Assembly: GCA_028285305.1 (NCBI GenBank)
Contig: JANQPV010000008.1
Span: 1-54,034, forward strand
Length of the DNA stretch: 54,034 nucleotides
Source: Alphaproteobacteria bacterium
GTDB lineage: Bacteria; Pseudomonadota; Alphaproteobacteria; SMXP01
Direction: 5' to 3'
In this document: one piece after another, positions 1 to 54,034 of the stretch
Numbering within the stretch: the first letter of the stretch is position 1
How the letters are laid out: every line of letters starts with the position of its first letter
Program-made: the position numbers and the translations under genes
Notes under the pieces: model-generated
Told to the model about the DNA's origin: nothing
What the model saw: the letters and a program-made list of their open reading frames with translations, nothing else
Database searches by the model: none

Positions 1-98
1 TTTCCAGGTGAAGTGGAATCCGGTTCACCGTCAGGAAACGCGCAAAACAAGGAATCTGGAGCCGTTTTGTGTTTCCGTCAAAACCAAAACGGCTCTAG
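1..98. repeat. Dispersed bipartite hairpin repeat, left copy (partial)
   Basis: Positions 1-86 match 53949-54034 with a single mismatch (G at 51, A at 53999). The unit contains two stem-loops. The first is cut by the window edge here and is intact in the right-hand copy. The second pairs 59-69 (gagccgttttg) with 85-95 (caaaacggctc). No reading frame or coding signal is visible. It looks like one of the small intergenic palindromic repeat families that occur in many copies in alphaproteobacterial genomes; that family identity is inferred, not checked. Confidence 0.85.
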
Positions 99-102
99 GA
101 GA

Positions 103-237
103 TTTCCAGGCGTAAGCTCGGAGTCAACCGATCAAACGGAAACGTTCGGCGCGAATAAGCCTCATCACCGTGAGGAAACGGGCAAATGAAGAAGCTGGAG
201 CCGTCCTGTGCTTCTTTCAAAACCAAAACGGCTCTAG
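103..237. repeat. Degenerate second copy of the same repeat
   Basis: The segment opens with the same tttccagg motif and closes with the same ggctctag motif as copy 1-98. It shares the words around caccgt, aggaaacg and gcaaa, and keeps the terminal stem (198-208 with 224-234, one arm mutated). The middle is diverged and longer. It lies between the first copy and the 3' end of the degP-like gene, so its hairpin could also help end that transcript, although no T-run follows it on the minus strand. Confidence 0.65.
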
Positions 238-306
238 ACCAGCAGAATGCTCGTGTTGGCGTCCGACTTGGAGGTGCTCATCAAGTGAAGCATCTCCGCT
301 CGGACC

Positions 307-1791
307 TTATTGGGCGCCCTCCTTCGAGGTCGGCCGGATGGAGCGGAAGGTCAGTTCACCCTTTCGGTTTATGAGCAACAAGATTGGCCGGCCGCTCGCC
401 TTGGTTGACTGCTTCACTCTGGCAACAACATCTTCGGGCGTTGAAACCGGCTCCTGCGCAACCTCCACGATGACGTCTCCAACGCGCAGTTTTTCGGCTG
501 CATCGCTCTCAAAATCCACACCGGTGATGACAACGCCCTCGACGTCGTCGGGAATGTCATACTGTTCGCGCAGGACTTGCGTCATTTTTGAAAGCGATAA
601 ACCGAGGGTCAGCGGACTATCCGACTGCGTCTGTTCGATCTCTTCTCCATTCTCGGGTTCCTCGAGGCGCGCGACCGTTACGGTAAACGTTTTGAGCTGT
701 CCTTTTCTTGAGACTTGAACGGGTACGCGCGAACCAATTTTTGTATCGGCCACAATGCGCGGCAAGGCCCGCATCTCCGGCACATCCCGCCCATTGAATT
801 TGAGTATAACGTCGCCGACCTTCAAGCCGGCCTTTTGAGCGGGCCCTCCATCATCGATTGAGGCCACGAGCGCTCCCTTTGCGTCCTTCATTCCCATACT
901 TTCGGCAATGTCTTGCGTCACTGTTTGTATGCGGACACCGAGCCAGCCTCGCCGCGTCTCACCGAACTCTTCGAGTTGGGCGATGACATTTTTGGCAATG
1001 TCTGTGGGGATCGAAAAGCCGATGCCGACCGAGCCGCCCGTCGGCGAAAAGATGGCCGTGTTGATTCCCACCACTTGGCCGTCCATGTTGAACAAGGGCC
1101 CGCCCGAGTTCCCGCGGTTGATGGATGCATCGGTCTGTATGAAATCGTCGTACGGGCCTGCATTAATGTTCCGATTTAGGGACGAAACGATCCCAGCCGT
1201 CACTGTGCCCCCCAAACCAAAGGGATTTCCGATCGCGAGCACCCAGTCTCCCACCCGCAGAGACTTAGAGTCGCCAAATGAAACAAAAGGCAATGGGCCG
1301 TCAGCTTTGACTTTCAATACGGCCAGATCCGTTTTTTCGTCCCGGCCAAGAATCTCAGCTTCCAACTCACGGCCGTCGCTAAATTTTACTTGGACTTCAT
1401 CGGCGCCTTCAATCACATGGTTGTTCGTTACAACCAAACCGTCGGCTCTGATGACAAATCCAGACCCCAATGAGCGAACCTTTTGAGGCCCCTGATTGCG
1501 CCTGTTCTCAAAAAAATCGCGAAAAAAGTCTTCGAACGGAGACCCTGGCGGAACTTCAGGAAGCGGAAAGTCTTCCATACGCCGTGTGCTCACGTCTTGA
1601 GACGTGGAAATGTTCACCACAGAAGGCGTCAGTTTTTCGGCGAGATCAGCAAAGCTGTCGGGTGCCGGCCGGGCCATGGCGGGCGTCACTTGCGCCGCGA
1701 AATCTGCGGCTACGACGGAAAGGCAAAGAGCCATCCCCATACAAAGCGTTTTAAACGAGACCACTTTCTTGCTGGGAATACGACTTGTCAT
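307..1791 (-). CDS. degP: Do/DegP-family periplasmic serine protease
   Basis: HtrA-type protease/chaperone of the periplasm that degrades or holds misfolded envelope proteins. The 494-residue product has an N-terminal signal peptide ending near AMARPAP, then a trypsin-like domain with the His (TNNHVIEGAD), Asp (KTDLAVLKV) and Ser (GNSGGPLF) of the triad, and then two PDZ domains. The first PDZ contains GWLGVRIQTV and the second contains GVVITGV. I chose the ATG at 1791 because a GAGG Shine-Dalgarno sits just upstream and the signal peptide follows directly; a TTG start at 1833 would add 14 residues. It is the last gene of the hflK-hflC-DUF2065 run, a typical quality-control grouping. DegP and DegQ cannot be told apart here. 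Confidence 0.93.
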   Translation of the reverse strand: MTSRIPSKKVVSFKTLCMGMALCLSVVAADFAAQVTPAMARPAPDSFADLAEKLTPSVVNISTSQDVSTRRMEDFPLPEVPPGSPFEDFFRDFFENRRNQGPQKVRSLGSGFVIRADGLVVTNNHVIEGADEVQVKFSDGRELEAEILGRDEKTDLAVLKVKADGPLPFVSFGDSKSLRVGDWVLAIGNPFGLGGTVTAGIVSSLNRNINAGPYDDFIQTDASINRGNSGGPLFNMDGQVVGINTAIFSPTGGSVGIGFSIPTDIAKNVIAQLEEFGETRRGWLGVRIQTVTQDIAESMGMKDAKGALVASIDDGGPAQKAGLKVGDVILKFNGRDVPEMRALPRIVADTKIGSRVPVQVSRKGQLKTFTVTVARLEEPENGEEIEQTQSDSPLTLGLSLSKMTQVLREQYDIPDDVEGVVITGVDFESDAAEKLRVGDVIVEVAQEPVSTPEDVVARVKQSTKASGRPILLLINRKGELTFRSIRPTSKEGAQ

Positions 1792-1904
1792 TTGCTTAAC
1801 CTCACTGGCTGGATCACCTGTTTTCATTGGCAAACATTAAGGAACAATTGTGGCACGCTTTCGAAATCGTTGAGACCATATGCTGTCACTTCCACATTCT
1901 TGGT

Positions 1905-2096
1905 TCAATTTCCCGTGCGAACGAACCAAATCACCGTAAATCCCGCCAAACAGGCGATCAATCCGGCTTGGCGGAGGCTGCTGGGCGGCATCTCAAGCGC
2001 TTGCTGCATCATCTTTTGCATGTTTTCAGGAAACAGAGTGTAAAGCGCGCCTTCAAGAAAGAGTACGAGGCCGATCCCAACCAACAGGTCCGTCAT
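1905..2096 (-). CDS. DUF2065 (YjeT-like) small inner-membrane protein
   Basis: A 63-residue protein with two hydrophobic helices (about 3-21 and 44-58) separated by a short polar stretch containing FPENMQKMM. This matches the DUF2065/YjeT family, whose function is not established. In many proteobacteria it follows hflC, as it does here, and the conserved context supports the call. It lies between hflC and the degP-like gene on the same strand. Confidence 0.8.
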   Translation of the reverse strand: MTDLLVGIGLVLFLEGALYTLFPENMQKMMQQALEMPPSSLRQAGLIACLAGFTVIWFVRTGN

Positions 2097-2125
2097 GGTT
2101 CAGCTTTCGAACGAAATAGGCGAAC

Positions 2126-2146
2126 TGATCCCGGTCGCCGGGATCA
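2126..2146 (-). other. Perfect 9-bp stem, 3-nt loop hairpin between hflC and DUF2065
   Basis: Arms tgatcccgg and ccgggatca flank the loop tcg. It lies in the 57-nt gap between the hflC stop and the DUF2065 start. No T-run follows on the minus strand, so it is more likely an mRNA-stabilising or processing hairpin, or a weak attenuator, than a strong intrinsic terminator. Confidence 0.6.
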
Positions 2147-2153
2147 CTCTCAC

Positions 2154-3365
2154 TTAGTTTTGGATCTCATCTGCCGGTGTTGGCGCCCCTTCGGCGGGTG
2201 GAGGAACCACGACACTTCCATCTTCTTCGGTTAGTTCAGTCGCCGGTACCTCAGTCGGAGACGGTTCGGGCGACAAAGAGGATTGTTGGTCCCCTCCTTC
2301 CAGCGACGGCAAAGCACTGCCTTCTGTGGGCAGAGTTTGTTCCAACGATTCTTCAAGGACTTCCTCTACTGCTTCGGGATCAAGGAAAGATATGCCTTGG
2401 TAATCGTACTCGCCGTCGGGTCCGCAATTGGGGTCGGAGGACCGAAGAGACCGAGACGTCTTAGAATCGAGACCCTCAATGCCCGAGCCTGACGAACCGC
2501 TGGCATCCCCAAAAAACTTGAAAAACTCCGAGTCGGGAGACAATACCATCGTCGTGTCCGTTGTTTGGAATGAGCGCTCGTAAGCCTCCATCGTGCGATA
2601 GAACGAGAAGAATTCGGGATCTGCTCCATACGCGCAGGCAAAAATCGCGTTGCGATAGGCGTCCCCTTCGGCGCGGATTTCCTGAGCGCGCCGTTCGGCT
2701 TTCGCCAGCAGAACGGTTACCCGGCGATCGGCTTCCGATTCAATCTCTCTCTTGCGTTCTTCACCTTCGGCGCGAAACAGTTGCGCTTCTTGCTGACGTT
2801 CCGTCCTCATCCTGTCGAACACGTCCTCACTGTTTTGTTGAGGCAGATCCGCGCGCTTGATTCTCACATCGACCACATCAATGCCGAGTTCCGCATCGTC
2901 GGATGCGTCCTGAACAAGATCACGAATCTGTTCCATAACAAGACGACGCTCGCCGGAGATTACGGCTCTGAGGCCTTGCCCGCCAACCACTTCGCGGATG
3001 CTGGAATCGAGGAAAACTTGCAAGCGCTCTTTCGCTATCGTTGGTGTGCGAACGGTTTCATAGAATTGAAGCGCATTGACAATGCGGTAGCGCGCAAAGG
3101 CGTCAACGATCAGACGTTCATTCTCGCTGACGTCTACGGTGACCGGCACATTGTCATGGACAAGGAGGCGCTTGTCGAATTTCTCGACGTTTTGATACGG
3201 TAGTTTGAATTTCAGTCCAGGCTCGGTAATCGGCTCAGTCACCACGCGTCCAAACTCGAAGACCAATGCCTGTTCCCGTTGATCCACCGTGTACAGGCAA
3301 AGGGAGGAAAAGACCACCAAAGCGACGGCGACAACGCCGACTAGGATGAGATTTAGATTGTTCAT
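2154..3365 (-). CDS. hflC: HflC, FtsH protease modulator subunit
   Basis: SPFH/prohibitin-domain membrane protein that with HflK forms the large periplasm-facing complex controlling FtsH proteolysis. One N-terminal membrane helix (about residues 5-25) is followed by VDQREQALVFEFGRV and the band-7 domain, then an Ala/Glu/Arg-rich helical region (ERRAQEIRAEGDAYRNAIF) typical of HflC. At 403 residues it is about 100 longer than common HflC proteins; the extra C-terminal part (from about residue 300) is acidic and Pro/Ser/Glu-rich. Its ATG overlaps the hflK stop (ATGA), indicating translational coupling. Confidence 0.95.
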   Translation of the reverse strand: MNNLNLILVGVVAVALVVFSSLCLYTVDQREQALVFEFGRVVTEPITEPGLKFKLPYQNVEKFDKRLLVHDNVPVTVDVSENERLIVDAFARYRIVNALQFYETVRTPTIAKERLQVFLDSSIREVVGGQGLRAVISGERRLVMEQIRDLVQDASDDAELGIDVVDVRIKRADLPQQNSEDVFDRMRTERQQEAQLFRAEGEERKREIESEADRRVTVLLAKAERRAQEIRAEGDAYRNAIFACAYGADPEFFSFYRTMEAYERSFQTTDTTMVLSPDSEFFKFFGDASGSSGSGIEGLDSKTSRSLRSSDPNCGPDGEYDYQGISFLDPEAVEEVLEESLEQTLPTEGSALPSLEGGDQQSSLSPEPSPTEVPATELTEEDGSVVVPPPAEGAPTPADEIQN

Positions 3366-4498
3366 TGTTGTTGTTCCTCTTCATCCTCTTGGTTCCGCGC
3401 CGGTCTGCTCAATTCGTTCAGTGGAAGGTAGGGAACAACACCTGACCCGGACCCATTTTGATCGATCACGACCTTGTTCTTGCCCGCAAGCACGCGCTCC
3501 ATCGTTTCCAAGAACATACGTTCACGTGTTACGCTTTTGGCATCTTTGTATACAGAGTAAATGGCGTTGAAGCGATTGGCTTGACCGAGCGCTTGCTCGA
3601 CAGTCTGTTGCCGGTAGGCCTCGGCCTCCTGAATGATTCTAAAGGCTTGGCCCCGCGCCTCTGGAATGACCCGATTTTGATACCGCAGAGCCTGGTTCTC
3701 GGAACGCTCTTTGTTTTGCCGCGCCGCGTTCAAGTCCAAGAACGATTCTTCAACTGGCTTAGGTGGCGGTGTCTCTTTCACTTGAACTTGGGTGATCAGA
3801 ATGCCCGCCCCGTACTCATCCAAGGCGCGCTGAGTGATCTCTTGGGTTTCCTGTTGGACTTTGTCACGTCCCTTGGTTCGAACAAACTCCATTGTGTTGC
3901 GCCCGACAACCTCACGCATGGCACTCTCGGCAACCGCGCGAACGGATTCTTCGGGGTCTTGAATATTAAAGAGATAAAGGAACGTGCCCGTTAGGCCGTT
4001 GTCGAACTTTTTGTCATGTTGGATGCGCCAGTTCACTGAGAATTCGACATAAGCAATGTTCTCGTCTCTGGTGAGCATGTGTCCTTGGATTTCGTTCCGG
4101 CGCCCGTTGACAATCTCACCGATGATCTCGGCGTTGTTCTTCGTGACTTGGGGCCGCTCAACTGTCTCGATCGGATAGGGTAAATGGTAATGGAGGCCAG
4201 GTTCGGTCGTCCGCACGGCCTTACCAAATCTCAGAACCACGCCCTGCTGATCCTGCTGCACTGTATAGATTCCTGTTGCCAACCAAACAAGCACCACCAG
4301 CAGGATACCAATCAACCAAGCTGAACCCGGCAGTTGGCCGCTGGGGAATGCCTGACGCATTCGATCCCGGCCTTTCTGGATCATATCCTCAAAATCCGTG
4401 GGCTGAGGGCCGGATCCGCGAGGTCCTCTCCCGCCGGATGGGCGCTGGCCCCAAGGGCCGCCCGCATTTCCATTGCCACTATTGTCGTTCCACGGCAT
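3362..4498 (-). CDS. hflK: HflK, FtsH protease modulator subunit
   Basis: Partner of HflC. The 378-residue protein begins with a Gly/Asn/Arg-rich cytoplasmic tail (about 1-45). It then has a transmembrane helix (SAWLIGILLVVLVWLATGIYTV), the HflK signature QQDQQGVVLRFGKAVRTTEPGLHYHLPYPIE, an SPFH domain and a long coiled helical region ending in an acidic Gln/Glu tail. It is the first gene of the minus-strand operon and is transcribed away from mrp. Confidence 0.96.
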   Translation of the reverse strand: MPWNDNSGNGNAGGPWGQRPSGGRGPRGSGPQPTDFEDMIQKGRDRMRQAFPSGQLPGSAWLIGILLVVLVWLATGIYTVQQDQQGVVLRFGKAVRTTEPGLHYHLPYPIETVERPQVTKNNAEIIGEIVNGRRNEIQGHMLTRDENIAYVEFSVNWRIQHDKKFDNGLTGTFLYLFNIQDPEESVRAVAESAMREVVGRNTMEFVRTKGRDKVQQETQEITQRALDEYGAGILITQVQVKETPPPKPVEESFLDLNAARQNKERSENQALRYQNRVIPEARGQAFRIIQEAEAYRQQTVEQALGQANRFNAIYSVYKDAKSVTRERMFLETMERVLAGKNKVVIDQNGSGSGVVPYLPLNELSRPARNQEDEEEQQQ

Positions 4499-4753
4499 GA
4501 CTTATTCTCTACTCTTTTGTGTGATTGTGCATGGGCCCTTCAGAGCCCATCTCCAATTCCATTGCTCGGGTAAGCTGTCTGTCCCGCCTGAAAAAGCGGG
4601 CTTTCCAAGGCATTTGCGCTTATATGACAGGTTTCGGGCCGGCGCAATTGACACCGTGACCCGCTACCCCTTGACACATAGGGTTGAAAGGTCAGCGAAT
4701 TCAAGATCTTATGCCCCTAATTTTCTCAATCTGTCCACCCGGCGATCAAAGAA
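4499..4753. promoter_or_regulatory. Divergent control region hflK / mrp
   Basis: These 255 bp separate divergent hflK (minus) and mrp (plus), so both promoters should lie here. I see no strong consensus -35/-10 pair. A terminator-like hairpin (cccgc 4583-4587 with gcggg 4596-4600) sits inside and could act as a leader structure for one of the transcripts. Confidence 0.5.
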
Positions 4754-5857
4754 ATGAGCGACCGCATCAAAAACGCCGTACTTGAAAAGCTCTCCAGCAT
4801 ATACGACGAGGAGAATGGTCAAGATGTCGTTTCATTAGGGTTAATTTCAGGGCTTGTTGTCAAAGACGGCCATGTGGGATTTGCGATTGAGGTTGCCGCC
4901 GAAAAAGGCGCCGAAAAAGAGCCCTTGCGCAAGGCCTGCGAAAGCGCCGTTTACGACGTGCCGGGTGTTTTGTCCGTGACTGCCGTCCTAACCGCCCACA
5001 CCGGGGCCGCGGCGCAGTCAAACCAAAGTCAGCGGACCCCCCAAGAGGCCCGGCCCCGTTCGCTCGACCTTCCGGGAATCAAGAAGATCGTTGCAGTAGC
5101 GAGTGGAAAGGGCGGCGTTGGTAAGTCAACCGTGGCCGTCAACTTGGCCATAGCACTGAAATCCCTTGGACTGAGTGTGGGCATTCTTGATGCAGATGTT
5201 TATGGACCGTCCTTGCCGCGAATGCTTGGATTGCAAGGCAAACCGGAATCAACCGGGAAAAAGCTTCTGCCCAAAGACGCATGGGGACTGAAAGCTATGT
5301 CGATCGGTCTCATGGTCGATGAAGACCGAGCCATGATTTGGCGAGGGCCCATGGTGATGAGCGCCCTCACACAAATGTTACGGGACGTGGAATGGGGCGA
5401 TCTGGATATCTTGGTCGTGGACATGCCGCCGGGTACGGGCGACGCGCAGTTGACCATGGCCCAGCACGTTCCACTCGCGGGTGCGGTGATCGTCTCCACG
5501 CCCCAGGAGATTGCGCTTATTGACGCACGCAAAGGCATCACGATGTTCGAAAAGACTCAGATCCCCATTTTGGGCATCATCGAGAATATGGCCTACTTCG
5601 AAAATGCAGGCGAGCGGACCTATATCTTCGGGCAAGGGGGGGCTCAAAGAACGGCCGAGACACTCGGATGCGCTTTCTTGGGAGAGATCCCGATTTACGT
5701 CCGCCTCCGCGAGACTTCGGATGAGGGGACACCCATCACCGCAACGGATCCAACCGCGCCGGAGTCTCTTGCCTTTGCCGAAATCGCCGCCAACATGCTC
5801 GCGGCCTTAGAAGAAAAAGGCAATCGTCCGGCGCCCAGGATCCGGATCCTCGATTGA
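4754..5857 (+). CDS. mrp: Mrp/ApbC-type iron-sulfur cluster carrier ATPase
   Basis: P-loop NTPase that delivers Fe-S clusters to apo-proteins in the cytoplasm. Residues about 1-85 are a MIP18/DUF59-like domain. The ATPase follows with the deviant Walker A SGKGGVGKST (about 117-126) and the Mrp segments DADVYGPSLPRMLG, MIWRGPMVMSAL and DMPPGTGDAQLT. The usual CxxC that would bridge a cluster between subunits is absent: the segment reads ENMAYFENAGERTYIFG. Length (367) is normal. It is convergent with tadA, with 6 nt between the stops. Confidence 0.93.
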   Translation: MSDRIKNAVLEKLSSIYDEENGQDVVSLGLISGLVVKDGHVGFAIEVAAEKGAEKEPLRKACESAVYDVPGVLSVTAVLTAHTGAAAQSNQSQRTPQEARPRSLDLPGIKKIVAVASGKGGVGKSTVAVNLAIALKSLGLSVGILDADVYGPSLPRMLGLQGKPESTGKKLLPKDAWGLKAMSIGLMVDEDRAMIWRGPMVMSALTQMLRDVEWGDLDILVVDMPPGTGDAQLTMAQHVPLAGAVIVSTPQEIALIDARKGITMFEKTQIPILGIIENMAYFENAGERTYIFGQGGAQRTAETLGCAFLGEIPIYVRLRETSDEGTPITATDPTAPESLAFAEIAANMLAALEEKGNRPAPRIRILD

Positions 5858-5863
5858 ACCCGT

Positions 5864-6328
5864 TCAACTGTTCTGGCGGCGCTCAGCAAAAAAAGATTTT
5901 AGGAGCTCGGCGGCCGCGTCCCCTTCTATCCCGCTTACCACGCCGGGACGGTGATGGCAGGTGGGCTGATCGAAAAACCGAACGCCGTTTTCTACCGCTC
6001 CGCCTTTTTCATCGAAGGCGCCGAACACAAGCCGCCGGATGCGCGCAAACGAAATCGCCGCCGCGCACATTGTACAGGGTTCTAGGGTCACAAAGAGATC
6101 GCAGCCCGGCAAGCGGTAATTGTCTTGCAGCCGGCAGACCTCCCGGATCGCCAATATCTCGGCATGGGCCGTCGGATCGCGCAGCTCAATGGGGCGGTTG
6201 CCCTCCCTCGCCAAAACCTGCCCCGTGTCGCACTCGACGATGACGGCCCCAACGGGGACTTCGGCGCGCGCTGCGGCGGCCTTGGCTTGTTTCAGCGCGA
6301 GCGCCATATAAAAATTATCGCTTTGCAT
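5864..6328 (-). CDS. tadA: tRNA-specific adenosine deaminase (A34 to inosine)
   Basis: Zinc deaminase that converts A34 of tRNA-Arg(ACG) to inosine. The 154-residue domain shows the zinc and catalytic motifs HAE (DPTAHAEILAIRE) and PCTMC (TLEPCTMCAAAI), plus VPVGAVIV. I chose the ATG at 6328 (MQSDNFYMALALKQA), which gives a standard TadA length; a start at 6418 would add 30 unconserved residues overlapping the neighbour's leader. It is divergent from the pseudouridine synthase gene, with 82 bp between starts. Confidence 0.93.
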   Translation of the reverse strand: MQSDNFYMALALKQAKAAAARAEVPVGAVIVECDTGQVLAREGNRPIELRDPTAHAEILAIREVCRLQDNYRLPGCDLFVTLEPCTMCAAAISFARIRRLVFGAFDEKGGAVENGVRFFDQPTCHHRPGVVSGIEGDAAAELLKSFFAERRQNS

Positions 6329-6410
6329 CGCATGGGCCTGGGATGTTGGTTTGTTCCGGTGTAGGAGAATGCCCCTGGCTGGGCAACCGGCGATTGGACA
6401 TAGACACAGA

Positions 6411-7160
6411 ATGGTCACTGAGAAACATCAGGCAAAGCCGGAACGCATCGCCAAAGTCATGGCGCGGGCCGGCTTGTGTTCACGCCGGGAAGCGGAACGC
6501 TGGATTGGTGAAGGCCGCGTGCGGGTGGATGGTGAAGTGCTGACCACCCCAGCCGTCGTGGTGACCGAGGCGAGCGATATTGTTGTCGATGGCCGCAAGT
6601 TGCCGACAGCGCAGGCAACGCGCCTTTGGCGCTTTCACAAACCGGCGGGATTTGTCACCACCAATCACGACCCGGAAGGCCGCAAAACGGTTTTTGATGT
6701 TCTGCCTGATGATCTTCCGCGTGTCGTCACGATCGGCCGTCTTGATTTGACGACGGAGGGGTTGCTGCTTCTCACCAACGATGGAGAGCTGGCGCGGACG
6801 CTTGAGTTGCCGAGCACGGGCTGGGCGCGGCGCTACCGGGTGCGGGTCTACGGGAAAGTCACCGAAGCCGATCTCGAGAAACTTCAGCGCGGTGTGGAGG
6901 TTGACGGTTTCAAGTACGGACCCATCGAGGCCTCCTTGGACAAGCAATCGGCGGGCAATGCCTGGCTGACAGTGAAACTCTCTGAAGGCAAGAATCGGGA
7001 GATCCGGCGGGTGATGGAGAGCATCGGCCTCAAAGTGAACCGCCTCATCCGCACCAGTTATGGCCCCTTTCAGCTCGGCAATCTGAAGTCCGGCCAAACG
7101 GAGGAAGTGGGCGCCCAGGTGCTGCGCCAGCAGCTTGGCCGCCACATCAAAAAACATTGA
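6411..7160 (+). CDS. rluB: RluB/RsuA-family rRNA pseudouridine synthase
   Basis: Converts a specific rRNA uridine to pseudouridine. The 249-residue product has an N-terminal S4 RNA-binding domain (ERIAKVMARAGLCSRREAERWI) and the catalytic domain with GRLDLTTEGLLLLTNDGEL, where the Asp of GRLD is the nucleophile, and the later EGKNREIRRVMESIGL motif. These features fit RluB best, but RsuA/RluE specificity cannot be excluded. The start at 6411 gives the usual length. One base separates its stop from the rsmD start, so the two are co-transcribed. Confidence 0.9.
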   Translation: MVTEKHQAKPERIAKVMARAGLCSRREAERWIGEGRVRVDGEVLTTPAVVVTEASDIVVDGRKLPTAQATRLWRFHKPAGFVTTNHDPEGRKTVFDVLPDDLPRVVTIGRLDLTTEGLLLLTNDGELARTLELPSTGWARRYRVRVYGKVTEADLEKLQRGVEVDGFKYGPIEASLDKQSAGNAWLTVKLSEGKNREIRRVMESIGLKVNRLIRTSYGPFQLGNLKSGQTEEVGAQVLRQQLGRHIKKH

Positions 7161-7161
7161 C

Positions 7162-7731
7162 ATGCGGATCATTGCGGGAAAGTACCGCGGCACCAAATTG
7201 GTTGCCCCCAAGGGAGCGGAGACCCGGCCCACGTCGGATCGGGTGCGCGAATCCGTATTCAATATTCTCGAGCATGGGGATCTGTTGTCCGGCGGCTTAG
7301 CGGGCGTTCGGGTCTTGGATGTCTTTGCCGGGACAGGCGCCATGGGGCTGGAAGCCCTCTCCCGGGGGGCGAGCTTTGTCAATTTTGTCGATGCGGATGT
7401 GGCCGCCCGGGCCGCCATTCGCCAGAACATCGAATCGACCCACACCTATGGTGTAACGAAAATCCTGCGCCTTCATGCGGAGAAGATCGGCCTCAAGCCC
7501 CGCCGGGTGGAGCCCTTTGAGTTGATCTTCTTGGATCCACCCTACAAAGACGCTGTCGGCACCCAAACCATTTCGGCCCTGATCGAAGATGGATGGATCG
7601 CGAATGAGGCGTGTTTTGTTCTGGAGACGGATGAGCGCCAGGAGGTCGAGCCACCGGACGGGATCGAAGTCAAGGACGAGCGGACGTACGGGGGCACGAA
7701 GGTGACGTTTTTGGTACGGAGAAACGCTTAG
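7162..7731 (+). CDS. rsmD: 16S rRNA (guanine-966-N2)-methyltransferase
   Basis: SAM-dependent methyltransferase of the RsmD family. The 189-residue product starts [10 protein letters not shown], the conserved N-terminus. It has [16 protein letters not shown], the SAM-binding motif [20 protein letters not shown] and the catalytic LIFLDPPY. The start at 7162 begins right at the conserved N-terminus. The gene converges on mutL; the two stop codons interlock (7728-7731). Confidence 0.95.
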
Positions 7732-9566
7732 CGCCGGCCAAACAGTTTTTCGATGTCGGCCAGTTTGAGTTCCACATAGGTGGGGCGGCCGTGATTGCAT
7801 TGGCCGGAATGGGGGGTGGCTTCCATGTCTCTGAGGAGCGCGTTCATCTCTTCTACGGTCAAGCGGCGGCCGGAGCGGACGGAGCCGTGACAGGCCAACG
7901 TTCCGCACACCTCCTCCAAGCGCTCTTTGAGGGAGAGGGCCTGGTCGAGCTCCAAGATGTCGTCGATGAGATCGCGCATCAACCCTTGTACATCGAGAGA
8001 GCCCAAGAGCGCCGGGACTTCGCGCACGATAACCATGCCCACGCCGAAGCCTTCGATGACAAGTCCCAGTTCGGCCAGTTCCTCTGCACGGGCGAGAAGC
8101 AAGTTCGCCTCGTGCTCCGGCACCTCGATCACTTCGGGCACCAGAAGCATCTGACGCCGCACGCCTTGTTCCGCCATGGCCTCTTTCATCCGCTCATAAA
8201 CCAATCGTTCGTGAGCGGCGTGTTGGTCAACGAGCACGAGACCGTCCTCGGTTTGCGCGACGATATAAGTTTCATGGAGCTGAGCCCGAGCGGCGCCTAA
8301 GGGAAAGTTGCTGGTGTGTGCCGCCGGCTCTCTAAGGTCTTCGTCCATGTCCATGGCACGCGCAGCGGGCTGCAGGCCCTCGCCCTGGCGGTCCATGAAG
8401 AAAGGCTCGGGCGCTTGCTCTGCAAATCCCACCGCAGCTCCGCCGGATGCTCGAGGGCCGATCCCGCTCCGCCACAGGCTTGACTGCGCCGGTTCCCTCG
8501 CAAAGGATCCAAGAGCCGCAGCGGACACCGTTGTCGAGGCCCGATGGCCTGCCTCGGCCAGCGCATGCTTGAGCGCGCTGACGATCAGACCACGCACGAC
8601 GCCGGGCGCACGGAAGCGGACTTCGGCTTTCGCGGGATGGACATTCACGTCCACATGTTCGGGATGCAACTGAACAAACAAGGCGACGACCGGATGGCGG
8701 TCGCGGGCCAAGAAGTCAGCATACGCCCCTCTCACGGCACCGATCAGCAGTTTGTCGCGGACGGGCCGGCCATTCACAAATAGAAATTGCTGCTGGGCAT
8801 TGCCGCGATTGTAAGTGGGCAGTCCGGCAAAGCCGGAGACCCGAATGCCTTCGCGCTCAGCTTCAATGGGAAGCGCATTGTCGCCAAATTCGCGGCCGAG
8901 AATGGCTGCCAATCTCGTCAGGCCGTCCCCCCCACCTTTCAGTGCCAGAACTTTTCGTCCGTTGGCGGTATAAGTGAAGCCCACCTGCGGATGGGCCATG
9001 GCCAATCGCTTTACTACATCGCCGATGGCGGCCGTTTCGGACCGTTCCGATTTCATAAACTTAAGCCGGGCGGGCGTTGCGTAAAACAAATCGCGTACCT
9101 CGACCCGCGTCCCGCTCAGGCTGGCGCGCAAGAAGCCTGTCGGTTTGACCTCACCGACCGCCCCGCCGTTCACCGAGAGCTCCCAGCCGGTGTCGTCTTG
9201 GGTGGTTCGGGTAGAGATTGAGAGTTTCGCAACGGCGCCAATGGACGGCAAAGCTTCACCGCGAAAGCCCAGAGACCGGATATTTAAGAGATCGCAGTCG
9301 CCCGCATCATCCAGTTCGAGCTTTGACGTGGCGTGACGCTCGATACTGACAGGCAGCATATCGGCGGTCATTCCGGAGCCATCATCCGTAACACAGATTC
9401 TCGTTAGACCGCCTTGCTCGATCTGGATGTCCAGGGCGCGCGCGCCTGCATCAATTGCGTTTTCGACGAGTTCTTTGACAACGCTTGCCGGACGCTCGAC
9501 CACTTCTCCGGCAGCGATCTGGTTGATCGCACCGGGCGGCAAACGCTGGATAACAGCGGACGGCAT
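7728..9566 (-). CDS. mutL: DNA mismatch repair protein MutL, endonuclease type
   Basis: GHKL ATPase coordinating mismatch repair. The N-terminus contains [14 protein letters not shown] and [10 protein letters not shown]. The C-terminal nuclease domain has DQHA-x2-E-x4-E (from residue 447), ACHGS (about 558) and CNHGRPT (about 590), the signature set of nicking MutL proteins found in bacteria without MutH. The middle linker (about 340-420) is low in conservation, as usual. The start is 5 nt downstream of the pgi stop, so the two are in one operon. Confidence 0.96.
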
Positions 9567-9571
9567 CGCGG

Positions 9572-10882
9572 CTACACCATCTCCGCCAAGTAGGACCGGG
9601 CTAGCACTTTGCCCTCCTCGACCGCTGGCTGGTCGAAGGCGTTGATGCCGAGCAAATCGGCAGCGATAATCGTCTCGAGCATGAAATGCATGAACAACGC
9701 GCCCATAGACGCTTCGTCCACGTCTTTTATGCGCAAGATCCGAACCGGCCGGTTGTTTTTGATGAGCGTGTCGGCGGTCGCGCGCTGCTCGGCATCTTGC
9801 AAATCCCCCACGGTGCGATCCGTCAGATAGGCAAGATCCGGGTCGGATGCGAACGAACTGTCAATTCGGGGTCCCGTTCCCGCCGCATCGGTCATAATGA
9901 TGGTGATCAGCTTGTCGTGGGGGCCCGAAAGATAGAGCTGCAATTGGCTATGCTGATCGACGGGACCGAGGGCGCGCACCGGCGTCGTTCCGTGCCCCTC
10001 TTTTCCCAGACTCTCCGCCCACAACTGCCGATACCACATGGCGAAGAGTTCCAGCCGGTCCGTATACGGCATCAGAACGGACGTTTTGACCCCTTTTTCC
10101 CTGTCCAGAAGCATTGAGAGGGCAGCGCCGACGGCTGCGGGAACGGAGCCAGGCGTTTGCGCTGCCAAGGCGGCTTTGACCACCTCTCCCGCTCCCTCGC
10201 GCACCTGTTTGGCGTCCAATCCCATCAGGATGGCGGGAAGCAAGCCCACATTGGAGAGGACAGAAAACCGGCCGCCAATGTCCGGATCATGATCAAATAT
10301 CGTGAGACCATATTTCTGCGCAAGGCGCCGCAAAGGATTATCGGCATTCGTGGTTATCACCGCCATTTGTTGCAGTAGCCTGTCCGTCATCCCTTTGTTT
10401 TCGAATGCTTGGATCGTTGCCAAGATCTGGATCATCGTCTCCGCCGTTCCGCCGGACTTTGAGATGCCAAGCACATAGCATGTGGAGAGATCGAGGCCGG
10501 CCAGCGCTCTCGAGAAACTGACGCCGTCAAGGTTGTCGAAAAAATGAAATCGCGGCACGTCTTGAGGCCATGCAAAGCCAGTTACGCGGTGCCCGACGAT
10601 TTGGGCCAGCGCCTGCGCCCCTAAACTCGAGCCGCCGGTGCCAAGAACCAAAATGTCGGTTGTGGAATCCGGCACCCATTCTGCCAACTGATCGCAAGCA
10701 TCAAGATCCGAATCATCTTTATAAAGACTAAGGATGGGAAGCGAACGGTCATCATGGGCCCGGCGGATGAAGTCGAGGCCGGGCTTTGTCTGTGTCACGA
10801 CCTCTTCGAGAGCGGCTGCCGTGACGCCCCGCTCACCGACCTTGTCGCTCAAACATCCTTCAATCTCTTGCAAATACTGCAT
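9572..10882 (-). CDS. pgi: Glucose-6-phosphate isomerase (short form)
   Basis: Interconverts glucose 6-phosphate and fructose 6-phosphate in glycolysis/gluconeogenesis. At 436 residues it is the short form rather than the roughly 550-residue enterobacterial form. SIS-fold motifs are visible: [15 protein letters not shown], the substrate-binding [15 protein letters not shown] and [19 protein letters not shown]. The catalytic Glu is probably in [13 protein letters not shown]. It sits between the M16 peptidases and mutL on the same strand. Confidence 0.93.
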
Positions 10883-10982
10883 GTGGTCCCTTTGGAAGAC
10901 TGCCTGCGTGAATCATAAGTCAGACTACCAAAGGTGGAGCGCCCCTTCCAGAAACAAGATACTCTTCCCAAATCCGCGTCCC

Positions 10983-12587
10983 CTACTCGGGTTCGCCGGG
11001 CGCTTTGAAAGTCTTATCCGGGGTCAGGCCTTCCGGCTGTCCCACAACTACGATGGAAAGGGCATCCGGATTAAGGAGGCGCTTGGCGACATGCTGGATG
11101 TCTTCTCCGGTTACTGCTTTGACCATGTCGTTGCGGGTGTCGATATAATCGATGCCGCGGCCGGTGAGTTGGTAGCTCACCAGTTGGTTGGCGATCTTCG
11201 AGTTGGAGTCGAAACGCAAAGGGAATGATCCGGTGAGGTACGTTTTGGCGTCGGCCAATTCTTGCTCGGTCACACCTTCGTCCCGCATGCGCGACAACTC
11301 CGTACGAATGATCTCGAGGGTCTCGGAAATCCTGGCGTTGTCGGTCGCGACACTCCCAAAGAAGATCTGACCATAATCGTAGTCTTGAAACGAAGTGTAG
11401 ATGCCGTAGGCCAGACCACGTTTTTCGCGCACTTCGTCGGTCAGCCGCGAAGAGAATCCGCCGCCGCCCAATATGTAGTTCATGACGAACGCGGGAAAGA
11501 AGTCCGGATCATCCCGGCCGATGCCCGGCGAAGCAAACGTCGCCACGGATTGGGGCTGCGTCCGTTCCACAACGATCAATTGACCCTCGGCCGGAATCTG
11601 CGCTTGTGGAATGGATTCTTCTTTTGAGGCCTGCGGAACATCTGCAAACGTTTTATCGAGCAATTCAGTCAGCTCTTTTGCGCTTATGGCACCCACCACA
11701 GCGATCTTCATATTGTCGCGGGCGATCACGTCTTTGTGGAAAGCGCGCAGATCCTCAGCGGTGAGCGCTTCCAGAGATTCGATCGTGCCATCCACGTTGC
11801 GGGCGTAGGGATGCTCGCCAAAGATCTGCTCAAAGAGTTGCCGGCTTGCGATTCGTCTTGGGTTCGTTTTGTCGCGCTTTATCCCGGCCAGGATTTCCTG
11901 TTTCATCCTTGCGATGGGTTCCTCATCAAAACGAGGCTGGGTGACCGCCAATCTCAGCAAGTCAAACGCTTCTTGCCGCTTTTCCGCCAGCGTGCGAACG
12001 CTGCCATAAAGGCCATCCCGGCCGGCCGTGAAGCCCAGGCGAATGGCCAATTCGTCCAACCGCGTAAGAAACGCCTGGGAATCGAGCTCACCCGCCCCCT
12101 CGTTCAGGAGAGAGGACATGAGCATGGCCAACCCCTCTTTGCCCTGAGGGTCTCTGCGGGCGGCGCCTTTAAAGCCGATTTCTACCGCGATCAAGGGAAC
12201 CGCATACTCTTCGACCAACCACGCTTCGAGCCCCCCAGGTGTTACGACGCGCTGGATATTGGTCGTGGCTTGCACACTCGTCTCAACGGGATCAGCAAAT
12301 GCGTCGAGCCTTTTCATGTTGGTCACCGCTGAGTTTGTATGATCAGACAGGCCGCTGCGTTCCATTTCGGATCCTGCCGGGCCCATGGTATTAACCAGCC
12401 GGTTTGTCTCTTCGGCCGCCGGCTGGACGTCGCGCTTGGCGGTATCCTCGGGGGTCGCCTGCTCGGACAAAGGCAGTTCTGGCAGAACGGGTTGTTCTTC
12501 CGTCTGATCCGTCTCCTCGCCGCATCCGGCAAGTGAGAATGCACCAAGAGTTAGCGTCAAAGCCAAGGCCAAACGTCCCACGCTCAC
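10983..12587 (-). CDS. M16-family lipoprotein lacking the zinc motif
   Basis: A 534-residue pitrilysin-fold protein with a lipoprotein signal (lipobox LAGC, Cys at about 22) and a roughly 75-residue linker. In the N-terminal M16 domain the HxxEH helix is replaced by GLAMLMSSLLNEGAG, so the zinc ligands are gone. The C-terminal domain keeps the RGLAYGIYTSF motif that contributes substrate-binding residues in heterodimeric M16 peptidases. Its ATG overlaps the stop of the upstream active M16 gene, which supports a two-subunit peptidase in which this is the non-catalytic partner. Confidence 0.9.
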   Translation of the reverse strand: MSVGRLALALTLTLGAFSLAGCGEETDQTEEQPVLPELPLSEQATPEDTAKRDVQPAAEETNRLVNTMGPAGSEMERSGLSDHTNSAVTNMKRLDAFADPVETSVQATTNIQRVVTPGGLEAWLVEEYAVPLIAVEIGFKGAARRDPQGKEGLAMLMSSLLNEGAGELDSQAFLTRLDELAIRLGFTAGRDGLYGSVRTLAEKRQEAFDLLRLAVTQPRFDEEPIARMKQEILAGIKRDKTNPRRIASRQLFEQIFGEHPYARNVDGTIESLEALTAEDLRAFHKDVIARDNMKIAVVGAISAKELTELLDKTFADVPQASKEESIPQAQIPAEGQLIVVERTQPQSVATFASPGIGRDDPDFFPAFVMNYILGGGGFSSRLTDEVREKRGLAYGIYTSFQDYDYGQIFFGSVATDNARISETLEIIRTELSRMRDEGVTEQELADAKTYLTGSFPLRFDSNSKIANQLVSYQLTGRGIDYIDTRNDMVKAVTGEDIQHVAKRLLNPDALSIVVVGQPEGLTPDKTFKAPGEPE

Positions 12588-13996
12588 GATGCCTCCTCTG
12601 GAAGAAGGTATGCCGTCACCTGGGACTCGCTTTCGAAAAGAGATTGGGCAACGGACGAAATGTCGTCCCTCGTGACCTCTTTGATTTTCGCAGGATACTC
12701 GACCACGCTTTCGATGGTCGAGCCTGTGGTCAGGGCCGTCCCGAAAAGCTGTGCCATAGACTGTTGACTGTCTCTGGCAAAGTCGAAGTCTGCCACAATA
12801 TTGAACTGGGCCCGCGCCAATTCGTCTTCGGTTACGCCCTCGGACAGCAGTTTATCGATTTCCGCATCAACCGCTTCTTCCAGCTGCTCCAACGTCACGC
12901 CGGGGCGTGGTTCGGCATAGATACCCACGCGGCCGTAATCCAAAGCGGTGCCCGAATACCAGGCGGACGCATTGGCCGCCAAACCCTGTTCGACAACGAG
13001 AGATGTGTAAAGGCGGCTGGTGGGGCCCGATCCAAAGATCTGCATCAACAAATCCAAGGATTCAGCGGTGCGTTCCGTCGATGTTGCGTAGCTGGCGGCA
13101 ATATAGGCGCGTCTGAAGCTTGGCTGTTTGACGCGCGCGTCTTTATACTCGATGCGCCGCGGTGCAATTGCGGGCGGTTCAGTGGGACGCTTGCGAGGCT
13201 GTATCTCTTGGGTCTCGATCTCACCGTAAAACTTCTCCGCCAGCGGACGAACGCTTTCTTCTGTCACATCGCCGGCGACAATGAGAATCGCATTGTTGGG
13301 GGCGTAGTGTTGTCGATAAAACGTGATCGCGTCTTCGCGGCTGAGTTCGCGCATTTCGTGTTCCCAACCGATGATTGGAATGCGGTAAGGATGCGCCAAG
13401 AACAAGGACGCGGAGATTTGCTCCGTAAGTAAAGATTGCGGACTGTTATCTGTCCTCGTGCTGCGCTCCTCCAAAATCACATCGCGTTCCGGCAGGACCA
13501 CATCATCGGTGAGGACGAGCCCGCGCATGCGATCCGATTCCAATTGCATCACCAACGGCAAGCGATCAACGGCAACCCGCTGGAAATAGGCCGTATAGTC
13601 CTGAGACGTGAAGGCGTTGTCCTGTCCGCCATTCTTGGCGACAATCTTGGAGAATTCGCCAGGCGCAATCGTCTTTGATCCTCTGAACATGAGATGCTCA
13701 AGGAAGTGGGCGATGCCCGATTTGCCCGGCGGTTCATCCGCAGCCCCGACCCGGTACCAAACCATATGGGTCACAACGGGCGCCCGATGGTCGGGCAGGA
13801 CCACGACTTGCAATCCGTTTTGAAGCTCAAATGTGTGAGGCCGCCAAACGGGCTGCGCCGAGGATGCCTCAGTTTGTTGAGGCTGAAGATTAGGATCGGA
13901 TTGCTCGGCAAGTGTCACGTGTGAACCCAAGGTTATGGACAGAGCGAGCGCGAAACCGAAAAGGACGCGAAGCTGATGGTGGACGGTGAACCGCAC
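12584..13996 (-). CDS. M16-family zinc peptidase, catalytic subunit
   Basis: Processing-peptidase-like zinc protease of the periplasm or envelope. The inverted zinc motif is present as GIAHFLEHLMF, with the distal Glu in VILEERSTR. A signal peptide (LFGFALALSITLGSHVTLAEQ) follows the GTG start chosen at 13996; the frame stays open upstream to 14224, but that part overlaps the end of the preceding gene and is Lys/Arg-rich and not signal-like. Length is about 470 residues. Paired by overlap with the zinc-less M16 gene downstream. Confidence 0.92.
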   Translation of the reverse strand: MRFTVHHQLRVLFGFALALSITLGSHVTLAEQSDPNLQPQQTEASSAQPVWRPHTFELQNGLQVVVLPDHRAPVVTHMVWYRVGAADEPPGKSGIAHFLEHLMFRGSKTIAPGEFSKIVAKNGGQDNAFTSQDYTAYFQRVAVDRLPLVMQLESDRMRGLVLTDDVVLPERDVILEERSTRTDNSPQSLLTEQISASLFLAHPYRIPIIGWEHEMRELSREDAITFYRQHYAPNNAILIVAGDVTEESVRPLAEKFYGEIETQEIQPRKRPTEPPAIAPRRIEYKDARVKQPSFRRAYIAASYATSTERTAESLDLLMQIFGSGPTSRLYTSLVVEQGLAANASAWYSGTALDYGRVGIYAEPRPGVTLEQLEEAVDAEIDKLLSEGVTEDELARAQFNIVADFDFARDSQQSMAQLFGTALTTGSTIESVVEYPAKIKEVTRDDISSVAQSLFESESQVTAYLLPEEAS

Positions 13997-14063
13997 TTTA
14001 TTCTCTGTGATGATGAACGAAAATAGGCAGACGGTGCAGTCTGGCGATGCACCGTCCCCGGCT

Positions 14064-14681
14064 TTAGAATATGTCGGTAATTGTGCCCGTAATGCGACCA
14101 AGGATACCTTTTCTCTTTTCTTCTTTCTTTCCGATCGAAGCTTCCGTGCCTGCTTGCGGCGCTTGTTCGGATTGTGCCGACTCTGCGGGCGCGATGGCGT
14201 CAGACTCTTCCATGGCTGTTGCATATTCGGTGGAATATGTGGGGTCAGAGAAAATGACCTTGTCCGCGAAAGCTTCGTCTTTTTGACTACGCTGACCGCT
14301 CTCCTCGTTCAGAACCTTACGAATATTGGGGTCATAGCGGTCCGCATTCGCGTTCCTTAACAAGACGAGCTCACCTTGGGATGGGCCCTCAAATCCCTCT
14401 TCGTCGTCGTCCTCATCGTCAGCGCCAATGAGTGCACGGCGTGCGGTCTCCGAGGTCGTCAATTCTTGGGGACGCGGCGCACCCGGTTTTGGCGGTCTCA
14501 ACGTATAATCCGGAGGAATTACGAGCGGCGCCTTCTGGACAACGGCAAACTCGTCCGGTGGACTCTTGCCGAGCCCCATCGCATCAGAGAAAGATGAGCA
14601 TCCCGCCAGGCCTGTCGTTCCCATAAGCAAAACGCCCAAACCTGCAACTCTCAGATTTCGAGAGGTCCTGAGAAGGTTCAT
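14064..14681 (-). CDS. bamF: DUF3035 / BamF-like outer-membrane lipoprotein
   Basis: A 205-residue lipoprotein (lipobox LAGC, then SSFSDAMGLGKSPPDEFAVV). The pattern PPDEFAVVQKAPLVIPPDYTLRPPKPG is characteristic of DUF3035, the family that includes BamF of the alphaproteobacterial beta-barrel assembly complex. NADRYDPNIRKVL follows in the second half. The C-terminal third is low complexity and charged. The ATG at 14681 is preferred over a GTG at 14687, because GGAG lies 10 nt upstream of the ATG but only 4 nt from the GTG. It follows lspA, which processes lipoproteins of this kind. Confidence 0.8.
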   Translation of the reverse strand: MNLLRTSRNLRVAGLGVLLMGTTGLAGCSSFSDAMGLGKSPPDEFAVVQKAPLVIPPDYTLRPPKPGAPRPQELTTSETARRALIGADDEDDDEEGFEGPSQGELVLLRNANADRYDPNIRKVLNEESGQRSQKDEAFADKVIFSDPTYSTEYATAMEESDAIAPAESAQSEQAPQAGTEASIGKKEEKRKGILGRITGTITDIF

Positions 14682-14810
14682 GGTCACGCAGCTCCTTTCA
14701 TAAAGTTACACTCTTTGCGATTTCCCGATCTGCATCCGGTCTTTCGCTCCAGGATTTTCCGGATTCCACTCTTGAGCAGAACCTTTGAATCCAATCACTT
14801 ATCGGCGCAC

Positions 14811-15290
14811 CTAGGCAGGCTTCTTTGCCTCTTCCGCACCAAAAAAAGAATCATAGATCAGAAGCATAACACCTACACTAATGGCGGTGTCGGCAATATT
14901 AAACGTCCAAAAATGTATGCCAAAAGCGTGAAAATCCAGGAAATCTACCACCGCACCGTGAACAATTCGGTCCACAATGTTGCCGACCGCACCGCCAATG
15001 AGCAGACCAATCGCCACCGTTACTAGCAAATTGGTAGCACGGACCATCCAAATGACCAAAAATAGAACAATCACTGTGGTGAACGCGATCAAGGCGTAGC
15101 GGCCCCAAGGACCATCGCTCGCAAACATGCCGAAGCTCACGCCGGGATTCCAGGCCATGCGCAAATTGAAAAAGGGCGTGATCTCGATCACGCCTCTTTC
15201 ATCCAGATTAATCAGATTGAGAATGGTCCATTTGGACACTTGGTCCAGAATGAATGTGACTGCGGCGATGAGGGCTCCATATCTTACCAT
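14811..15290 (-). CDS. lspA: Lipoprotein signal peptidase (signal peptidase II)
   Basis: Aspartic protease of the inner membrane that removes signal peptides of diacylglyceryl-modified prolipoproteins. The 159-residue protein has four membrane helices and the two catalytic Asp motifs GNIVDRIVHGAVVDF and FNIADTAIS, as well as NLRMAWNPGVSFG. It lies directly downstream of ileS, a widely conserved pairing. Confidence 0.96.
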   Translation of the reverse strand: MVRYGALIAAVTFILDQVSKWTILNLINLDERGVIEITPFFNLRMAWNPGVSFGMFASDGPWGRYALIAFTTVIVLFLVIWMVRATNLLVTVAIGLLIGGAVGNIVDRIVHGAVVDFLDFHAFGIHFWTFNIADTAISVGVMLLIYDSFFGAEEAKKPA

Positions 15291-15307
15291 CGTTTAGTCC
15301 AACATAC

Positions 15308-18157
15308 TCACTTCGCAACCACCGCACTGCACCTGGCGCATAGTCTAGGATGATCCGGATTGAGGCCAACATCCCGGCGCACATTCCAGCATCGTGCACA
15401 CTTTACGCCCTCGGCTAACCCGCACTCCACGGAAACGCCCGCAACCTCGTCCAATCGAAAGGCGCCCGGTGGTCCCTCGTTTGGAACGACCACGGCGTCA
15501 GAGGATATGAAGAATTCGGCGAGATCGAGGCCGGACAAGAGTTTAGCCTGGCTTTCATCGGTCACATAAAGCGTAACGCGGGCATCAAGACTCGACCCAA
15601 TGCGCTTTTCGGCTCGTTCCACCTCCAAGGCTCCCGTTGCGACACGGCGAATCCGGCGCAACGTCTCCCACCGTTGCGCCAACGCCTCGTCGTGCCACGC
15701 GGCTGGGATGGTCGGAAACTGCTGGAGATGGACGGAGGACTTTGATCCGGAGTTGCGTTCCAGCCACGCCTCTTCGGCGGTGAACGAAAGCAAAGGCGCA
15801 AACCAGGTCGTCAAACAGTTAAAGAGAGCGTCCAAGACCGTCCGGCAAGATCGGCGTTCGATGTCATCAACAGCATCGCAGTACAGCATGTCCTTGCGAA
15901 TATCGAAGTAAAAGGCAGACAGATCAACCGTGCAGAAATTAAATAGTTCGCCAAATACAGATCTGAACTCGAAATCATTGTAGGCGGCACGGACCCGGAC
16001 ATCCAATTCGCTCAAACGATGAAGGACCCAGCGCTCCAACTCGGGCATGTCGCTTATCTCTTGCACGCGCTCCTGATCCGAGAAGCCGTTCAGGTTGGAT
16101 AAGATATAGCGGAGCGTATTGCGGATCTTGCGATACGCTTCTTTGCTGGTTTTTACGATCGTATCCCCAATGCGCATATCTTCGGTGAAGTCGGAGCTTG
16201 CCACCCACAAACGCAATATTTCCGCCCCATCTTGGGCCGCCATTTTCTCGGGATCGATCGTGTTGCCCAGCGACTTGGACATCTTCTTTCCATCCTTGTC
16301 CACGAAAAAGCCGTGGGTCAGGATGGCGTTGTAGGGAGCCCTACCGCGGGTGCCGCACGCTTCCAAAAGGGACGACTGAAACCATCCGCGGTGCTGATCG
16401 GAGCCTTCCAGATACAAATCCGCCGGCCACCGCAAATCGTCCCGCTGTTCAAGGACGAATGCATGGGTCACACCGGAATCGAACCAAACATCCATAATGT
16501 CCATCACCATTTCATAGGCGTCCGGATCATAGGCGTTTCCAAGAAACCGGGCGGGTTCCGACGCGAACCAAGCGTCCGCTCCTTCCGCCTCAACGGCTTC
16601 GACGATGCGGGCATTGACGGCCTCGTCGCGCAGCAATTCTCCCGTTTCCTTGTGAACAAAGGCGGTAAGCGGAACACCCCAGGCGCGCTGGCGGGAGAGA
16701 ACCCAGTCAGGGCGCGATTCGACCATCGAGCGGATCCGGTTGCGCCCATGTTCCGGAACAAACCGCACCTCTTCGATCGATTTCAAGGCCTTCTCACGCA
16801 GATCATTGGTCTCCATACTGATGAACCATTGGGGCGTATTGCGAAAGATCAACGGCGCCTTGGACCGCCAGGAATGGGGATATGAATGTTTCAGCCGGCC
16901 CTTCGCGAGCAATCTATCTTTGTCAATCAGCTCACGGATGACCGCCCCGTTGGCTTCGGCATCCTTGCCAAGCTTTTTCCCTTCCGTGTGGAGAATTTGC
17001 AGGCCCGCGAACAGGGGAACATGATCCAAATAGCGCCCATCCTCGTCAACGGTAAACGGGACCTCCAACCCATGGCGGGAGCCAAGCTCGAAGTCGTCGG
17101 AGCCATGTCCGGGTGCGATGTGTACAAATCCCGTGCCGGTCTCGTCCGTCACAAAATCTCCGACAAGCAGCGGGACATCGAAATCATACCCATGTCCGGC
17201 AAACGGATGGGAGAGCACGACCCCGTCGAAGGAATCGACATCCTCGAGCCGCTCCAGGGTCTCGATGGAGGCCGCTTCGCGAACGCTATCTGCCAATGTG
17301 TCCGCAAGCACAAGGCGTTCGCCCTTCTTGGCAAAGCTCCCTTCCCCTACTCCCTTTACTTCATACACCCCGTACGAAATCGTAGCAGACCGTGCGACGG
17401 CACGATTGCCGGGGATCGTCCACGGCGTGGTGGTCCAGATGACGATCGATGCGCCGTGCAGTTGCTCCGGCCCCCGGACGACCGGGAATCTGGCATGGAT
17501 CGTCGGGGACTGGTGATCATAATATTCCACTTCGGCTTCGGCGAGCGCTGTCTTTTCTACTGTCGACCACATCACCGGCTTCGATCCTCGGTAGAGCCCG
17601 CCATTCATCACGAACTTCTGAAATTCCCGCACAATTTGGGCTTCTGCTTCGAAGCTCATGGTCAGATAGGGATTTGGCCAATCGCCGATGACACCGAGCC
17701 GCTTAAAGCCACTGCGCTGGACATCGATCCACTCAGTCGCATAGTCGCGGCATTCCTTGCGGAATTCTAGGACCGGCACTTCATCCTTGTTCTTACCGGA
17801 CTTGCGGTAACTCTCTTCGACTTTCCACTCAATCGGCAAGCCGTGGCAATCCCATCCGGGGACGTAGTTGGCATCTTTGCCCATCATCTGTTGGGATTTG
17901 ACAACAAAATCCTTGAGGATCTTGTTAAGCGCCGTTCCCAGATGAATGGCTCCGTTCGCGTAAGGAGGGCCGTCATGAAGGACAAAGGGTTCTCTACCCT
18001 TCGCGTCCTCTCGAAGCTTTGTGTACAGATCCATGTCTTCCCATCGGGCGAGCAGCTCCGGCTCCCTCTTGGCCAACCCGGCCTTCATAGGGAAGTCCGT
18101 TTGCGGAAGAAATAAAGTCTCTCTGTAGTCTCTTTCTTGTGATGCAGTTTCTGCCAT
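15308..18157 (-). CDS. ileS: Isoleucyl-tRNA synthetase
   Basis: Class I aminoacyl-tRNA synthetase charging tRNA-Ile, about 949 residues. The HIGH-type motif is in [17 protein letters not shown], the KMSKS loop in [11 protein letters not shown], an editing domain ([13 protein letters not shown]) lies between them, and two zinc-binding pairs close the protein (CARCWNV and CARCSAV). I use the ATG at 18157 (MAETASQ); an in-frame TTG at 18169 would add four residues and overlap the ribF stop. Neither has an ideal Shine-Dalgarno. Confidence 0.97.
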
Positions 18158-18161
18158 GGTC

Positions 18162-19127
18162 CTAAACAATCGTTGGCAAATCCGGCGCCGCCAATATCTC
18201 TCTCGCCTTTTGCGAATCCGCCTGGATTTGTTGTTTCAAACTCTCAATTCCGTCAAATTTCTGTTCGCCTCGTATGAATTCGACGAAGTGAATTATCGCG
18301 TGCGTCCCATATATCTCGCGATCAAAATCGAATATGTGCGCTTCTAACAGAATATCGCTCTTGTCGAAAGTGGGGCGCTTGCCCAGATTGGCTACCCCGC
18401 CGAATACACCGCCGGCCTCGCCTTCCACTTCCACTTTGACAGCATAAACCCCCAGCGCCGGACGCAAATAATCTCCAATCGGAATATTAAGTGTGGGAAA
18501 GCCAATTGTTCTTCCCCGCTGATCTCCTTTTTGAACAATGCCATCGATGCACCAGGCCCTGCCCAGCCACTTATTGGCTTGAGAGATGTCGCCGCCCCGC
18601 AGCGCGTCTCTTATGTTTGACGATGAATAGACCACGCCGCCGGAGGCACCATCGTCCTTAATCGGCTCGACGATGTTGAGTTCGAAACCGTATTGTGGAG
18701 CTAGCTTGTTGAGGAGTTCTGTATCGCCCGCGCGTCCCGCCCCGAAGCGAAAGTCGTAGCCGACTGTAAGAGCCGACAGCGCAAGACGCTCACTGAGGAT
18801 TCTCGAGACAAACTCTTCAGCCGACAATCGCGACAGCGCTTCATCAAATTTCAGGCAATAAAGCGCAGTCAACCCAAGCTCACGCAAGATGCGGCACTTG
18901 ATGTTCAGTGACGTCAACCGGAACGGCGGCTCATCCTGACGCAAGAACTCACGCGGATGCGGTTCGAAGGCGATCATAAGGGATGGCGCAGAGTTATCAG
19001 CTGCACGTTCAACCACCTCTCGAATGAGTTGGCGATGACCCAAATGGACACCGTCAAAGTTTCCGAGCACGGCGAAGCTCTCCTTGTGATCGGCGGAGAT
19101 TTCGTTCGCATCGGTGTAGGTGTGCAT
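18162..19127 (-). CDS. ribF: Bifunctional riboflavin kinase / FAD synthetase
   Basis: Makes FMN and FAD from riboflavin. The adenylyltransferase half opens with [17 protein letters not shown] and has the later [15 protein letters not shown]. The kinase half contains [16 protein letters not shown] and [13 protein letters not shown]. The ATG at 19127 (MHTYTDANE) places the FDGVHLGH motif near residue 25, as usual; earlier in-frame starts overlap the MaoC gene. The product is 321 residues. The gene is immediately followed by ileS. Confidence 0.94.
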
Positions 19128-19143
19128 TTTTTGCGACCAGAAC

Positions 19144-19584
19144 TCAGCTTGCAGACTTTGATGCGACCATGACAACGGCCTCGCCATCAAGCACTGTCTT
19201 TCCCGCAACCCGGCAATCACAGGCAAACGTAACGCGCCCCTTGTCCGTATCAATCTCTTTTACCGAGCATGTGGCCGTGGCTGTATCACCCGGGCGAACC
19301 GGGGCTTTGAAGCGCAGAGTTTGGCTGAGATATATTGCGCCCGGACCGGGCAGCTTCGTTCCCAACACCGTTGAGATGAGGCTGGCGGTCAACATGCCAT
19401 GGGCAATGCGTCCTTTGAACATGGTCGACTGGGCAAAATCCTCATCCAAATGAACCGGATTGGTATCGCCCGATACCCCCGAAAACAGCAAAATATCGGC
19501 TTCGGTGATTGTTTTCCCGTAGCTTGCTTCCATGCCAACACTGAGATCTTCTAAATAACAGCCTTGAGATTGCGGCATTTGCAC
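19144..19584 (-). CDS. MaoC-like (R)-specific enoyl-CoA hydratase
   Basis: A 146-residue hot-dog-fold dehydratase. The hydratase-2 motif is visible as SGDTNPVHLDEDFAQ, with the catalytic Asp and His, followed by FKGRIAHGMLTASLIS. Enzymes of this size (PhaJ/MaoC type) hydrate trans-2-enoyl-CoA to (R)-3-hydroxyacyl-CoA or take part in related acyl-CoA pathways. The precise substrate cannot be read from the sequence. It begins the run into ribF and ileS, probably by simple linkage. Confidence 0.87.
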   Translation of the reverse strand: MQMPQSQGCYLEDLSVGMEASYGKTITEADILLFSGVSGDTNPVHLDEDFAQSTMFKGRIAHGMLTASLISTVLGTKLPGPGAIYLSQTLRFKAPVRPGDTATATCSVKEIDTDKGRVTFACDCRVAGKTVLDGEAVVMVASKSAS

Positions 19585-19757
19585 TCCAACACACTTGTCA
19601 TCAATTGGAGGAGTTATCTACCCAGAACGTATGGCGCTGTCACGCAGCTTTTCTCCACCTTTCGGCCAACCTGGCTGGGGAATGCTAATAGATCATTAAC
19701 CCTGGCATAGATCCGGGTCCACCTTTCAGCACGTTCTGCAGACTGGAAGCTCCTCGT

Positions 19758-21314
19758 TCACGACGCACGCTGATAGAGCGGAGACAATGAGTGGGAAAGT
19801 CTTTCGGGGTCCGGTTCGTCGTAATGGGGACCGGTGTCCAAGTCGGTCAGCGTAACAGGTTTTGGTTCGCCAAACACAAACCCTTGGCCGAAATCCACGT
19901 CTAGATCGATGACTTCGACAACGTCGCGTTCTGTCTCAAGCTTTTCAACAATGAGGTCGATGCCGTATCGGTCCAAGAGCTCTCTAAAATCGGCCGCATG
20001 GATGCTCGGCACAGTCATGAGTTGACCCTCGTCTGTGCCTGCATCGTCGTACCCCTCTTCAAAGACATCAATAACGTCATCTTGTGAGTATCCACCGACA
20101 TCGACAACATCGAGCTCTTCGGCTGCACGGCGGTAAAAATCTTGGAACGGCGGCCGTTCTCGGTGACGGGATAGATCGATTTCACCGGCAGAGGGTATAG
20201 GCAGTGCGCTGAGCAATAATTCGCCGCTCACCTTGATGAAGCGGAATTTGCGGTCTCGCAGCTCTGCCAAGTCCATATCCAACGATGTCACTTTATCGAG
20301 CGAATAGGCGAAGCCAAGGTCTGCAAGACGGCGCAGATTTGTCTTTTCCATGGGTCCGCACGCGTTCATAACGTCTTGACCAAACTCAAATATCAGATAG
20401 CGCGCCAGCTCTTGATTGCCTTGCAGGAACTCCAGAAATTGCGGAAAGAACGTGGCATCCTTTAAGGAATGAACGGAAATGTTACAAAAGATCCGGCATT
20501 CGTCTTCGCGCTGCGAAAGTCGGCGAACGATCTGTACACACCGGAAAAGCAAGAGATTGTCGATCAGCGGAGCCAGGCCAGCTGCTTCTGCTACATCAAT
20601 ATAGTCTTCCGGCTTTATGGAGTGGCCATCGGCTGTGCGCAGGTGAGAAAAGCTCTCATAGAACCTGACTTTGCGCTGCGGAAGACTGACCACCGGCTGC
20701 AAGTAGACATCCACCCGATTGTCATCCAGGGCCCCATGCACCAAATCCAGAAGTTCAGCTTGGGACAGTTGTTCAAATACCGAAGGCCCGCGTGATGGGG
20801 GTGTCTCGTTCCCGGGCACGTGGGTGCTTTCTGAAGGGACCTGTTCGACCAGCTGGGAGGCCTTCTCCTTCATTCCGTCCGACATCTGCTCGATCAGGGT
20901 TTCCAGAACGCGAACTTCGGAAATGATCTGTTTGTTTCGCGCTTCAGCCCGTGTTTCGGACGTTCTCGCGAGATCGCTCAGTTGACGCTGGGTTTCCTCA
21001 AGTTCACCGCCGACAATAGCTAAGGCCTGCTTGAGGTGGATGAGTTCCAAATCGAATTGACTTCGGTCTGCCCCCCGCGCAAGCGCGGTATGAAAAAGGC
21101 CAAGAGTCAAAAAGGCTGCGCCTCCAGCAAGCCCGGACAACACCAAATCGGCGCCCAAAATCTGATGGACGAGCGTTGCGCAAACCACTCCGGTCAGCGC
21201 ATAAAGGACGATGAAGACGAAACTTTTCAGCCGGGCCATGAGTTCGGACAACGCATCAAAAAAAGAAACAAGCGTCAGAGCACTTCCGCACGCTGCGCTG
21301 CCGAACGCTGGCAT
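19758..21314 (-). CDS. tipF: TipF-like membrane protein with degenerate EAL domain
   Basis: A 518-residue protein with two membrane helices (about 31-50 and 55-78), a coiled coil (84-156) and a C-terminal EAL domain (about 186-485). The catalytic signature is lost: EAL reads ESF (220-222) and the DDFG loop reads LDKVTS (about 339-344). A phosphodiesterase is therefore unlikely and a c-di-GMP binding or scaffold role is expected. This architecture matches Caulobacter TipF, a c-di-GMP-dependent flagellar assembly factor. An acidic insertion (about 372-436) interrupts the EAL fold before its last strand. An internal ATG at 21239 is an alternative start. Confidence 0.72.
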   Translation of the reverse strand: MPAFGSAACGSALTLVSFFDALSELMARLKSFVFIVLYALTGVVCATLVHQILGADLVLSGLAGGAAFLTLGLFHTALARGADRSQFDLELIHLKQALAIVGGELEETQRQLSDLARTSETRAEARNKQIISEVRVLETLIEQMSDGMKEKASQLVEQVPSESTHVPGNETPPSRGPSVFEQLSQAELLDLVHGALDDNRVDVYLQPVVSLPQRKVRFYESFSHLRTADGHSIKPEDYIDVAEAAGLAPLIDNLLLFRCVQIVRRLSQREDECRIFCNISVHSLKDATFFPQFLEFLQGNQELARYLIFEFGQDVMNACGPMEKTNLRRLADLGFAYSLDKVTSLDMDLAELRDRKFRFIKVSGELLLSALPIPSAGEIDLSRHRERPPFQDFYRRAAEELDVVDVGGYSQDDVIDVFEEGYDDAGTDEGQLMTVPSIHAADFRELLDRYGIDLIVEKLETERDVVEVIDLDVDFGQGFVFGEPKPVTLTDLDTGPHYDEPDPERLSHSLSPLYQRAS

Positions 21315-21353
21315 TCGAAGTTTGAGATAAGGTTAATCAGACCTTGCGCGGAC

Positions 21354-22010
21354 TCAGTCTGGACCCGGCGGAGCGGTGATGTGAGAGGTCATAGGCTCCG
21401 GCTTCTCTCCCCCGAAAAAGCTGCGGATCTTGCGCACGACCCATTTAATTCCTCGCCAAATTTTCGGCAATAGCCAGGCTGCAACGATAAGAAATACAAC
21501 GAGAAATCCGAGAAAGATCCAGGGGTGATATAGCGCCGCCCAAACGCCTCCGAAAACGGCCACGTCTTCGGCAACCGACGCGGTCCAATTCGTCACGGGC
21601 TCCGGCGAGGTGTTCATGAGCACGCGGGATCCGGCTTTGGTTGCATGGGTGGTGGCAGCAAGCCCGCCGCCTAACAACACAGCTGCGATTTCCGCGCCGG
21701 GGGCCAAATCTCCCATGGCGCCCGCCGCGAGCATCGCACCTGCGGGAATGCGGATGAAGGTGTGGATCGCGTCCCAACCGGTATCAACGCCGGGAATCTT
21801 GTCTGCGAAGAACTCGACAAAGTACATCACCCCGGCCGCGAATATAACGAGGGGATTTGCCAGGACCTCGAGCCCCGGCGGCAGATCGAACGAACCAGTT
21901 GCCCCCAACAATCCGATTACGAGTATGGCAGCATACAGATTAATACCGCTCGCCCATGCCGCCCCTAATCCAAGGGAGAGGGTTTCAACCAAATTGTCGT
22001 AGCTTTCCAC
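21354..22010 (-). CDS. DUF4126 integral membrane protein
   Basis: A 218-residue protein with about five hydrophobic segments and the family-like stretches SGINLYAAILVIGLLG, YFVEFFADKIPGVD and GGGLAATTHATKAGSR. It matches DUF4126, whose function is unknown. The C-terminus is a basic tail after a last membrane helix. It stands between the TipF-like gene and a phosphodiesterase gene on the same strand, with 39 nt to the former. Confidence 0.75.
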   Translation of the reverse strand: MESYDNLVETLSLGLGAAWASGINLYAAILVIGLLGATGSFDLPPGLEVLANPLVIFAAGVMYFVEFFADKIPGVDTGWDAIHTFIRIPAGAMLAAGAMGDLAPGAEIAAVLLGGGLAATTHATKAGSRVLMNTSPEPVTNWTASVAEDVAVFGGVWAALYHPWIFLGFLVVFLIVAAWLLPKIWRGIKWVVRKIRSFFGGEKPEPMTSHITAPPGPD

Positions 22011-22087
22011 GTATTCCCCGCCTTTTAATTGTAGAGTCAGCGGAGTTTACGGGAAGAATCGGGGCAGAACCAAGACCGTGCCGTGCT

Positions 22088-23032
22088 CTATTTGTGGGGC
22101 CAGCCTGCAAAAACGGCATTTACGATGTCCGGTCGATCAGATGTGACGCTGTCTATGCCCAATTCCACCATACGGCGAATATCATCCGGTTCATTACACG
22201 TCCATGCCGAAACGCCCAGGCCCTGACTGCGCGCTTCGTCAACGGCTTGCGGGGTGAGATCCGCATGGTGAGGTGACCAAAAATCGGCGCCTGCTGCGGT
22301 AGCGGCTTTGACTATTGAACCGCTGAATCGCTCCGGATCGAATTCACCGAACCACGTTGACTCCGAATAGTCTTCGCGTTCCCCGATCGTCAGATAGCCT
22401 GTCTTCAAGTCCGGTTTGAGCCTTTGGACTTCCCCGAGCACGCGCCAATCAAATGAGATAACGTTGACCTGATCAAAGCTCTCGAACCGGGAGAGCTGTT
22501 CGCAGACGGCGTGGGCCAGCGTTTCCGGCGAGGCCGACAGATGCGGCCGCGATGGATCCGACTTGATCTCCACAAGCAGCTTCCTCGTCCCCGCTTGCAT
22601 GCGCTCAATGATATCGCTTAATCGAGGGATTTGTTCGCCGGCGACTGATACAAATCGCTCATTTTGCCAAACTCCCTGTGTGGTGCGATCGGGCTCTCCG
22701 ACATGATAATGGCGGATTTCCTCATAAGCCAGATCGTTTATGGCAACTCCCACATCCTGGATGTGACGGCCCGCCCGTTTGGCGAAAATGGGGTTCAAAC
22801 AGAAATCATGGTGGACGATGACAACACCATCGGATGTGAGGTGCACATCTACTTCCACGCCATCGATGTCTTGGGTCAGCGCGTAGTCCAGGGCCGCCAA
22901 CGTGTTCTCGGGCCGCAAGCCTGCGCCGCACCGATGAGCGATGAGTGAAGGGAGTTGATTCATATCCGCCACATGAGCTAGTTTCCCACTCGCCTTATTG
23001 GCGAAAATTTTACCCTCGGTTTGGGTCGTCAT
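22088..23032 (-). CDS. Glycerophosphodiester phosphodiesterase
   Basis: GDPD-family TIM-barrel hydrolase that cleaves glycerophosphodiesters from phospholipid turnover into sn-glycerol 3-phosphate and an alcohol. Key motifs are IAHRCGAGLRPENTLAAL (active-site His-Arg and Glu-Asn), DGVEVDVHLTSDGVVIVHHD (metal-binding Glu/Asp and second His) and, near the end, VSAWTCNEPDD. There is no signal peptide, so it is probably cytosolic. The internal ATG at 22963 (MNQLPSLIAHRCG) starts closer to the conserved domain and may be the real start. Confidence 0.9.
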   Translation of the reverse strand: MTTQTEGKIFANKASGKLAHVADMNQLPSLIAHRCGAGLRPENTLAALDYALTQDIDGVEVDVHLTSDGVVIVHHDFCLNPIFAKRAGRHIQDVGVAINDLAYEEIRHYHVGEPDRTTQGVWQNERFVSVAGEQIPRLSDIIERMQAGTRKLLVEIKSDPSRPHLSASPETLAHAVCEQLSRFESFDQVNVISFDWRVLGEVQRLKPDLKTGYLTIGEREDYSESTWFGEFDPERFSGSIVKAATAAGADFWSPHHADLTPQAVDEARSQGLGVSAWTCNEPDDIRRMVELGIDSVTSDRPDIVNAVFAGWPHK

Positions 23033-23263
23033 TCGGCGACCATCACCATCAAAGGACTTCTAAACTAAAGGACTTCCAACGGTTTGTGAACGGACCACAC
23101 TGCATGTCTGACGAAGCATATTGAGATGCTGCGTATGGGTTTTCATCTCTTTTAGCCGCCATTCAAAGGTCACCAAAAAGTCACGATACTCTTGTTGAGG
23201 ACAGCGTATCTTGTGGAAAACTCAACAAAGACATCCTGAATAACACCCCCTATCGCCTTAGCT

Positions 23264-24067
23264 ATGAGCCTCTCTTTGCACGAACACGACGATCAGTTTC
23301 ACTTGCCTCGGCTTGGCAAGCGTCTTCCGCGCATTCGCGATGATCATGTGGTTTATGCAATCGGCGATGTTCATGGGCGCGTCGACCTCCTTGATGCTTT
23401 GATCATGCAAATCATCAAGAATGCGGCCCATAGGCGAAACACCGTGCGGCAGACTATTGTCTTTCTGGGAGACTATATCGACCGGGGCCCCGCGTCCCGC
23501 GAGGTGGTCAATATCCTGCTTTATGGCATTCCCGATACGTTCGAGACGATTTTCCTTCGCGGCAACCATGAAGAGATGCTGCTTGAATTTGTGGAAGATC
23601 CCGACATTTTGGACGCCTGGAAGAGCTGTGGTGGTTTGCAGACCTTGGAGTCTTACGCCCGCATTCGGCCGGAACCTAAAGCCTCCCCCGTCTCAGATTT
23701 CGAAGAGTGGGAACGCTTTCGCAGAAATTTGCCTACGGAACACTTAGAGTTTTTCCGCGACCTCGATTTGGTCGCCACATTTGGTGACTATCTTTTCGTC
23801 CATGCGGGGCTGAAACCCGGTGTGGCGATTGCGAAACAAAAGCGAACGGATCTCTTGTGGATTCGCGACGAATTCCTGAATTCCAACGCTAACTTTGGAA
23901 AGATTGTGGTGCACGGTCATACGCCAAGCAACCACATTGAAGTGCGGCGCAACCGGATCGGTATTGATACGGGTGCGTTTGCAACCAACGTCCTGACCTG
24001 CCTGGTGCTCCAAGGCGAAAGCCAAAGTTATATCCGCGCCGAGTCGCGAATGGTGTCCGCCGCTTAG
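23264..24067 (+). CDS. PPP-family metallophosphoesterase (Ser/Thr phosphatase-like)
   Basis: A 267-residue calcineurin-like phosphatase. All core metal motifs are present in order: YAIGDVHGRVDLLD, FLGDYIDRGPASREV, LRGNHEEMLLEF, FVHAGLKPGV and VVHGHTPSNH. The family includes bacterial PP2A-like protein phosphatases and ApaH-like dinucleotide hydrolases; the substrate is not determined. It is a single plus-strand gene flanked by minus-strand genes, so it has its own promoter in 23033-23263. Confidence 0.88.
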   Translation: MSLSLHEHDDQFHLPRLGKRLPRIRDDHVVYAIGDVHGRVDLLDALIMQIIKNAAHRRNTVRQTIVFLGDYIDRGPASREVVNILLYGIPDTFETIFLRGNHEEMLLEFVEDPDILDAWKSCGGLQTLESYARIRPEPKASPVSDFEEWERFRRNLPTEHLEFFRDLDLVATFGDYLFVHAGLKPGVAIAKQKRTDLLWIRDEFLNSNANFGKIVVHGHTPSNHIEVRRNRIGIDTGAFATNVLTCLVLQGESQSYIRAESRMVSAA

Positions 24068-24325
24068 GCCTCTTCCCGGCAAATTTACTGTTTCGGTTAG
24101 GTGTGCCAGTGTTTCGAACTTCCGCGAGCAGCAAATCGACGGTCTAGTGTTCGGGCGGCCTCGCCTAGAGATTTCAGTTGAAGCGTGTTTCAAAGGTCCG
24201 AGCGGAGCGCTCCTCGCCAAAGCCAGCGCTCAACAGGTCACGGTTCCTTTCGACCGGGCGCCCCTCGATCCCAACAAAGCGCCGCCTAAGGCCACTTAAT
24301 CCTTACAAAGACCATAAGTGAGACG
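24068..24325. other. Noncoding gap between phosphatase and TfoX-like gene
   Basis: These 258 bp lie between convergent genes. I see no convincing reading frame. A small hairpin (aagtga 24316-24321 with tcactt 24326-24331) overlaps the stop of the TfoX-like gene. Confidence 0.4.
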
Positions 24326-24664
24326 TCACTTCGGCGCCAGCCCTTTGGCATGGTCCACCGCAAGTTTCATCCACTTCGACAAGATGTCGTCGTCGTGCTT
24401 TTCGTCAACAAAATAGAAGCCCGTCATCTTCCGGCCCCCTTGTACCATCCCTTCGCCGCCTTTCAACTTGGCCGCGGCATCCACATTGTCCTTGCCCACG
24501 CGGAACATCAAACGACCTTGGCCGTCCTTCGTCCGGTCGGCCCCGCCAATCATGTTTCCGTTGAGCAAGAAACATATGCCGCCCATCATCTTCTTCTCAG
24601 TGATGTTCGACTTTGATTTGAGGAGCCGGCGAAATCGTTTCGTCAATTCGTCGTCGTAAACCAT
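24326..24664 (-). CDS. TfoX N-terminal-domain protein
   Basis: A 112-residue protein consisting only of the TfoX N-terminal domain, recognised from KKMMGGICFLLNGNMIGGADR, LMFRVG and the C-terminal FYFVDEKHDDDILSKWM. Family members often annotated as competence regulators are usually stand-alone and uncharacterised when the C-terminal domain is missing. The ATG at 24664 gives the normal domain length. It lies 17 nt after the DUF899 gene and may be co-transcribed with ArsR-DUF899. Confidence 0.8.
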   Translation of the reverse strand: MVYDDELTKRFRRLLKSKSNITEKKMMGGICFLLNGNMIGGADRTKDGQGRLMFRVGKDNVDAAAKLKGGEGMVQGGRKMTGFYFVDEKHDDDILSKWMKLAVDHAKGLAPK

Positions 24665-24681
24665 ATGATCAGCACCGGCCG

Positions 24682-25251
24682 TTATCCGTAAGAGTTCATA
24701 GGATGCCAATCGCCCTGAATGCCGGGCGCCAAATCGAACATATGCCAAAGAGTGTTGAAATCGTCCCACGGGCCGAGCTCGGTATCGGATATGCGGTACA
24801 CGGACCCATCTCTTAAAACAAAGACCGATATGCCGGGATGAAAGCCCGCTTCGCTCCAATACCCCATGTCGGCCGCGAAATCGGTTTCGGCATGACTGAT
24901 CATCGGAAAATTCCAGTTCCTCGCTTTCGCGAACTTGGCCTGGTGTTCAGGACTGTCCGGGCTCGACACATAAAAGGCTGCGCGCTGCTTCAGATGCTCG
25001 TAAATGCCGTTATATCCGTCTGCCCACAATGTACAGTAACTACAGCTCGCTCCCATATTGTGGATGATGAACAGATAGTCCTTGTCGCCAAACAGGTCGG
25101 AGAGTCTTGCGGTACCCGTCTCGGTTTTGAATTCATAGTCGGGCACTTGTTCGGGTTCAATCTCCGCCTGAACGACTCGCATCTGCTTTCTTATGTCGCT
25201 GATTTTCTTTCTATAGTCGTCTAGCTGAGTAATACCTTCCTTGTATTTCAT
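24682..25251 (-). CDS. DUF899 thioredoxin-fold protein
   Basis: A 189-residue protein with a thioredoxin-like fold: LSDLFGDKDYLFIIHNMG, then GASCSYCTLWADG containing a CxxC-type pair, then YVSSPDSPEHQAKFAKARNW. These fit DUF899, a family of predicted peroxiredoxin-like proteins of unknown function. Its start overlaps the arsR-type gene stop by 4 nt, so the two form a regulator-effector pair. Confidence 0.82.
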   Translation of the reverse strand: MKYKEGITQLDDYRKKISDIRKQMRVVQAEIEPEQVPDYEFKTETGTARLSDLFGDKDYLFIIHNMGASCSYCTLWADGYNGIYEHLKQRAAFYVSSPDSPEHQAKFAKARNWNFPMISHAETDFAADMGYWSEAGFHPGISVFVLRDGSVYRISDTELGPWDDFNTLWHMFDLAPGIQGDWHPMNSYG

Positions 25252-25628
25252 GTCTCATCTCCTTGCTGTCGCTCCTCTATTTTCTCCAACCAGGCTGCGA
25301 GCTCGTCGAACTGCTCTTGCCAGTATTTCGAGTAGCGGTTGATCCAGACTGCTGCAGGCAAAATGGGGTCGGCGTTCAGAGAACAGCGGCTGACCCGCCC
25401 CGTCCTCTCCTGCGTTACCAGGCCCGCTTCAACCAGCACCTTTACGTGGCGCGAGACGGCCTGAATGGAAATCGGAAAGCGGTCTGAGAGTTCCGATACC
25501 AAAAGACTCCGCTCCGTCAAAAGCTCGAGAATCTCCCGCCGCGTCCCGTCGGACAATGCGGCGAATATCTGGTCGAGCAACTCACGTTCACTGCGCGGTG
25601 CTTGGGAGTTAAGTTGTTCATTCAACAT
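25248..25628 (-). CDS. ArsR/SmtB-family transcriptional regulator
   Basis: A 126-residue winged-helix repressor-like protein (LLDQIFAALSDGTRREILELLTERSLLVSELSDRFPISIQAVSRHVKVLVEAGLV). The helix-turn-helix recognition segment is ISIQAVSRHVKVL. No classical metal-binding Cys pair (ELCVCDL) is present in the recognition region, so the signal is probably not a thiophilic metal. It heads the operon with DUF899. Two matching inverted repeats lie at and upstream of its start, consistent with autoregulation. Confidence 0.9.
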   Translation of the reverse strand: MLNEQLNSQAPRSERELLDQIFAALSDGTRREILELLTERSLLVSELSDRFPISIQAVSRHVKVLVEAGLVTQERTGRVSRCSLNADPILPAAVWINRYSKYWQEQFDELAAWLEKIEERQQGDET

Positions 25629-25638
25629 TCTTGTTGAA
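25621..25638. promoter_or_regulatory. ArsR operator candidate 1
   Basis: Perfect inverted repeat TTCAACA-N4-TGTTGAA overlapping the arsR-type start codon (25626-25628). Confidence 0.7.
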
Positions 25639-25659
25639 TATCAATCATATCATTGAAAG

Positions 25660-25675
25660 TCAACACATTTGTTGA
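25660..25675. promoter_or_regulatory. ArsR operator candidate 2
   Basis: A second copy of the same element, TCAACA-N4-TGTTGA, about 38 bp further upstream of the arsR-type gene and centred in the gap to the Rieske gene. Confidence 0.7.
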
Positions 25676-25702
25676 ATGAATGTTTCGGAGGTGTGGCCGA
25701 TC

Positions 25703-26830
25703 CTAGTCCGTCTTCGGCGCCTGCAGGCGCGCCGTTAGATTTCTGTGAAAGTGCTGAATGGCGCCCTCAAAGTGGCCAAACGTAAAGACTTGGTTCGCCT
25801 CCGATTGAATGCCGCGTTGGATGCCCTCAACCAGCGCAATGTCTTCTTGAACGCCCGTGTCGGCAACGAACGACGAATCGCGTTTCGCCAGTTCCACCGC
25901 CTCCTCTCCACCGCCGCTGTTGGTTAGACGATACGTATACGTCCGCGTTCGATTTAGGTCGATGGGCTCGACCATGACGATATTCGTGTGACGCGAAAGA
26001 ATGGTCACCAGCACATTCGGAAAAAGATGATAGACATATGTCAGCCGCCCCTCCACTTGACGCTCGCCCGGCGGTGTGTCTCTCAGCTTTTCGATACGCC
26101 GAAACGGGTAAGTCACACGGGAATGAGGCCCGCAATGTTCGATAATGTTCAGATTATCATACCCATACGGATAAAATGTTTCGGGATGGGCGTACTTAAT
26201 GTGATAGCCTTCGATAAAGCTCTCTATATATACTTTCCAATTCGCCCCAATCTCCCCTTCGCCGGCCTCCAAGATGACTTGGTCGTCCGTTAGCAACTCC
26301 GGTACGCCACTGAGCACTTCCTCCTGGAGGTGCTCGCCATCTAGCGTGACAAACACGAGGCCGCCATGTTCAGCCAGCGCGACCTCAATCAAGCCGGACG
26401 TACTCTTATCCAGATCGGGAAACCCGTCTTGATGCGGAAGAGATTGCAAATGTCCATCCAAGCGATAAGCCCATCCGTGATACGGACACACAAAGGCGCG
26501 AGTGCAGCCGCTGCCTTCGACCAATTGAGCGCCGCGATGTCGGCATACGTTCTTGAAGGCGCGAATGCGATCGTCCTGACCGCGAACGACAATAAGGGGC
26601 GTGCCCGCCACGGACCGGGAGACATAGTCGCCAACGTTCGAAAGTGCCGCCGTGGGACAAAAGGCGATGGGAAGCGATTTGAACGCGGCCCGCTCGCGAT
26701 TCAGACGCTCCTCGCTTAGATAGTTCGCAACGGGTTCCCTCCAAACGGTGTCTGTGCGATCGGTCGTTCCATTGGAAACGTGGGAGAGAATTCGCTCCGC
26801 AACTCCTGTATCGCTCAAAAAACCATCCAT
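25703..26830 (-). CDS. Rieske non-heme iron oxygenase, alpha subunit
   Basis: Ring-hydroxylating or O-/N-demethylating type oxygenase, 375 residues. The Rieske [2Fe-2S] ligands appear as CRHRG and CPYHGWAY, spaced about 17 residues apart. The mononuclear iron site is in NWKVYIESFIEGYHIKYAHPETF, with the two His. Substrate cannot be predicted. No ferredoxin or reductase partner lies next to it. A good AGGA ribosome site precedes the start. Downstream, in transcription order, lie the ArsR operators and the ArsR-DUF899-TfoX genes. Confidence 0.9.
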   Translation of the reverse strand: MDGFLSDTGVAERILSHVSNGTTDRTDTVWREPVANYLSEERLNRERAAFKSLPIAFCPTAALSNVGDYVSRSVAGTPLIVVRGQDDRIRAFKNVCRHRGAQLVEGSGCTRAFVCPYHGWAYRLDGHLQSLPHQDGFPDLDKSTSGLIEVALAEHGGLVFVTLDGEHLQEEVLSGVPELLTDDQVILEAGEGEIGANWKVYIESFIEGYHIKYAHPETFYPYGYDNLNIIEHCGPHSRVTYPFRRIEKLRDTPPGERQVEGRLTYVYHLFPNVLVTILSRHTNIVMVEPIDLNRTRTYTYRLTNSGGGEEAVELAKRDSSFVADTGVQEDIALVEGIQRGIQSEANQVFTFGHFEGAIQHFHRNLTARLQAPKTD

Positions 26831-26852
26831 CGTGCGTTCCTCTCTTTCTCAG

Positions 26853-27170
26853 CTATGTCTTGCGAGGTCCGGCGTGCGCATGGGCCGTTTTCAACGCGGC
26901 CTTGAGTTCTGCCACTTTGATCTTCTTCAAATCAGCGACCGTCCAGCCTTGCGCGCCAAACTTGTTGGCAACCGGTGAGAATACGTCCGGGTACATGAGA
27001 CATTTCTGCTCTTGTTCGTCGGGCGTGAACTTGAAGTTGGCGGTCTTGCCGTCGCCTGCCAGCGTGACAAAAATACGTTTGACCTTGAAGGCGGTGCGCT
27101 CGAAGTGCGGGGCTTCGACGGTTCCGTCGAGATCGAGAGCCAGGTCTATGAATTTCTGTGTAGTGACCAT
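26853..27170 (-). CDS. MmcQ/YjbR-family DNA-binding-like protein
   Basis: A 105-residue protein with the YjbR-like fold signature: ALDLDGTVEAPHFERTAFKVKRIFVTLAGDGKTANFKFTPDE and, at the end, GWTVADLKKIKVAELKAAL. The family is widespread, and its biochemical role is not settled. It starts 11 nt after the GST-like gene stop. Confidence 0.82.
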   Translation of the reverse strand: MVTTQKFIDLALDLDGTVEAPHFERTAFKVKRIFVTLAGDGKTANFKFTPDEQEQKCLMYPDVFSPVANKFGAQGWTVADLKKIKVAELKAALKTAHAHAGPRKT

Positions 27171-27181
27171 GCTGTTGTCCG

Positions 27182-27940
27182 TCAGAAGTCCAACGGGAGC
27201 TTCAGATGCGCATCGTAGATATGATCCCGGTGCTTCATCAGGAGGGGGCTTTTGGCGGCGTTGATCGCCGGGTCATCCGCCGTGTAGACGCCGCGCATCA
27301 TATCGTTCATGGGGTTCTTGTCGGCCGCCATCGGCTCAAGGAGTTGCGAGAAACAAGCCCAATATATATCAAGAGCCGTCAATTCTCCGCCTACAAAATA
27401 TTTGCTGCCTTTCGTTCCTTGTTCCTCCAACACTTGCGTCAACAAGTTTAAGATTTCGGCCGCCCGGCGCGGTGCCTGATCATAGGGTTCCGGAGAAAAA
27501 CCATAGCGTTCTTGGAGGGTCTTCCAAGTCCCCTCCTCTTCGATGGGATCGGGGGGCAACATCATCATGCGGCGGCACCAGCCAAACCCCCACTCCCCAC
27601 AGATTTCGTTGGAGAGTCCAATGACTCTTGCGCGGTCCGACGGGTCTTGGGGCAAGAGCCGGGGCTCCGGCTTCAAACGCTCGGCCTGCATGAGAATGTC
27701 GATCCACTTCTCGCGGGGCGCCTCGTTTTCAAAGACCGCCACGGGCGCATTCGCAATGCCGGTCCAAGTCACCAAGTCCTCATTGGCCTGTCCGCCATAT
27801 TGAGCAACCGGGGTGTACGGAATATTCTTGACATGATAGATGGCTTTGGCAGCTTCACTCCAAGGCCCCGGCACACCAACCGTTAAAGCGAGGCGCATGC
27901 CGCCCATCGCGCGAGCTTCGGCGGCTTCAACATAATCCAT
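27182..27940 (-). CDS. Glutathione S-transferase-like protein
   Basis: A 252-residue protein. The N-terminal half resembles a thioredoxin-fold GST domain (ALTVGVPGPWSEAAKAIYHVKNIPYTPVAQYGG, then APVAVFENEAPREKW). The C-terminal half is helical with GSKYFVGGELTALDIYWACFSQLL, matching the GST C-domain N-capping Asp motif. The substrate is unknown. A strong GAGGAG ribosome site precedes the start. It precedes the YjbR-like gene and the Rieske oxygenase on the same strand. Confidence 0.75.
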   Translation of the reverse strand: MDYVEAAEARAMGGMRLALTVGVPGPWSEAAKAIYHVKNIPYTPVAQYGGQANEDLVTWTGIANAPVAVFENEAPREKWIDILMQAERLKPEPRLLPQDPSDRARVIGLSNEICGEWGFGWCRRMMMLPPDPIEEEGTWKTLQERYGFSPEPYDQAPRRAAEILNLLTQVLEEQGTKGSKYFVGGELTALDIYWACFSQLLEPMAADKNPMNDMMRGVYTADDPAINAAKSPLLMKHRDHIYDAHLKLPLDF

Positions 27941-28000
27941 AGGGAACTCTCCTCTTTGTCTGGGACGACTATAGCGGATTGAAGAGAGAGGCGTGTAGGA

Positions 28001-28471
28001 TTATTGAACGGCGTTTGTTTTGGACGAGGACAAGAGGTGCGTGCAGGTGTGCCCTTTCGCTTCCTCGCTAAAGCCTTGATTGAGGACATTATCAAGGATG
28101 CATTGGGAGTAGATGCGGTTCGATTCACACGTTTCGAGCGCGGAAGCTTTCAAACAGCCTTGAGTTTTGCGTTCGGCGCAGTCGTTGTGGAGACTGCCGC
28201 AATGGGTTTCGTAAGCCACCTCCATAGAGAGGAAGAACTCCTGCTCGATCTCGTAGCGGGCCATTTCTTCGTCGGTGAGGCCTTGCATGGATGCTGCTTC
28301 CGCTTTGGACTCGGCATACATTTCCCGATATGTCGCCCCTTGCGCTAGGCAGGCTTCATATCCGTCCGTGCGATAGCCGTCTGCTTTGGTGCAAGGATCC
28401 GAACAGGATGCAAGTGAGGCGCCCAGCATTACGGCACCTATGGCCGTGGCCCCCAGGTGCCGAAGCGTCAC
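28001..28471 (-). CDS. Cysteine-rich lipoprotein of unknown function
   Basis: A 156-residue protein with a lipoprotein signal (lipobox LASC, Cys about 23). The mature part is mostly helical and has about nine further cysteines (for example DPCTKADG, YEACLAQG, HCGSLHNDC, GCLKASALETC, SQCILD and HTCTH), which suggests several disulfides in the periplasm. I do not recognise a family. It is coupled by a 4-nt overlap to the S9 peptidase gene upstream. Confidence 0.7.
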   Translation of the reverse strand: MTLRHLGATAIGAVMLGASLASCSDPCTKADGYRTDGYEACLAQGATYREMYAESKAEAASMQGLTDEEMARYEIEQEFFLSMEVAYETHCGSLHNDCAERKTQGCLKASALETCESNRIYSQCILDNVLNQGFSEEAKGHTCTHLLSSSKTNAVQ

Positions 28472-30429
28472 GGACCCTCGCCGTCTACGTGCTCGGCCAC
28501 AAAGGATGTGGTTTCGATCATGACCCGCTTGAGGGCGCGCACGTCGTTCAGGCCGTGCCCTCCAGATTCCAGCGGAAGAAACGAAACTGACTTTTCCGCT
28601 TCGGTGAGGGCCGCCCGCATTCGGGCGCTATGCTCAAAGTCGACATTTTGATCGTCGGTGGCATGCATCAAAAGAACGGGCGCCTGGATTCGATTGGCCA
28701 AATTGACCGGAGACTGGCGCTCCAGCATTCGGCGCTCGTCCTCCAAACTGCCCATTGTCTCATTGAAATATTCGAGACGGTCCTCTTTTTCTCCGCTTCT
28801 CTTCGTCAGATCAACGACGCGCTCAATGCGGTAGGGCAAATCCGTCAGACCGTTGATGCTGGCCGCACATTGCACAAGCTCGGGATACCGGGCCGAAAGC
28901 GTCAGGGCCGCATAACCGCCGTAACTGGCCCCCACGACACACATTCTTTCGCGGTCGGCATACCCTTTGGCGATAAGCGTACGCATGCCATGGGCGATGT
29001 CATCGATCATGCGCTCGCCGTATTGTTTGTACCCGGCCTTTTCGAACGAGACACCGAACCCGCTAGAGCCGCGGAAGTTCGGTTGGAAAACCGCATATCC
29101 ACGACTGGCCCAAAATTGAACGATTGGATCGAACGCCAGGTAGTCACGCGTGAACGGTCCACCGTGAGGATATACGATCACCGGGAGATTGCGTTTCGAT
29201 CCACTCGCCGGCAATGTCAAGTAAGAGCGAATTTCCGCGCCGTCAAAGGTCTTATAGGAGAGGATTTCAACCTTGCTGATGGGTTTTTCGAATTGCGGTG
29301 CGAAATCGCCAATCTGCTCAATGGTCCTGGTGTTGCGATTGTAAAGATAGGCCCGACCCGGCCGCCATGGCTCCTGGGTGAGAAATAACACTCTGTCCAG
29401 CCGGCGCGAAACGGAGGCGATGGACACACGTCCATGCCTGAATTTATTTTCGAGAAAACCCTGGATCGCTTGCAGCCGGTCATCAAAAAAATGATAGCGA
29501 GGGCGATCGTCGATGTAGACCGCGCCAACTACATCGTGGGTGTACGGATGTTCAATGGCAGCAAAAACGTCATAGCCGTCTACGCCGAATATTCGCTTCT
29601 CAATTTCTTGAGACTCCGGATTGAAAGTATAAAGGCCGGCATATTCATCGCCATTTTTCCGGCCAAACATAATGAGGTCGTCATCTTTGTTGAGCCCGAT
29701 CTTGCTCAGAAAACTGGAGTCGTAGGTCCCTTCCCCACGGCGGAAGCGCGCGATTCGTTCCCAGCCTTCATCGCCCTGAACATAGACTTTTTCGACGCGG
29801 GACACCGGTCGGTAGTCATAGCGCAGTTTGACTTCCCCATGGCGGTTGACCCGCCAGCGGTACGTCCATTTCGTTCCTCGCTCGACTCTTTTGGCGGCGC
29901 CGGAATGCAAATTGACCTTGTATAAATTCCACGTGCTTTCAAATCCGTACATTAGGACATGATCGGGGTCGAATGGCAAATTGCTGGCAAAACGAGTCAA
30001 GTTGGGGTTGCTTTGCAATCGCTCAATGTTCGCCATGAGGCGAACAGCATTGCCGCCATCCGCATCCATGGCGGTCATTCGGCTGACGGGAATGGCGTGG
30101 CCATCGACTTCGGCAATGTGCGTGATCGTAACGACAAGCCGTTCATCGTCCACCCATCGTACGCCCGTCAAATAGCTGCCACGGTGGTCCTGCTCCAACA
30201 CGGTTAACTGATCGGCACCGCCATCGATGGTCCATGTTGTGAGAAGATAGTCTTCATGGGGACCCTTGCGGATCATCGCTAAACGCTTGCCGTCGGGCGA
30301 CAGGTCCAAATCCCTTATGTGAGAAGGAGAAATAAACTTATCGATGCCGGGTTTGGCCAGGACTGAAGGTCCCACAAGAGCGGACACCAATCCGACGACC
30401 ATCACTGTCAAAAGCCGCGCCAGCTTCAT
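28468..30429 (-). CDS. S9-family (prolyl oligopeptidase-like) serine peptidase
   Basis: Secreted alpha/beta-hydrolase peptidase, 653 residues. A signal peptide (LLTVMVVGLVSALVGPSVLA) is followed by a beta-propeller-like region (about 30-390) and a catalytic domain with nucleophile motif GASYGGYAAL, Asp in LMHATDDQNVDFEHS and His in SGGHGLND. This is the dipeptidyl/acylaminoacyl-peptidase type. The start has a clear GAGGGG ribosome site. It is followed by the Cys-rich lipoprotein gene. Confidence 0.92.
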   Translation of the reverse strand: MKLARLLTVMVVGLVSALVGPSVLAKPGIDKFISPSHIRDLDLSPDGKRLAMIRKGPHEDYLLTTWTIDGGADQLTVLEQDHRGSYLTGVRWVDDERLVVTITHIAEVDGHAIPVSRMTAMDADGGNAVRLMANIERLQSNPNLTRFASNLPFDPDHVLMYGFESTWNLYKVNLHSGAAKRVERGTKWTYRWRVNRHGEVKLRYDYRPVSRVEKVYVQGDEGWERIARFRRGEGTYDSSFLSKIGLNKDDDLIMFGRKNGDEYAGLYTFNPESQEIEKRIFGVDGYDVFAAIEHPYTHDVVGAVYIDDRPRYHFFDDRLQAIQGFLENKFRHGRVSIASVSRRLDRVLFLTQEPWRPGRAYLYNRNTRTIEQIGDFAPQFEKPISKVEILSYKTFDGAEIRSYLTLPASGSKRNLPVIVYPHGGPFTRDYLAFDPIVQFWASRGYAVFQPNFRGSSGFGVSFEKAGYKQYGERMIDDIAHGMRTLIAKGYADRERMCVVGASYGGYAALTLSARYPELVQCAASINGLTDLPYRIERVVDLTKRSGEKEDRLEYFNETMGSLEDERRMLERQSPVNLANRIQAPVLLMHATDDQNVDFEHSARMRAALTEAEKSVSFLPLESGGHGLNDVRALKRVMIETTSFVAEHVDGEGP

Positions 30430-30592
30430 CTACCCCTCACTCAAACCTCCGGCCGCTCGTTCAATTCGGCGGCCGCGAAACACCAGTGAATGGGCATTTA
30501 TCCGCAGTGTCAAGCAAGGAGACGCGGAGTTTTACTAAATTGATCGTGATGCATGGTTTTCGTGCGCGTCAAGGCCGCTCCGCCGCCCCGAC

Positions 30593-31366
30593 CTAAAAGT
30601 ATTCCGGAACCAAGTGTTGCCCAAAGGCCGCGGATGGCTCGTAGTTGGGATCAATTTCAAGCTCGGGAAAGTCGTCATCGGGATCGGGTAAGTCATCTTC
30701 GTAGGGAATAACGGACAAGAGATGCTTAATGCAGTTGAGACGGGCTTTCTTCTTATTGTTGCCGTTTACCACAAACCAAGGACTGCCAGGCAAATCTGTA
30801 TGTTCGAACATCGCATCGCGCGCTCTGGTATAATCCATCCAACGCCGGCGCGCCTCATAGTCCATTGGGGAAACCTTCCAGCGCTTTATGGGATCCGTCA
30901 CACGTTCTTGAAATCGTTTCTCCTGTATATCTGGCGAGACCTGCAGCCAGTATTTGACAAGAATCAGTCCGGAGTTTTGCAACATGCGCTCGAACTCGGG
31001 GACCGATCTCAAAAACTCACGATATTCCGCATCAGTACAAAAGCCCATCACTCGTTCGACGCCGGCGCGGTTGTACCAAGAGCGATCAAACAAAACCATC
31101 GTGCCTGCCGCGGGCAGTTGGTTGACATATCTTTGAAAGTACCATTGAGAGCGCTCTTGGTCGGTTGGCTTACCCAGCGCCACAACCCGGACGATTCGAG
31201 GATTCATGCGCTGGGCGATCCGTTTTATCACCCCGCCCTTGCCCGCCGCATCACGGCCTTCAAACAGAACGCACACCTTGAGTTTGTTCTTTTTTATATG
31301 GAACTGGAGTTTCACCAATTCCAAGTGAAGTTTGTCCAGCTCTTCGAAGTAGTCTTTTTTCTTCAT
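30593..31366 (-). CDS. ppk2: Polyphosphate kinase 2 (class I type)
   Basis: Uses inorganic polyphosphate to phosphorylate nucleoside diphosphates. The 257-residue single-domain enzyme shows Walker A FEGRDAAGKGGVIKRI, the Walker B-like MVLFDRSWYNRAGVERVMGF with lid Arg, and PMDYEARRRWMDYTRARDAMF. The acidic C-terminal tail (DDLPDPDDDFPELEIDPNYE) is typical of class I PPK2. It is a single gene divergent from the P450. Confidence 0.93.
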   Translation of the reverse strand: MKKKDYFEELDKLHLELVKLQFHIKKNKLKVCVLFEGRDAAGKGGVIKRIAQRMNPRIVRVVALGKPTDQERSQWYFQRYVNQLPAAGTMVLFDRSWYNRAGVERVMGFCTDAEYREFLRSVPEFERMLQNSGLILVKYWLQVSPDIQEKRFQERVTDPIKRWKVSPMDYEARRRWMDYTRARDAMFEHTDLPGSPWFVVNGNNKKKARLNCIKHLLSVIPYEDDLPDPDDDFPELEIDPNYEPSAAFGQHLVPEYF

Positions 31367-31494
31367 TCGCTTTTCTTTATTCAGCCCAAAGATAAACTAA
31401 CTCTCGTCCACAATGTGGTTTGGTGGTTGAACTTTGAGCTTAGGATACATTAATATCAGGCACAACGAACAGGTTTACACTGGAGACGCACGCC

Positions 31495-32712
31495 ATGAGC
31501 GAATTACCCAAGGGCCTGGAGCTTACACCCTTTGACGAAACGTTTAGAGCCAACCCCTACCCCCGCCTTGCTCAGCTCAGGGAAGCCTGTCCTGTTTACC
31601 GGGGCAGCGAGACCAATGATGTGATCGTGACCACCCGAGCCGAAGTGCAGCGGATCCTGCGGGATAAAGAGATGTGGAGTGATCCGCGTAAATCGAACCC
31701 GGACTCGTCCATTCGGCTCTTGGGGGTGGATCTAGAGAGTGAACCGTCCATGTTGCTGGCCGATGATCCGGCCCACAAAAGGCTGCGCGGACTTGTGAAC
31801 AAAGCCTTTACGCCCCGCGCCGTTGAGGCCATGCGCCCTCATATCAAAGAGGTGGTGGCCCAACTTCTCGATGATATTGAGGCTCATCACATTATTGACG
31901 GTCAATTCGAGCTGATAGAGCACTTCGCGGGACCGGTTCCAACGGTCGTTATTGCCGAAATGTTGGGCGTGGATACGTCGCGCCGGGAAGACTTTAAGCG
32001 CTGGTCCGATACCGCCGCCGCCGGGTTCTTCAATCCGCTTCGGACGGAAGAGCAAGAGGCGGCACAGCTTGAAGCCGGAGATAATTTGTGGGCGTTGTTT
32101 CGAGAGGAAATCGGCAAGCGACGCCAGAACCCGAGAAACGATCTCATCAGTGCAATGATTTCTGTCGAGGAGTCAGGCGATCGGTTTACGGAAGAAGAGA
32201 TCATTCAACAGTGTAACCTGTTGCTGATCGCCGGCAATGTGACGACGTGTGATTTGATCGGCAATGGCGTGAAAGCCTTGCTCGACCACCCTGAGCAGTT
32301 GGCGAAACTGCGCGATCGCCCGGAGTTAATCTCCAACGCAGTGGAGGAGATGCTGCGCTTTGAATCGCCGGTTATCAATTCGGGCCGGATTGCGCCTCAT
32401 GACATGGAGATCAAGGGCTGCCCGGTGCATAAAGGCGAGTCCGTCATGGTATCGCTGGGCGCCGCCAATCGGGATCCGTCCGTCCACGAAGACCCCGATG
32501 CATTCGATATTGAGAGGCAAAACCCCCAACACGATTCCTTCGGCGGCGGACGTCATTTTTGCCTTGGCGCGCCCCTCGCCCGGTTAGAGGCACAAGAAGC
32601 GATTAGCGGGCTAATTGCGCGATTTCCGAACCTTCGTCATTCGGATCGCGAACCGGTGTTCCGCACACTGCCGGCCTTTCGCGGCATGGAGAAGTTTTGG
32701 GTTCAGGCTTGA
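31495..32712 (+). CDS. Cytochrome P450
   Basis: Bacterial soluble monooxygenase, 405 residues. The I-helix oxygen-activation motif is LLLIAGNVTTCD, the ExxR is EMLR (VEEMLRFESP), and the heme ligand loop is FGGGRHFCLGAPLARLEA with the axial Cys. The substrate is not predictable; no ferredoxin gene is next to it. A GGAG ribosome site lies in the short gap after the divergent ppk2 promoter region. Confidence 0.95.
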   Translation: MSELPKGLELTPFDETFRANPYPRLAQLREACPVYRGSETNDVIVTTRAEVQRILRDKEMWSDPRKSNPDSSIRLLGVDLESEPSMLLADDPAHKRLRGLVNKAFTPRAVEAMRPHIKEVVAQLLDDIEAHHIIDGQFELIEHFAGPVPTVVIAEMLGVDTSRREDFKRWSDTAAAGFFNPLRTEEQEAAQLEAGDNLWALFREEIGKRRQNPRNDLISAMISVEESGDRFTEEEIIQQCNLLLIAGNVTTCDLIGNGVKALLDHPEQLAKLRDRPELISNAVEEMLRFESPVINSGRIAPHDMEIKGCPVHKGESVMVSLGAANRDPSVHEDPDAFDIERQNPQHDSFGGGRHFCLGAPLARLEAQEAISGLIARFPNLRHSDREPVFRTLPAFRGMEKFWVQA

Positions 32713-32722
32713 ACGCGCGATC

Positions 32723-33373
32723 TTAGCAGAGTTTTTGCGCAATGCAGGATTTGAGGGACGCCCTGAAAGACCTGTTGAGGGTGCCATCCTGCGGGCCGTC
32801 GTAGAGCGAAAGCGCATTTAACTCGCCCTGCATCCATTTGACCACCACGGCGCCGCCGAACCGAAACGTTCTTTGATAGTCCTTGTAGGCGGTATCGACC
32901 TGCCCCAATTGGCTGTAAACTTTGGCCCGGAAACGATACACTTCTGCATCCGTGCGATCAGCCTTTGCCGCGCGATCATAGGCACTTAAGGCATTTTCGA
33001 AGTCGCCTCGGCTTGCATAAATGTGCCCGACATAGAGGTGGGCCTCTGGTTTCTTCGGATTGAGTTGGCGCGCCTCGTTCAAGTCCGTCAGGCCGAGCGC
33101 CATCTCTTCAGGTTCGCCGAAGCAGGCCCTGGACTGTCCATGGCGGTAATAGCTCTCGCCGCGGTTGAATAGCGCTTCCGCCCTTTCGCTTTCGCTGCCT
33201 GATTGGAGGACCGCCGTGCACGCTTCAACACGTTCTTGATGGACTTCCGCGGTGCTGCAGAGATCGATTTCGGTCGTTGCCAATGCCAATTTTGCATTCG
33301 AAGCCACGAGGACCAATGCCAAAGCCGCCCCAATCAACGGGGTTTTCGTCAAGCTAATGGTGTTTACGCGCAT
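32723..33373 (-). CDS. Exported TPR-repeat protein
   Basis: About 216 residues, with a signal peptide (LIGAALALVLVASNAKLALA) followed by TPR-type helical pairs (AEALFNRGESYYRHGQ, PEAHLYVGHIYASRGDFENALSAYDRAAK and AEVYRFRAKVYSQLGQVDTAYKDYQRT). Probably a periplasmic protein-interaction scaffold. The ATG at 33373 is preferred over a GTG at 33391. Convergent with the P450, with 10 nt between the stops. Confidence 0.82.
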   Translation of the reverse strand: MRVNTISLTKTPLIGAALALVLVASNAKLALATTEIDLCSTAEVHQERVEACTAVLQSGSESERAEALFNRGESYYRHGQSRACFGEPEEMALGLTDLNEARQLNPKKPEAHLYVGHIYASRGDFENALSAYDRAAKADRTDAEVYRFRAKVYSQLGQVDTAYKDYQRTFRFGGAVVVKWMQGELNALSLYDGPQDGTLNRSFRASLKSCIAQKLC

Positions 33374-33742
33374 GCCCCACTCACAAATCACAGCAGAAAT
33401 CTATCATAATTGGTGATCGTTGCAAATGGCGTGCGCGGACGCTCACGAAAACGCGAAGACGAGCCGGATGTGACCGTTTGCATGCGGTATGGGATTAGTT
33501 AACTGAGCCGTACGAAGACTAAGTACCGACAACCATAGCGCCTACCGAGAACAAATGGCGCCTATTTGTTGCGAATTTTTTTCGCGTGATGTTGCGAAAT
33601 AAGTTATGCCTTTGAAATCATTGTATAAAAGCATGAGGGTGGTGGCCCCTCCCGAACGGCAAGTGGCCTAGCAAATTCAACGGCTTACGTGTTGCGAAAA
33701 CCAAAGCAGCCCAACGGATTTCCTTGAGCCCAAAGAGGTCTG
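33374..33742. other. Noncoding region at the left boundary of the tRNA-Leu insertion
   Basis: No gene is visible in these 369 bp. They hold a perfect inverted repeat (aacaaat 33550-33556 / atttgtt 33564-33570) and four copies of the word GTTGCGAA (33568, 33591, 33691 and 33742) spread around the left direct repeat at 33640-33654. Confidence 0.6.
33640..33654. repeat. Left direct repeat (attL-like) of the tRNA-Leu island
   Basis: 15 bp tggtggcccctcccg, identical to the 3' end, including CCA, of the tRNA-Leu gene at 36882-36896. Identity stops at both ends. This is the arrangement left by site-specific integration into a tRNA 3' end. Confidence 0.75.
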
Positions 33743-34428
33743 TTGCGAAAGCGTGAAATGGCCTTCGACCTCGAAACCACCGGCCTCGATCCCAAGAAAG
33801 GCCATCGCATCATCGCGGTGGGCGCAGTCGAACTTGTGGACCACATCCCCACCGGCAACCATTTCCACGCCTACATCAATCCTCGCCGCTCTATTGATCC
33901 CGAAGCGCTGAAGGTACACGGCCTGCCCTCCTCGTTCCTTCGAACGCAACCGGTCTTCGCCGAGGTGTGGCCCAAGCTCAAAGAGTTCATCGGCGACGAT
34001 CCTTTGGTGATCCATAACGCCGCCTTCGACCTTGCCTTCCTGAAAGCCGAAATAGACCGCCTCGGCGAGACGCCATCGACACCCTGCATATGGCGCGGCT
34101 GAAGTTCCCAGGAGCGCATGTGACGCTCGATGCTCTGTGCACGAAGTTCAAAGTCAACAAGGACGCCCGGTAGCTGCATAGGGCGTTGGTGGATCTGCAG
34201 CTTCTGGCGCACGTCTTCACGAATTTGAAGGGTGGGAGGCAAGCCGATCTTTTGTTGGCTCAATTGGACAATGATTATTCAGATATGAGCAACTATACGT
34301 TGGTGAAGCGTGCCACTATCAGAGTTCCGCCCACAGGGGCAGAAGTGAAAGCACACCGAAAATTCCTCTCCAACAAGGTTCCGAACGCCAAATGTTGGGG
34401 ATTCTTCGAGCGGAAGCTTCTCTTGTAA
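33743..34428 (+). pseudogene. dnaQ: DNA polymerase III epsilon subunit-like gene, frameshifted and interrupted
   Basis: The first part encodes the 3'-5' exonuclease ExoI motif FDLETTGLDP and ExoII FIGDDPLVIHNAAFDLAFL. At about 34070 the frame is lost next to an apparent deletion of several codons. The continuation IDTLHMARLKFPGA...TLDALCTKFKV is read in another frame from 34075. An in-frame TAG at 34171-34173 then replaces an expected residue just before the ExoIII-like LHRALVDLQLLAHVF, and the homology runs on to GGRQADLLLA and the C-terminal tail. Two independent lesions make this a pseudogene. It starts with TTG behind an AGAGG ribosome site. The chromosome presumably has an intact dnaQ elsewhere. 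Confidence 0.85.
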
Positions 34429-34473
34429 GAACCTCCAGCTGCGTGTTCCGATTGCCCTTAATCTTAGGCGCAC

Positions 34474-35466
34474 TTAAAGAGACTTCATCTCAGCCCCTTC
34501 GACTTGGGTTTGCTGACCGGTTGATGTCGTATCCCTTTTATCCGGATCGCGCGTCGTCAGCATTGTCTTCCCGTTGAAGGTCGAAGCGTTCAGCAGATCT
34601 TCAATTTTAAAGCCTCTAAACAATTCTTCGAATTGTTGTTCTGAAAACAATCCAAATCCGTTCAAATTTTCGGTTTTCAGGTCTGACAAACTACCCAGAC
34701 CGTCGATCAACTTTTCATTCTCGTGCCGCCTAAATAGTATCCTCCCACACATCATCATGGATCCTGTGTGACGTCTAAGCAAAAGGCCTACAATGTTGTC
34801 CATCGGCTCTTTACTATAAGAAAGACCAACGAAGACTGGTGTTCCTCCGTGCCGTTCAGTTCCAACCAAGAAATTGTTCTCATCGCAACAAACAACTTTA
34901 CCTCGATAGAGGTTCGGAAGGTTGGCCTCAGGCCTAACAGATGTATTCGGAATAATGTCTTCAAACTCTAGGTGGGGGGGGTTCGCGTCCTCGTACGGCT
35001 TGATCCAGGTGAGACCAGTAATCACCGGTTCGCTTATCGGGTTGGTAGTATGATGGCGCAATCGCGCAAAGCGATACAAACCACTTATGTTTTCGCTTAT
35101 CTCCATCAGATCCTCGCGCGTAACTTTTCGCACACCAGGAAAAACCTCTCGCAACGGATCATCTTTGGACCGATCTTGACGGGAGATTCCCTTGAGGCAA
35201 TCTAAGGCGAGTTCGACCCAAGGCGGCATGACATCGATGTTGTTTTCTGCTATTTCGAGCAACCTCCCGCGAAATTCTTCGTGAAGATGGTCATATGCGC
35301 CGTCCTGAAGAAAATGACGGCGAAACTTACTCCCGTCAATCACTCCTCCCTGCTTTCCACTAGAGTCGAGGACAATTGATCTGTAACTTACGTCGCCGTT
35401 TGACTGGTAGCGGAGAAAGTCGAACACGCACTGAAAAGCCCCAAGTTCCTCAGTCGTGAGAGCCAT
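34474..35466 (-). CDS. Unrecognised 330-residue island protein
   Basis: I do not recognise the family. The start at 35466 (MALTTEELGAF) follows AAGGA at good spacing; an open extension to 35553 lacks support. The N-terminal about 120 residues are helical and charged. The middle (about 130-270) looks like a beta-rich sensor-like domain (ISGLYRFARLRH, SEPVITGLTWIKPY, LPNLYRGKVVCCDENNFLVGTERHGGTPVFVGLSY and GSMMMCGRILFRRHE). The C-terminus is polar. There is no membrane segment or signal peptide. Two palindromic operator-like sites lie 80-116 bp upstream. The gene is more AT-rich than the surroundings. Confidence 0.7.
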   Translation of the reverse strand: MALTTEELGAFQCVFDFLRYQSNGDVSYRSIVLDSSGKQGGVIDGSKFRRHFLQDGAYDHLHEEFRGRLLEIAENNIDVMPPWVELALDCLKGISRQDRSKDDPLREVFPGVRKVTREDLMEISENISGLYRFARLRHHTTNPISEPVITGLTWIKPYEDANPPHLEFEDIIPNTSVRPEANLPNLYRGKVVCCDENNFLVGTERHGGTPVFVGLSYSKEPMDNIVGLLLRRHTGSMMMCGRILFRRHENEKLIDGLGSLSDLKTENLNGFGLFSEQQFEELFRGFKIEDLLNASTFNGKTMLTTRDPDKRDTTSTGQQTQVEGAEMKSL

Positions 35467-35546
35467 TTCATAATTCCTTAAGATATTAGAGCGATTGGAC
35501 CAAGCAGCGGTAATATGGCAATATCTTCGCGGATTCCACATCATAT

Positions 35547-35560
35547 TTGCCAATTCGGCC
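35547..35560. promoter_or_regulatory. Operator-like palindrome, imperfect copy
   Basis: ttgccaattcggcc is an imperfect match to the perfect palindrome 20 bp to the right, centre to centre (two helical turns). Confidence 0.5.
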
Positions 35561-35565
35561 TTGAA

Positions 35566-35582
35566 ATTGCCGATTCGGCAAT
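35566..35582. promoter_or_regulatory. Operator-like perfect palindrome
   Basis: ATTGCCGA-T-TCGGCAAT, 8-bp arms around one base, between the divergent unknown gene and the ribbon-helix-helix gene. With the imperfect copy it forms a tandem operator, probably for a regulator of this island. Confidence 0.6.
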
Positions 35583-35721
35583 TTAGACTGAGACTTGGAA
35601 CAGATAGAGGGATTGTTTCAAAAATGGGGGCTCTGTTGATTACATTGAGTTCGAGTCACATGTCAAACGTTTCGCGGGGCCCAACCCGAGCTTGTCCGAG
35701 ATGCGATAGTGGAGAAGGATA

Positions 35722-35955
35722 ATGTCGGCGACCGACCTGAAACTTGTTGGGTTTCGAGTACCTGCGGAAATCAAAGAGGATCTTCAAAAGGAGGCTGAAA
35801 ACGCTGGCTTCTCTACTGTAGCATCTTATCTTCGATCAGCTTGGCGCCTGGCTAAAGCGCGACCAGATCTTTTGAGCCAAATTGAAGCCGAAGAATTGGA
35901 CTACCAACAAAACCGCCCCATGAGCTGTTATCATCCAATGGCTCGGCGCGAATAA
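35722..35955 (+). CDS. Ribbon-helix-helix DNA-binding protein
   Basis: A 77-residue protein with a clear RHH fold: strand KLVGFRVPAEI, helix KEDLQKEAENAG, turn FSTVA and helix SYLRSAWRLAKA, then an acidic and polar tail. Proteins of this kind are antitoxins or small repressors. There is no toxin gene immediately after it; instead a palindrome, a promoter and a structured noncoding stretch follow. A ribosome site AAGGA lies close to the ATG. Confidence 0.75.
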   Translation: MSATDLKLVGFRVPAEIKEDLQKEAENAGFSTVASYLRSAWRLAKARPDLLSQIEAEELDYQQNRPMSCYHPMARRE

Positions 35956-36272
35956 TTGCTACGCGTTACGCGTATCTCTTCTTGACAACGATTAACTGTG
36001 TTCTATTGTAACATTACTCTTTAATGGGTAGTGCTTTGTTTGCGTGGTGCTCTATTGAGGGGTGCAGGGGAAGTCGGATTGCAGCCGACTTCACACCTGC
36101 TGTTTCACTGGTGAGAATTATGCTACCACACCAGGAAAGACACTTATCTAATGTTTCGTCGGGTTAAAGTCAACTCGGCCACGCTTTCCTGCGGTTTTTC
36201 TCACCTTTCGCCAACCGCCCCAATTCCGCTAAATCGGCACAATTGGGGCACTTGCTCGAAAGCGAGGAAGCC
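35956..36272 (+). promoter_or_regulatory. Palindrome, promoter and structured leader or small RNA
   Basis: No gene is visible in these 317 bp. In order they hold a palindrome tacgcg-tta-cgcgta (35960-35974), a perfect -35 TTGACA (35982-35987) with a weak -10 about 16-17 bp further (36004-36010), and a strong bulged hairpin (gcagg 36064-36068 and aagtcgg 36071-36077 pairing with ccgactt 36085-36091 and cctgc 36096-36100). A second hairpin (ctggtg 36108-36113 / caccag 36129-36134) follows. The transcript would run into the small membrane protein gene, so this is either its structured 5' leader or an independent RNA. Confidence 0.5.
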
Positions 36273-36596
36273 ATGACAAATAATGTCACAGGTCCCGTCG
36301 AACAGATCATTGTGTTTGTCGTTTCCGTTTTCACCGGTGACGGCGGCCACTACGTAGGCATGTTCGCTGATGAAGGTGGTGTTCAGCACCTTTTCCTAGG
36401 TGTCGTTGTATACGTTTTTCATGAAAACATTCGACGGGCGTTCAACACGCTAGTGCGCGGTATTGCGCGGGCTGTACTCAGATGCACCAAGAAGTTACGC
36501 CAGGCCATGAATGCTTGGATCGTCGCTGCAACTGTCTTCTGCTCCGGTGCGATCTGGACATGGTTTTCGTATCCCTGGATGATCGTTCTGGGATGA
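36273..36596 (+). CDS. Small hydrophobic island protein, function unknown
   Basis: A 107-residue protein with a hydrophobic N-terminal stretch (IIVFVVSVFTG), a second one (VQHLFLGVVVYVFH), a basic amphipathic middle (RRAFNTLVRGIARAVLRCTKKLRQ) and a C-terminal membrane helix (WIVAATVFCSGAIWTWFSYPWMIVLG). I do not recognise it; a holin-like or small membrane-effector protein is possible but unsupported. The ATG at 36273 follows GAGG at good spacing. A strong hairpin ends the unit 8 nt after the stop. Confidence 0.55.
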   Translation: MTNNVTGPVEQIIVFVVSVFTGDGGHYVGMFADEGGVQHLFLGVVVYVFHENIRRAFNTLVRGIARAVLRCTKKLRQAMNAWIVAATVFCSGAIWTWFSYPWMIVLG

Positions 36597-36603
36597 CACC
36601 TTT

Positions 36604-36634
36604 GGGGGTCAGCCAAAGTCTTCCGGTGACCCCC
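36604..36634 (+). terminator. Terminator-like hairpin after the small membrane protein
   Basis: The stem gggggtca (36604-36611) pairs with tgaccccc (36627-36634), 8 bp, just after the stop. There is no clear T-run, so termination efficiency is uncertain. Confidence 0.55.
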
Positions 36635-36881
36635 AGCTTTCACGGGTACAGCAACTTTGTCTCTCGCCTGGCTCGCAAGCTTCCCCAATTCAATCGGCAA
36701 ATGAAAACGAATTTGCCCGTACACTGAACAACATCGCACCGAGGCCACTTTTCCCAAGGGCGAACTTAGGGCCACACACACAGCGCTGCATGCTCAGATC
36801 AACCCAGAACCTGGGGCCGCACTTGGAACAGCGGGTATAATACTCCGCTCTGAGTCATTGCGTCTCGATCTTTTTTTGATT
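36635..36881. other. Noncoding right end of the island
   Basis: No supported gene is present. The segment runs up to the tRNA 3' end; I see no recombinase fragment in it. Confidence 0.4.
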
Positions 36882-36896
36882 TGGTGGCCCCTCCCG
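36882..36896. repeat. Right direct repeat (attR-like) within tRNA-Leu
   Basis: 15 bp identical to 33640-33654; it forms the 3' end of the tRNA gene, so integration left the tRNA intact. Confidence 0.75.
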
Positions 36897-36968
36897 GACT
36901 CGAACCGGGACGATCTTGCGATCCCAGGATTTTAAGTCCTGTATGTCTACCAATTCCATCAAGGGGCC
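36882..36968 (-). tRNA. tRNA-Leu (anticodon TAA)
   Basis: An 87-nt gene with encoded CCA. The acceptor stem GGCCCCT pairs with AGGGGCC, the anticodon arm is CAGGA-CTTAAAA-TCCTG (anticodon TAA, leucine), and the T-arm is CCCGG-TTCGAGT-CCGGG. A variable arm fits a class II tRNA. Its 3' 15 nt are the right-hand copy of the island direct repeat. Confidence 0.95.
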
Positions 36969-37130
36969 ACGGCGGGCCCCTCATGTACGCGAGCGGGACC
37001 CAGAGAACAAGCCTTGAGTTGGCCGTTGCGGTTACGCGGGGTGCGAGCCATAGCAGCTCGCACCCTTAGACCAATGGTGCAAACCGAACGCAGACGTCAT
37101 GCAAGCGGTCCTCAAATCGAGGAGCTGTCT

Positions 37131-37640
37131 CTACCCGCCTATAGCCAAAACATTGAGTCGGAAAATCAAATCTGCATTCGGAGGAATGTCCGGTGGAGCG
37201 CCCCTCGCGCCATAGCCAAGATTGGATGGAATGTAGAGCAGCCATTCGTCACCCGGCCGCATCAATTGCAGCGCCTCCACCCAGCCAGGGATGAGCGCAT
37301 TCGCAGGAAACGTAGCGGGCGCACCGCGGCCGTACGATGAGTCAAACTGTTGGCCTGTTGCGGCAAGCCGGCCATCGTAATGGACCGTGACCTGGTCAGA
37401 GGGTTTCACCGTTGAAGCACTTGAATCGCCGCTTTCCAAGACGAGATATTGCAGGCCGCTGTCTGTGGTCACGACACCGTCTTTGTTTTCGTCCCAGGGG
37501 AAATGGGCGACGAAGGGATCTTCGGAAGAACTATCGGACACGGTGGCTCCTTCTTCTGTTTGCGAACTGTTTTCTTGGTTGTCGGAACACGCAGCAAGGC
37601 TGAGCGCCACGAGCGCAGCGAGAAAATGTCTGAAAGGCAT
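37131..37640 (-). CDS. FKBP-type peptidyl-prolyl isomerase lipoprotein
   Basis: Envelope foldase, 169 residues. The lipobox LAAC follows a short signal (MPFRHFLAALVALSLAAC). A Ser/Glu-rich linker precedes an FKBP domain with VTVHYDGRLAATGQQFDSSYGRG, LIPGWVEALQLMRPGDEWLLYIPSNLGYGARG and IPPNADLIFRLNVLAI. The start at 37640 gives the signal peptide directly. It lies 72 nt downstream of mnmA on the same strand. Confidence 0.92.
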   Translation of the reverse strand: MPFRHFLAALVALSLAACSDNQENSSQTEEGATVSDSSSEDPFVAHFPWDENKDGVVTTDSGLQYLVLESGDSSASTVKPSDQVTVHYDGRLAATGQQFDSSYGRGAPATFPANALIPGWVEALQLMRPGDEWLLYIPSNLGYGARGAPPDIPPNADLIFRLNVLAIGG

Positions 37641-37712
37641 TTTGAGGTCCCAAGTTGAAATGTAGGCCCCGCTGGTAGCAGAAATCGAGGGCAAGGGCCA
37701 GCCCATGGCCAA

Positions 37713-38873
37713 TCAAGAAAGCGTTGAGCGGATCCACCCGCCGCCCAGTACGCGCGTGCCACCGTTGGCGTCATAGAAGACGCAGGCTTGGCCTGGCGCA
37801 ACGCCTTGTTCGGGATCGAGGAGCTCCACGGCAACGTCGCCCTGATCACTCGTGAGCCTTGCAGGCGCCGGTCGCCGGGTGGAGCGGACTTTCACCGCCA
37901 CGTCCATCCCCGATGCAATTGCGTCCTCCAGAGGCCCGTCTCCCAACCAATTGACGTCGCTCAGTATGACCGTTTTCGTGGCAAGTGCTTCGCGAGGACC
38001 GACCACCACCTGCCGGCGCTCCGCATCCAGTCCGATGACGTAGAGAGGGTCTTCGGCGCCCGTTTGGGAGCCTAGGCCCAAACCACGGCGTTGTCCGATC
38101 GTGTACTGAATAATGCCCTCGTGCTGGCCCAGAACGCGGCCGGATTGGTCAACGATGTCGCCGGGATCCGAGGCGCCGGGATGCAGTTTCTCCACAACAG
38201 AAGTGTACCTGCCTTGGGGTACGAAGCAGATGTCTTGGCTGTCGGGCTTGTCCGCAACGGCCAGACCCAGATCGGCGGCGATGGCCCGCGTTTGCGCTTT
38301 CGGCAATCCGCCGAGCGGAAAGCGCAGGAAATCCAACTGTTCGCTGGTGGTTGCGAACAGGAAGTAGCTTTGATCCTTGCCGGCGTCTTCAGCGCGGTGG
38401 AGTTCCGGCCCGCCCTCGCCTATTTCGCGCCGGATATAATGGCCCGTTGCCAAACAATCCGCCCCCAGATCTTTGGCAGTCTCTAAGAGATCGCGAAATT
38501 TCACCCGTTCGTTGCAGCGAACACAAGGGATGGGTGTTTCGCCGCGGGCGTAGGCATCGGCAAAATCGCGCATCACCGCATCACGAAATCGCTCTTCGTA
38601 ATCGAGAACGTAATGGGGAAAGCCCATGAGCTCAGAGACGCGCTTTGCGTCATAGATGTCTTGACCGGCGCAGCAGGCCCCTTTTTTCTGAACCGCAGCG
38701 CCATGATCATAGAGCTGGAGCGTGATGCCGATAACGTCGTAACCCGCGCTTTTCAGCAGGCCGGCGACGACGGAAGAATCCACGCCGCCCGACATGGCAA
38801 CGACCACGCGGGTGTTGGCCGGCGCTTTGTCAAAGCCCAGATCGATGAAAGTTCGAGACGTCGTTTCTGTCAT
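37713..38873 (-). CDS. mnmA: tRNA 2-thiouridine synthase MnmA
   Basis: Adenylates and thiolates U34 of tRNA-Lys, -Glu and -Gln. The 386-residue protein contains the PP-loop [17 protein letters not shown], the first catalytic Cys region [18 protein letters not shown] and KDQSYFL, and the second Cys in DSQDICFVP. Length and motif order are standard. Confidence 0.96.
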
Positions 38874-38946
38874 GGCGCCTATATAAGGCGTATCGGCCCG
38901 CAGAGAACAGGTGTTTTTGAAAAGAATGGCCTTGGATAGTGGCGCG

Positions 38947-39510
38947 CTAGACGATCATCGCCAACTCGTCGTCCTCTTCTTCCGGCCGCTCGCCGCGATA
39001 GATGGGACACTCATCACAGCGACCCTGGAGCGGGTCGCAAATTGCCCCAATGCGGTACAAATACGGATGGTCAGGCCCGCTATAGCACGCGGTTTTCAAG
39101 AACTGGTGGGGTTCGTAGATGCACTTCCAGATGCGGTCGTAAATGTCTTTTGGCCGTATTGGCTTGGCAACGACGTAGTTTACCCCCGATTTGACCGCTT
39201 CATCGAGCCGATGCTTGTCTGCGAATCCAGTGATCATAATAATGGGGACGTAGGGATTGCGGCTTTCCTTAGACTGCCGGATATGACGCACGAGATCTGT
39301 GCCGAGTTCGTTTCCCAGCAGGTGATCCACTAAAACGAGATCGAGACTTTTGCTATCGACGTGGCGCGCCGCGTCCGTCGCATTCTCGGTTTCCAAAATG
39401 TTCGTGAATGAGAAGCCTCTTAAACATTGTTTAAGAAGTTCGCGGATGTGGAGGTTGTCATCAACGATGAGCACCTGAACGTCTTGGAATATGGCGCGAT
39501 CGGACGGCAT
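38947..39510 (-). CDS. Single-domain response regulator with Cys-containing tail
   Basis: A CheY-like receiver fills about residues 10-130 ([16 protein letters not shown], phospho-acceptor Asp in [11 protein letters not shown], the Thr position in IIMITGFAD and Lys in YVVAKPIRP). No DNA-binding or enzymatic output domain follows. Instead there is a roughly 55-residue tail with several cysteines (TACYSGP, AICDP and [10 protein letters not shown]) that could bind a metal. No kinase is adjacent. It is divergent from yajQ. Confidence 0.85.
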
Positions 39511-39640
39511 AGTGGGTCAATCGACTGACTTTGGCAGGGCTTCATGGTGCCACACTCCGCTTACCGAGCCCTTAAGAGTAGAATACTCGCCTTGCCACGT
39601 CGAAGGCCGGCGATTAGGTAAGGTCGAAAAGGAGAAAAAT

Positions 39641-40126
39641 ATGCCGTCTTTCGACATCGTATCCAAAACCGACCTGGCCGAAGTCGACAATGCCGTGAAC
39701 AATGTTACACGCGAGATTAGCCAGCGTTATGACTTTAAGGGCTCATCGTCGAAGGTGGAGCACAACGAAGGCATCATCACCATCGATGCCGACGACGATC
39801 TCAAGCTCAAACAAATGCATGAGGTTCTGCAGGGCAATTTGGCCAAACGCGGAATCGATCATGGCGTTCTGGACTACCAGACGCCGGAAAAAGCGGCCGG
39901 CCAAGCGGTGCGCCAGCAAGTCACCGTGCGTCAGGGCATCGATAAGGAACTAGCCAAGAAAATCGTCAAAGATATCAAAGGCTCCAAAGTGAAAGTCCAG
40001 GTGGCGATTCAGGGCGACGAATTGCGTGTGACCGGCAAAAAGCGCGATGATCTGCAAGCCGTCATTCAGTTTGTGAAGGATTTGGGGCTCGAACAGCCGC
40101 TTCAATATGTCAATTTTCGGGACTGA
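39641..40126 (+). CDS. yajQ: YajQ-family nucleotide-binding protein
   Basis: A 161-residue protein with the conserved start MPSFDIVSKTDLAEVDNAVNN and RYDFKGSS, and the second-half motif KVQVAIQGDELRVTGKKRDDLQ. YajQ proteins bind nucleotides, and some bind c-di-GMP as effectors. The ATG at 39641 has an ideal AAGGAG ribosome site; the upstream open frame is spurious. Confidence 0.94.
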   Translation: MPSFDIVSKTDLAEVDNAVNNVTREISQRYDFKGSSSKVEHNEGIITIDADDDLKLKQMHEVLQGNLAKRGIDHGVLDYQTPEKAAGQAVRQQVTVRQGIDKELAKKIVKDIKGSKVKVQVAIQGDELRVTGKKRDDLQAVIQFVKDLGLEQPLQYVNFRD

Positions 40127-40246
40127 GGACGGGTCGCCAGGCAAGGCGTAAAGAACACTTCAGTTGCCTCCCACGTCCACGTTTGGTTAAGTCGATTGTC
40201 GGGCCGGAACGGCCCCCTTTCATCAACCAAGTGAGGATACGATGTC

Positions 40247-41149
40247 GTGAGAGTCCCACAGGCCGACCAGTTGGGTCGAACGCTGCGCAACCGCATACTA
40301 CTCGTTGCCTGCGCATTTTCTGTTTTGGGCGCGTTCGCGCCTATCGCTTCAGCCGAACCCTTCGTTTTCACTGCCATTCCTGATCAAGATGAATCGCGCC
40401 TCGAAGCGCGGTTTGGAAAAGTCTCGCATTATCTGGCCCAAGAGCTGGGTACGGAGGTCAAATACGTTCCTGTTAAGTCCTATGCCGCCGCCGTTACGGC
40501 GTTTGTCAACGACCAGGTCCAACTGGCGTGGTTCGGCGGCCTGTCCGGAGTGCGCGCGCGGCTTCGCGTGGAGGGATCCCGGGCGATCGCTCAAGGCTAT
40601 GAGGACCAGTTCTTCGAGACCTACTTCATCGCCAACTCGAAGACCGGCCTGACGCCGTCGGATGACTTTCCCGTCTCTATCTCCGAGCGGACGTTTACGT
40701 TTGGTTCAAAGGGCTCCACGTCGGGCCGTTTGATGCCGGAATTTCACATCAGAGAAAACTTGAGCCTGACGCCGGAAGAGGCTTTCGCGCGCGTCGGGTT
40801 CAGCGGCGATCACTCCCGAACAATTGCTCTTGTGCAGTCCGGCGCCTTCGAGGTGGGGGCCGTCAACTTCAAGGTCTGGGATAAGGAACTCGAACTTGGC
40901 ACAATTGATCCCTCCAAAGTCCAAGTGATCTGGAAGACCCCTCCCTATCCGGATTACCAATGGACCATTCGCGGCGATGTGGACGAAACGTTCGGCGACG
41001 GATTTTCCGAGCGCGTGACGGATGTCCTCCTCGGCATAACCGACAAAGAGATCCTGGATGCGTTTCCGCGCAGCAAGTTTGTCCCTGCGCAAAACGAGGA
41101 CTATACCCTCATCCTTGATGTGGCGAAACAGGTGGGTCTGATCGAGTGA
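40247..41149 (+). CDS. PhnD-like ABC transporter substrate-binding protein, putative selenate/oxyanion type
   Basis: Exported 300-residue binding protein: signal peptide (ILLVACAFSVLGAFAPIASA), then a PhnD/phosphonate-type periplasmic fold. The stretches AIPDQDESRLEARFGKVSHYL, YVPVKSYAAAVTAF, VQLAWFGGLSGV, TFGSKGSTSGRLMPEF and RVGFSGDHSRTIALVQSGAFEVGAVNFKVW match the subgroup annotated as putative selenate transport, a call that rests on genome context in the literature and not on direct biochemistry. The start is GTG with GAGG about 10 nt upstream. It overlaps the ATPase gene by 4 nt. Confidence 0.75.
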   Translation: MRVPQADQLGRTLRNRILLVACAFSVLGAFAPIASAEPFVFTAIPDQDESRLEARFGKVSHYLAQELGTEVKYVPVKSYAAAVTAFVNDQVQLAWFGGLSGVRARLRVEGSRAIAQGYEDQFFETYFIANSKTGLTPSDDFPVSISERTFTFGSKGSTSGRLMPEFHIRENLSLTPEEAFARVGFSGDHSRTIALVQSGAFEVGAVNFKVWDKELELGTIDPSKVQVIWKTPPYPDYQWTIRGDVDETFGDGFSERVTDVLLGITDKEILDAFPRSKFVPAQNEDYTLILDVAKQVGLIE

Positions 41150-41805
41150 CCTTGATCGCTCTGGACCGCGAAGCCATCGGATATAATGGCGGCGCGGTCT
41201 TGACGGATGTGAGTCTTGCCATCGAAGAAGGACAAACCCTCGTCTTTGTGGGGGAAAGCGGTGTCGGTAAATCCACGTTGCTTTCCCACCTCTATCGCCT
41301 TGTCGGCAGGCACGCCGCACTCATCCCACAAGACTTGGGATTGGCGGATCACCTTTCCGTCTTTCACAATGTCTATATGGGCCGTTTGGACCAGCACGGG
41401 TTTTGGACCAATCTGCGCAATTGGATTTGGCCGGCGGAGCCCTATCTGAGCGATGTGAGAGGTGTGCTCAAGCATCTTGAGCTCAACGACAAGATCAACA
41501 CTCTTCCAACGGATCTTTCCGGCGGTCAACGGCAGAGGGTCGCTATTGGGCGCGCTCTCTACAAAGAGGCAAGTCTCCTCATTGCGGACGAGCCCGTCTC
41601 AGCGCTTGACGAAAAGCTTGGCCGAGAGGTTCTTGAGCTGCTCACCTCAAAACATCGGACATGCCTCATTGCGATGCACGACATTGATGCCGCGACACAA
41701 GTGGCTGACCGGCTGATCGGCTTGAAGGCAGGCAAAATCGTGTTTGATCGGCCGCCAGAGGATATCTCAAGCCATGACATGACGCACCTTTATGAGCGCG
41801 CATAG
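41146..41805 (+). CDS. ABC transporter ATPase of the same system
   Basis: A 219-residue ATPase with Walker A VGESGVGKSTLL, Q-loop ALIPQDLGL, signature LSGGQRQRVAIGRAL, Walker B SLLIADEPVSALDE and H-loop IAMHDIDA. The start is GTG overlapping the binding-protein stop. The stop abuts the permease ATG. Energises import by the upstream binding protein and downstream permease. Confidence 0.92.
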   Translation: MTLIALDREAIGYNGGAVLTDVSLAIEEGQTLVFVGESGVGKSTLLSHLYRLVGRHAALIPQDLGLADHLSVFHNVYMGRLDQHGFWTNLRNWIWPAEPYLSDVRGVLKHLELNDKINTLPTDLSGGQRQRVAIGRALYKEASLLIADEPVSALDEKLGREVLELLTSKHRTCLIAMHDIDAATQVADRLIGLKAGKIVFDRPPEDISSHDMTHLYERA

Positions 41806-43317
41806 ATGAGGCGACGTTTCGTGACGCCGCCGGGCGGGATCAGCGTCGCCTTTGTTTTCGTCGCGTTGCTCATTTTGCCGACGGCGGATCTGGAGATCGT
41901 CTCGATCGATCCGTGGCCGGAGATGCTCCGCTTCGGCATGGGCTTGTTGACCCCGGACTTTAGCCGCGTGGGAGACCTAACTGAAGCTCTCCTCATGACC
42001 GTGGCCTTTGCCTTTCTTGGGCTCGTGATCAGTGTTGTTTCTGGATTTCTCCTTTCGCTGGTCTTTCAAAACGTAGTTGTGCGGACGACATGCGCCATTT
42101 TGCGGTCCGTTCACGAGCTTTTTTGGGCGCTCATCTTTCTTCAGTTTTTTGGCTTATCGCCCCTTACCGGCTTGCTCGCCATTGCGATTCCCTATGCGGC
42201 GATCTTTGCGAAGGTTTATGCCGAGATCGCCGAGGAAACACCGTCACCAGCGATGACATCGCTGAACAGCCAGCCCGGTTGGCTCACCCGCTACCTCTAT
42301 GGGCGCCTGCCGGACCTGCTTCCCAAGTTCAAAATCTACGCGCTCTACCGTCTGGAGTGCGGTCTGCGCTCAAGCGCGGTTTTGGGGTTTGTCGGATTGC
42401 CAACTTTGGGCTTTTATCTGGAGACGGCATTTAGTGAGGGTCACTATTCCGACGTTTCGGCCCTCCTCCTTTTGTTCTTTGTCATGATCGCCACCATCCG
42501 GTTCTGGGTGCGTCCGATCACATTGCCCGTCCTCGCGATCGGCTCGCTCGCTTTTCTCCCCTGGGGCGTGGTGGACATAGAAGCCGCCAATGTCATCCGG
42601 TTCTTTACTCAAGACATCATACCAAGCCCGTTACGATCCGAGGCCGGCGTAATGGATTTGATCCCATGGCTTTCAACATTGCTCTTTGAGCAAATTTTTC
42701 CTGGCGCTTGGGCAACAATTCAGGTGACGATGTTGGCTTTGGTGGCAACAGGCTTGCTTGCGACACTTCAGTTCACATGGATTTCGCCGCACTTTGCAGG
42801 ACCCGCCGGGCGCACCGGGGGGCATGTGGCGCTGGTGGTGCTCCGGTCGACGCCGGAATATCTCCTTGCCTATATGCTGCTTCAGTTTTGGGGACCGTCC
42901 ATGCTACCCGCCGTCGTTGCCCTCGCCCTTCATAACGGCGCCATTATTGGCCACTTGATTGGTCGGCAAACGGAGGACCTGAGACCTCGGCTTGACCATC
43001 CCAGACGGCCGGGCGACCGCTACTTCTACGACGTCCTGCCCCGGGTGTATCCCCAGTTGCTTGCCTATTTGTTTTACCGTTGGGAAGTTATCATGCGGGA
43101 GACGGCAGTTTTTGGCATGCTGGGTGTGGCGACGCTTGGGTTCTATATCGACAGTGCCTTTGCCGACTTGCGGGTTGACCGGGCGATGGTTCTAATCTTC
43201 GCCACGGCCCTTTTGAACATTGGGATTGATCAGCTCTCGAGCCGATTGCGCACGCTTGCCCGCAATTCAAGTACTTTGACGACTTCTCGTCCCGGGTTGC
43301 AGGCCGCGAACGCCTAG
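41806..43317 (+). CDS. ABC transporter permease with two fused PhnE-like halves
   Basis: A 503-residue integral membrane protein with two homologous permease domains. Each has a transport core and ends in a coupling-loop-like motif: FKIYALYRLECGLRSSAVLGFVGLPTLGFYLETAF (about 165-215) and LLAYLFYRWEVIMRETAVFGMLGVATLGFYIDSAF (about 420-455). Internal duplication is clear from these paired lines. Two separate PhnE subunits are therefore replaced by one chain. It starts directly after the ATPase stop. Confidence 0.87.
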   Translation: MRRRFVTPPGGISVAFVFVALLILPTADLEIVSIDPWPEMLRFGMGLLTPDFSRVGDLTEALLMTVAFAFLGLVISVVSGFLLSLVFQNVVVRTTCAILRSVHELFWALIFLQFFGLSPLTGLLAIAIPYAAIFAKVYAEIAEETPSPAMTSLNSQPGWLTRYLYGRLPDLLPKFKIYALYRLECGLRSSAVLGFVGLPTLGFYLETAFSEGHYSDVSALLLLFFVMIATIRFWVRPITLPVLAIGSLAFLPWGVVDIEAANVIRFFTQDIIPSPLRSEAGVMDLIPWLSTLLFEQIFPGAWATIQVTMLALVATGLLATLQFTWISPHFAGPAGRTGGHVALVVLRSTPEYLLAYMLLQFWGPSMLPAVVALALHNGAIIGHLIGRQTEDLRPRLDHPRRPGDRYFYDVLPRVYPQLLAYLFYRWEVIMRETAVFGMLGVATLGFYIDSAFADLRVDRAMVLIFATALLNIGIDQLSSRLRTLARNSSTLTTSRPGLQAANA

Positions 43318-43359
43318 TCCTGTCTTGGCGAAAGTCAACGCAACCAAAGGACGGCGAGA

Positions 43360-44532
43360 TCAGCTTTGACTGCCCGCAACCAAAACGCCTTCCAGCGATT
43401 GGATTTCACTTTCTTCCATTCCCAACCACTCGGCCAACACTTCCGCGTTGTGTTCGCCCAAATGGGGCGGACCCGCGCGGACGCCTGATGTGCTGCGCGA
43501 AAACCGATAGGGCGCTTGAATAACGGGCCGTGTGGCGCCGTCCCGGTCGTCCATCTGGGTGACCGTCTCGCGCGCCTTGACGCTGGGCAGGTCTGCCGCC
43601 TCCGCCGCGGTGCGCACGTCCCCCCAGGCTACGTTCATTTGCGCAAGGGCGGCGATGACACTCTCTCGGTCCGTACACGTTTCATTGAAGAAGTGGTGGG
43701 CGGCGGCGCGGCGCGCCGTGATCTTTTCCTTTAGTCCGGCGCCCGGCTTTAACCCATCTTCAACACCGCAGCGTTCGCTCATCCGTTGCCAGAGGAAGCG
43801 AAAGTCGCCCGCCAGCATCAGGCGGCCCGCTGAGGTTTCGATCACTTCGTTGGGGAGCGATTGGGACGGCTCTTCAAGTGCATAGGTCATTGCGTCGTTG
43901 GTGTACATACTGGCATCCACCATCGCCATGTCGATGTGTTGCCCTTTGCCCGTCGATGTGCGTTCGTAGAGGGCTGAGAGAACACCGACCAACCCATGGA
44001 GCGAGGCGTTGGTGTCGGCGGCGGAGAGGATAATATCAGTCGGATAGGCGCCGCTCAGCTCAGACTGTCCGTGCACAAACCCTAATTCCGCGTGAACGAC
44101 CGGAGCGTAGGCGGCGCGTCCGCTGTCCGCATTGCCGCTGCCGAAGCCGGAAATCGACAACATGATTAGCTTAGGATTAATAGCGGCGAGGGTCTCATAG
44201 TCCAAGCCGAACCTGGGCATGACGTCTGGGCGAAAATTCTCAATCAAAATGTCCGATTTGGCGACGAGGCGCTTCACCAGTTCGGCCCCTTCCGGGTTGC
44301 GCAAGTCGATGGAGATGTCTCTCTTACCCGCGTTCTGCTGCGCGAAATAGCCGGAAATGCCGGCGATTTTTTTTCCCCAAAGACGGGTCACGTCGCCTTC
44401 AGGCGGCTCCAGTTTGACAACATCGGCGCCGAGATCACTGAGCATCCGACCGGCAAACGGTCCCGACAGCACCCGCGACATGTCCAACACTCGGAGACCA
44501 GATAGGGGAAAACTTGCACTCGCTTTTTCCAT
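43360..44532 (-). CDS. Class III (CaiB/BaiF) CoA-transferase
   Basis: A 390-residue CoA-transferase with GLRVLDMSRVLSGPFAGRMLSDLGADVVKLEPPEGD at the N-terminus, KRDISIDLRNPEGAELVKRLV, and the catalytic Asp in HIDMAMVDASMYTND. Substrates are unknown. It is convergent with the ABC transporter permease. Confidence 0.92.
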   Translation of the reverse strand: MEKASASFPLSGLRVLDMSRVLSGPFAGRMLSDLGADVVKLEPPEGDVTRLWGKKIAGISGYFAQQNAGKRDISIDLRNPEGAELVKRLVAKSDILIENFRPDVMPRFGLDYETLAAINPKLIMLSISGFGSGNADSGRAAYAPVVHAELGFVHGQSELSGAYPTDIILSAADTNASLHGLVGVLSALYERTSTGKGQHIDMAMVDASMYTNDAMTYALEEPSQSLPNEVIETSAGRLMLAGDFRFLWQRMSERCGVEDGLKPGAGLKEKITARRAAAHHFFNETCTDRESVIAALAQMNVAWGDVRTAAEAADLPSVKARETVTQMDDRDGATRPVIQAPYRFSRSTSGVRAGPPHLGEHNAEVLAEWLGMEESEIQSLEGVLVAGSQS

Positions 44533-44611
44533 GAGCCCCTCCTTGTCATGCGTTCTTCTTGGAGATTACGCATTTGTTCGCCAAACGGAAACCATCTTTC
44601 TGGTTGCGTGT

Positions 44612-46618
44612 TTACCAGCCGCCGCCCCCACCGCCACCGCCGCCGCCGCCGGAGAATCCTCCACCACCGCTTGAGAACCCTCCGCTGCCGGATGAAGAGC
44701 CGGGTGCGACGGCCGACGAAGCAACGGAACTGCCCAAGCTCGACGAGAGTGAGGAGGCAAATTGACCGGACCCCAACTGATTCCACGAGGATCCCGAATA
44801 CCAGCGAGGACTGTATGAGGAGCGCGAGGCGCCCGGATCCATGGCGGCATTTGCCAGAACGTCCGCGAACTGTTCCGACCATTCGTTCTCCACATCAAGC
44901 GCAAGGGCATAGGGGAGATATTGTTCAAACAGTTCCGGCGTGCGTTCGGGTCCTCCCATCGCGTTCAAGCGGTGCTTCTCGGCCACGGACAAATATTGTC
45001 GGAAGCCTTCGATCTCGTCCATGATCTGCTGGCCAAACTGGGTGGGGGCCTTAAGAAGATGAAAAAAGATCATGTTCACAGCCGCAACGATGACGATCAG
45101 GAATGCGAGTGCCGCACCGCCTTGGATAACAAAAATGCCGAGAACAATGATCTCGGCAAGGAAGAATGGTGCGGCGAAAGCCGTGATCCCGAGGGCCGCA
45201 CCGAGCCCTGACAAGCGGCGAAAGGGCGACGTAATGACCGTCTTCCAGCGGCTGTACACCATGTTCCCCAAACTTACCACGCCGAGCGTCCAGATGGACA
45301 GCCAGAGGGCTAAAAATCCGGCCACTTCAGACTGGGGCGTGAAGAAAACGGCAATTACGATGAGACCCGCTGATATGCCGAGCCCAATGAAAAAGTGCCT
45401 GAGATTCGAGCGGAAGTACTTGTCACTATATTCGTCCGTGAGGAAATTTCTAAGGCTGCTGATCGCACCGCTCACTTTTGAGTGGTTCTCGTTCTCTAGA
45501 AGGAGAGAGTCGTTGGATGTCAGCAGTTTTCGTGCGATGGCTTTCTCGCCATACGAGAGGGGCTTGTCGCCTGTATCGGGACGCAAGAACCCGATTTCTC
45601 TTAGTTTGCGCAGGCGGTAGCTGCCGTCTTCTTCTTCTATTCGCAGAAACCCTTTGACCGCCATGTCGATGACGGCGGCTGTAAAGGCTTTGCGGTCGTA
45701 CCCCATGCGGCGAATGAACCGACACGCGGCCGGAGAGAGGTCTTTCGGCGGTTCATATCGGGGGAAAATCGTCCCTTTTCTTGGATCGCGCCCCACCCGG
45801 TCCCAGGAGAGATAGTAATAGGTACACAGGCCCAAGAGACCGAGGAGGCCGGCGGCAAATCCCAAATTATCGCGGAAGAACCATTGCGCCCGCTGCGTGG
45901 GTGACGGCTCGGTGACAAAACCCTTGGGCCAATTCACGGCGATGGTAAGACCCTCGCCAGGATTCAATACACGCGTGGTCGCAAACCCTACCCCGTCGTA
46001 TGTCGACACGACCCTATAGTCAGCCCCGGTCTCGCCCTCGTAGCCTGTAAATCCGAGCGCGGCTCCTGCGTTTGCGCCTTCAGGCAGATGGACTACGGCT
46101 TCAGCTTGTTCAATCGGGAAATCCCATTTGGTCCCCGTGGCGTTCCAATAGAGTTCGTCGTAGTCCTCGAAAAATCCAAGTTGGCGATCGGTGATGTAGG
46201 TGATTTCGTACGTGTGCCTGCCCTCAGGAATAAACACGTCTCCGCGGCCAATGCGGACGCGGCTGCCGTTGTCCAAACTCTGCACGACATAATTTGCCGT
46301 TGCCCCATTGTGCAGGACTTCCTCCACATCGAAGCGCACACGAACTCTGTTGCCAAATCGATCCTGATAGGTGGTGGGGAAGTCCCGGTAGATGCCCCGT
46401 TGGATTTTCCGGCCGGCCGCGTAGACCTCAATGGTTTCGCGCACGCGCACGGTGCCGTCTGTGCGAATGGTGATATCGCTTTGGAAATTCAGAATGCGTT
46501 CGCTTTGAGCGGCCTCTTGGGCCGAGGCAGAACCAAGCATCGCCAAGAGCGCAAACAAAGTGAGCACCGTTTGAACCGCTTCGCGCAAAAAGGCGCGATA
46601 CCATCGGGACTGCGTCAT
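44612..46618 (-). CDS. DUF2207 membrane protein with poly-Gly C-terminus
   Basis: A 668-residue envelope protein. A signal peptide (TVLTLFALLAMLGSASA) is followed by a DUF2207 extracytoplasmic domain (RILNFQSDITIRTDGTVRVRETIEVYAAG, QRGIYRDFPT), a membrane helix, a cytoplasmic domain and further membrane helices. It ends in a low-complexity Ser/Gly tail with an uninterrupted glycine run and a final Trp. Family function is unknown. The ATG at 46618 (MTQSRWYR) immediately precedes the signal. It follows lemA closely, a common pairing. Confidence 0.85.
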   Translation of the reverse strand: MTQSRWYRAFLREAVQTVLTLFALLAMLGSASAQEAAQSERILNFQSDITIRTDGTVRVRETIEVYAAGRKIQRGIYRDFPTTYQDRFGNRVRVRFDVEEVLHNGATANYVVQSLDNGSRVRIGRGDVFIPEGRHTYEITYITDRQLGFFEDYDELYWNATGTKWDFPIEQAEAVVHLPEGANAGAALGFTGYEGETGADYRVVSTYDGVGFATTRVLNPGEGLTIAVNWPKGFVTEPSPTQRAQWFFRDNLGFAAGLLGLLGLCTYYYLSWDRVGRDPRKGTIFPRYEPPKDLSPAACRFIRRMGYDRKAFTAAVIDMAVKGFLRIEEEDGSYRLRKLREIGFLRPDTGDKPLSYGEKAIARKLLTSNDSLLLENENHSKVSGAISSLRNFLTDEYSDKYFRSNLRHFFIGLGISAGLIVIAVFFTPQSEVAGFLALWLSIWTLGVVSLGNMVYSRWKTVITSPFRRLSGLGAALGITAFAAPFFLAEIIVLGIFVIQGGAALAFLIVIVAAVNMIFFHLLKAPTQFGQQIMDEIEGFRQYLSVAEKHRLNAMGGPERTPELFEQYLPYALALDVENEWSEQFADVLANAAMDPGASRSSYSPRWYSGSSWNQLGSGQFASSLSSSLGSSVASSAVAPGSSSGSGGFSSGGGGFSGGGGGGGGGGGW

Positions 46619-46661
46619 CAAAGGAACTCTTCGTGCAGAGAGCAAATCCACCGAAGCGCTC

Positions 46662-47219
46662 TCAGCTATCAAACGAAACTTGCGGTACTTCGCGCGCTTT
46701 GGGGTCTTCGATCTCAAAGAATTCGGCTTTTACAAAATTGAACATTCCCGACACAATGTTGCTGGGAAACGACTCGACCGCAATGTTCATATCGCGAACC
46801 GTCCCGTTGTAATAGCGGCGCGACAGTTGAATCTGGTCTTCCACTTCCGACAGGTCGGATTGTAAACCCATGAAGTTTTCATTGGCCTTCAGGTCGGGAT
46901 AGGCTTCGGCCACGGCGAATAATCGTCCGAGGGCGGCAGTCAGCTCCCCCTGGATCTGGGCTTGCTCTGCAACACCGGTTGCCCCAACGCTTTTCGTCCG
47001 CAGGTTTGTCACCTCTTCCAGCGTTTGTTTTTCGTGGGCGGCATAACCTTTGACTGTCTCCACAAGATTGGGGATGAGGTTGGCCCGGCGCTTTAACTGG
47101 GTGTCTATCCCACTCCAGCCTTCGCCCACGAGCGTCTTCTTTTTCACAAGGTCATTGTACAAATAAATTCCGTAAACAAGGACTAGACCAATCAGTCCCA
47201 ATATTATTAGAAACCCCAT
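46662..47219 (-). CDS. lemA: LemA-family protein
   Basis: A 185-residue protein with one N-terminal membrane helix (FLIILGLIGLVLVYGIYLYNDLV). The conserved LemA helical body follows: VGEGWSGIDTQLKRRANLIPNLVETVKGYAAHEKQTLEEVTNLR, LKANENFMGLQSDLSEVEDQIQLSRRYYN and NIAVESFPSNIVSGMF. The role is unknown. It is the upstream partner of the DUF2207 gene. Confidence 0.93.
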   Translation of the reverse strand: MGFLIILGLIGLVLVYGIYLYNDLVKKKTLVGEGWSGIDTQLKRRANLIPNLVETVKGYAAHEKQTLEEVTNLRTKSVGATGVAEQAQIQGELTAALGRLFAVAEAYPDLKANENFMGLQSDLSEVEDQIQLSRRYYNGTVRDMNIAVESFPSNIVSGMFNFVKAEFFEIEDPKAREVPQVSFDS

Positions 47220-47240
47220 TTCGTATTGGTCCTCTTCCTG

Positions 47241-47567
47241 TTAGCTTCCCCGTAGGAACAATCTCTTCACGCCGTACATAGCGGTAATGACGACCAAAAA
47301 TCCGACGAATCGGATAATGACAACTGTGGCATCGAGATCAAGTAATTTGTCCCAGAACTGTTCAGCGATGTCTTCGATGCTTGTGTTCCAGGTGTTGTTA
47401 AATGCAAGCGTTACGAACTGATCTATCAGTAAGGCTCCGGCGGCAAAGAAGACGATGTGATGATATCGCCCCATGACCATCATCGTGATGAAGGCGATCA
47501 TTATTCCCTGAATTGAATTTACAGCGTCGAACGCTTCGGCAAGCAAGGCCGATAAGCTCTCCGGCAT
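47241..47567 (-). CDS. Small membrane protein of unknown function
   Basis: About 108 residues with two to three hydrophobic helices (SIQGIMIAFITMMVMG, IVFFAAGALLIDQFVTLAF and VVIIRFVGFLVVITAMYGV). I chose the ATG at 47567, because GGAG lies about 9 nt upstream; the first in-frame ATG at 47576 touches that GGAG directly. It precedes lemA by 21 nt and is probably in the same transcript. No family recognised. Confidence 0.65.
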   Translation of the reverse strand: MPESLSALLAEAFDAVNSIQGIMIAFITMMVMGRYHHIVFFAAGALLIDQFVTLAFNNTWNTSIEDIAEQFWDKLLDLDATVVIIRFVGFLVVITAMYGVKRLFLRGS

Positions 47568-47809
47568 GTTCCCCATCTCCGATTAATGGCAACTCTGTAA
47601 CGGTTAGCCAGGCGTTCTCTTCCAGCGTCTTCTTTTCCACCGGACGTTCCCCTGCCCCACGCGCGCAGTATGCTACTGCCGCTTAGACCTTTTGTGAAGC
47701 ATGTGTTTAGGGCCGCTTTGGGTCAAAAATAGGTCCAGCCACGCGGTCAAACTCAGCAGACACGAGTGGGGATGGCCTCTCAAGGATCGAGCTACTTTTG
47801 CGATGTCGG

Positions 47810-50389
47810 TCAGGCACGATTTTCCGCAATTGGCGCCATCGTACCTTGTTCTGTGCTGGCCCTCCCCGGATCGGTGGCCCGCGCGACGGCAGCCAAGAGC
47901 TCGTCGTAATCGATCGGCTTGCTTACGTAATCGGTCATTCCTGCCGCAAGATATCTTTCCCGGTCCCCCTGCATTGCATTCGCTGTCAGGGCGATAATTG
48001 GAATATCTTTGTAGGGAGTATCTAGTGATCTAATCACGCTCGTCGCCAATGTGCCGTCCATGACGGGCATGAAGATGTCCATCAATATCAAATCGAAAGG
48101 TTGGGAATTTAGTGCAGAGAGCGCTTCAGCCCCATTGTTGACCATGTGGACATCGTGTCCTGCGGCATCGAGAAACGTGCTCACCACTTTTTGGTTCGTG
48201 TTGTGATCTTCTGCGACAAGAATACGAAGCTTTTTTTGGACGGTTGAAGGGTTGGATTGTTCGGCGGAACGCTTGATAGAGCATGTCTCGGTCTGTTTTT
48301 CGACGCGCTCTGGAACCGTGAACCAGAATGTACTGCCCTTTCCGCGTTCGCCTTCGATGCCGATTTCGCCGCCCATCAAAGTGACGAGCTGTTTGCAAAT
48401 GGCCAGACCTAATCCGGTCCCGCCAAATCGCCGGGTGGTCGTGGAATCTTCCTGCGCGAAACGATCGAATATCCTCTCTCGTGCCTCGGGCGCAATGCCG
48501 ATGCCCGTATCTTTGACCTCAAACCGCAGCAACGACGTGCCGCTGGCTTCCTGACGTAAGATGCGCAGGTCGATGCAACCACTTTCAGTGAATTTGATCG
48601 CATTGCCGATCAGATTTGTGAGGATTTGGCGCAGGCGCGTTGGATCACCGGTTATGGTGGATGGCAAGTTCTCGTCAATGGCCAAGGATAACTGCAATCC
48701 CTTTTCTTGGGCCTTGATCGAGTGAAGAGCAACGACGCTGTCTGCAACTGTTCGAAGATCGAACTGAATTGACTCGAGGGTCGTCTGTTCCGCGTCAAGC
48801 TTCGAGAAATCGAGAATATCGTCGAGGATCGCCAAAAGGCTCTTGGCAGATTCCTTTGCGATGAGGGCGTTTTCCCGTTGGGCATCGCTCAGCTCACTGC
48901 GGTTAAGCAATTCGATCATGCCGAGAACACCATTCATTGGTGTACGAATTTCGTGACTCATTGTGGCCAAGAACTGGCTCTTCGCAATTGCCGCCGCCTC
49001 TGCTTGCTTGCGCTGCTTTTCGAGTTCCAGGCTGGCCAATTTCCGCTCGGTAATATCTTGCACGGCACCGGCAACACGAATGCCGCCGTCTTCCGTTTCA
49101 ATCCTGTGGCCCGTAATCAAACACCAGATATTGCGGCCCTTCACGGTCGTCTGACGCACTTCGACTTCGACGGGCGTGCCATCCTCCTCGCAGCGATCCA
49201 TGGCTTCCATCGCTTTAAGCATGTCCTCAGGATTAAAGTAGGGCGCCAAAGATTCGATCGTCGGAACGAAGTCATCATCGACTTCCAACAGGGCGAGCGC
49301 TTCCTTGGAAAGAATTGGTTCTTTGGTTTCGAGAATTCGCTCCCAGGCCCCAATTTTTGCCACTTCGGCGGCTTCCGCCAAGAACGCCTGGTTTTTGCGA
49401 AGCGATGCTTCAAGCTCTTTGCGGGCGGTGATGTCGAAAGCTATGGCGACTAACTTTTCGAGTTGGCCTGATTGAGACAAGATGGGCACGACGGTCGAGT
49501 CCATCCAAAAGAGAGAGCCGTCTTTTGCCTTTAGGCTAATCTCGTCATGCCACGTCTCACCCGATTGCACGGCTTGCCAGTATCGCTCGTAGAACGCGCC
49601 TGAATGTTTGTCCGATTGCAGGATGGTCTGCGGCCTTCCCAGGAGCTCTTCCTTCTCAAATCCGAGGGAGCGGCAGATGAGATCGTTCAAAAAGAGGAAT
49701 TTCCCTTGCGGATCGACGATCGACACATGGGCATGCTGATCAAGAGCCGATTGATATGCTGACAAATTCGTGAGTGCGGAATCGGCATCAGCCAATGCAT
49801 TTCTCAGCTGTTCGCGCTCCGCCCGCTGTTGCGTGATGTCCTGGAAGGCGCCGTAGACTTTGGTCGGGACACCATTCAAATCCATCCGCTGACCCACAGC
49901 GCGGACCCAGATATTCCGGCCCTTCGCTGTGCAAAGGGGCAGCTCAAGGTCCCAGGCATCGCCCTCTTCGATCCCTTTTTGGACGGCTTCTTCAATCCGT
50001 GCACGCGCATTCTCCGGATAAAATTGAAGAGCATTCTCCAGCGTTGGTTGAAAGTTCTCTCCGACCTCATGAATGGCCCGGGTCTGGGCCGTCCATACGA
50101 GATGCCCGGATGCAATATCCAATTCCCAACCGCCAATTTGTGCGACTGCGGACATGCTTTCCAACAGGTGATTGGTTGGCCCGGTAAAAATGTTCCGGCT
50201 TAACCGTTTGGACTTCGCAGCAAAAAAGAACGCGGCCGCAACGCTGAGACCGACTCCAAATCCATGGAGGACTTCTATGACCCATCTTTCAACGGACTCA
50301 TATTGTATTGGGGAACTCAGAAATGAAAGCGCAATGTGGATTCCAAAAACCAGCGCCCCAATTAGCCCGCTCTTTTGCGTCAGAGACAT
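47810..50389 (-). CDS. Hybrid histidine kinase with three PAS domains
   Basis: An 859-residue membrane-anchored sensor. Two N-terminal membrane helices (about 10-25 and 40-58) are followed by PAS-like domains at about 80-190, 205-325 and 335-450, and then the dimerisation/phospho-acceptor box SHEIRTPMNG (His 479). The ATPase has N-box IGNAIKFTESG, DTGIGIAPEAR and FGGTGLGLAICKQL, and a C-terminal receiver (ILVAEDHNTNQKVV, LILMDIFMPVMDG, YVSKPI) closes the protein. The input signal is unknown; the PAS domains lack obvious cofactor motifs. It lies just downstream of fliJ behind a terminator. Confidence 0.92.
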   Translation of the reverse strand: MSLTQKSGLIGALVFGIHIALSFLSSPIQYESVERWVIEVLHGFGVGLSVAAAFFFAAKSKRLSRNIFTGPTNHLLESMSAVAQIGGWELDIASGHLVWTAQTRAIHEVGENFQPTLENALQFYPENARARIEEAVQKGIEEGDAWDLELPLCTAKGRNIWVRAVGQRMDLNGVPTKVYGAFQDITQQRAEREQLRNALADADSALTNLSAYQSALDQHAHVSIVDPQGKFLFLNDLICRSLGFEKEELLGRPQTILQSDKHSGAFYERYWQAVQSGETWHDEISLKAKDGSLFWMDSTVVPILSQSGQLEKLVAIAFDITARKELEASLRKNQAFLAEAAEVAKIGAWERILETKEPILSKEALALLEVDDDFVPTIESLAPYFNPEDMLKAMEAMDRCEEDGTPVEVEVRQTTVKGRNIWCLITGHRIETEDGGIRVAGAVQDITERKLASLELEKQRKQAEAAAIAKSQFLATMSHEIRTPMNGVLGMIELLNRSELSDAQRENALIAKESAKSLLAILDDILDFSKLDAEQTTLESIQFDLRTVADSVVALHSIKAQEKGLQLSLAIDENLPSTITGDPTRLRQILTNLIGNAIKFTESGCIDLRILRQEASGTSLLRFEVKDTGIGIAPEARERIFDRFAQEDSTTTRRFGGTGLGLAICKQLVTLMGGEIGIEGERGKGSTFWFTVPERVEKQTETCSIKRSAEQSNPSTVQKKLRILVAEDHNTNQKVVSTFLDAAGHDVHMVNNGAEALSALNSQPFDLILMDIFMPVMDGTLATSVIRSLDTPYKDIPIIALTANAMQGDRERYLAAGMTDYVSKPIDYDELLAAVARATDPGRASTEQGTMAPIAENRA

Positions 50390-50439
50390 TTTTGTCCAGG
50401 CCCGCTGCCAACTCTAATTCTTATCGGAGACTAAATCTG

Positions 50440-50486
50440 GCAAAAAAGAGTTTAGGGCCCGTTAGAAAGGCCTAAACAAACTCTTA
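50440..50486 (-). terminator. Intrinsic terminator of fliI-fliJ
   Basis: Read on the minus strand, a stem made from AAGAGTTT...TTTAGG and CCTAAACTCTT is followed by a run of six Ts. It lies in the 124-nt gap between the fliJ stop and the kinase start, so the kinase should have its own promoter. Confidence 0.7.
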
Positions 50487-50513
50487 ACAATGAATGAAAA
50501 GTGATCGTTGCGT

Positions 50514-50930
50514 TTATGTTTTCTTTCGAAACGCCCGAACCCCTGCAAGTTCGTCGAAAGCCGCCTGGTCCTTGTGTTTTTGTTCGAGCCGCTCTTGCAA
50601 TCGAATTTCCTCTTCAATCAGTTCGTATTTTTTCAGCTTACGGAACGAAGCCGCAACGGCTTCTTGTGCAATTTTGAGATCGTCTTGAATCTCATTTAGC
50701 TCACCAGCGAGCTTCTGGCGGGCCAAGAGCACAGACTGGGCATAAGCTGCGAAGATCTGTCCTCCCGATTCCATCTGACTGGCATGGTCTTGCTCTTCGA
50801 TGACCGATCGCTCCAACTCGTCCCCGAGCGCCTGAAGTTCATGCTGCCGGGCGAGCAACTTCGATAAGTGACGACGTTCTTTGTCAACATTCCACTTTTG
50901 AACCCGAACTAGCGTTTTGAGGGATTTCAT
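50514..50930 (-). CDS. fliJ: Flagellar export chaperone FliJ
   Basis: A 138-residue, almost entirely helical coiled-coil protein (KTLVRVQKWNVDKERRHLSKLLARQHEL and a long Glu/Arg/Lys-rich second helix). Size, composition and position directly after fliI identify it as FliJ, the stalk-like partner of the flagellar export ATPase; sequence conservation in this family is low. Confidence 0.85.
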   Translation of the reverse strand: MKSLKTLVRVQKWNVDKERRHLSKLLARQHELQALGDELERSVIEEQDHASQMESGGQIFAAYAQSVLLARQKLAGELNEIQDDLKIAQEAVAASFRKLKKYELIEEEIRLQERLEQKHKDQAAFDELAGVRAFRKKT

Positions 50931-50971
50931 TCGGCCGCCTTACCTAGGATGTTAGCCACTCATTCACGTCG

Positions 50972-52345
50972 CTAAGCCGCTTCGCCGGCATTGCCGAGTA
51001 GGTTTGTATCGGGCATGTCTTCGTCAACTTCTTGGCCGACAGGCAGCAGTTGTTCCAACTGGGAAAAACACTCTGTAAGCGTTGTGCGATCGTGCTTCGA
51101 TTGGTTCAAGAAGGCCTCGATTCTGGGCATATATTCGATGGCCTCGTCGACTTCGGGATCGGCGCCGCGCTGATACGCACCGAGCCGGATCAACTCCTCC
51201 ATGTCGGTGTACGTTGCAAGCATCCGGCGCGCTCTGTTGATCAAATGAGTCTCTTCTGGGGGGTTACAGTCCGGCATAGTCCGGGAAACCGACTTTAAGA
51301 CGTTGATCGCCGGGTAGCGTCCGCGCTCAGCTATGCTCCGCTCCATAACAATGTGACCGTCCAAGATGCCACGCACTGCGTCTGCAATCGGTTCGTCAAA
51401 ATCTCCCCCTTCGACGAGAACAGTGAACAGACCCGTAATGCTTCCCTCGTCCGTTCCCGGGCCGGCACGTTCAAGAAGTTTCGGCAGCTCGGCAAACACA
51501 GTGGGCGGATAGCCCTTGGTGGTGGGTGGCTCTCCCGCCGAAAGTCCAATTTCGCGTTGCGCCATCGCAAATCTGGTTACGCTGTCGATGAGGCACAGAA
51601 CACGCGCGCCCTGATCGCGAAAATACTCAGCCGTTGTCAAGGTTGTGTAGGCTGCTTGACGCCGCATAATGGCCGATTCATCGGACGTCGCCACAATCAC
51701 TACACTTCGGGACATGCCCTCGGCGCCGAGTTCATCCTGAATGAACTCCTGGACCTCTCTGCCGCGTTCCCCGATCAGACCGATCACCGCCACATCGCAA
51801 TCAGTATACCGGGCCAACATGGACAACAGGACGGACTTGCCCACGCCGGATCCAGCAAAGATGCCGATTCTTTGCCCCCGACAGCACGTTACAAAGGTGT
51901 TAAGGGCTCGAACTCCCAAGTCAATCCGCGATCCGACCCGCGTACGGGCATGGGCCGGAGGGGGCGAGCTTGCAATTGAGTAGGCGTGGCGACCGGATGG
52001 CAACGCACCAAGCCCGTCGACCGGTTCGGCGAGACCATTGATCACGCGTCCGAGCCAGCGGTTGGATGGTTGAAGCACAGGCCGCGCGGAAACGAACTCA
52101 GCTTCGCAGCCCGTCCCGACACTGTCCAACGGGCCAAACGGCAAACACATGGCAATTCGGCCTTCAAAGCCGATGACTTCGCACAGGAGAGGCTCAAGCT
52201 GAGGGCGAATGATCCGTACCCGAGACCCGATCCGGGCGACGTGCGCCAGACCCACAACATCGACCCGCAATCCGCGAACGGAGGAAACGCGCCCTCGCTC
52301 ACGCAAACGCGGTAAATCTCTGATCGATTGAATGAGGTCGTTCAT
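50972..52345 (-). CDS. fliI: Flagellum-specific export ATPase FliI
   Basis: A 457-residue F1-type ATPase energising flagellar type III export. The P-loop is [14 protein letters not shown], Walker B is [13 protein letters not shown], and FliI-typical [29 protein letters not shown] and [19 protein letters not shown] follow. FliJ lies downstream. Its start is 347 bp from the divergent ctrA gene. Confidence 0.96.
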
Positions 52346-52692
52346 CTCGGCTCGGCTTGGATAATCACTTAAGGTTCGCCCCTTCGAGCGTTACCGTTTT
52401 CAATTAAGGTGACGTAAATCTTCCGAATCGTTTAGGCTCGCCGTCTGATCCAGTTCGTATCCAGTATTTTGTACTAGGGCGCTGTGTGGCTGCTTTTATT
52501 CGCGGTAACTTGCCCGAAATGTCGGCTAATGAATGCTGAAATCGATACCGCATTTCGAAAGATAAAAATTTTGATCTCATTAACCAATATTAAGGAATTG
52601 GCCCTTACCGTGAGTCGCATATTAACCCTGTGGGGACCATTTGCAGGGGAACCAATAGGTATTCGTGCGACTAACCGGGAGGGGATTACCCG
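52346..52692. promoter_or_regulatory. Divergent fliI / ctrA control region
   Basis: These 347 bp contain no supported gene. They hold a CtrA-like site TTAA-N6-TTAA (52580-52593), another TTAACC half-site at 52622-52627, and the CcrM-type methylation sequences GAATC (about 52426) and GAGTC (52612-52616). The CtrA box is one base short of the TTAA-N7-TTAA consensus. Confidence 0.6.
52580..52593. promoter_or_regulatory. CtrA-like binding site
   Basis: TTAACCAATATTAA: two TTAA half-sites 6 bp apart, about 100 bp upstream of the ctrA start. It fits autoregulation as known for ctrA in Caulobacter and relatives; spacing is one less than the consensus. Confidence 0.5.
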
Positions 52693-53385
52693 ATGCGTGT
52701 ACTACTGATTGAAGACGACAGCGCCACGGCGCAAAGCATTGAGCTGATGCTCAAATCCGAGGGATTTAATGTCTATACCACGGATTTGGGAGAGGAAGGC
52801 GTCGATCTTGGGAAACTCTACGACTACGATATTATCTTACTCGATTTGAACCTGCCGGATATGAGCGGATTTGACGTGCTCAAAACGCTCCGCTTGGCGA
52901 AAATCGGAACACCGATCTTGATCTTGTCCGGCCTTGCGGGAATTGAGAACAAAGTCCGCGGCTTGGGCTTCGGCGCCGATGACTACATGACAAAGCCCTT
53001 TCATAAGGACGAATTGGTTGCACGCATTCACGCGGTCGTTCGCCGCTCGAAAGGTCACTCTCAATCAATCATCCAAACGGGCAAATTGCGAGTCAATTTG
53101 GATACGAAGACAGTTGAAGTGGACGGCCAGCGGGTACATCTGACCGGCAAAGAATATCAGATGCTGGAACTTCTATCGTTGCGTAAGGGTACGACGCTGA
53201 CGAAAGAGATGTTTCTCAATCATCTGTATGGCGGGATGGATGAGCCAGAGCTCAAGATCATTGACGTGTTCATATGCAAGCTGCGCAAGAAATTGGCTGC
53301 CGCCACAGCCGGTGACCACTATATTGAAACAGTTTGGGGCCGAGGCTACGTCCTGAGGGACCCACAAGAGGAGGCGGCGGCTTAG
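52693..53385 (+). CDS. ctrA: Cell-cycle response regulator CtrA
   Basis: A 230-residue OmpR-type regulator. The receiver starts [25 protein letters not shown], has its phospho-acceptor Asp in [18 protein letters not shown], and ends near [15 protein letters not shown]. The winged-helix DNA-binding domain has the CtrA hallmark segments [37 protein letters not shown] and [15 protein letters not shown] strong GGAGG ribosome site precedes the ATG. CtrA controls flagellar, division and methylation genes in alphaproteobacteria. It faces fliI across a shared regulatory region. Confidence 0.98.
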
Positions 53386-53390
53386 AGGCA

Positions 53391-53452
53391 ACGCCTTTTT
53401 TTCTATTCACAGTTTGATTGAAGCTGCCGAGACTATAGGTGTCGGCAGTTTT
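53391..53452 (+). terminator. Tandem terminators after ctrA
   Basis: A small hairpin aggc-aac-gcct followed by seven Ts (53391-53402) lies just after the stop. A stronger stem ctgccga (53424-53430) / tcggcag (53442-53448) with TTTT follows. Confidence 0.75.
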
Positions 53453-53523
53453 GTGTTGCCGGCTTTCGCATGAGGGCGATGCCCACCCCGTCCCGGGCCT
53501 AACCAAGGCCGAACAAATTCAAG

Positions 53524-53826
53524 CTAAGCCAGGTCCCGGCCATCCTTCAGTGCGTCCATTAGTTCGCCGATCGGTATGGCTGCGAGTGTTGTGATTTCGA
53601 GCGTGCCCCGAGCCGCTAAGTCGATGCTGAGATGAGCGATCGCTTTATTGTCAGGTGCCTCAATGATGGAAACAAAATCGTAAGGACCGAGTGTTGCGAA
53701 TTGCTGGAGAACTTTGCATCCAGCATCGCTGATTTCCTGATTGACGGCACCGGTCCGGCTGGGGTCTTGATGGAGCGTTTTCGCGCCCTCCGGCGTCAGT
53801 TTGGAGAGAAGTACGTAATGCGGCAT
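53524..53826 (-). CDS. GYD-domain protein
   Basis: A 100-residue protein with MPHYVLLSKLTPEGAKTL, GCKVLQQFATLGPYDFVSIIEAPDNKAIAHLSIDLAARGTLEITTLAAIP. This fits the GYD family of small dimeric alpha/beta proteins, whose function is unknown; the GYD motif reads GPYD here. The ATG at 53826 has an AAGGAG ribosome site at good spacing. Convergent with ctrA. Confidence 0.88.
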   Translation of the reverse strand: MPHYVLLSKLTPEGAKTLHQDPSRTGAVNQEISDAGCKVLQQFATLGPYDFVSIIEAPDNKAIAHLSIDLAARGTLEITTLAAIPIGELMDALKDGRDLA

Positions 53827-53940
53827 GGTCAGATCTCCTTGGGTTAAGAGGATATTCACGGTCCGCCACGCCCTTTAGCATGCGTACAGATGAATTCGCG
53901 TGTCAACAGCAAGCGGTGTGGCGATGAACAACGCGCCGTC

Positions 53941-54034
53941 CTAGAGCGTTTCCAGGTGAAGTGGAATCCGGTTCACCGTCAGGAAACGCGCAAAACAAAG
54001 AATCTGGAGCCGTTTTGTGTTTCCGTCAAAACCA
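53941..54034. repeat. Dispersed bipartite hairpin repeat, right copy (3' end cut by window)
   Basis: It matches positions 1-86 with one mismatch. This copy shows the complete first stem-loop: gcgtttcc (53946-53953) and ggtgaa (53955-53960) pair with ttcacc (53972-53977) and ggaaacgc (53982-53989). The 5' arm of the second stem (54007-54017) is present and its 3' arm lies beyond the window. Confidence 0.85.

Follow-up and report, generated by a model that had tools for sequence, protein, structure and literature searches.

The window analysed here is a 54,034-nucleotide stretch, contig C27 of a 5.42-Mb alphaproteobacterial genome in 77 contigs. Positions 33743 to 34428 of its forward strand hold a nearly full-length homologue of DnaQ, the epsilon subunit of DNA polymerase III, laid out in three pieces and two reading frames. 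This dnaQ relic is contained in an island of 3.24 kb between a tRNA-Leu(TAA) gene and an 18-nt copy of the 3' end of that gene. The features of the locus are as follows, with the basis of each call in parentheses.

33567..33749, + strand: four identical 9-nt direct repeats TGTTGCGAA, starting at 33567, 33590, 33690 and 33741, a pair on either side of the far att core, resembling arm sites
33640..33657, + strand: far-end att core, a copy of the tRNA-Leu 3' end, 17/18 identical (repeat search; two places in the genome at ≤2 mismatches)
33743..34069, + strand: first piece of the dnaQ relic (piece 1), with exo I and exo II (D9, E11, D96) and a TTG start (ORF; Pfam PF00929; profile positions 5-110)
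34064..34074, + strand: lesion 1, a change of frame within a loop of 11 nt that is 27-42 nt long in homologues (loop lengths in 73 homologues; frames)
34072..34170, + strand: dnaQ relic piece 2, in the shifted frame (profile positions 119-151)
34171..34173, + strand: lesion 2, in-frame TAG (translation)
34174..34428, + strand: dnaQ relic piece 3, exo III part (H146, D151), QADLLL, and C-terminal tail with conserved E, H and W (profile positions 153-223; conserved columns)
34474..35553, - strand: orphan 359-aa ORF, orf359 (no match in the searched collections)
35722..35955, + strand: 77-aa ribbon-helix-helix-like ORF, weak similarity to the mobilisation proteins NikA/MobA (PF21983 and NF041264, below cut-offs)
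36243..36596, + strand: 117-aa ORF, no family match (Pfam, PADLOC, PHROGs and NCBIfam searches)
36882..36899, + strand: att core inside the tRNA-Leu gene, at the tRNA 3' end (repeat search)
36882..36968, - strand: tRNA-Leu, anticodon TAA, presumed integration target (ARAGORN; Rfam RF00005)

The piece-1 ORF runs from a TTG start at 33743 to 34102; it matches Pfam RNase_T/Exonuclease at 85.8 bits (cut-off 24) and positions 1-107 of the 231 in TIGR01406 (dnaQ_proteo). Homology resumes in another frame at 34072 and continues, through the TAG at 34171-34173, to a stop codon at 34426-34428. Searched separately with a DnaQ profile of length 230, built from 69 intact homologues, the three pieces gave collinear matches at model positions 5-110 (163.5 bits), 119-151 (38.5) and 153-223 (36.4), an ordered match that is, judged by these scores, far above chance. 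Together with the frame change and the TAG, these matches bear out an earlier note on this DNA, which had described a near full-length dnaQ-like pseudogene with two lesions at the correct coordinates. Piece 1 passes the looser subfamily-domain model TIGR00573 (108.7 bits versus 71.5). The equivalog cut-off of TIGR01406 (222.7 bits) is not reached, either by piece 1 alone (135.3) or by 34186-34428, most of piece 3, alone (16.5), and the frame change and TAG mean that the relic does not form a single open reading frame. The relic is a broken member of the proteobacterial DnaQ family, not a working one. PADLOC also returned DEDDh and PDC-S48 matches for piece 1, which are taken to reflect the shared exonuclease fold.

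All five residues of the DEDDh motif, as it is named in PMC12926913, are still encoded in the relic (D9, E11, D96, H146 and D151 in joined numbering) and align to the family residues. At the domain junction, roughly where E. coli has its QTSMAF clamp motif (PMC4478557), the relic has QADLLL, which appears clamp-binding-like. At the usual start position the relic has a K codon in place of M; a candidate start is the TTG that lies two codons upstream and closely follows a GAGG.

The frameshift near 34070 and the in-frame TAG at 34171 that the earlier note had reported were both located, and refined to approximately 34064-34074 and to 34171-34173, respectively. Between the conserved L and the I of IDTL, the relic has a loop of 11 nt, compared with 9 to 14 codons in 73/73 aligned homologues (10 codons in 52 of the 73). 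Because of this loop length, lesion 1 is most simply read as the net loss of about 19 nt from a variable loop rather than a one-base indel; a single-base slip was considered and rejected on the same ground. The loss comes to 16-31 nt according to the homologue and alignment chosen, and its exact size depends on the ancestor. A shortfall of 16-31 nt also makes sequencing error unlikely, since it does not resemble a homopolymer slip. In favour of an intact gene, the conserved positions are well kept. However, lesion 2 is an independent nonsense codon, and the usual start position is altered as well. Moreover, stop-to-stop frames of at least 180 codons, on either strand, cover 86% of the window, although three other stretches of more than 600 bases have no such frame. 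We therefore consider it highly improbable that both lesions are assembly or sequencing errors and that the gene is in fact intact.

How well the relic is preserved was scored over 70 columns conserved in at least 85% of the 69 reference rows, of which the host dnaQ is one. The relic keeps 59 of the 70, compared with 61, 57 and 62 for three intact phage or plasmid copies (L063, L066 and L067) and 67 for the host gene; by region, it keeps 32/39 up to lesion 1, 24/28 in the next stretch, which contains lesion 2, and 3/3 in the tail. Mean identity to 58 alphaproteobacterial rows over the same three regions, in order, is 52%, 52% and 18.5% for the relic, against 57%, 61% and 25% for the host dnaQ, 56%, 50% and 24% for L063, and 49%, 55% and 26% for L067. 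The relic thus resembles intact mobile copies in the exonuclease domain and is lower in the tail (18.5% versus 24-26%). Its codon-position GC is still gene-like, and decay is not far advanced at the conserved sites. The earlier note had called the codons well preserved and the inactivation probably recent. The first part stands at the conserved positions, where the relic keeps about as many as intact mobile copies do, with the reservation that the tail is less alike; the second does not follow, because no close intact relative by which to date the relic was found (best identity 58% among the matches listed). One might imagine that the tail fragment 34186-34428 (80 aa, with a TTG start) is still made, as a decoy with a clamp-binding-like motif and a polymerase-binding-like tail and with no working exonuclease, and that it competes with the host epsilon and raises the mutation rate. 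If true, a proofreader would have been turned into an anti-proofreader by decay; we regard this as scarcely credible.

The earlier note had proposed comparison with the chromosomal dnaQ. An intact 237-aa host DnaQ lies on another contig of the genome (G000:C24), adjoins coaE and scores above the TIGR01406 and NF004316 cut-offs. The relic is only 53% identical to it over 102 residues, and is therefore neither a recent duplicate of the host gene nor the only dnaQ in the genome; the idea of a second copy close to the host gene is not supported by this comparison. The four other genomes of the family each have one match to piece 1, linked to coaE. Across the class, piece 1 finds matches in 371/385 genomes. 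Twenty hand-picked genomes with two or more matches were re-examined, and each proved to have one match of 95-136 bits and no second above 77.6 bits, so a second true epsilon copy in the chromosome looks uncommon among these 20. No coaE match was found in the stretches around the relic (L003, L005 and L034), compared with a coaE at 56/56 examined chromosomal alphaproteobacterial dnaQ loci (43 + 13), which are best-scoring hits rather than a random sample.

In a free careful tree, the relic falls among alphaproteobacterial DnaQ proteins on an unresolved long branch, with bootstrap values that had not settled, and does not group with the mobile copies. (This tree left out L003, L005, L006 and L034, which duplicate the host gene and the window, and 12 rows below 90 bits.) The branch is 2.39 long, compared with a median of 0.49. 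Long branches are not peculiar to the relic; they are common to intact plasmid copies (2.37 for L066, 1.62 for L063 and 3.87 for L068). One viral relative, L111, was discarded as a DnaQ: its translation, judged by eye, is that of a DNA polymerase carrying an exonuclease domain of its own. Constrained trees that join the relic to the host family (p-AU 0.877), to the host gene alone (0.763) or to the phage and phage-like plasmid copies (0.579) were not rejected in a test from which a further 14 of the 74 rows had been dropped, namely the longest row and near-identical ones. All three constrained trees outscored the free quick tree, so the free quick-tree search was incomplete. The trees do not settle the origin of the relic.

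These results bear on whether the relic could stem from an old duplication of the host dnaQ followed by decay, and not from cargo that arrived with an element. The first two constraints fit such a history, each being unrejected and better than the free quick tree. Against it, the identity to the host gene is no higher than to many other alphaproteobacteria, and in the free careful tree the host gene groups with its own family (99/87) and the relic lies elsewhere. Moreover, the relic sits between tRNA-derived repeats and has no coaE neighbour. An old duplication is accordingly an unlikely origin.

The placement of the relic inside an island, as the earlier note had it, is confirmed by the tRNA-Leu(TAA) gene and the direct repeat of its 3' end that bound the 3.24 kb. 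Integrative elements that insert at tRNA 3' ends are a known class of genomic islands. The att core occurs at only two places in 5.4 Mb at ≤2 mismatches, and a reversed control at none. Judged from its sequence, the anatomy is that of a putative tRNA-targeted element reduced to a remnant. No tyrosine integrase was found on this contig, all 15 PF00589 matches in the genome lying on other contigs, and none of the island ORFs searched against Pfam, PADLOC, PHROGs and NCBIfam had a family match indicative of a recombinase. On another contig, at G000:C4:88989-89489, a match to the phage integrase family is interrupted by an in-frame TGA. The analysis turned up no intact copy of the island. An empty site was sought by synteny around mnmA in four other genomes of the family, where that stretch has tRNA-Met, not tRNA-Leu. 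A search of plasmids for DNA similar to 33500-37050 gave four records, all with a single short match near the tRNA gene. GC content is about 59% and 52% in the two parts of the relic and 47% in orf359; the window mean is 55%, and the first part of the relic lies above it.

The 77-aa ORF matches PF21983 with an E value of 0.0021 (18.6 bits; cut-off 27) and NF041264 with an E value of 0.028 (14.9 bits; cut-off 80). PADLOC gave no match for any island ORF searched other than piece 1 of the relic. For orf359, there was no match in Pfam, PADLOC, PHROGs, NCBIfam, plasmids, phages, viral contigs or four other genomes of its order, and we rejected it as a candidate defence or phage gene on the null results from all but the last of these. 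It is open over its full length despite the decayed island. Beside its start, at 35540-35590, there are two copies of TTGCC(A/G)ATTCGGC, seen by eye, which are possibly operator sites for its own control.

The far att core has a further peculiarity in the TGTTGCGAA repeats. On one side, the copies begin 73 and 50 bases ahead of the core; on the other, they begin 33 and 84 bases past its last base. This arrangement resembles the arm-type sites around the recombinase core of tyrosine-recombinase att sites. In the window there are five copies, compared with a shuffle mean of 0.88, and none of 100 shuffles reached five. Two of the four repeats fall outside the island as drawn. The last one, at 33741, overlaps the TTG start of the dnaQ relic. 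The arrangement is somewhat like a phage attP, and the repeats are candidate arm sites; operator sites are the simpler alternative. If they are arm sites, the junction would resemble attP, which hints at two successive integrations, the far core being a leftover attP-like junction and the left-hand element having been lost or decayed beyond recognition. Consistent with this, the repeats flank the far core and have no counterpart at ≤2 mismatches between 36500 and the tRNA gene. However, a search of the window for a third core gave none at up to 3 mismatches and, at 4, a single one (47854) that lies beyond the tRNA gene, on the opposite side. The absence of a PF00589 integrase from the contig and the operator alternative also speak against it. 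Searches for the repeat-plus-core pattern did not help the case: in viral contigs, the stricter form had 0 matches and the looser form 12, none of which continues with the rest of the core and two of which have a second TTGCGAA nearby; all 12 look like chance. Among 385 class genomes the pattern was found in one, this one, which says little about rarity because the reversed control likewise gave one hit, in a different genome. Two integrations are thus a possibility that we hold only tentatively, as the less probable history. The repeat-flanked core may nevertheless help to find an intact parent element.

Taken together, we think it very probable that the relic is the dead cargo dnaQ of an integrative element in the 3' end of tRNA-Leu(TAA), now decayed to a 3.24-kb remnant with no recognisable integrase. 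The cargo reading draws on the lack of a coaE neighbour, on an att core present only twice in 5.4 Mb, and on the existence of intact coaE-less DnaQ proteins on phage and plasmids. It is weakened by the missing integrase, the sub-cut-off NikA/MobA match, the GC mismatch and the two repeats outside the island, as well as by the lack of an intact island copy and a tree that does not group the relic with mobile copies. The DnaQ homology, the two lesions, the surviving catalytic residues, the intact host dnaQ and the att duplication are observations; beyond them, we infer the following course of events. An integrative element would have entered the tRNA-Leu(TAA) 3' end with a dnaQ-like gene as cargo. 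The intact product was very likely an epsilon proofreading subunit of the proteobacterial type, that is, a DEDDh 3'-5' exonuclease with a clamp-binding-like motif and a polymerase-binding-like tail, and would presumably have worked within DNA polymerase III during replication of the element. The loop deletion and a nonsense codon before the third exonuclease motif now block any full-length protein, and the element itself probably decayed and lost its integrase.

The earlier note had called proofreading subunits on mobile elements unusual. That was overstated: tblastn of piece 1 found relatives in 1431/72,556 plasmid records and 94/50,697 phage records, all below 60% identity, although members of the exonuclease superfamily at large are counted too, as are some housekeeping dnaQ genes on secondary replicons. 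Indeed, two of the six relatives first opened are housekeeping dnaQ-coaE blocks on secondary replicons; three are intact DnaQ genes with no coaE, among replication or recombination genes (on a Bradyrhizobium phage, a phage-like Methylobacterium plasmid and a large Bosea plasmid); and the annotation of the last goes no further than an exonuclease-domain protein. In a seventh, Wolbachia phage WO (WOVitA1; L127, 3001-3517), the dnaQ-like match is split over two annotated genes. One survey reports that a proteome has, on average, over three standalone DnaQ homologues (PMC12926913), and another paper describes a phage-borne theta homologue able to take the place of the host subunit (PMC7556043). 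Proofreading parts on mobile elements are therefore already known. A literature search covering part of the matching papers brought up no dnaQ pseudogene described from a tRNA island.

The relic is an ordinary gene relic, not a new system. It is one more instance of a proofreading subunit for replication that an integrative element probably carried and that was afterwards lost. Such an instance bears on the question of whether it pays mobile elements to supply fidelity factors of their own, which this one inactive copy, from one genome, does not test by itself. Among known systems, the apparently broken epsilon-like gene of Wolbachia phage WO is comparable as a dnaQ-like stretch on a prophage with a match in two pieces, but belongs to another phage and host with other neighbours. 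The DnaQ proteins of Bradyrhizobium phage BDU-MI-1 and Methylobacterium indicum pVL1_2 are likewise of the epsilon type and on alphaproteobacterial mobile elements, with a common clade with the relic neither shown nor rejected (p-AU 0.579); they are intact and lie among helicase, primase and ssb genes, whereas the neighbours of the relic are unrelated. Compared with proteobacterial DnaQ (TIGR01406/NF004316; PDB 5fku chain D), the relic has a broken frame, no coaE neighbour and at most 58% identity among the matches listed, yet it aligns over almost the whole length, with DEDDh, the C-terminal E, H and W, and QADLLL at the likely place of the clamp motif. Finally, although it has no recognised integrase and spans only 3.24 kb, the island shares two features with tRNA-targeted genomic islands: a tRNA gene as the presumed target, and a second, directly repeated copy of the 3' end of this gene at the opposite boundary.

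Follow-up and report, generated by a model that had tools for sequence, protein, structure and literature searches.

The closest described counterpart of the locus analyzed here is MobC, a ribbon-helix-helix (RHH) protein of the IncU plasmid RA3, which has been reported to repress its own expression through an imperfect palindrome placed between the -35 and -10 elements of its promoter (PMC4175270). RHH77, a 77-aa RHH-like protein encoded in the present locus, resembles MobC of RA3 in having an RHH-type gene, a palindrome between the -35 and -10 of its candidate promoter, and inverted repeats nearby. In contrast, MobC comprises 176 aa and is encoded beside oriT and a relaxase gene, whereas RHH77 has no accompanying relaxase and faces a divergent orphan neighbor, p330, that it is presumed to regulate. 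RHH77 also shows a weak resemblance, below the gathering score, to the NikA-like mobilization proteins (PF21983) and to RHH_5 (PF07878), although the adjacent relaxase gene expected for a MobC/NikA mobilization factor is not seen in the island that holds the pair. With the tRNA-targeted elements of tyrosine recombinases this island shares a far boundary that repeats the 3' end of the tRNA, clustered arm-like repeats and a lower GC content; unlike those elements, it carries no integrase gene, and its arm-like repeats flank the core on both sides.

The tRNA-Leu island

The window, meaning the whole stretch of 54,034 nucleotides that was analyzed, contains an intact tRNA-Leu(TAA) predicted by Aragorn at 36882-36968 on the (-) strand, whose 3' end is the insertion point of the island. 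A copy of this 3' end, the putative att site and outer boundary of the island, lies at 33640-33657 on the (+) strand and is identical to 36882-36899 at 17 of 18 positions. The two copies of the tRNA 3' end enclose the foreign DNA, as in a tRNA-targeted element, and the 18-bp repeat bears out the tRNA island proposed in a first-pass annotation made from the sequence. The DNA between the two repeats spans 3.2 kb at 50% GC; the same annotation had described an AT-rich island gene, a label that holds only in a relative sense (48-50% GC versus about 55%). On the (+) strand, two direct repeats of TGTTGCGAA are found to the left of the att-like core (33567-33598, at 33567 and 33590) and two more, putative integrase arm sites, to its right (33690-33749, at 33690 and 33741). 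The motif occurs five times in the window against 0.88 expected, with four of the occurrences within 183 bp of each other, and the arm sites of tyrosine integrases usually form such clusters of short direct repeats. As the TGTTGCGAA repeats flank the core left and right, another element, now partly deleted, may have lain to the left, and the region 33567-33749 may retain arm sites from two integrative elements that adjoined each other.

Next to the core lies a broken DnaQ-like exonuclease remnant (RNase_T, DNA polymerase III epsilon; 33743-34428, (+) strand; PF00929, E=6e-24). Its reading frame breaks off past 34102, and an in-frame TAG follows downstream; its dnaQ relatives show 45-53% identity. 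The codon usage of this 3'-5' exonuclease gene is host-like, unlike that of p330. Inspection of the island ORFs together with a family search revealed no integrase-like ORF between the tRNA-end repeats and no relaxase-like ORF in the island. For an empty-site comparison, the four nearest of the genomes searched, all from other genera, offered no usable counterpart to the genes flanking the island, and the whole-island DNA, compared with plasmids, phages and its own genome, matches only itself. On this view, p330 is a probably real orphan gene in a decayed mobile island and would be under local control.

Two further features lie between RHH77 and the tRNA. The stretch 36016-36206 on the (+) strand is rich in inverted repeats and folds strongly (z=-3.98), ending with a terminator-like hairpin and a T run, and is preceded by a promoter-like TTGACA-16-TATTGT at 35982-36009. 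It has no Rfam match. Windows overlapping it also rank near the top in a 10-kb folding scan, and the inverted-repeat-rich DNA extends over 36016-36270, possibly representing a small RNA or an origin-like element. The strongest predicted RNA folding in that scan is at 41061-41300, where an ABC transporter ATPase gene starts, with a z value of -5.8 on one strand and -4.9 on the other. Downstream of the folding stretch, a 107-aa orphan ORF (36273-36596, (+) strand) is accompanied by an SD-like GAGGAAG, and its C-terminal segment is hydrophobic; it has no family match, and the plasmids searched hold no relative. Elsewhere in the window, a cytochrome P450 gene (31495-32712) has 41 matches in its own genome, marking the organism as a very P450-rich alphaproteobacterium.

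The p330 gene and the search for relatives

The p330 gene occupies 34474-35466 on the (-) strand, with its ATG at 35466, as defined by the ORF list and the coding signal, and encodes a 330-aa orphan protein. An SD-like AAGGA is located immediately 5' of the ATG. The mean codon log-likelihood is -0.02 compared with -0.21 +/- 0.035 for base shuffles, about 5.5 SD higher, and GC1/2/3 are 0.55/0.38/0.51. The frame stays open for 393 codons, which exceeds the longest chance frame in 500 copies of the island generated with a first-order Markov model (mean 160, maximum 330). The 330-residue ORF of the first-pass annotation is present as described, with the coding signal and SD-like motif in its favor. 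At 0.51, the GC3 of p330 lies below the 0.60-0.68 of ten native neighbor genes, and this difference together with the coding signal indicates a gene that is probably real but imported, with foreign codon usage.

The description of p330 as an unrecognised gene agrees with our searches, which gave no family match in Pfam, NCBIfam, PHROGs, PADLOC or PDB sequences. No relatives were found in 72,556 plasmids or 50,697 phages, nor in overlapping draws of 96, 385 and 398 genomes covering its own relatives, the class and the phylum. Viral contigs, queried with the whole protein, the N-terminal part and the middle part, and GTDB contigs, scanned twice, likewise held none, in scans that require an exact 8-residue match and detect close relatives only, so that a distant family could escape them. 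The one match that did emerge (E=1.7e-4) covers a 68-residue stretch within a histidine kinase, EnvZ-like judging by its sequence, and was set aside as chance. An AlphaFold2 model built from the single p330 sequence with no alignment reached a pLDDT of 32, too low to yield a fold or to bear out the beta-rich, sensor-like middle suggested in the first pass.

By eye, the middle of p330 carries short motifs in an order similar to that of the C-terminal 'GYY..Y' domain of alphaproteobacterial HTH_XRE regulators. A profile of this domain was constructed from real members, and the profile tests did not support the lead. The hhalign probability for p330 against the profile was 0.4%, and the glocal profile score of -6.9 equals that of p330 shuffles (-6.3 +/- 3.5). 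A local alignment with the most similar-looking regulator gave p=0.04, which is not evidence because several tries were made. The frames behind weak domain-only matches to this sensor-domain lead were read and contained no recognisable relative. p330 is an orphan, and the layout around it is of a known kind.

Palindromes and the divergent promoters

Two palindromes lie between p330 and the divergent RHH77 gene, 81-118 bp upstream of the p330 start codon. The perfect one, AAATTGCCGATTCGGCAATTT (35564-35584), is the sole palindrome with arms of at least 10 bp in the 54-kb window and the longest there, where 0.1 would be expected; with 10-bp arms and a total of 21 bp, it is longer than the 17 bp originally described. 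The imperfect copy, TTGCCAATTCGGCCT (35547-35561), matches at 12 of 15 positions and is located upstream of the candidate p330 -10. The centers of the two are 20 bp apart, in agreement with the two helical turns noted in the first pass. By chance, about 4.6 such 12/15 copies are expected in 54 kb, which scales to roughly 0.01 for the 60 bp to each side. The genome-wide operator search suggested by that annotation was run on the 5.4-Mb genome and returned one exact site, with one extra site (14/15) on another contig when one mismatch was allowed. As the operator is nearly unique in the genome, it looks like a local switch rather than part of a regulon. Among viral contigs the operator was found in 19, many of them sharing one repeated prophage sequence context; the tandem layout is absent from these 19, and no relative of p330 or RHH77 adjoins the sites. 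A literature search with the operator halves yielded chance co-occurrences only.

RHH77 (35722-35955, (+) strand), the candidate repressor, alone among the island proteins shows signs of a DNA-binding fold. Residues 7-40 match NikA-like PF21983 weakly (E=0.0021; 18.6 bits, short of the gathering score of 27), and the score against RHH_5 PF07878 is 13.4 bits, below the cut-off of 26. The predicted model, with a pLDDT of 68, shows an extended N-terminus with isolated bridge residues 8 and 11, followed by helices at 15-27 and 33-46. In a Foldseek search with this model, the RHH proteins NikA, Arc, ParD and CdbA appear among non-significant matches (E>=2.5), with an rmsd of 1.3 over 30 columns for the NikA N-terminal fragment, which is also not significant. 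Searches for relatives of RHH77 gave none that were convincing. A consensus scan placed a candidate RHH77 promoter, TTGAAA-17-TAGACT, at 35561-35589 on the (+) strand, and AAATTGCCGATTCGGCAATTT fills its 17-nt spacer. On the opposite strand, a candidate p330 -10, TATGAT (35540-35545), was read from the sequence and is not in the consensus-scan list; its -35 is weak. Judged by these elements, the layout is that of a presumptive autorepressor with a divergent passenger gene. The proposal that the operators regulate p330 is only partly sustained: operator-like palindromes do lie upstream of the gene, but the perfect one suits the candidate promoter of RHH77, the gene facing p330. Similarly, the view of p330 as an accessory gene under regulation in a tRNA island holds up in outline, but the main switch gene is probably RHH77, a neighbor that had been overlooked.

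The spacer palindrome, the weak site before the p330 -10, the fold hint in RHH77 and the MobC precedent together lead us to infer that RHH77 represses both itself and p330. We tentatively favor, with somewhat less than even confidence, a reading in which p330 is cargo of a decayed tRNA-Leu element and is controlled locally by the divergent RHH77 through the two palindromes. p330 would have been acquired horizontally as a cargo gene in a 3.2-kb integrative element, now decayed, at the tRNA-Leu 3' end. RHH77 would bind the perfect palindrome between the -35 and -10 of its own promoter, leading to self-repression, and would also occupy, less tightly, the weaker copy that lies within the p330 promoter at a distance of 20 bp, resulting in cooperative repression of p330. 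Release of p330 would follow once the RHH77 level drops, for example when the element enters a new cell or RHH77 is titrated. The binding of RHH77 to the palindromes, the repression, the cooperativity and the role of p330 as accessory cargo are all inferred. The exact placement of the perfect palindrome in the 17-nt spacer, the in-phase copy 20 bp away and the near-uniqueness of the operator in the genome, which a local autorepressor would predict, support the RHH77 model, whereas the below-cut-off family matches, the non-significant structure matches, the poor p330 -35 and the lack of an integrase or relaxase count against it. No homologous locus in which the gene pair and the operator travel together was found in the searches made.

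Alternative readings and significance

The divergent layout, with operators 81-118 bp upstream of the p330 start, would also suit a regulator and its target, and p330 itself could be the DNA-binding regulator, with an unrecognised N-terminal DNA-binding domain and a ligand-sensing middle, controlling itself and RHH77. This is unlikely, as p330 has no HTH or other family match, the HTH-regulator sensor domain failed the profile test, and a better DNA-binding candidate is encoded opposite. A reading of p330 as an open frame that is spurious or in decay, like the rest of a degenerate island, is suggested by the broken dnaQ-like gene next to it, by the absence of a homologue from everything searched and by chance frames that reach 330 in the Markov copies; we regard this as quite improbable given codon usage that scores about 5.5 SD higher than base shuffles, GC1 above GC2, the SD-like motif, the upstream operators and an open frame of 393 codons that exceeds the longest chance frame.

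Plasmids commonly use RHH proteins for copy control and partition. The palindromes could accordingly be former plasmid or phage maintenance sites, either iterons or a partition centromere, with RHH77 being CopG/ParG-like and p330 a replication or partition protein; the iteron-like 20-bp spacing, the RHH type of RHH77 and the inverted-repeat-rich stretch 36016-36270 would fit. We give this little credence, since there are just two sites and one half-site, and p330 has neither a Rep or Par match in Pfam, NCBIfam and PHROGs nor relatives among the plasmids and phages searched. Similarly doubtful is a role for p330 as an undescribed anti-phage defence component silenced by RHH77. The island location, the upstream operator-like sites and the orphan sequence are compatible with such a role, which the first-pass annotation had entertained, but it finds no support in PADLOC, the island contains no defence neighbor, and no catalytic motif was recognised in p330. 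It also appears very unlikely that p330 founds a new protein family, kept in check by the divergent RHH repressor through a double operator, and makes up, along with a structured RNA and the small putative membrane protein, the compact cargo module of a new kind of minimal mobile element.

Among the main sources of orphan genes are small tRNA islands; in this one, the presumptive local switch of p330 and RHH77 can be read straight from the DNA in an arrangement that is otherwise ordinary for mobile DNA. If RHH77 does not control p330, the decayed island just adds another gene to those with no assignment; if it does, the pair would offer a way into the effect of an orphan cargo gene once it is released.
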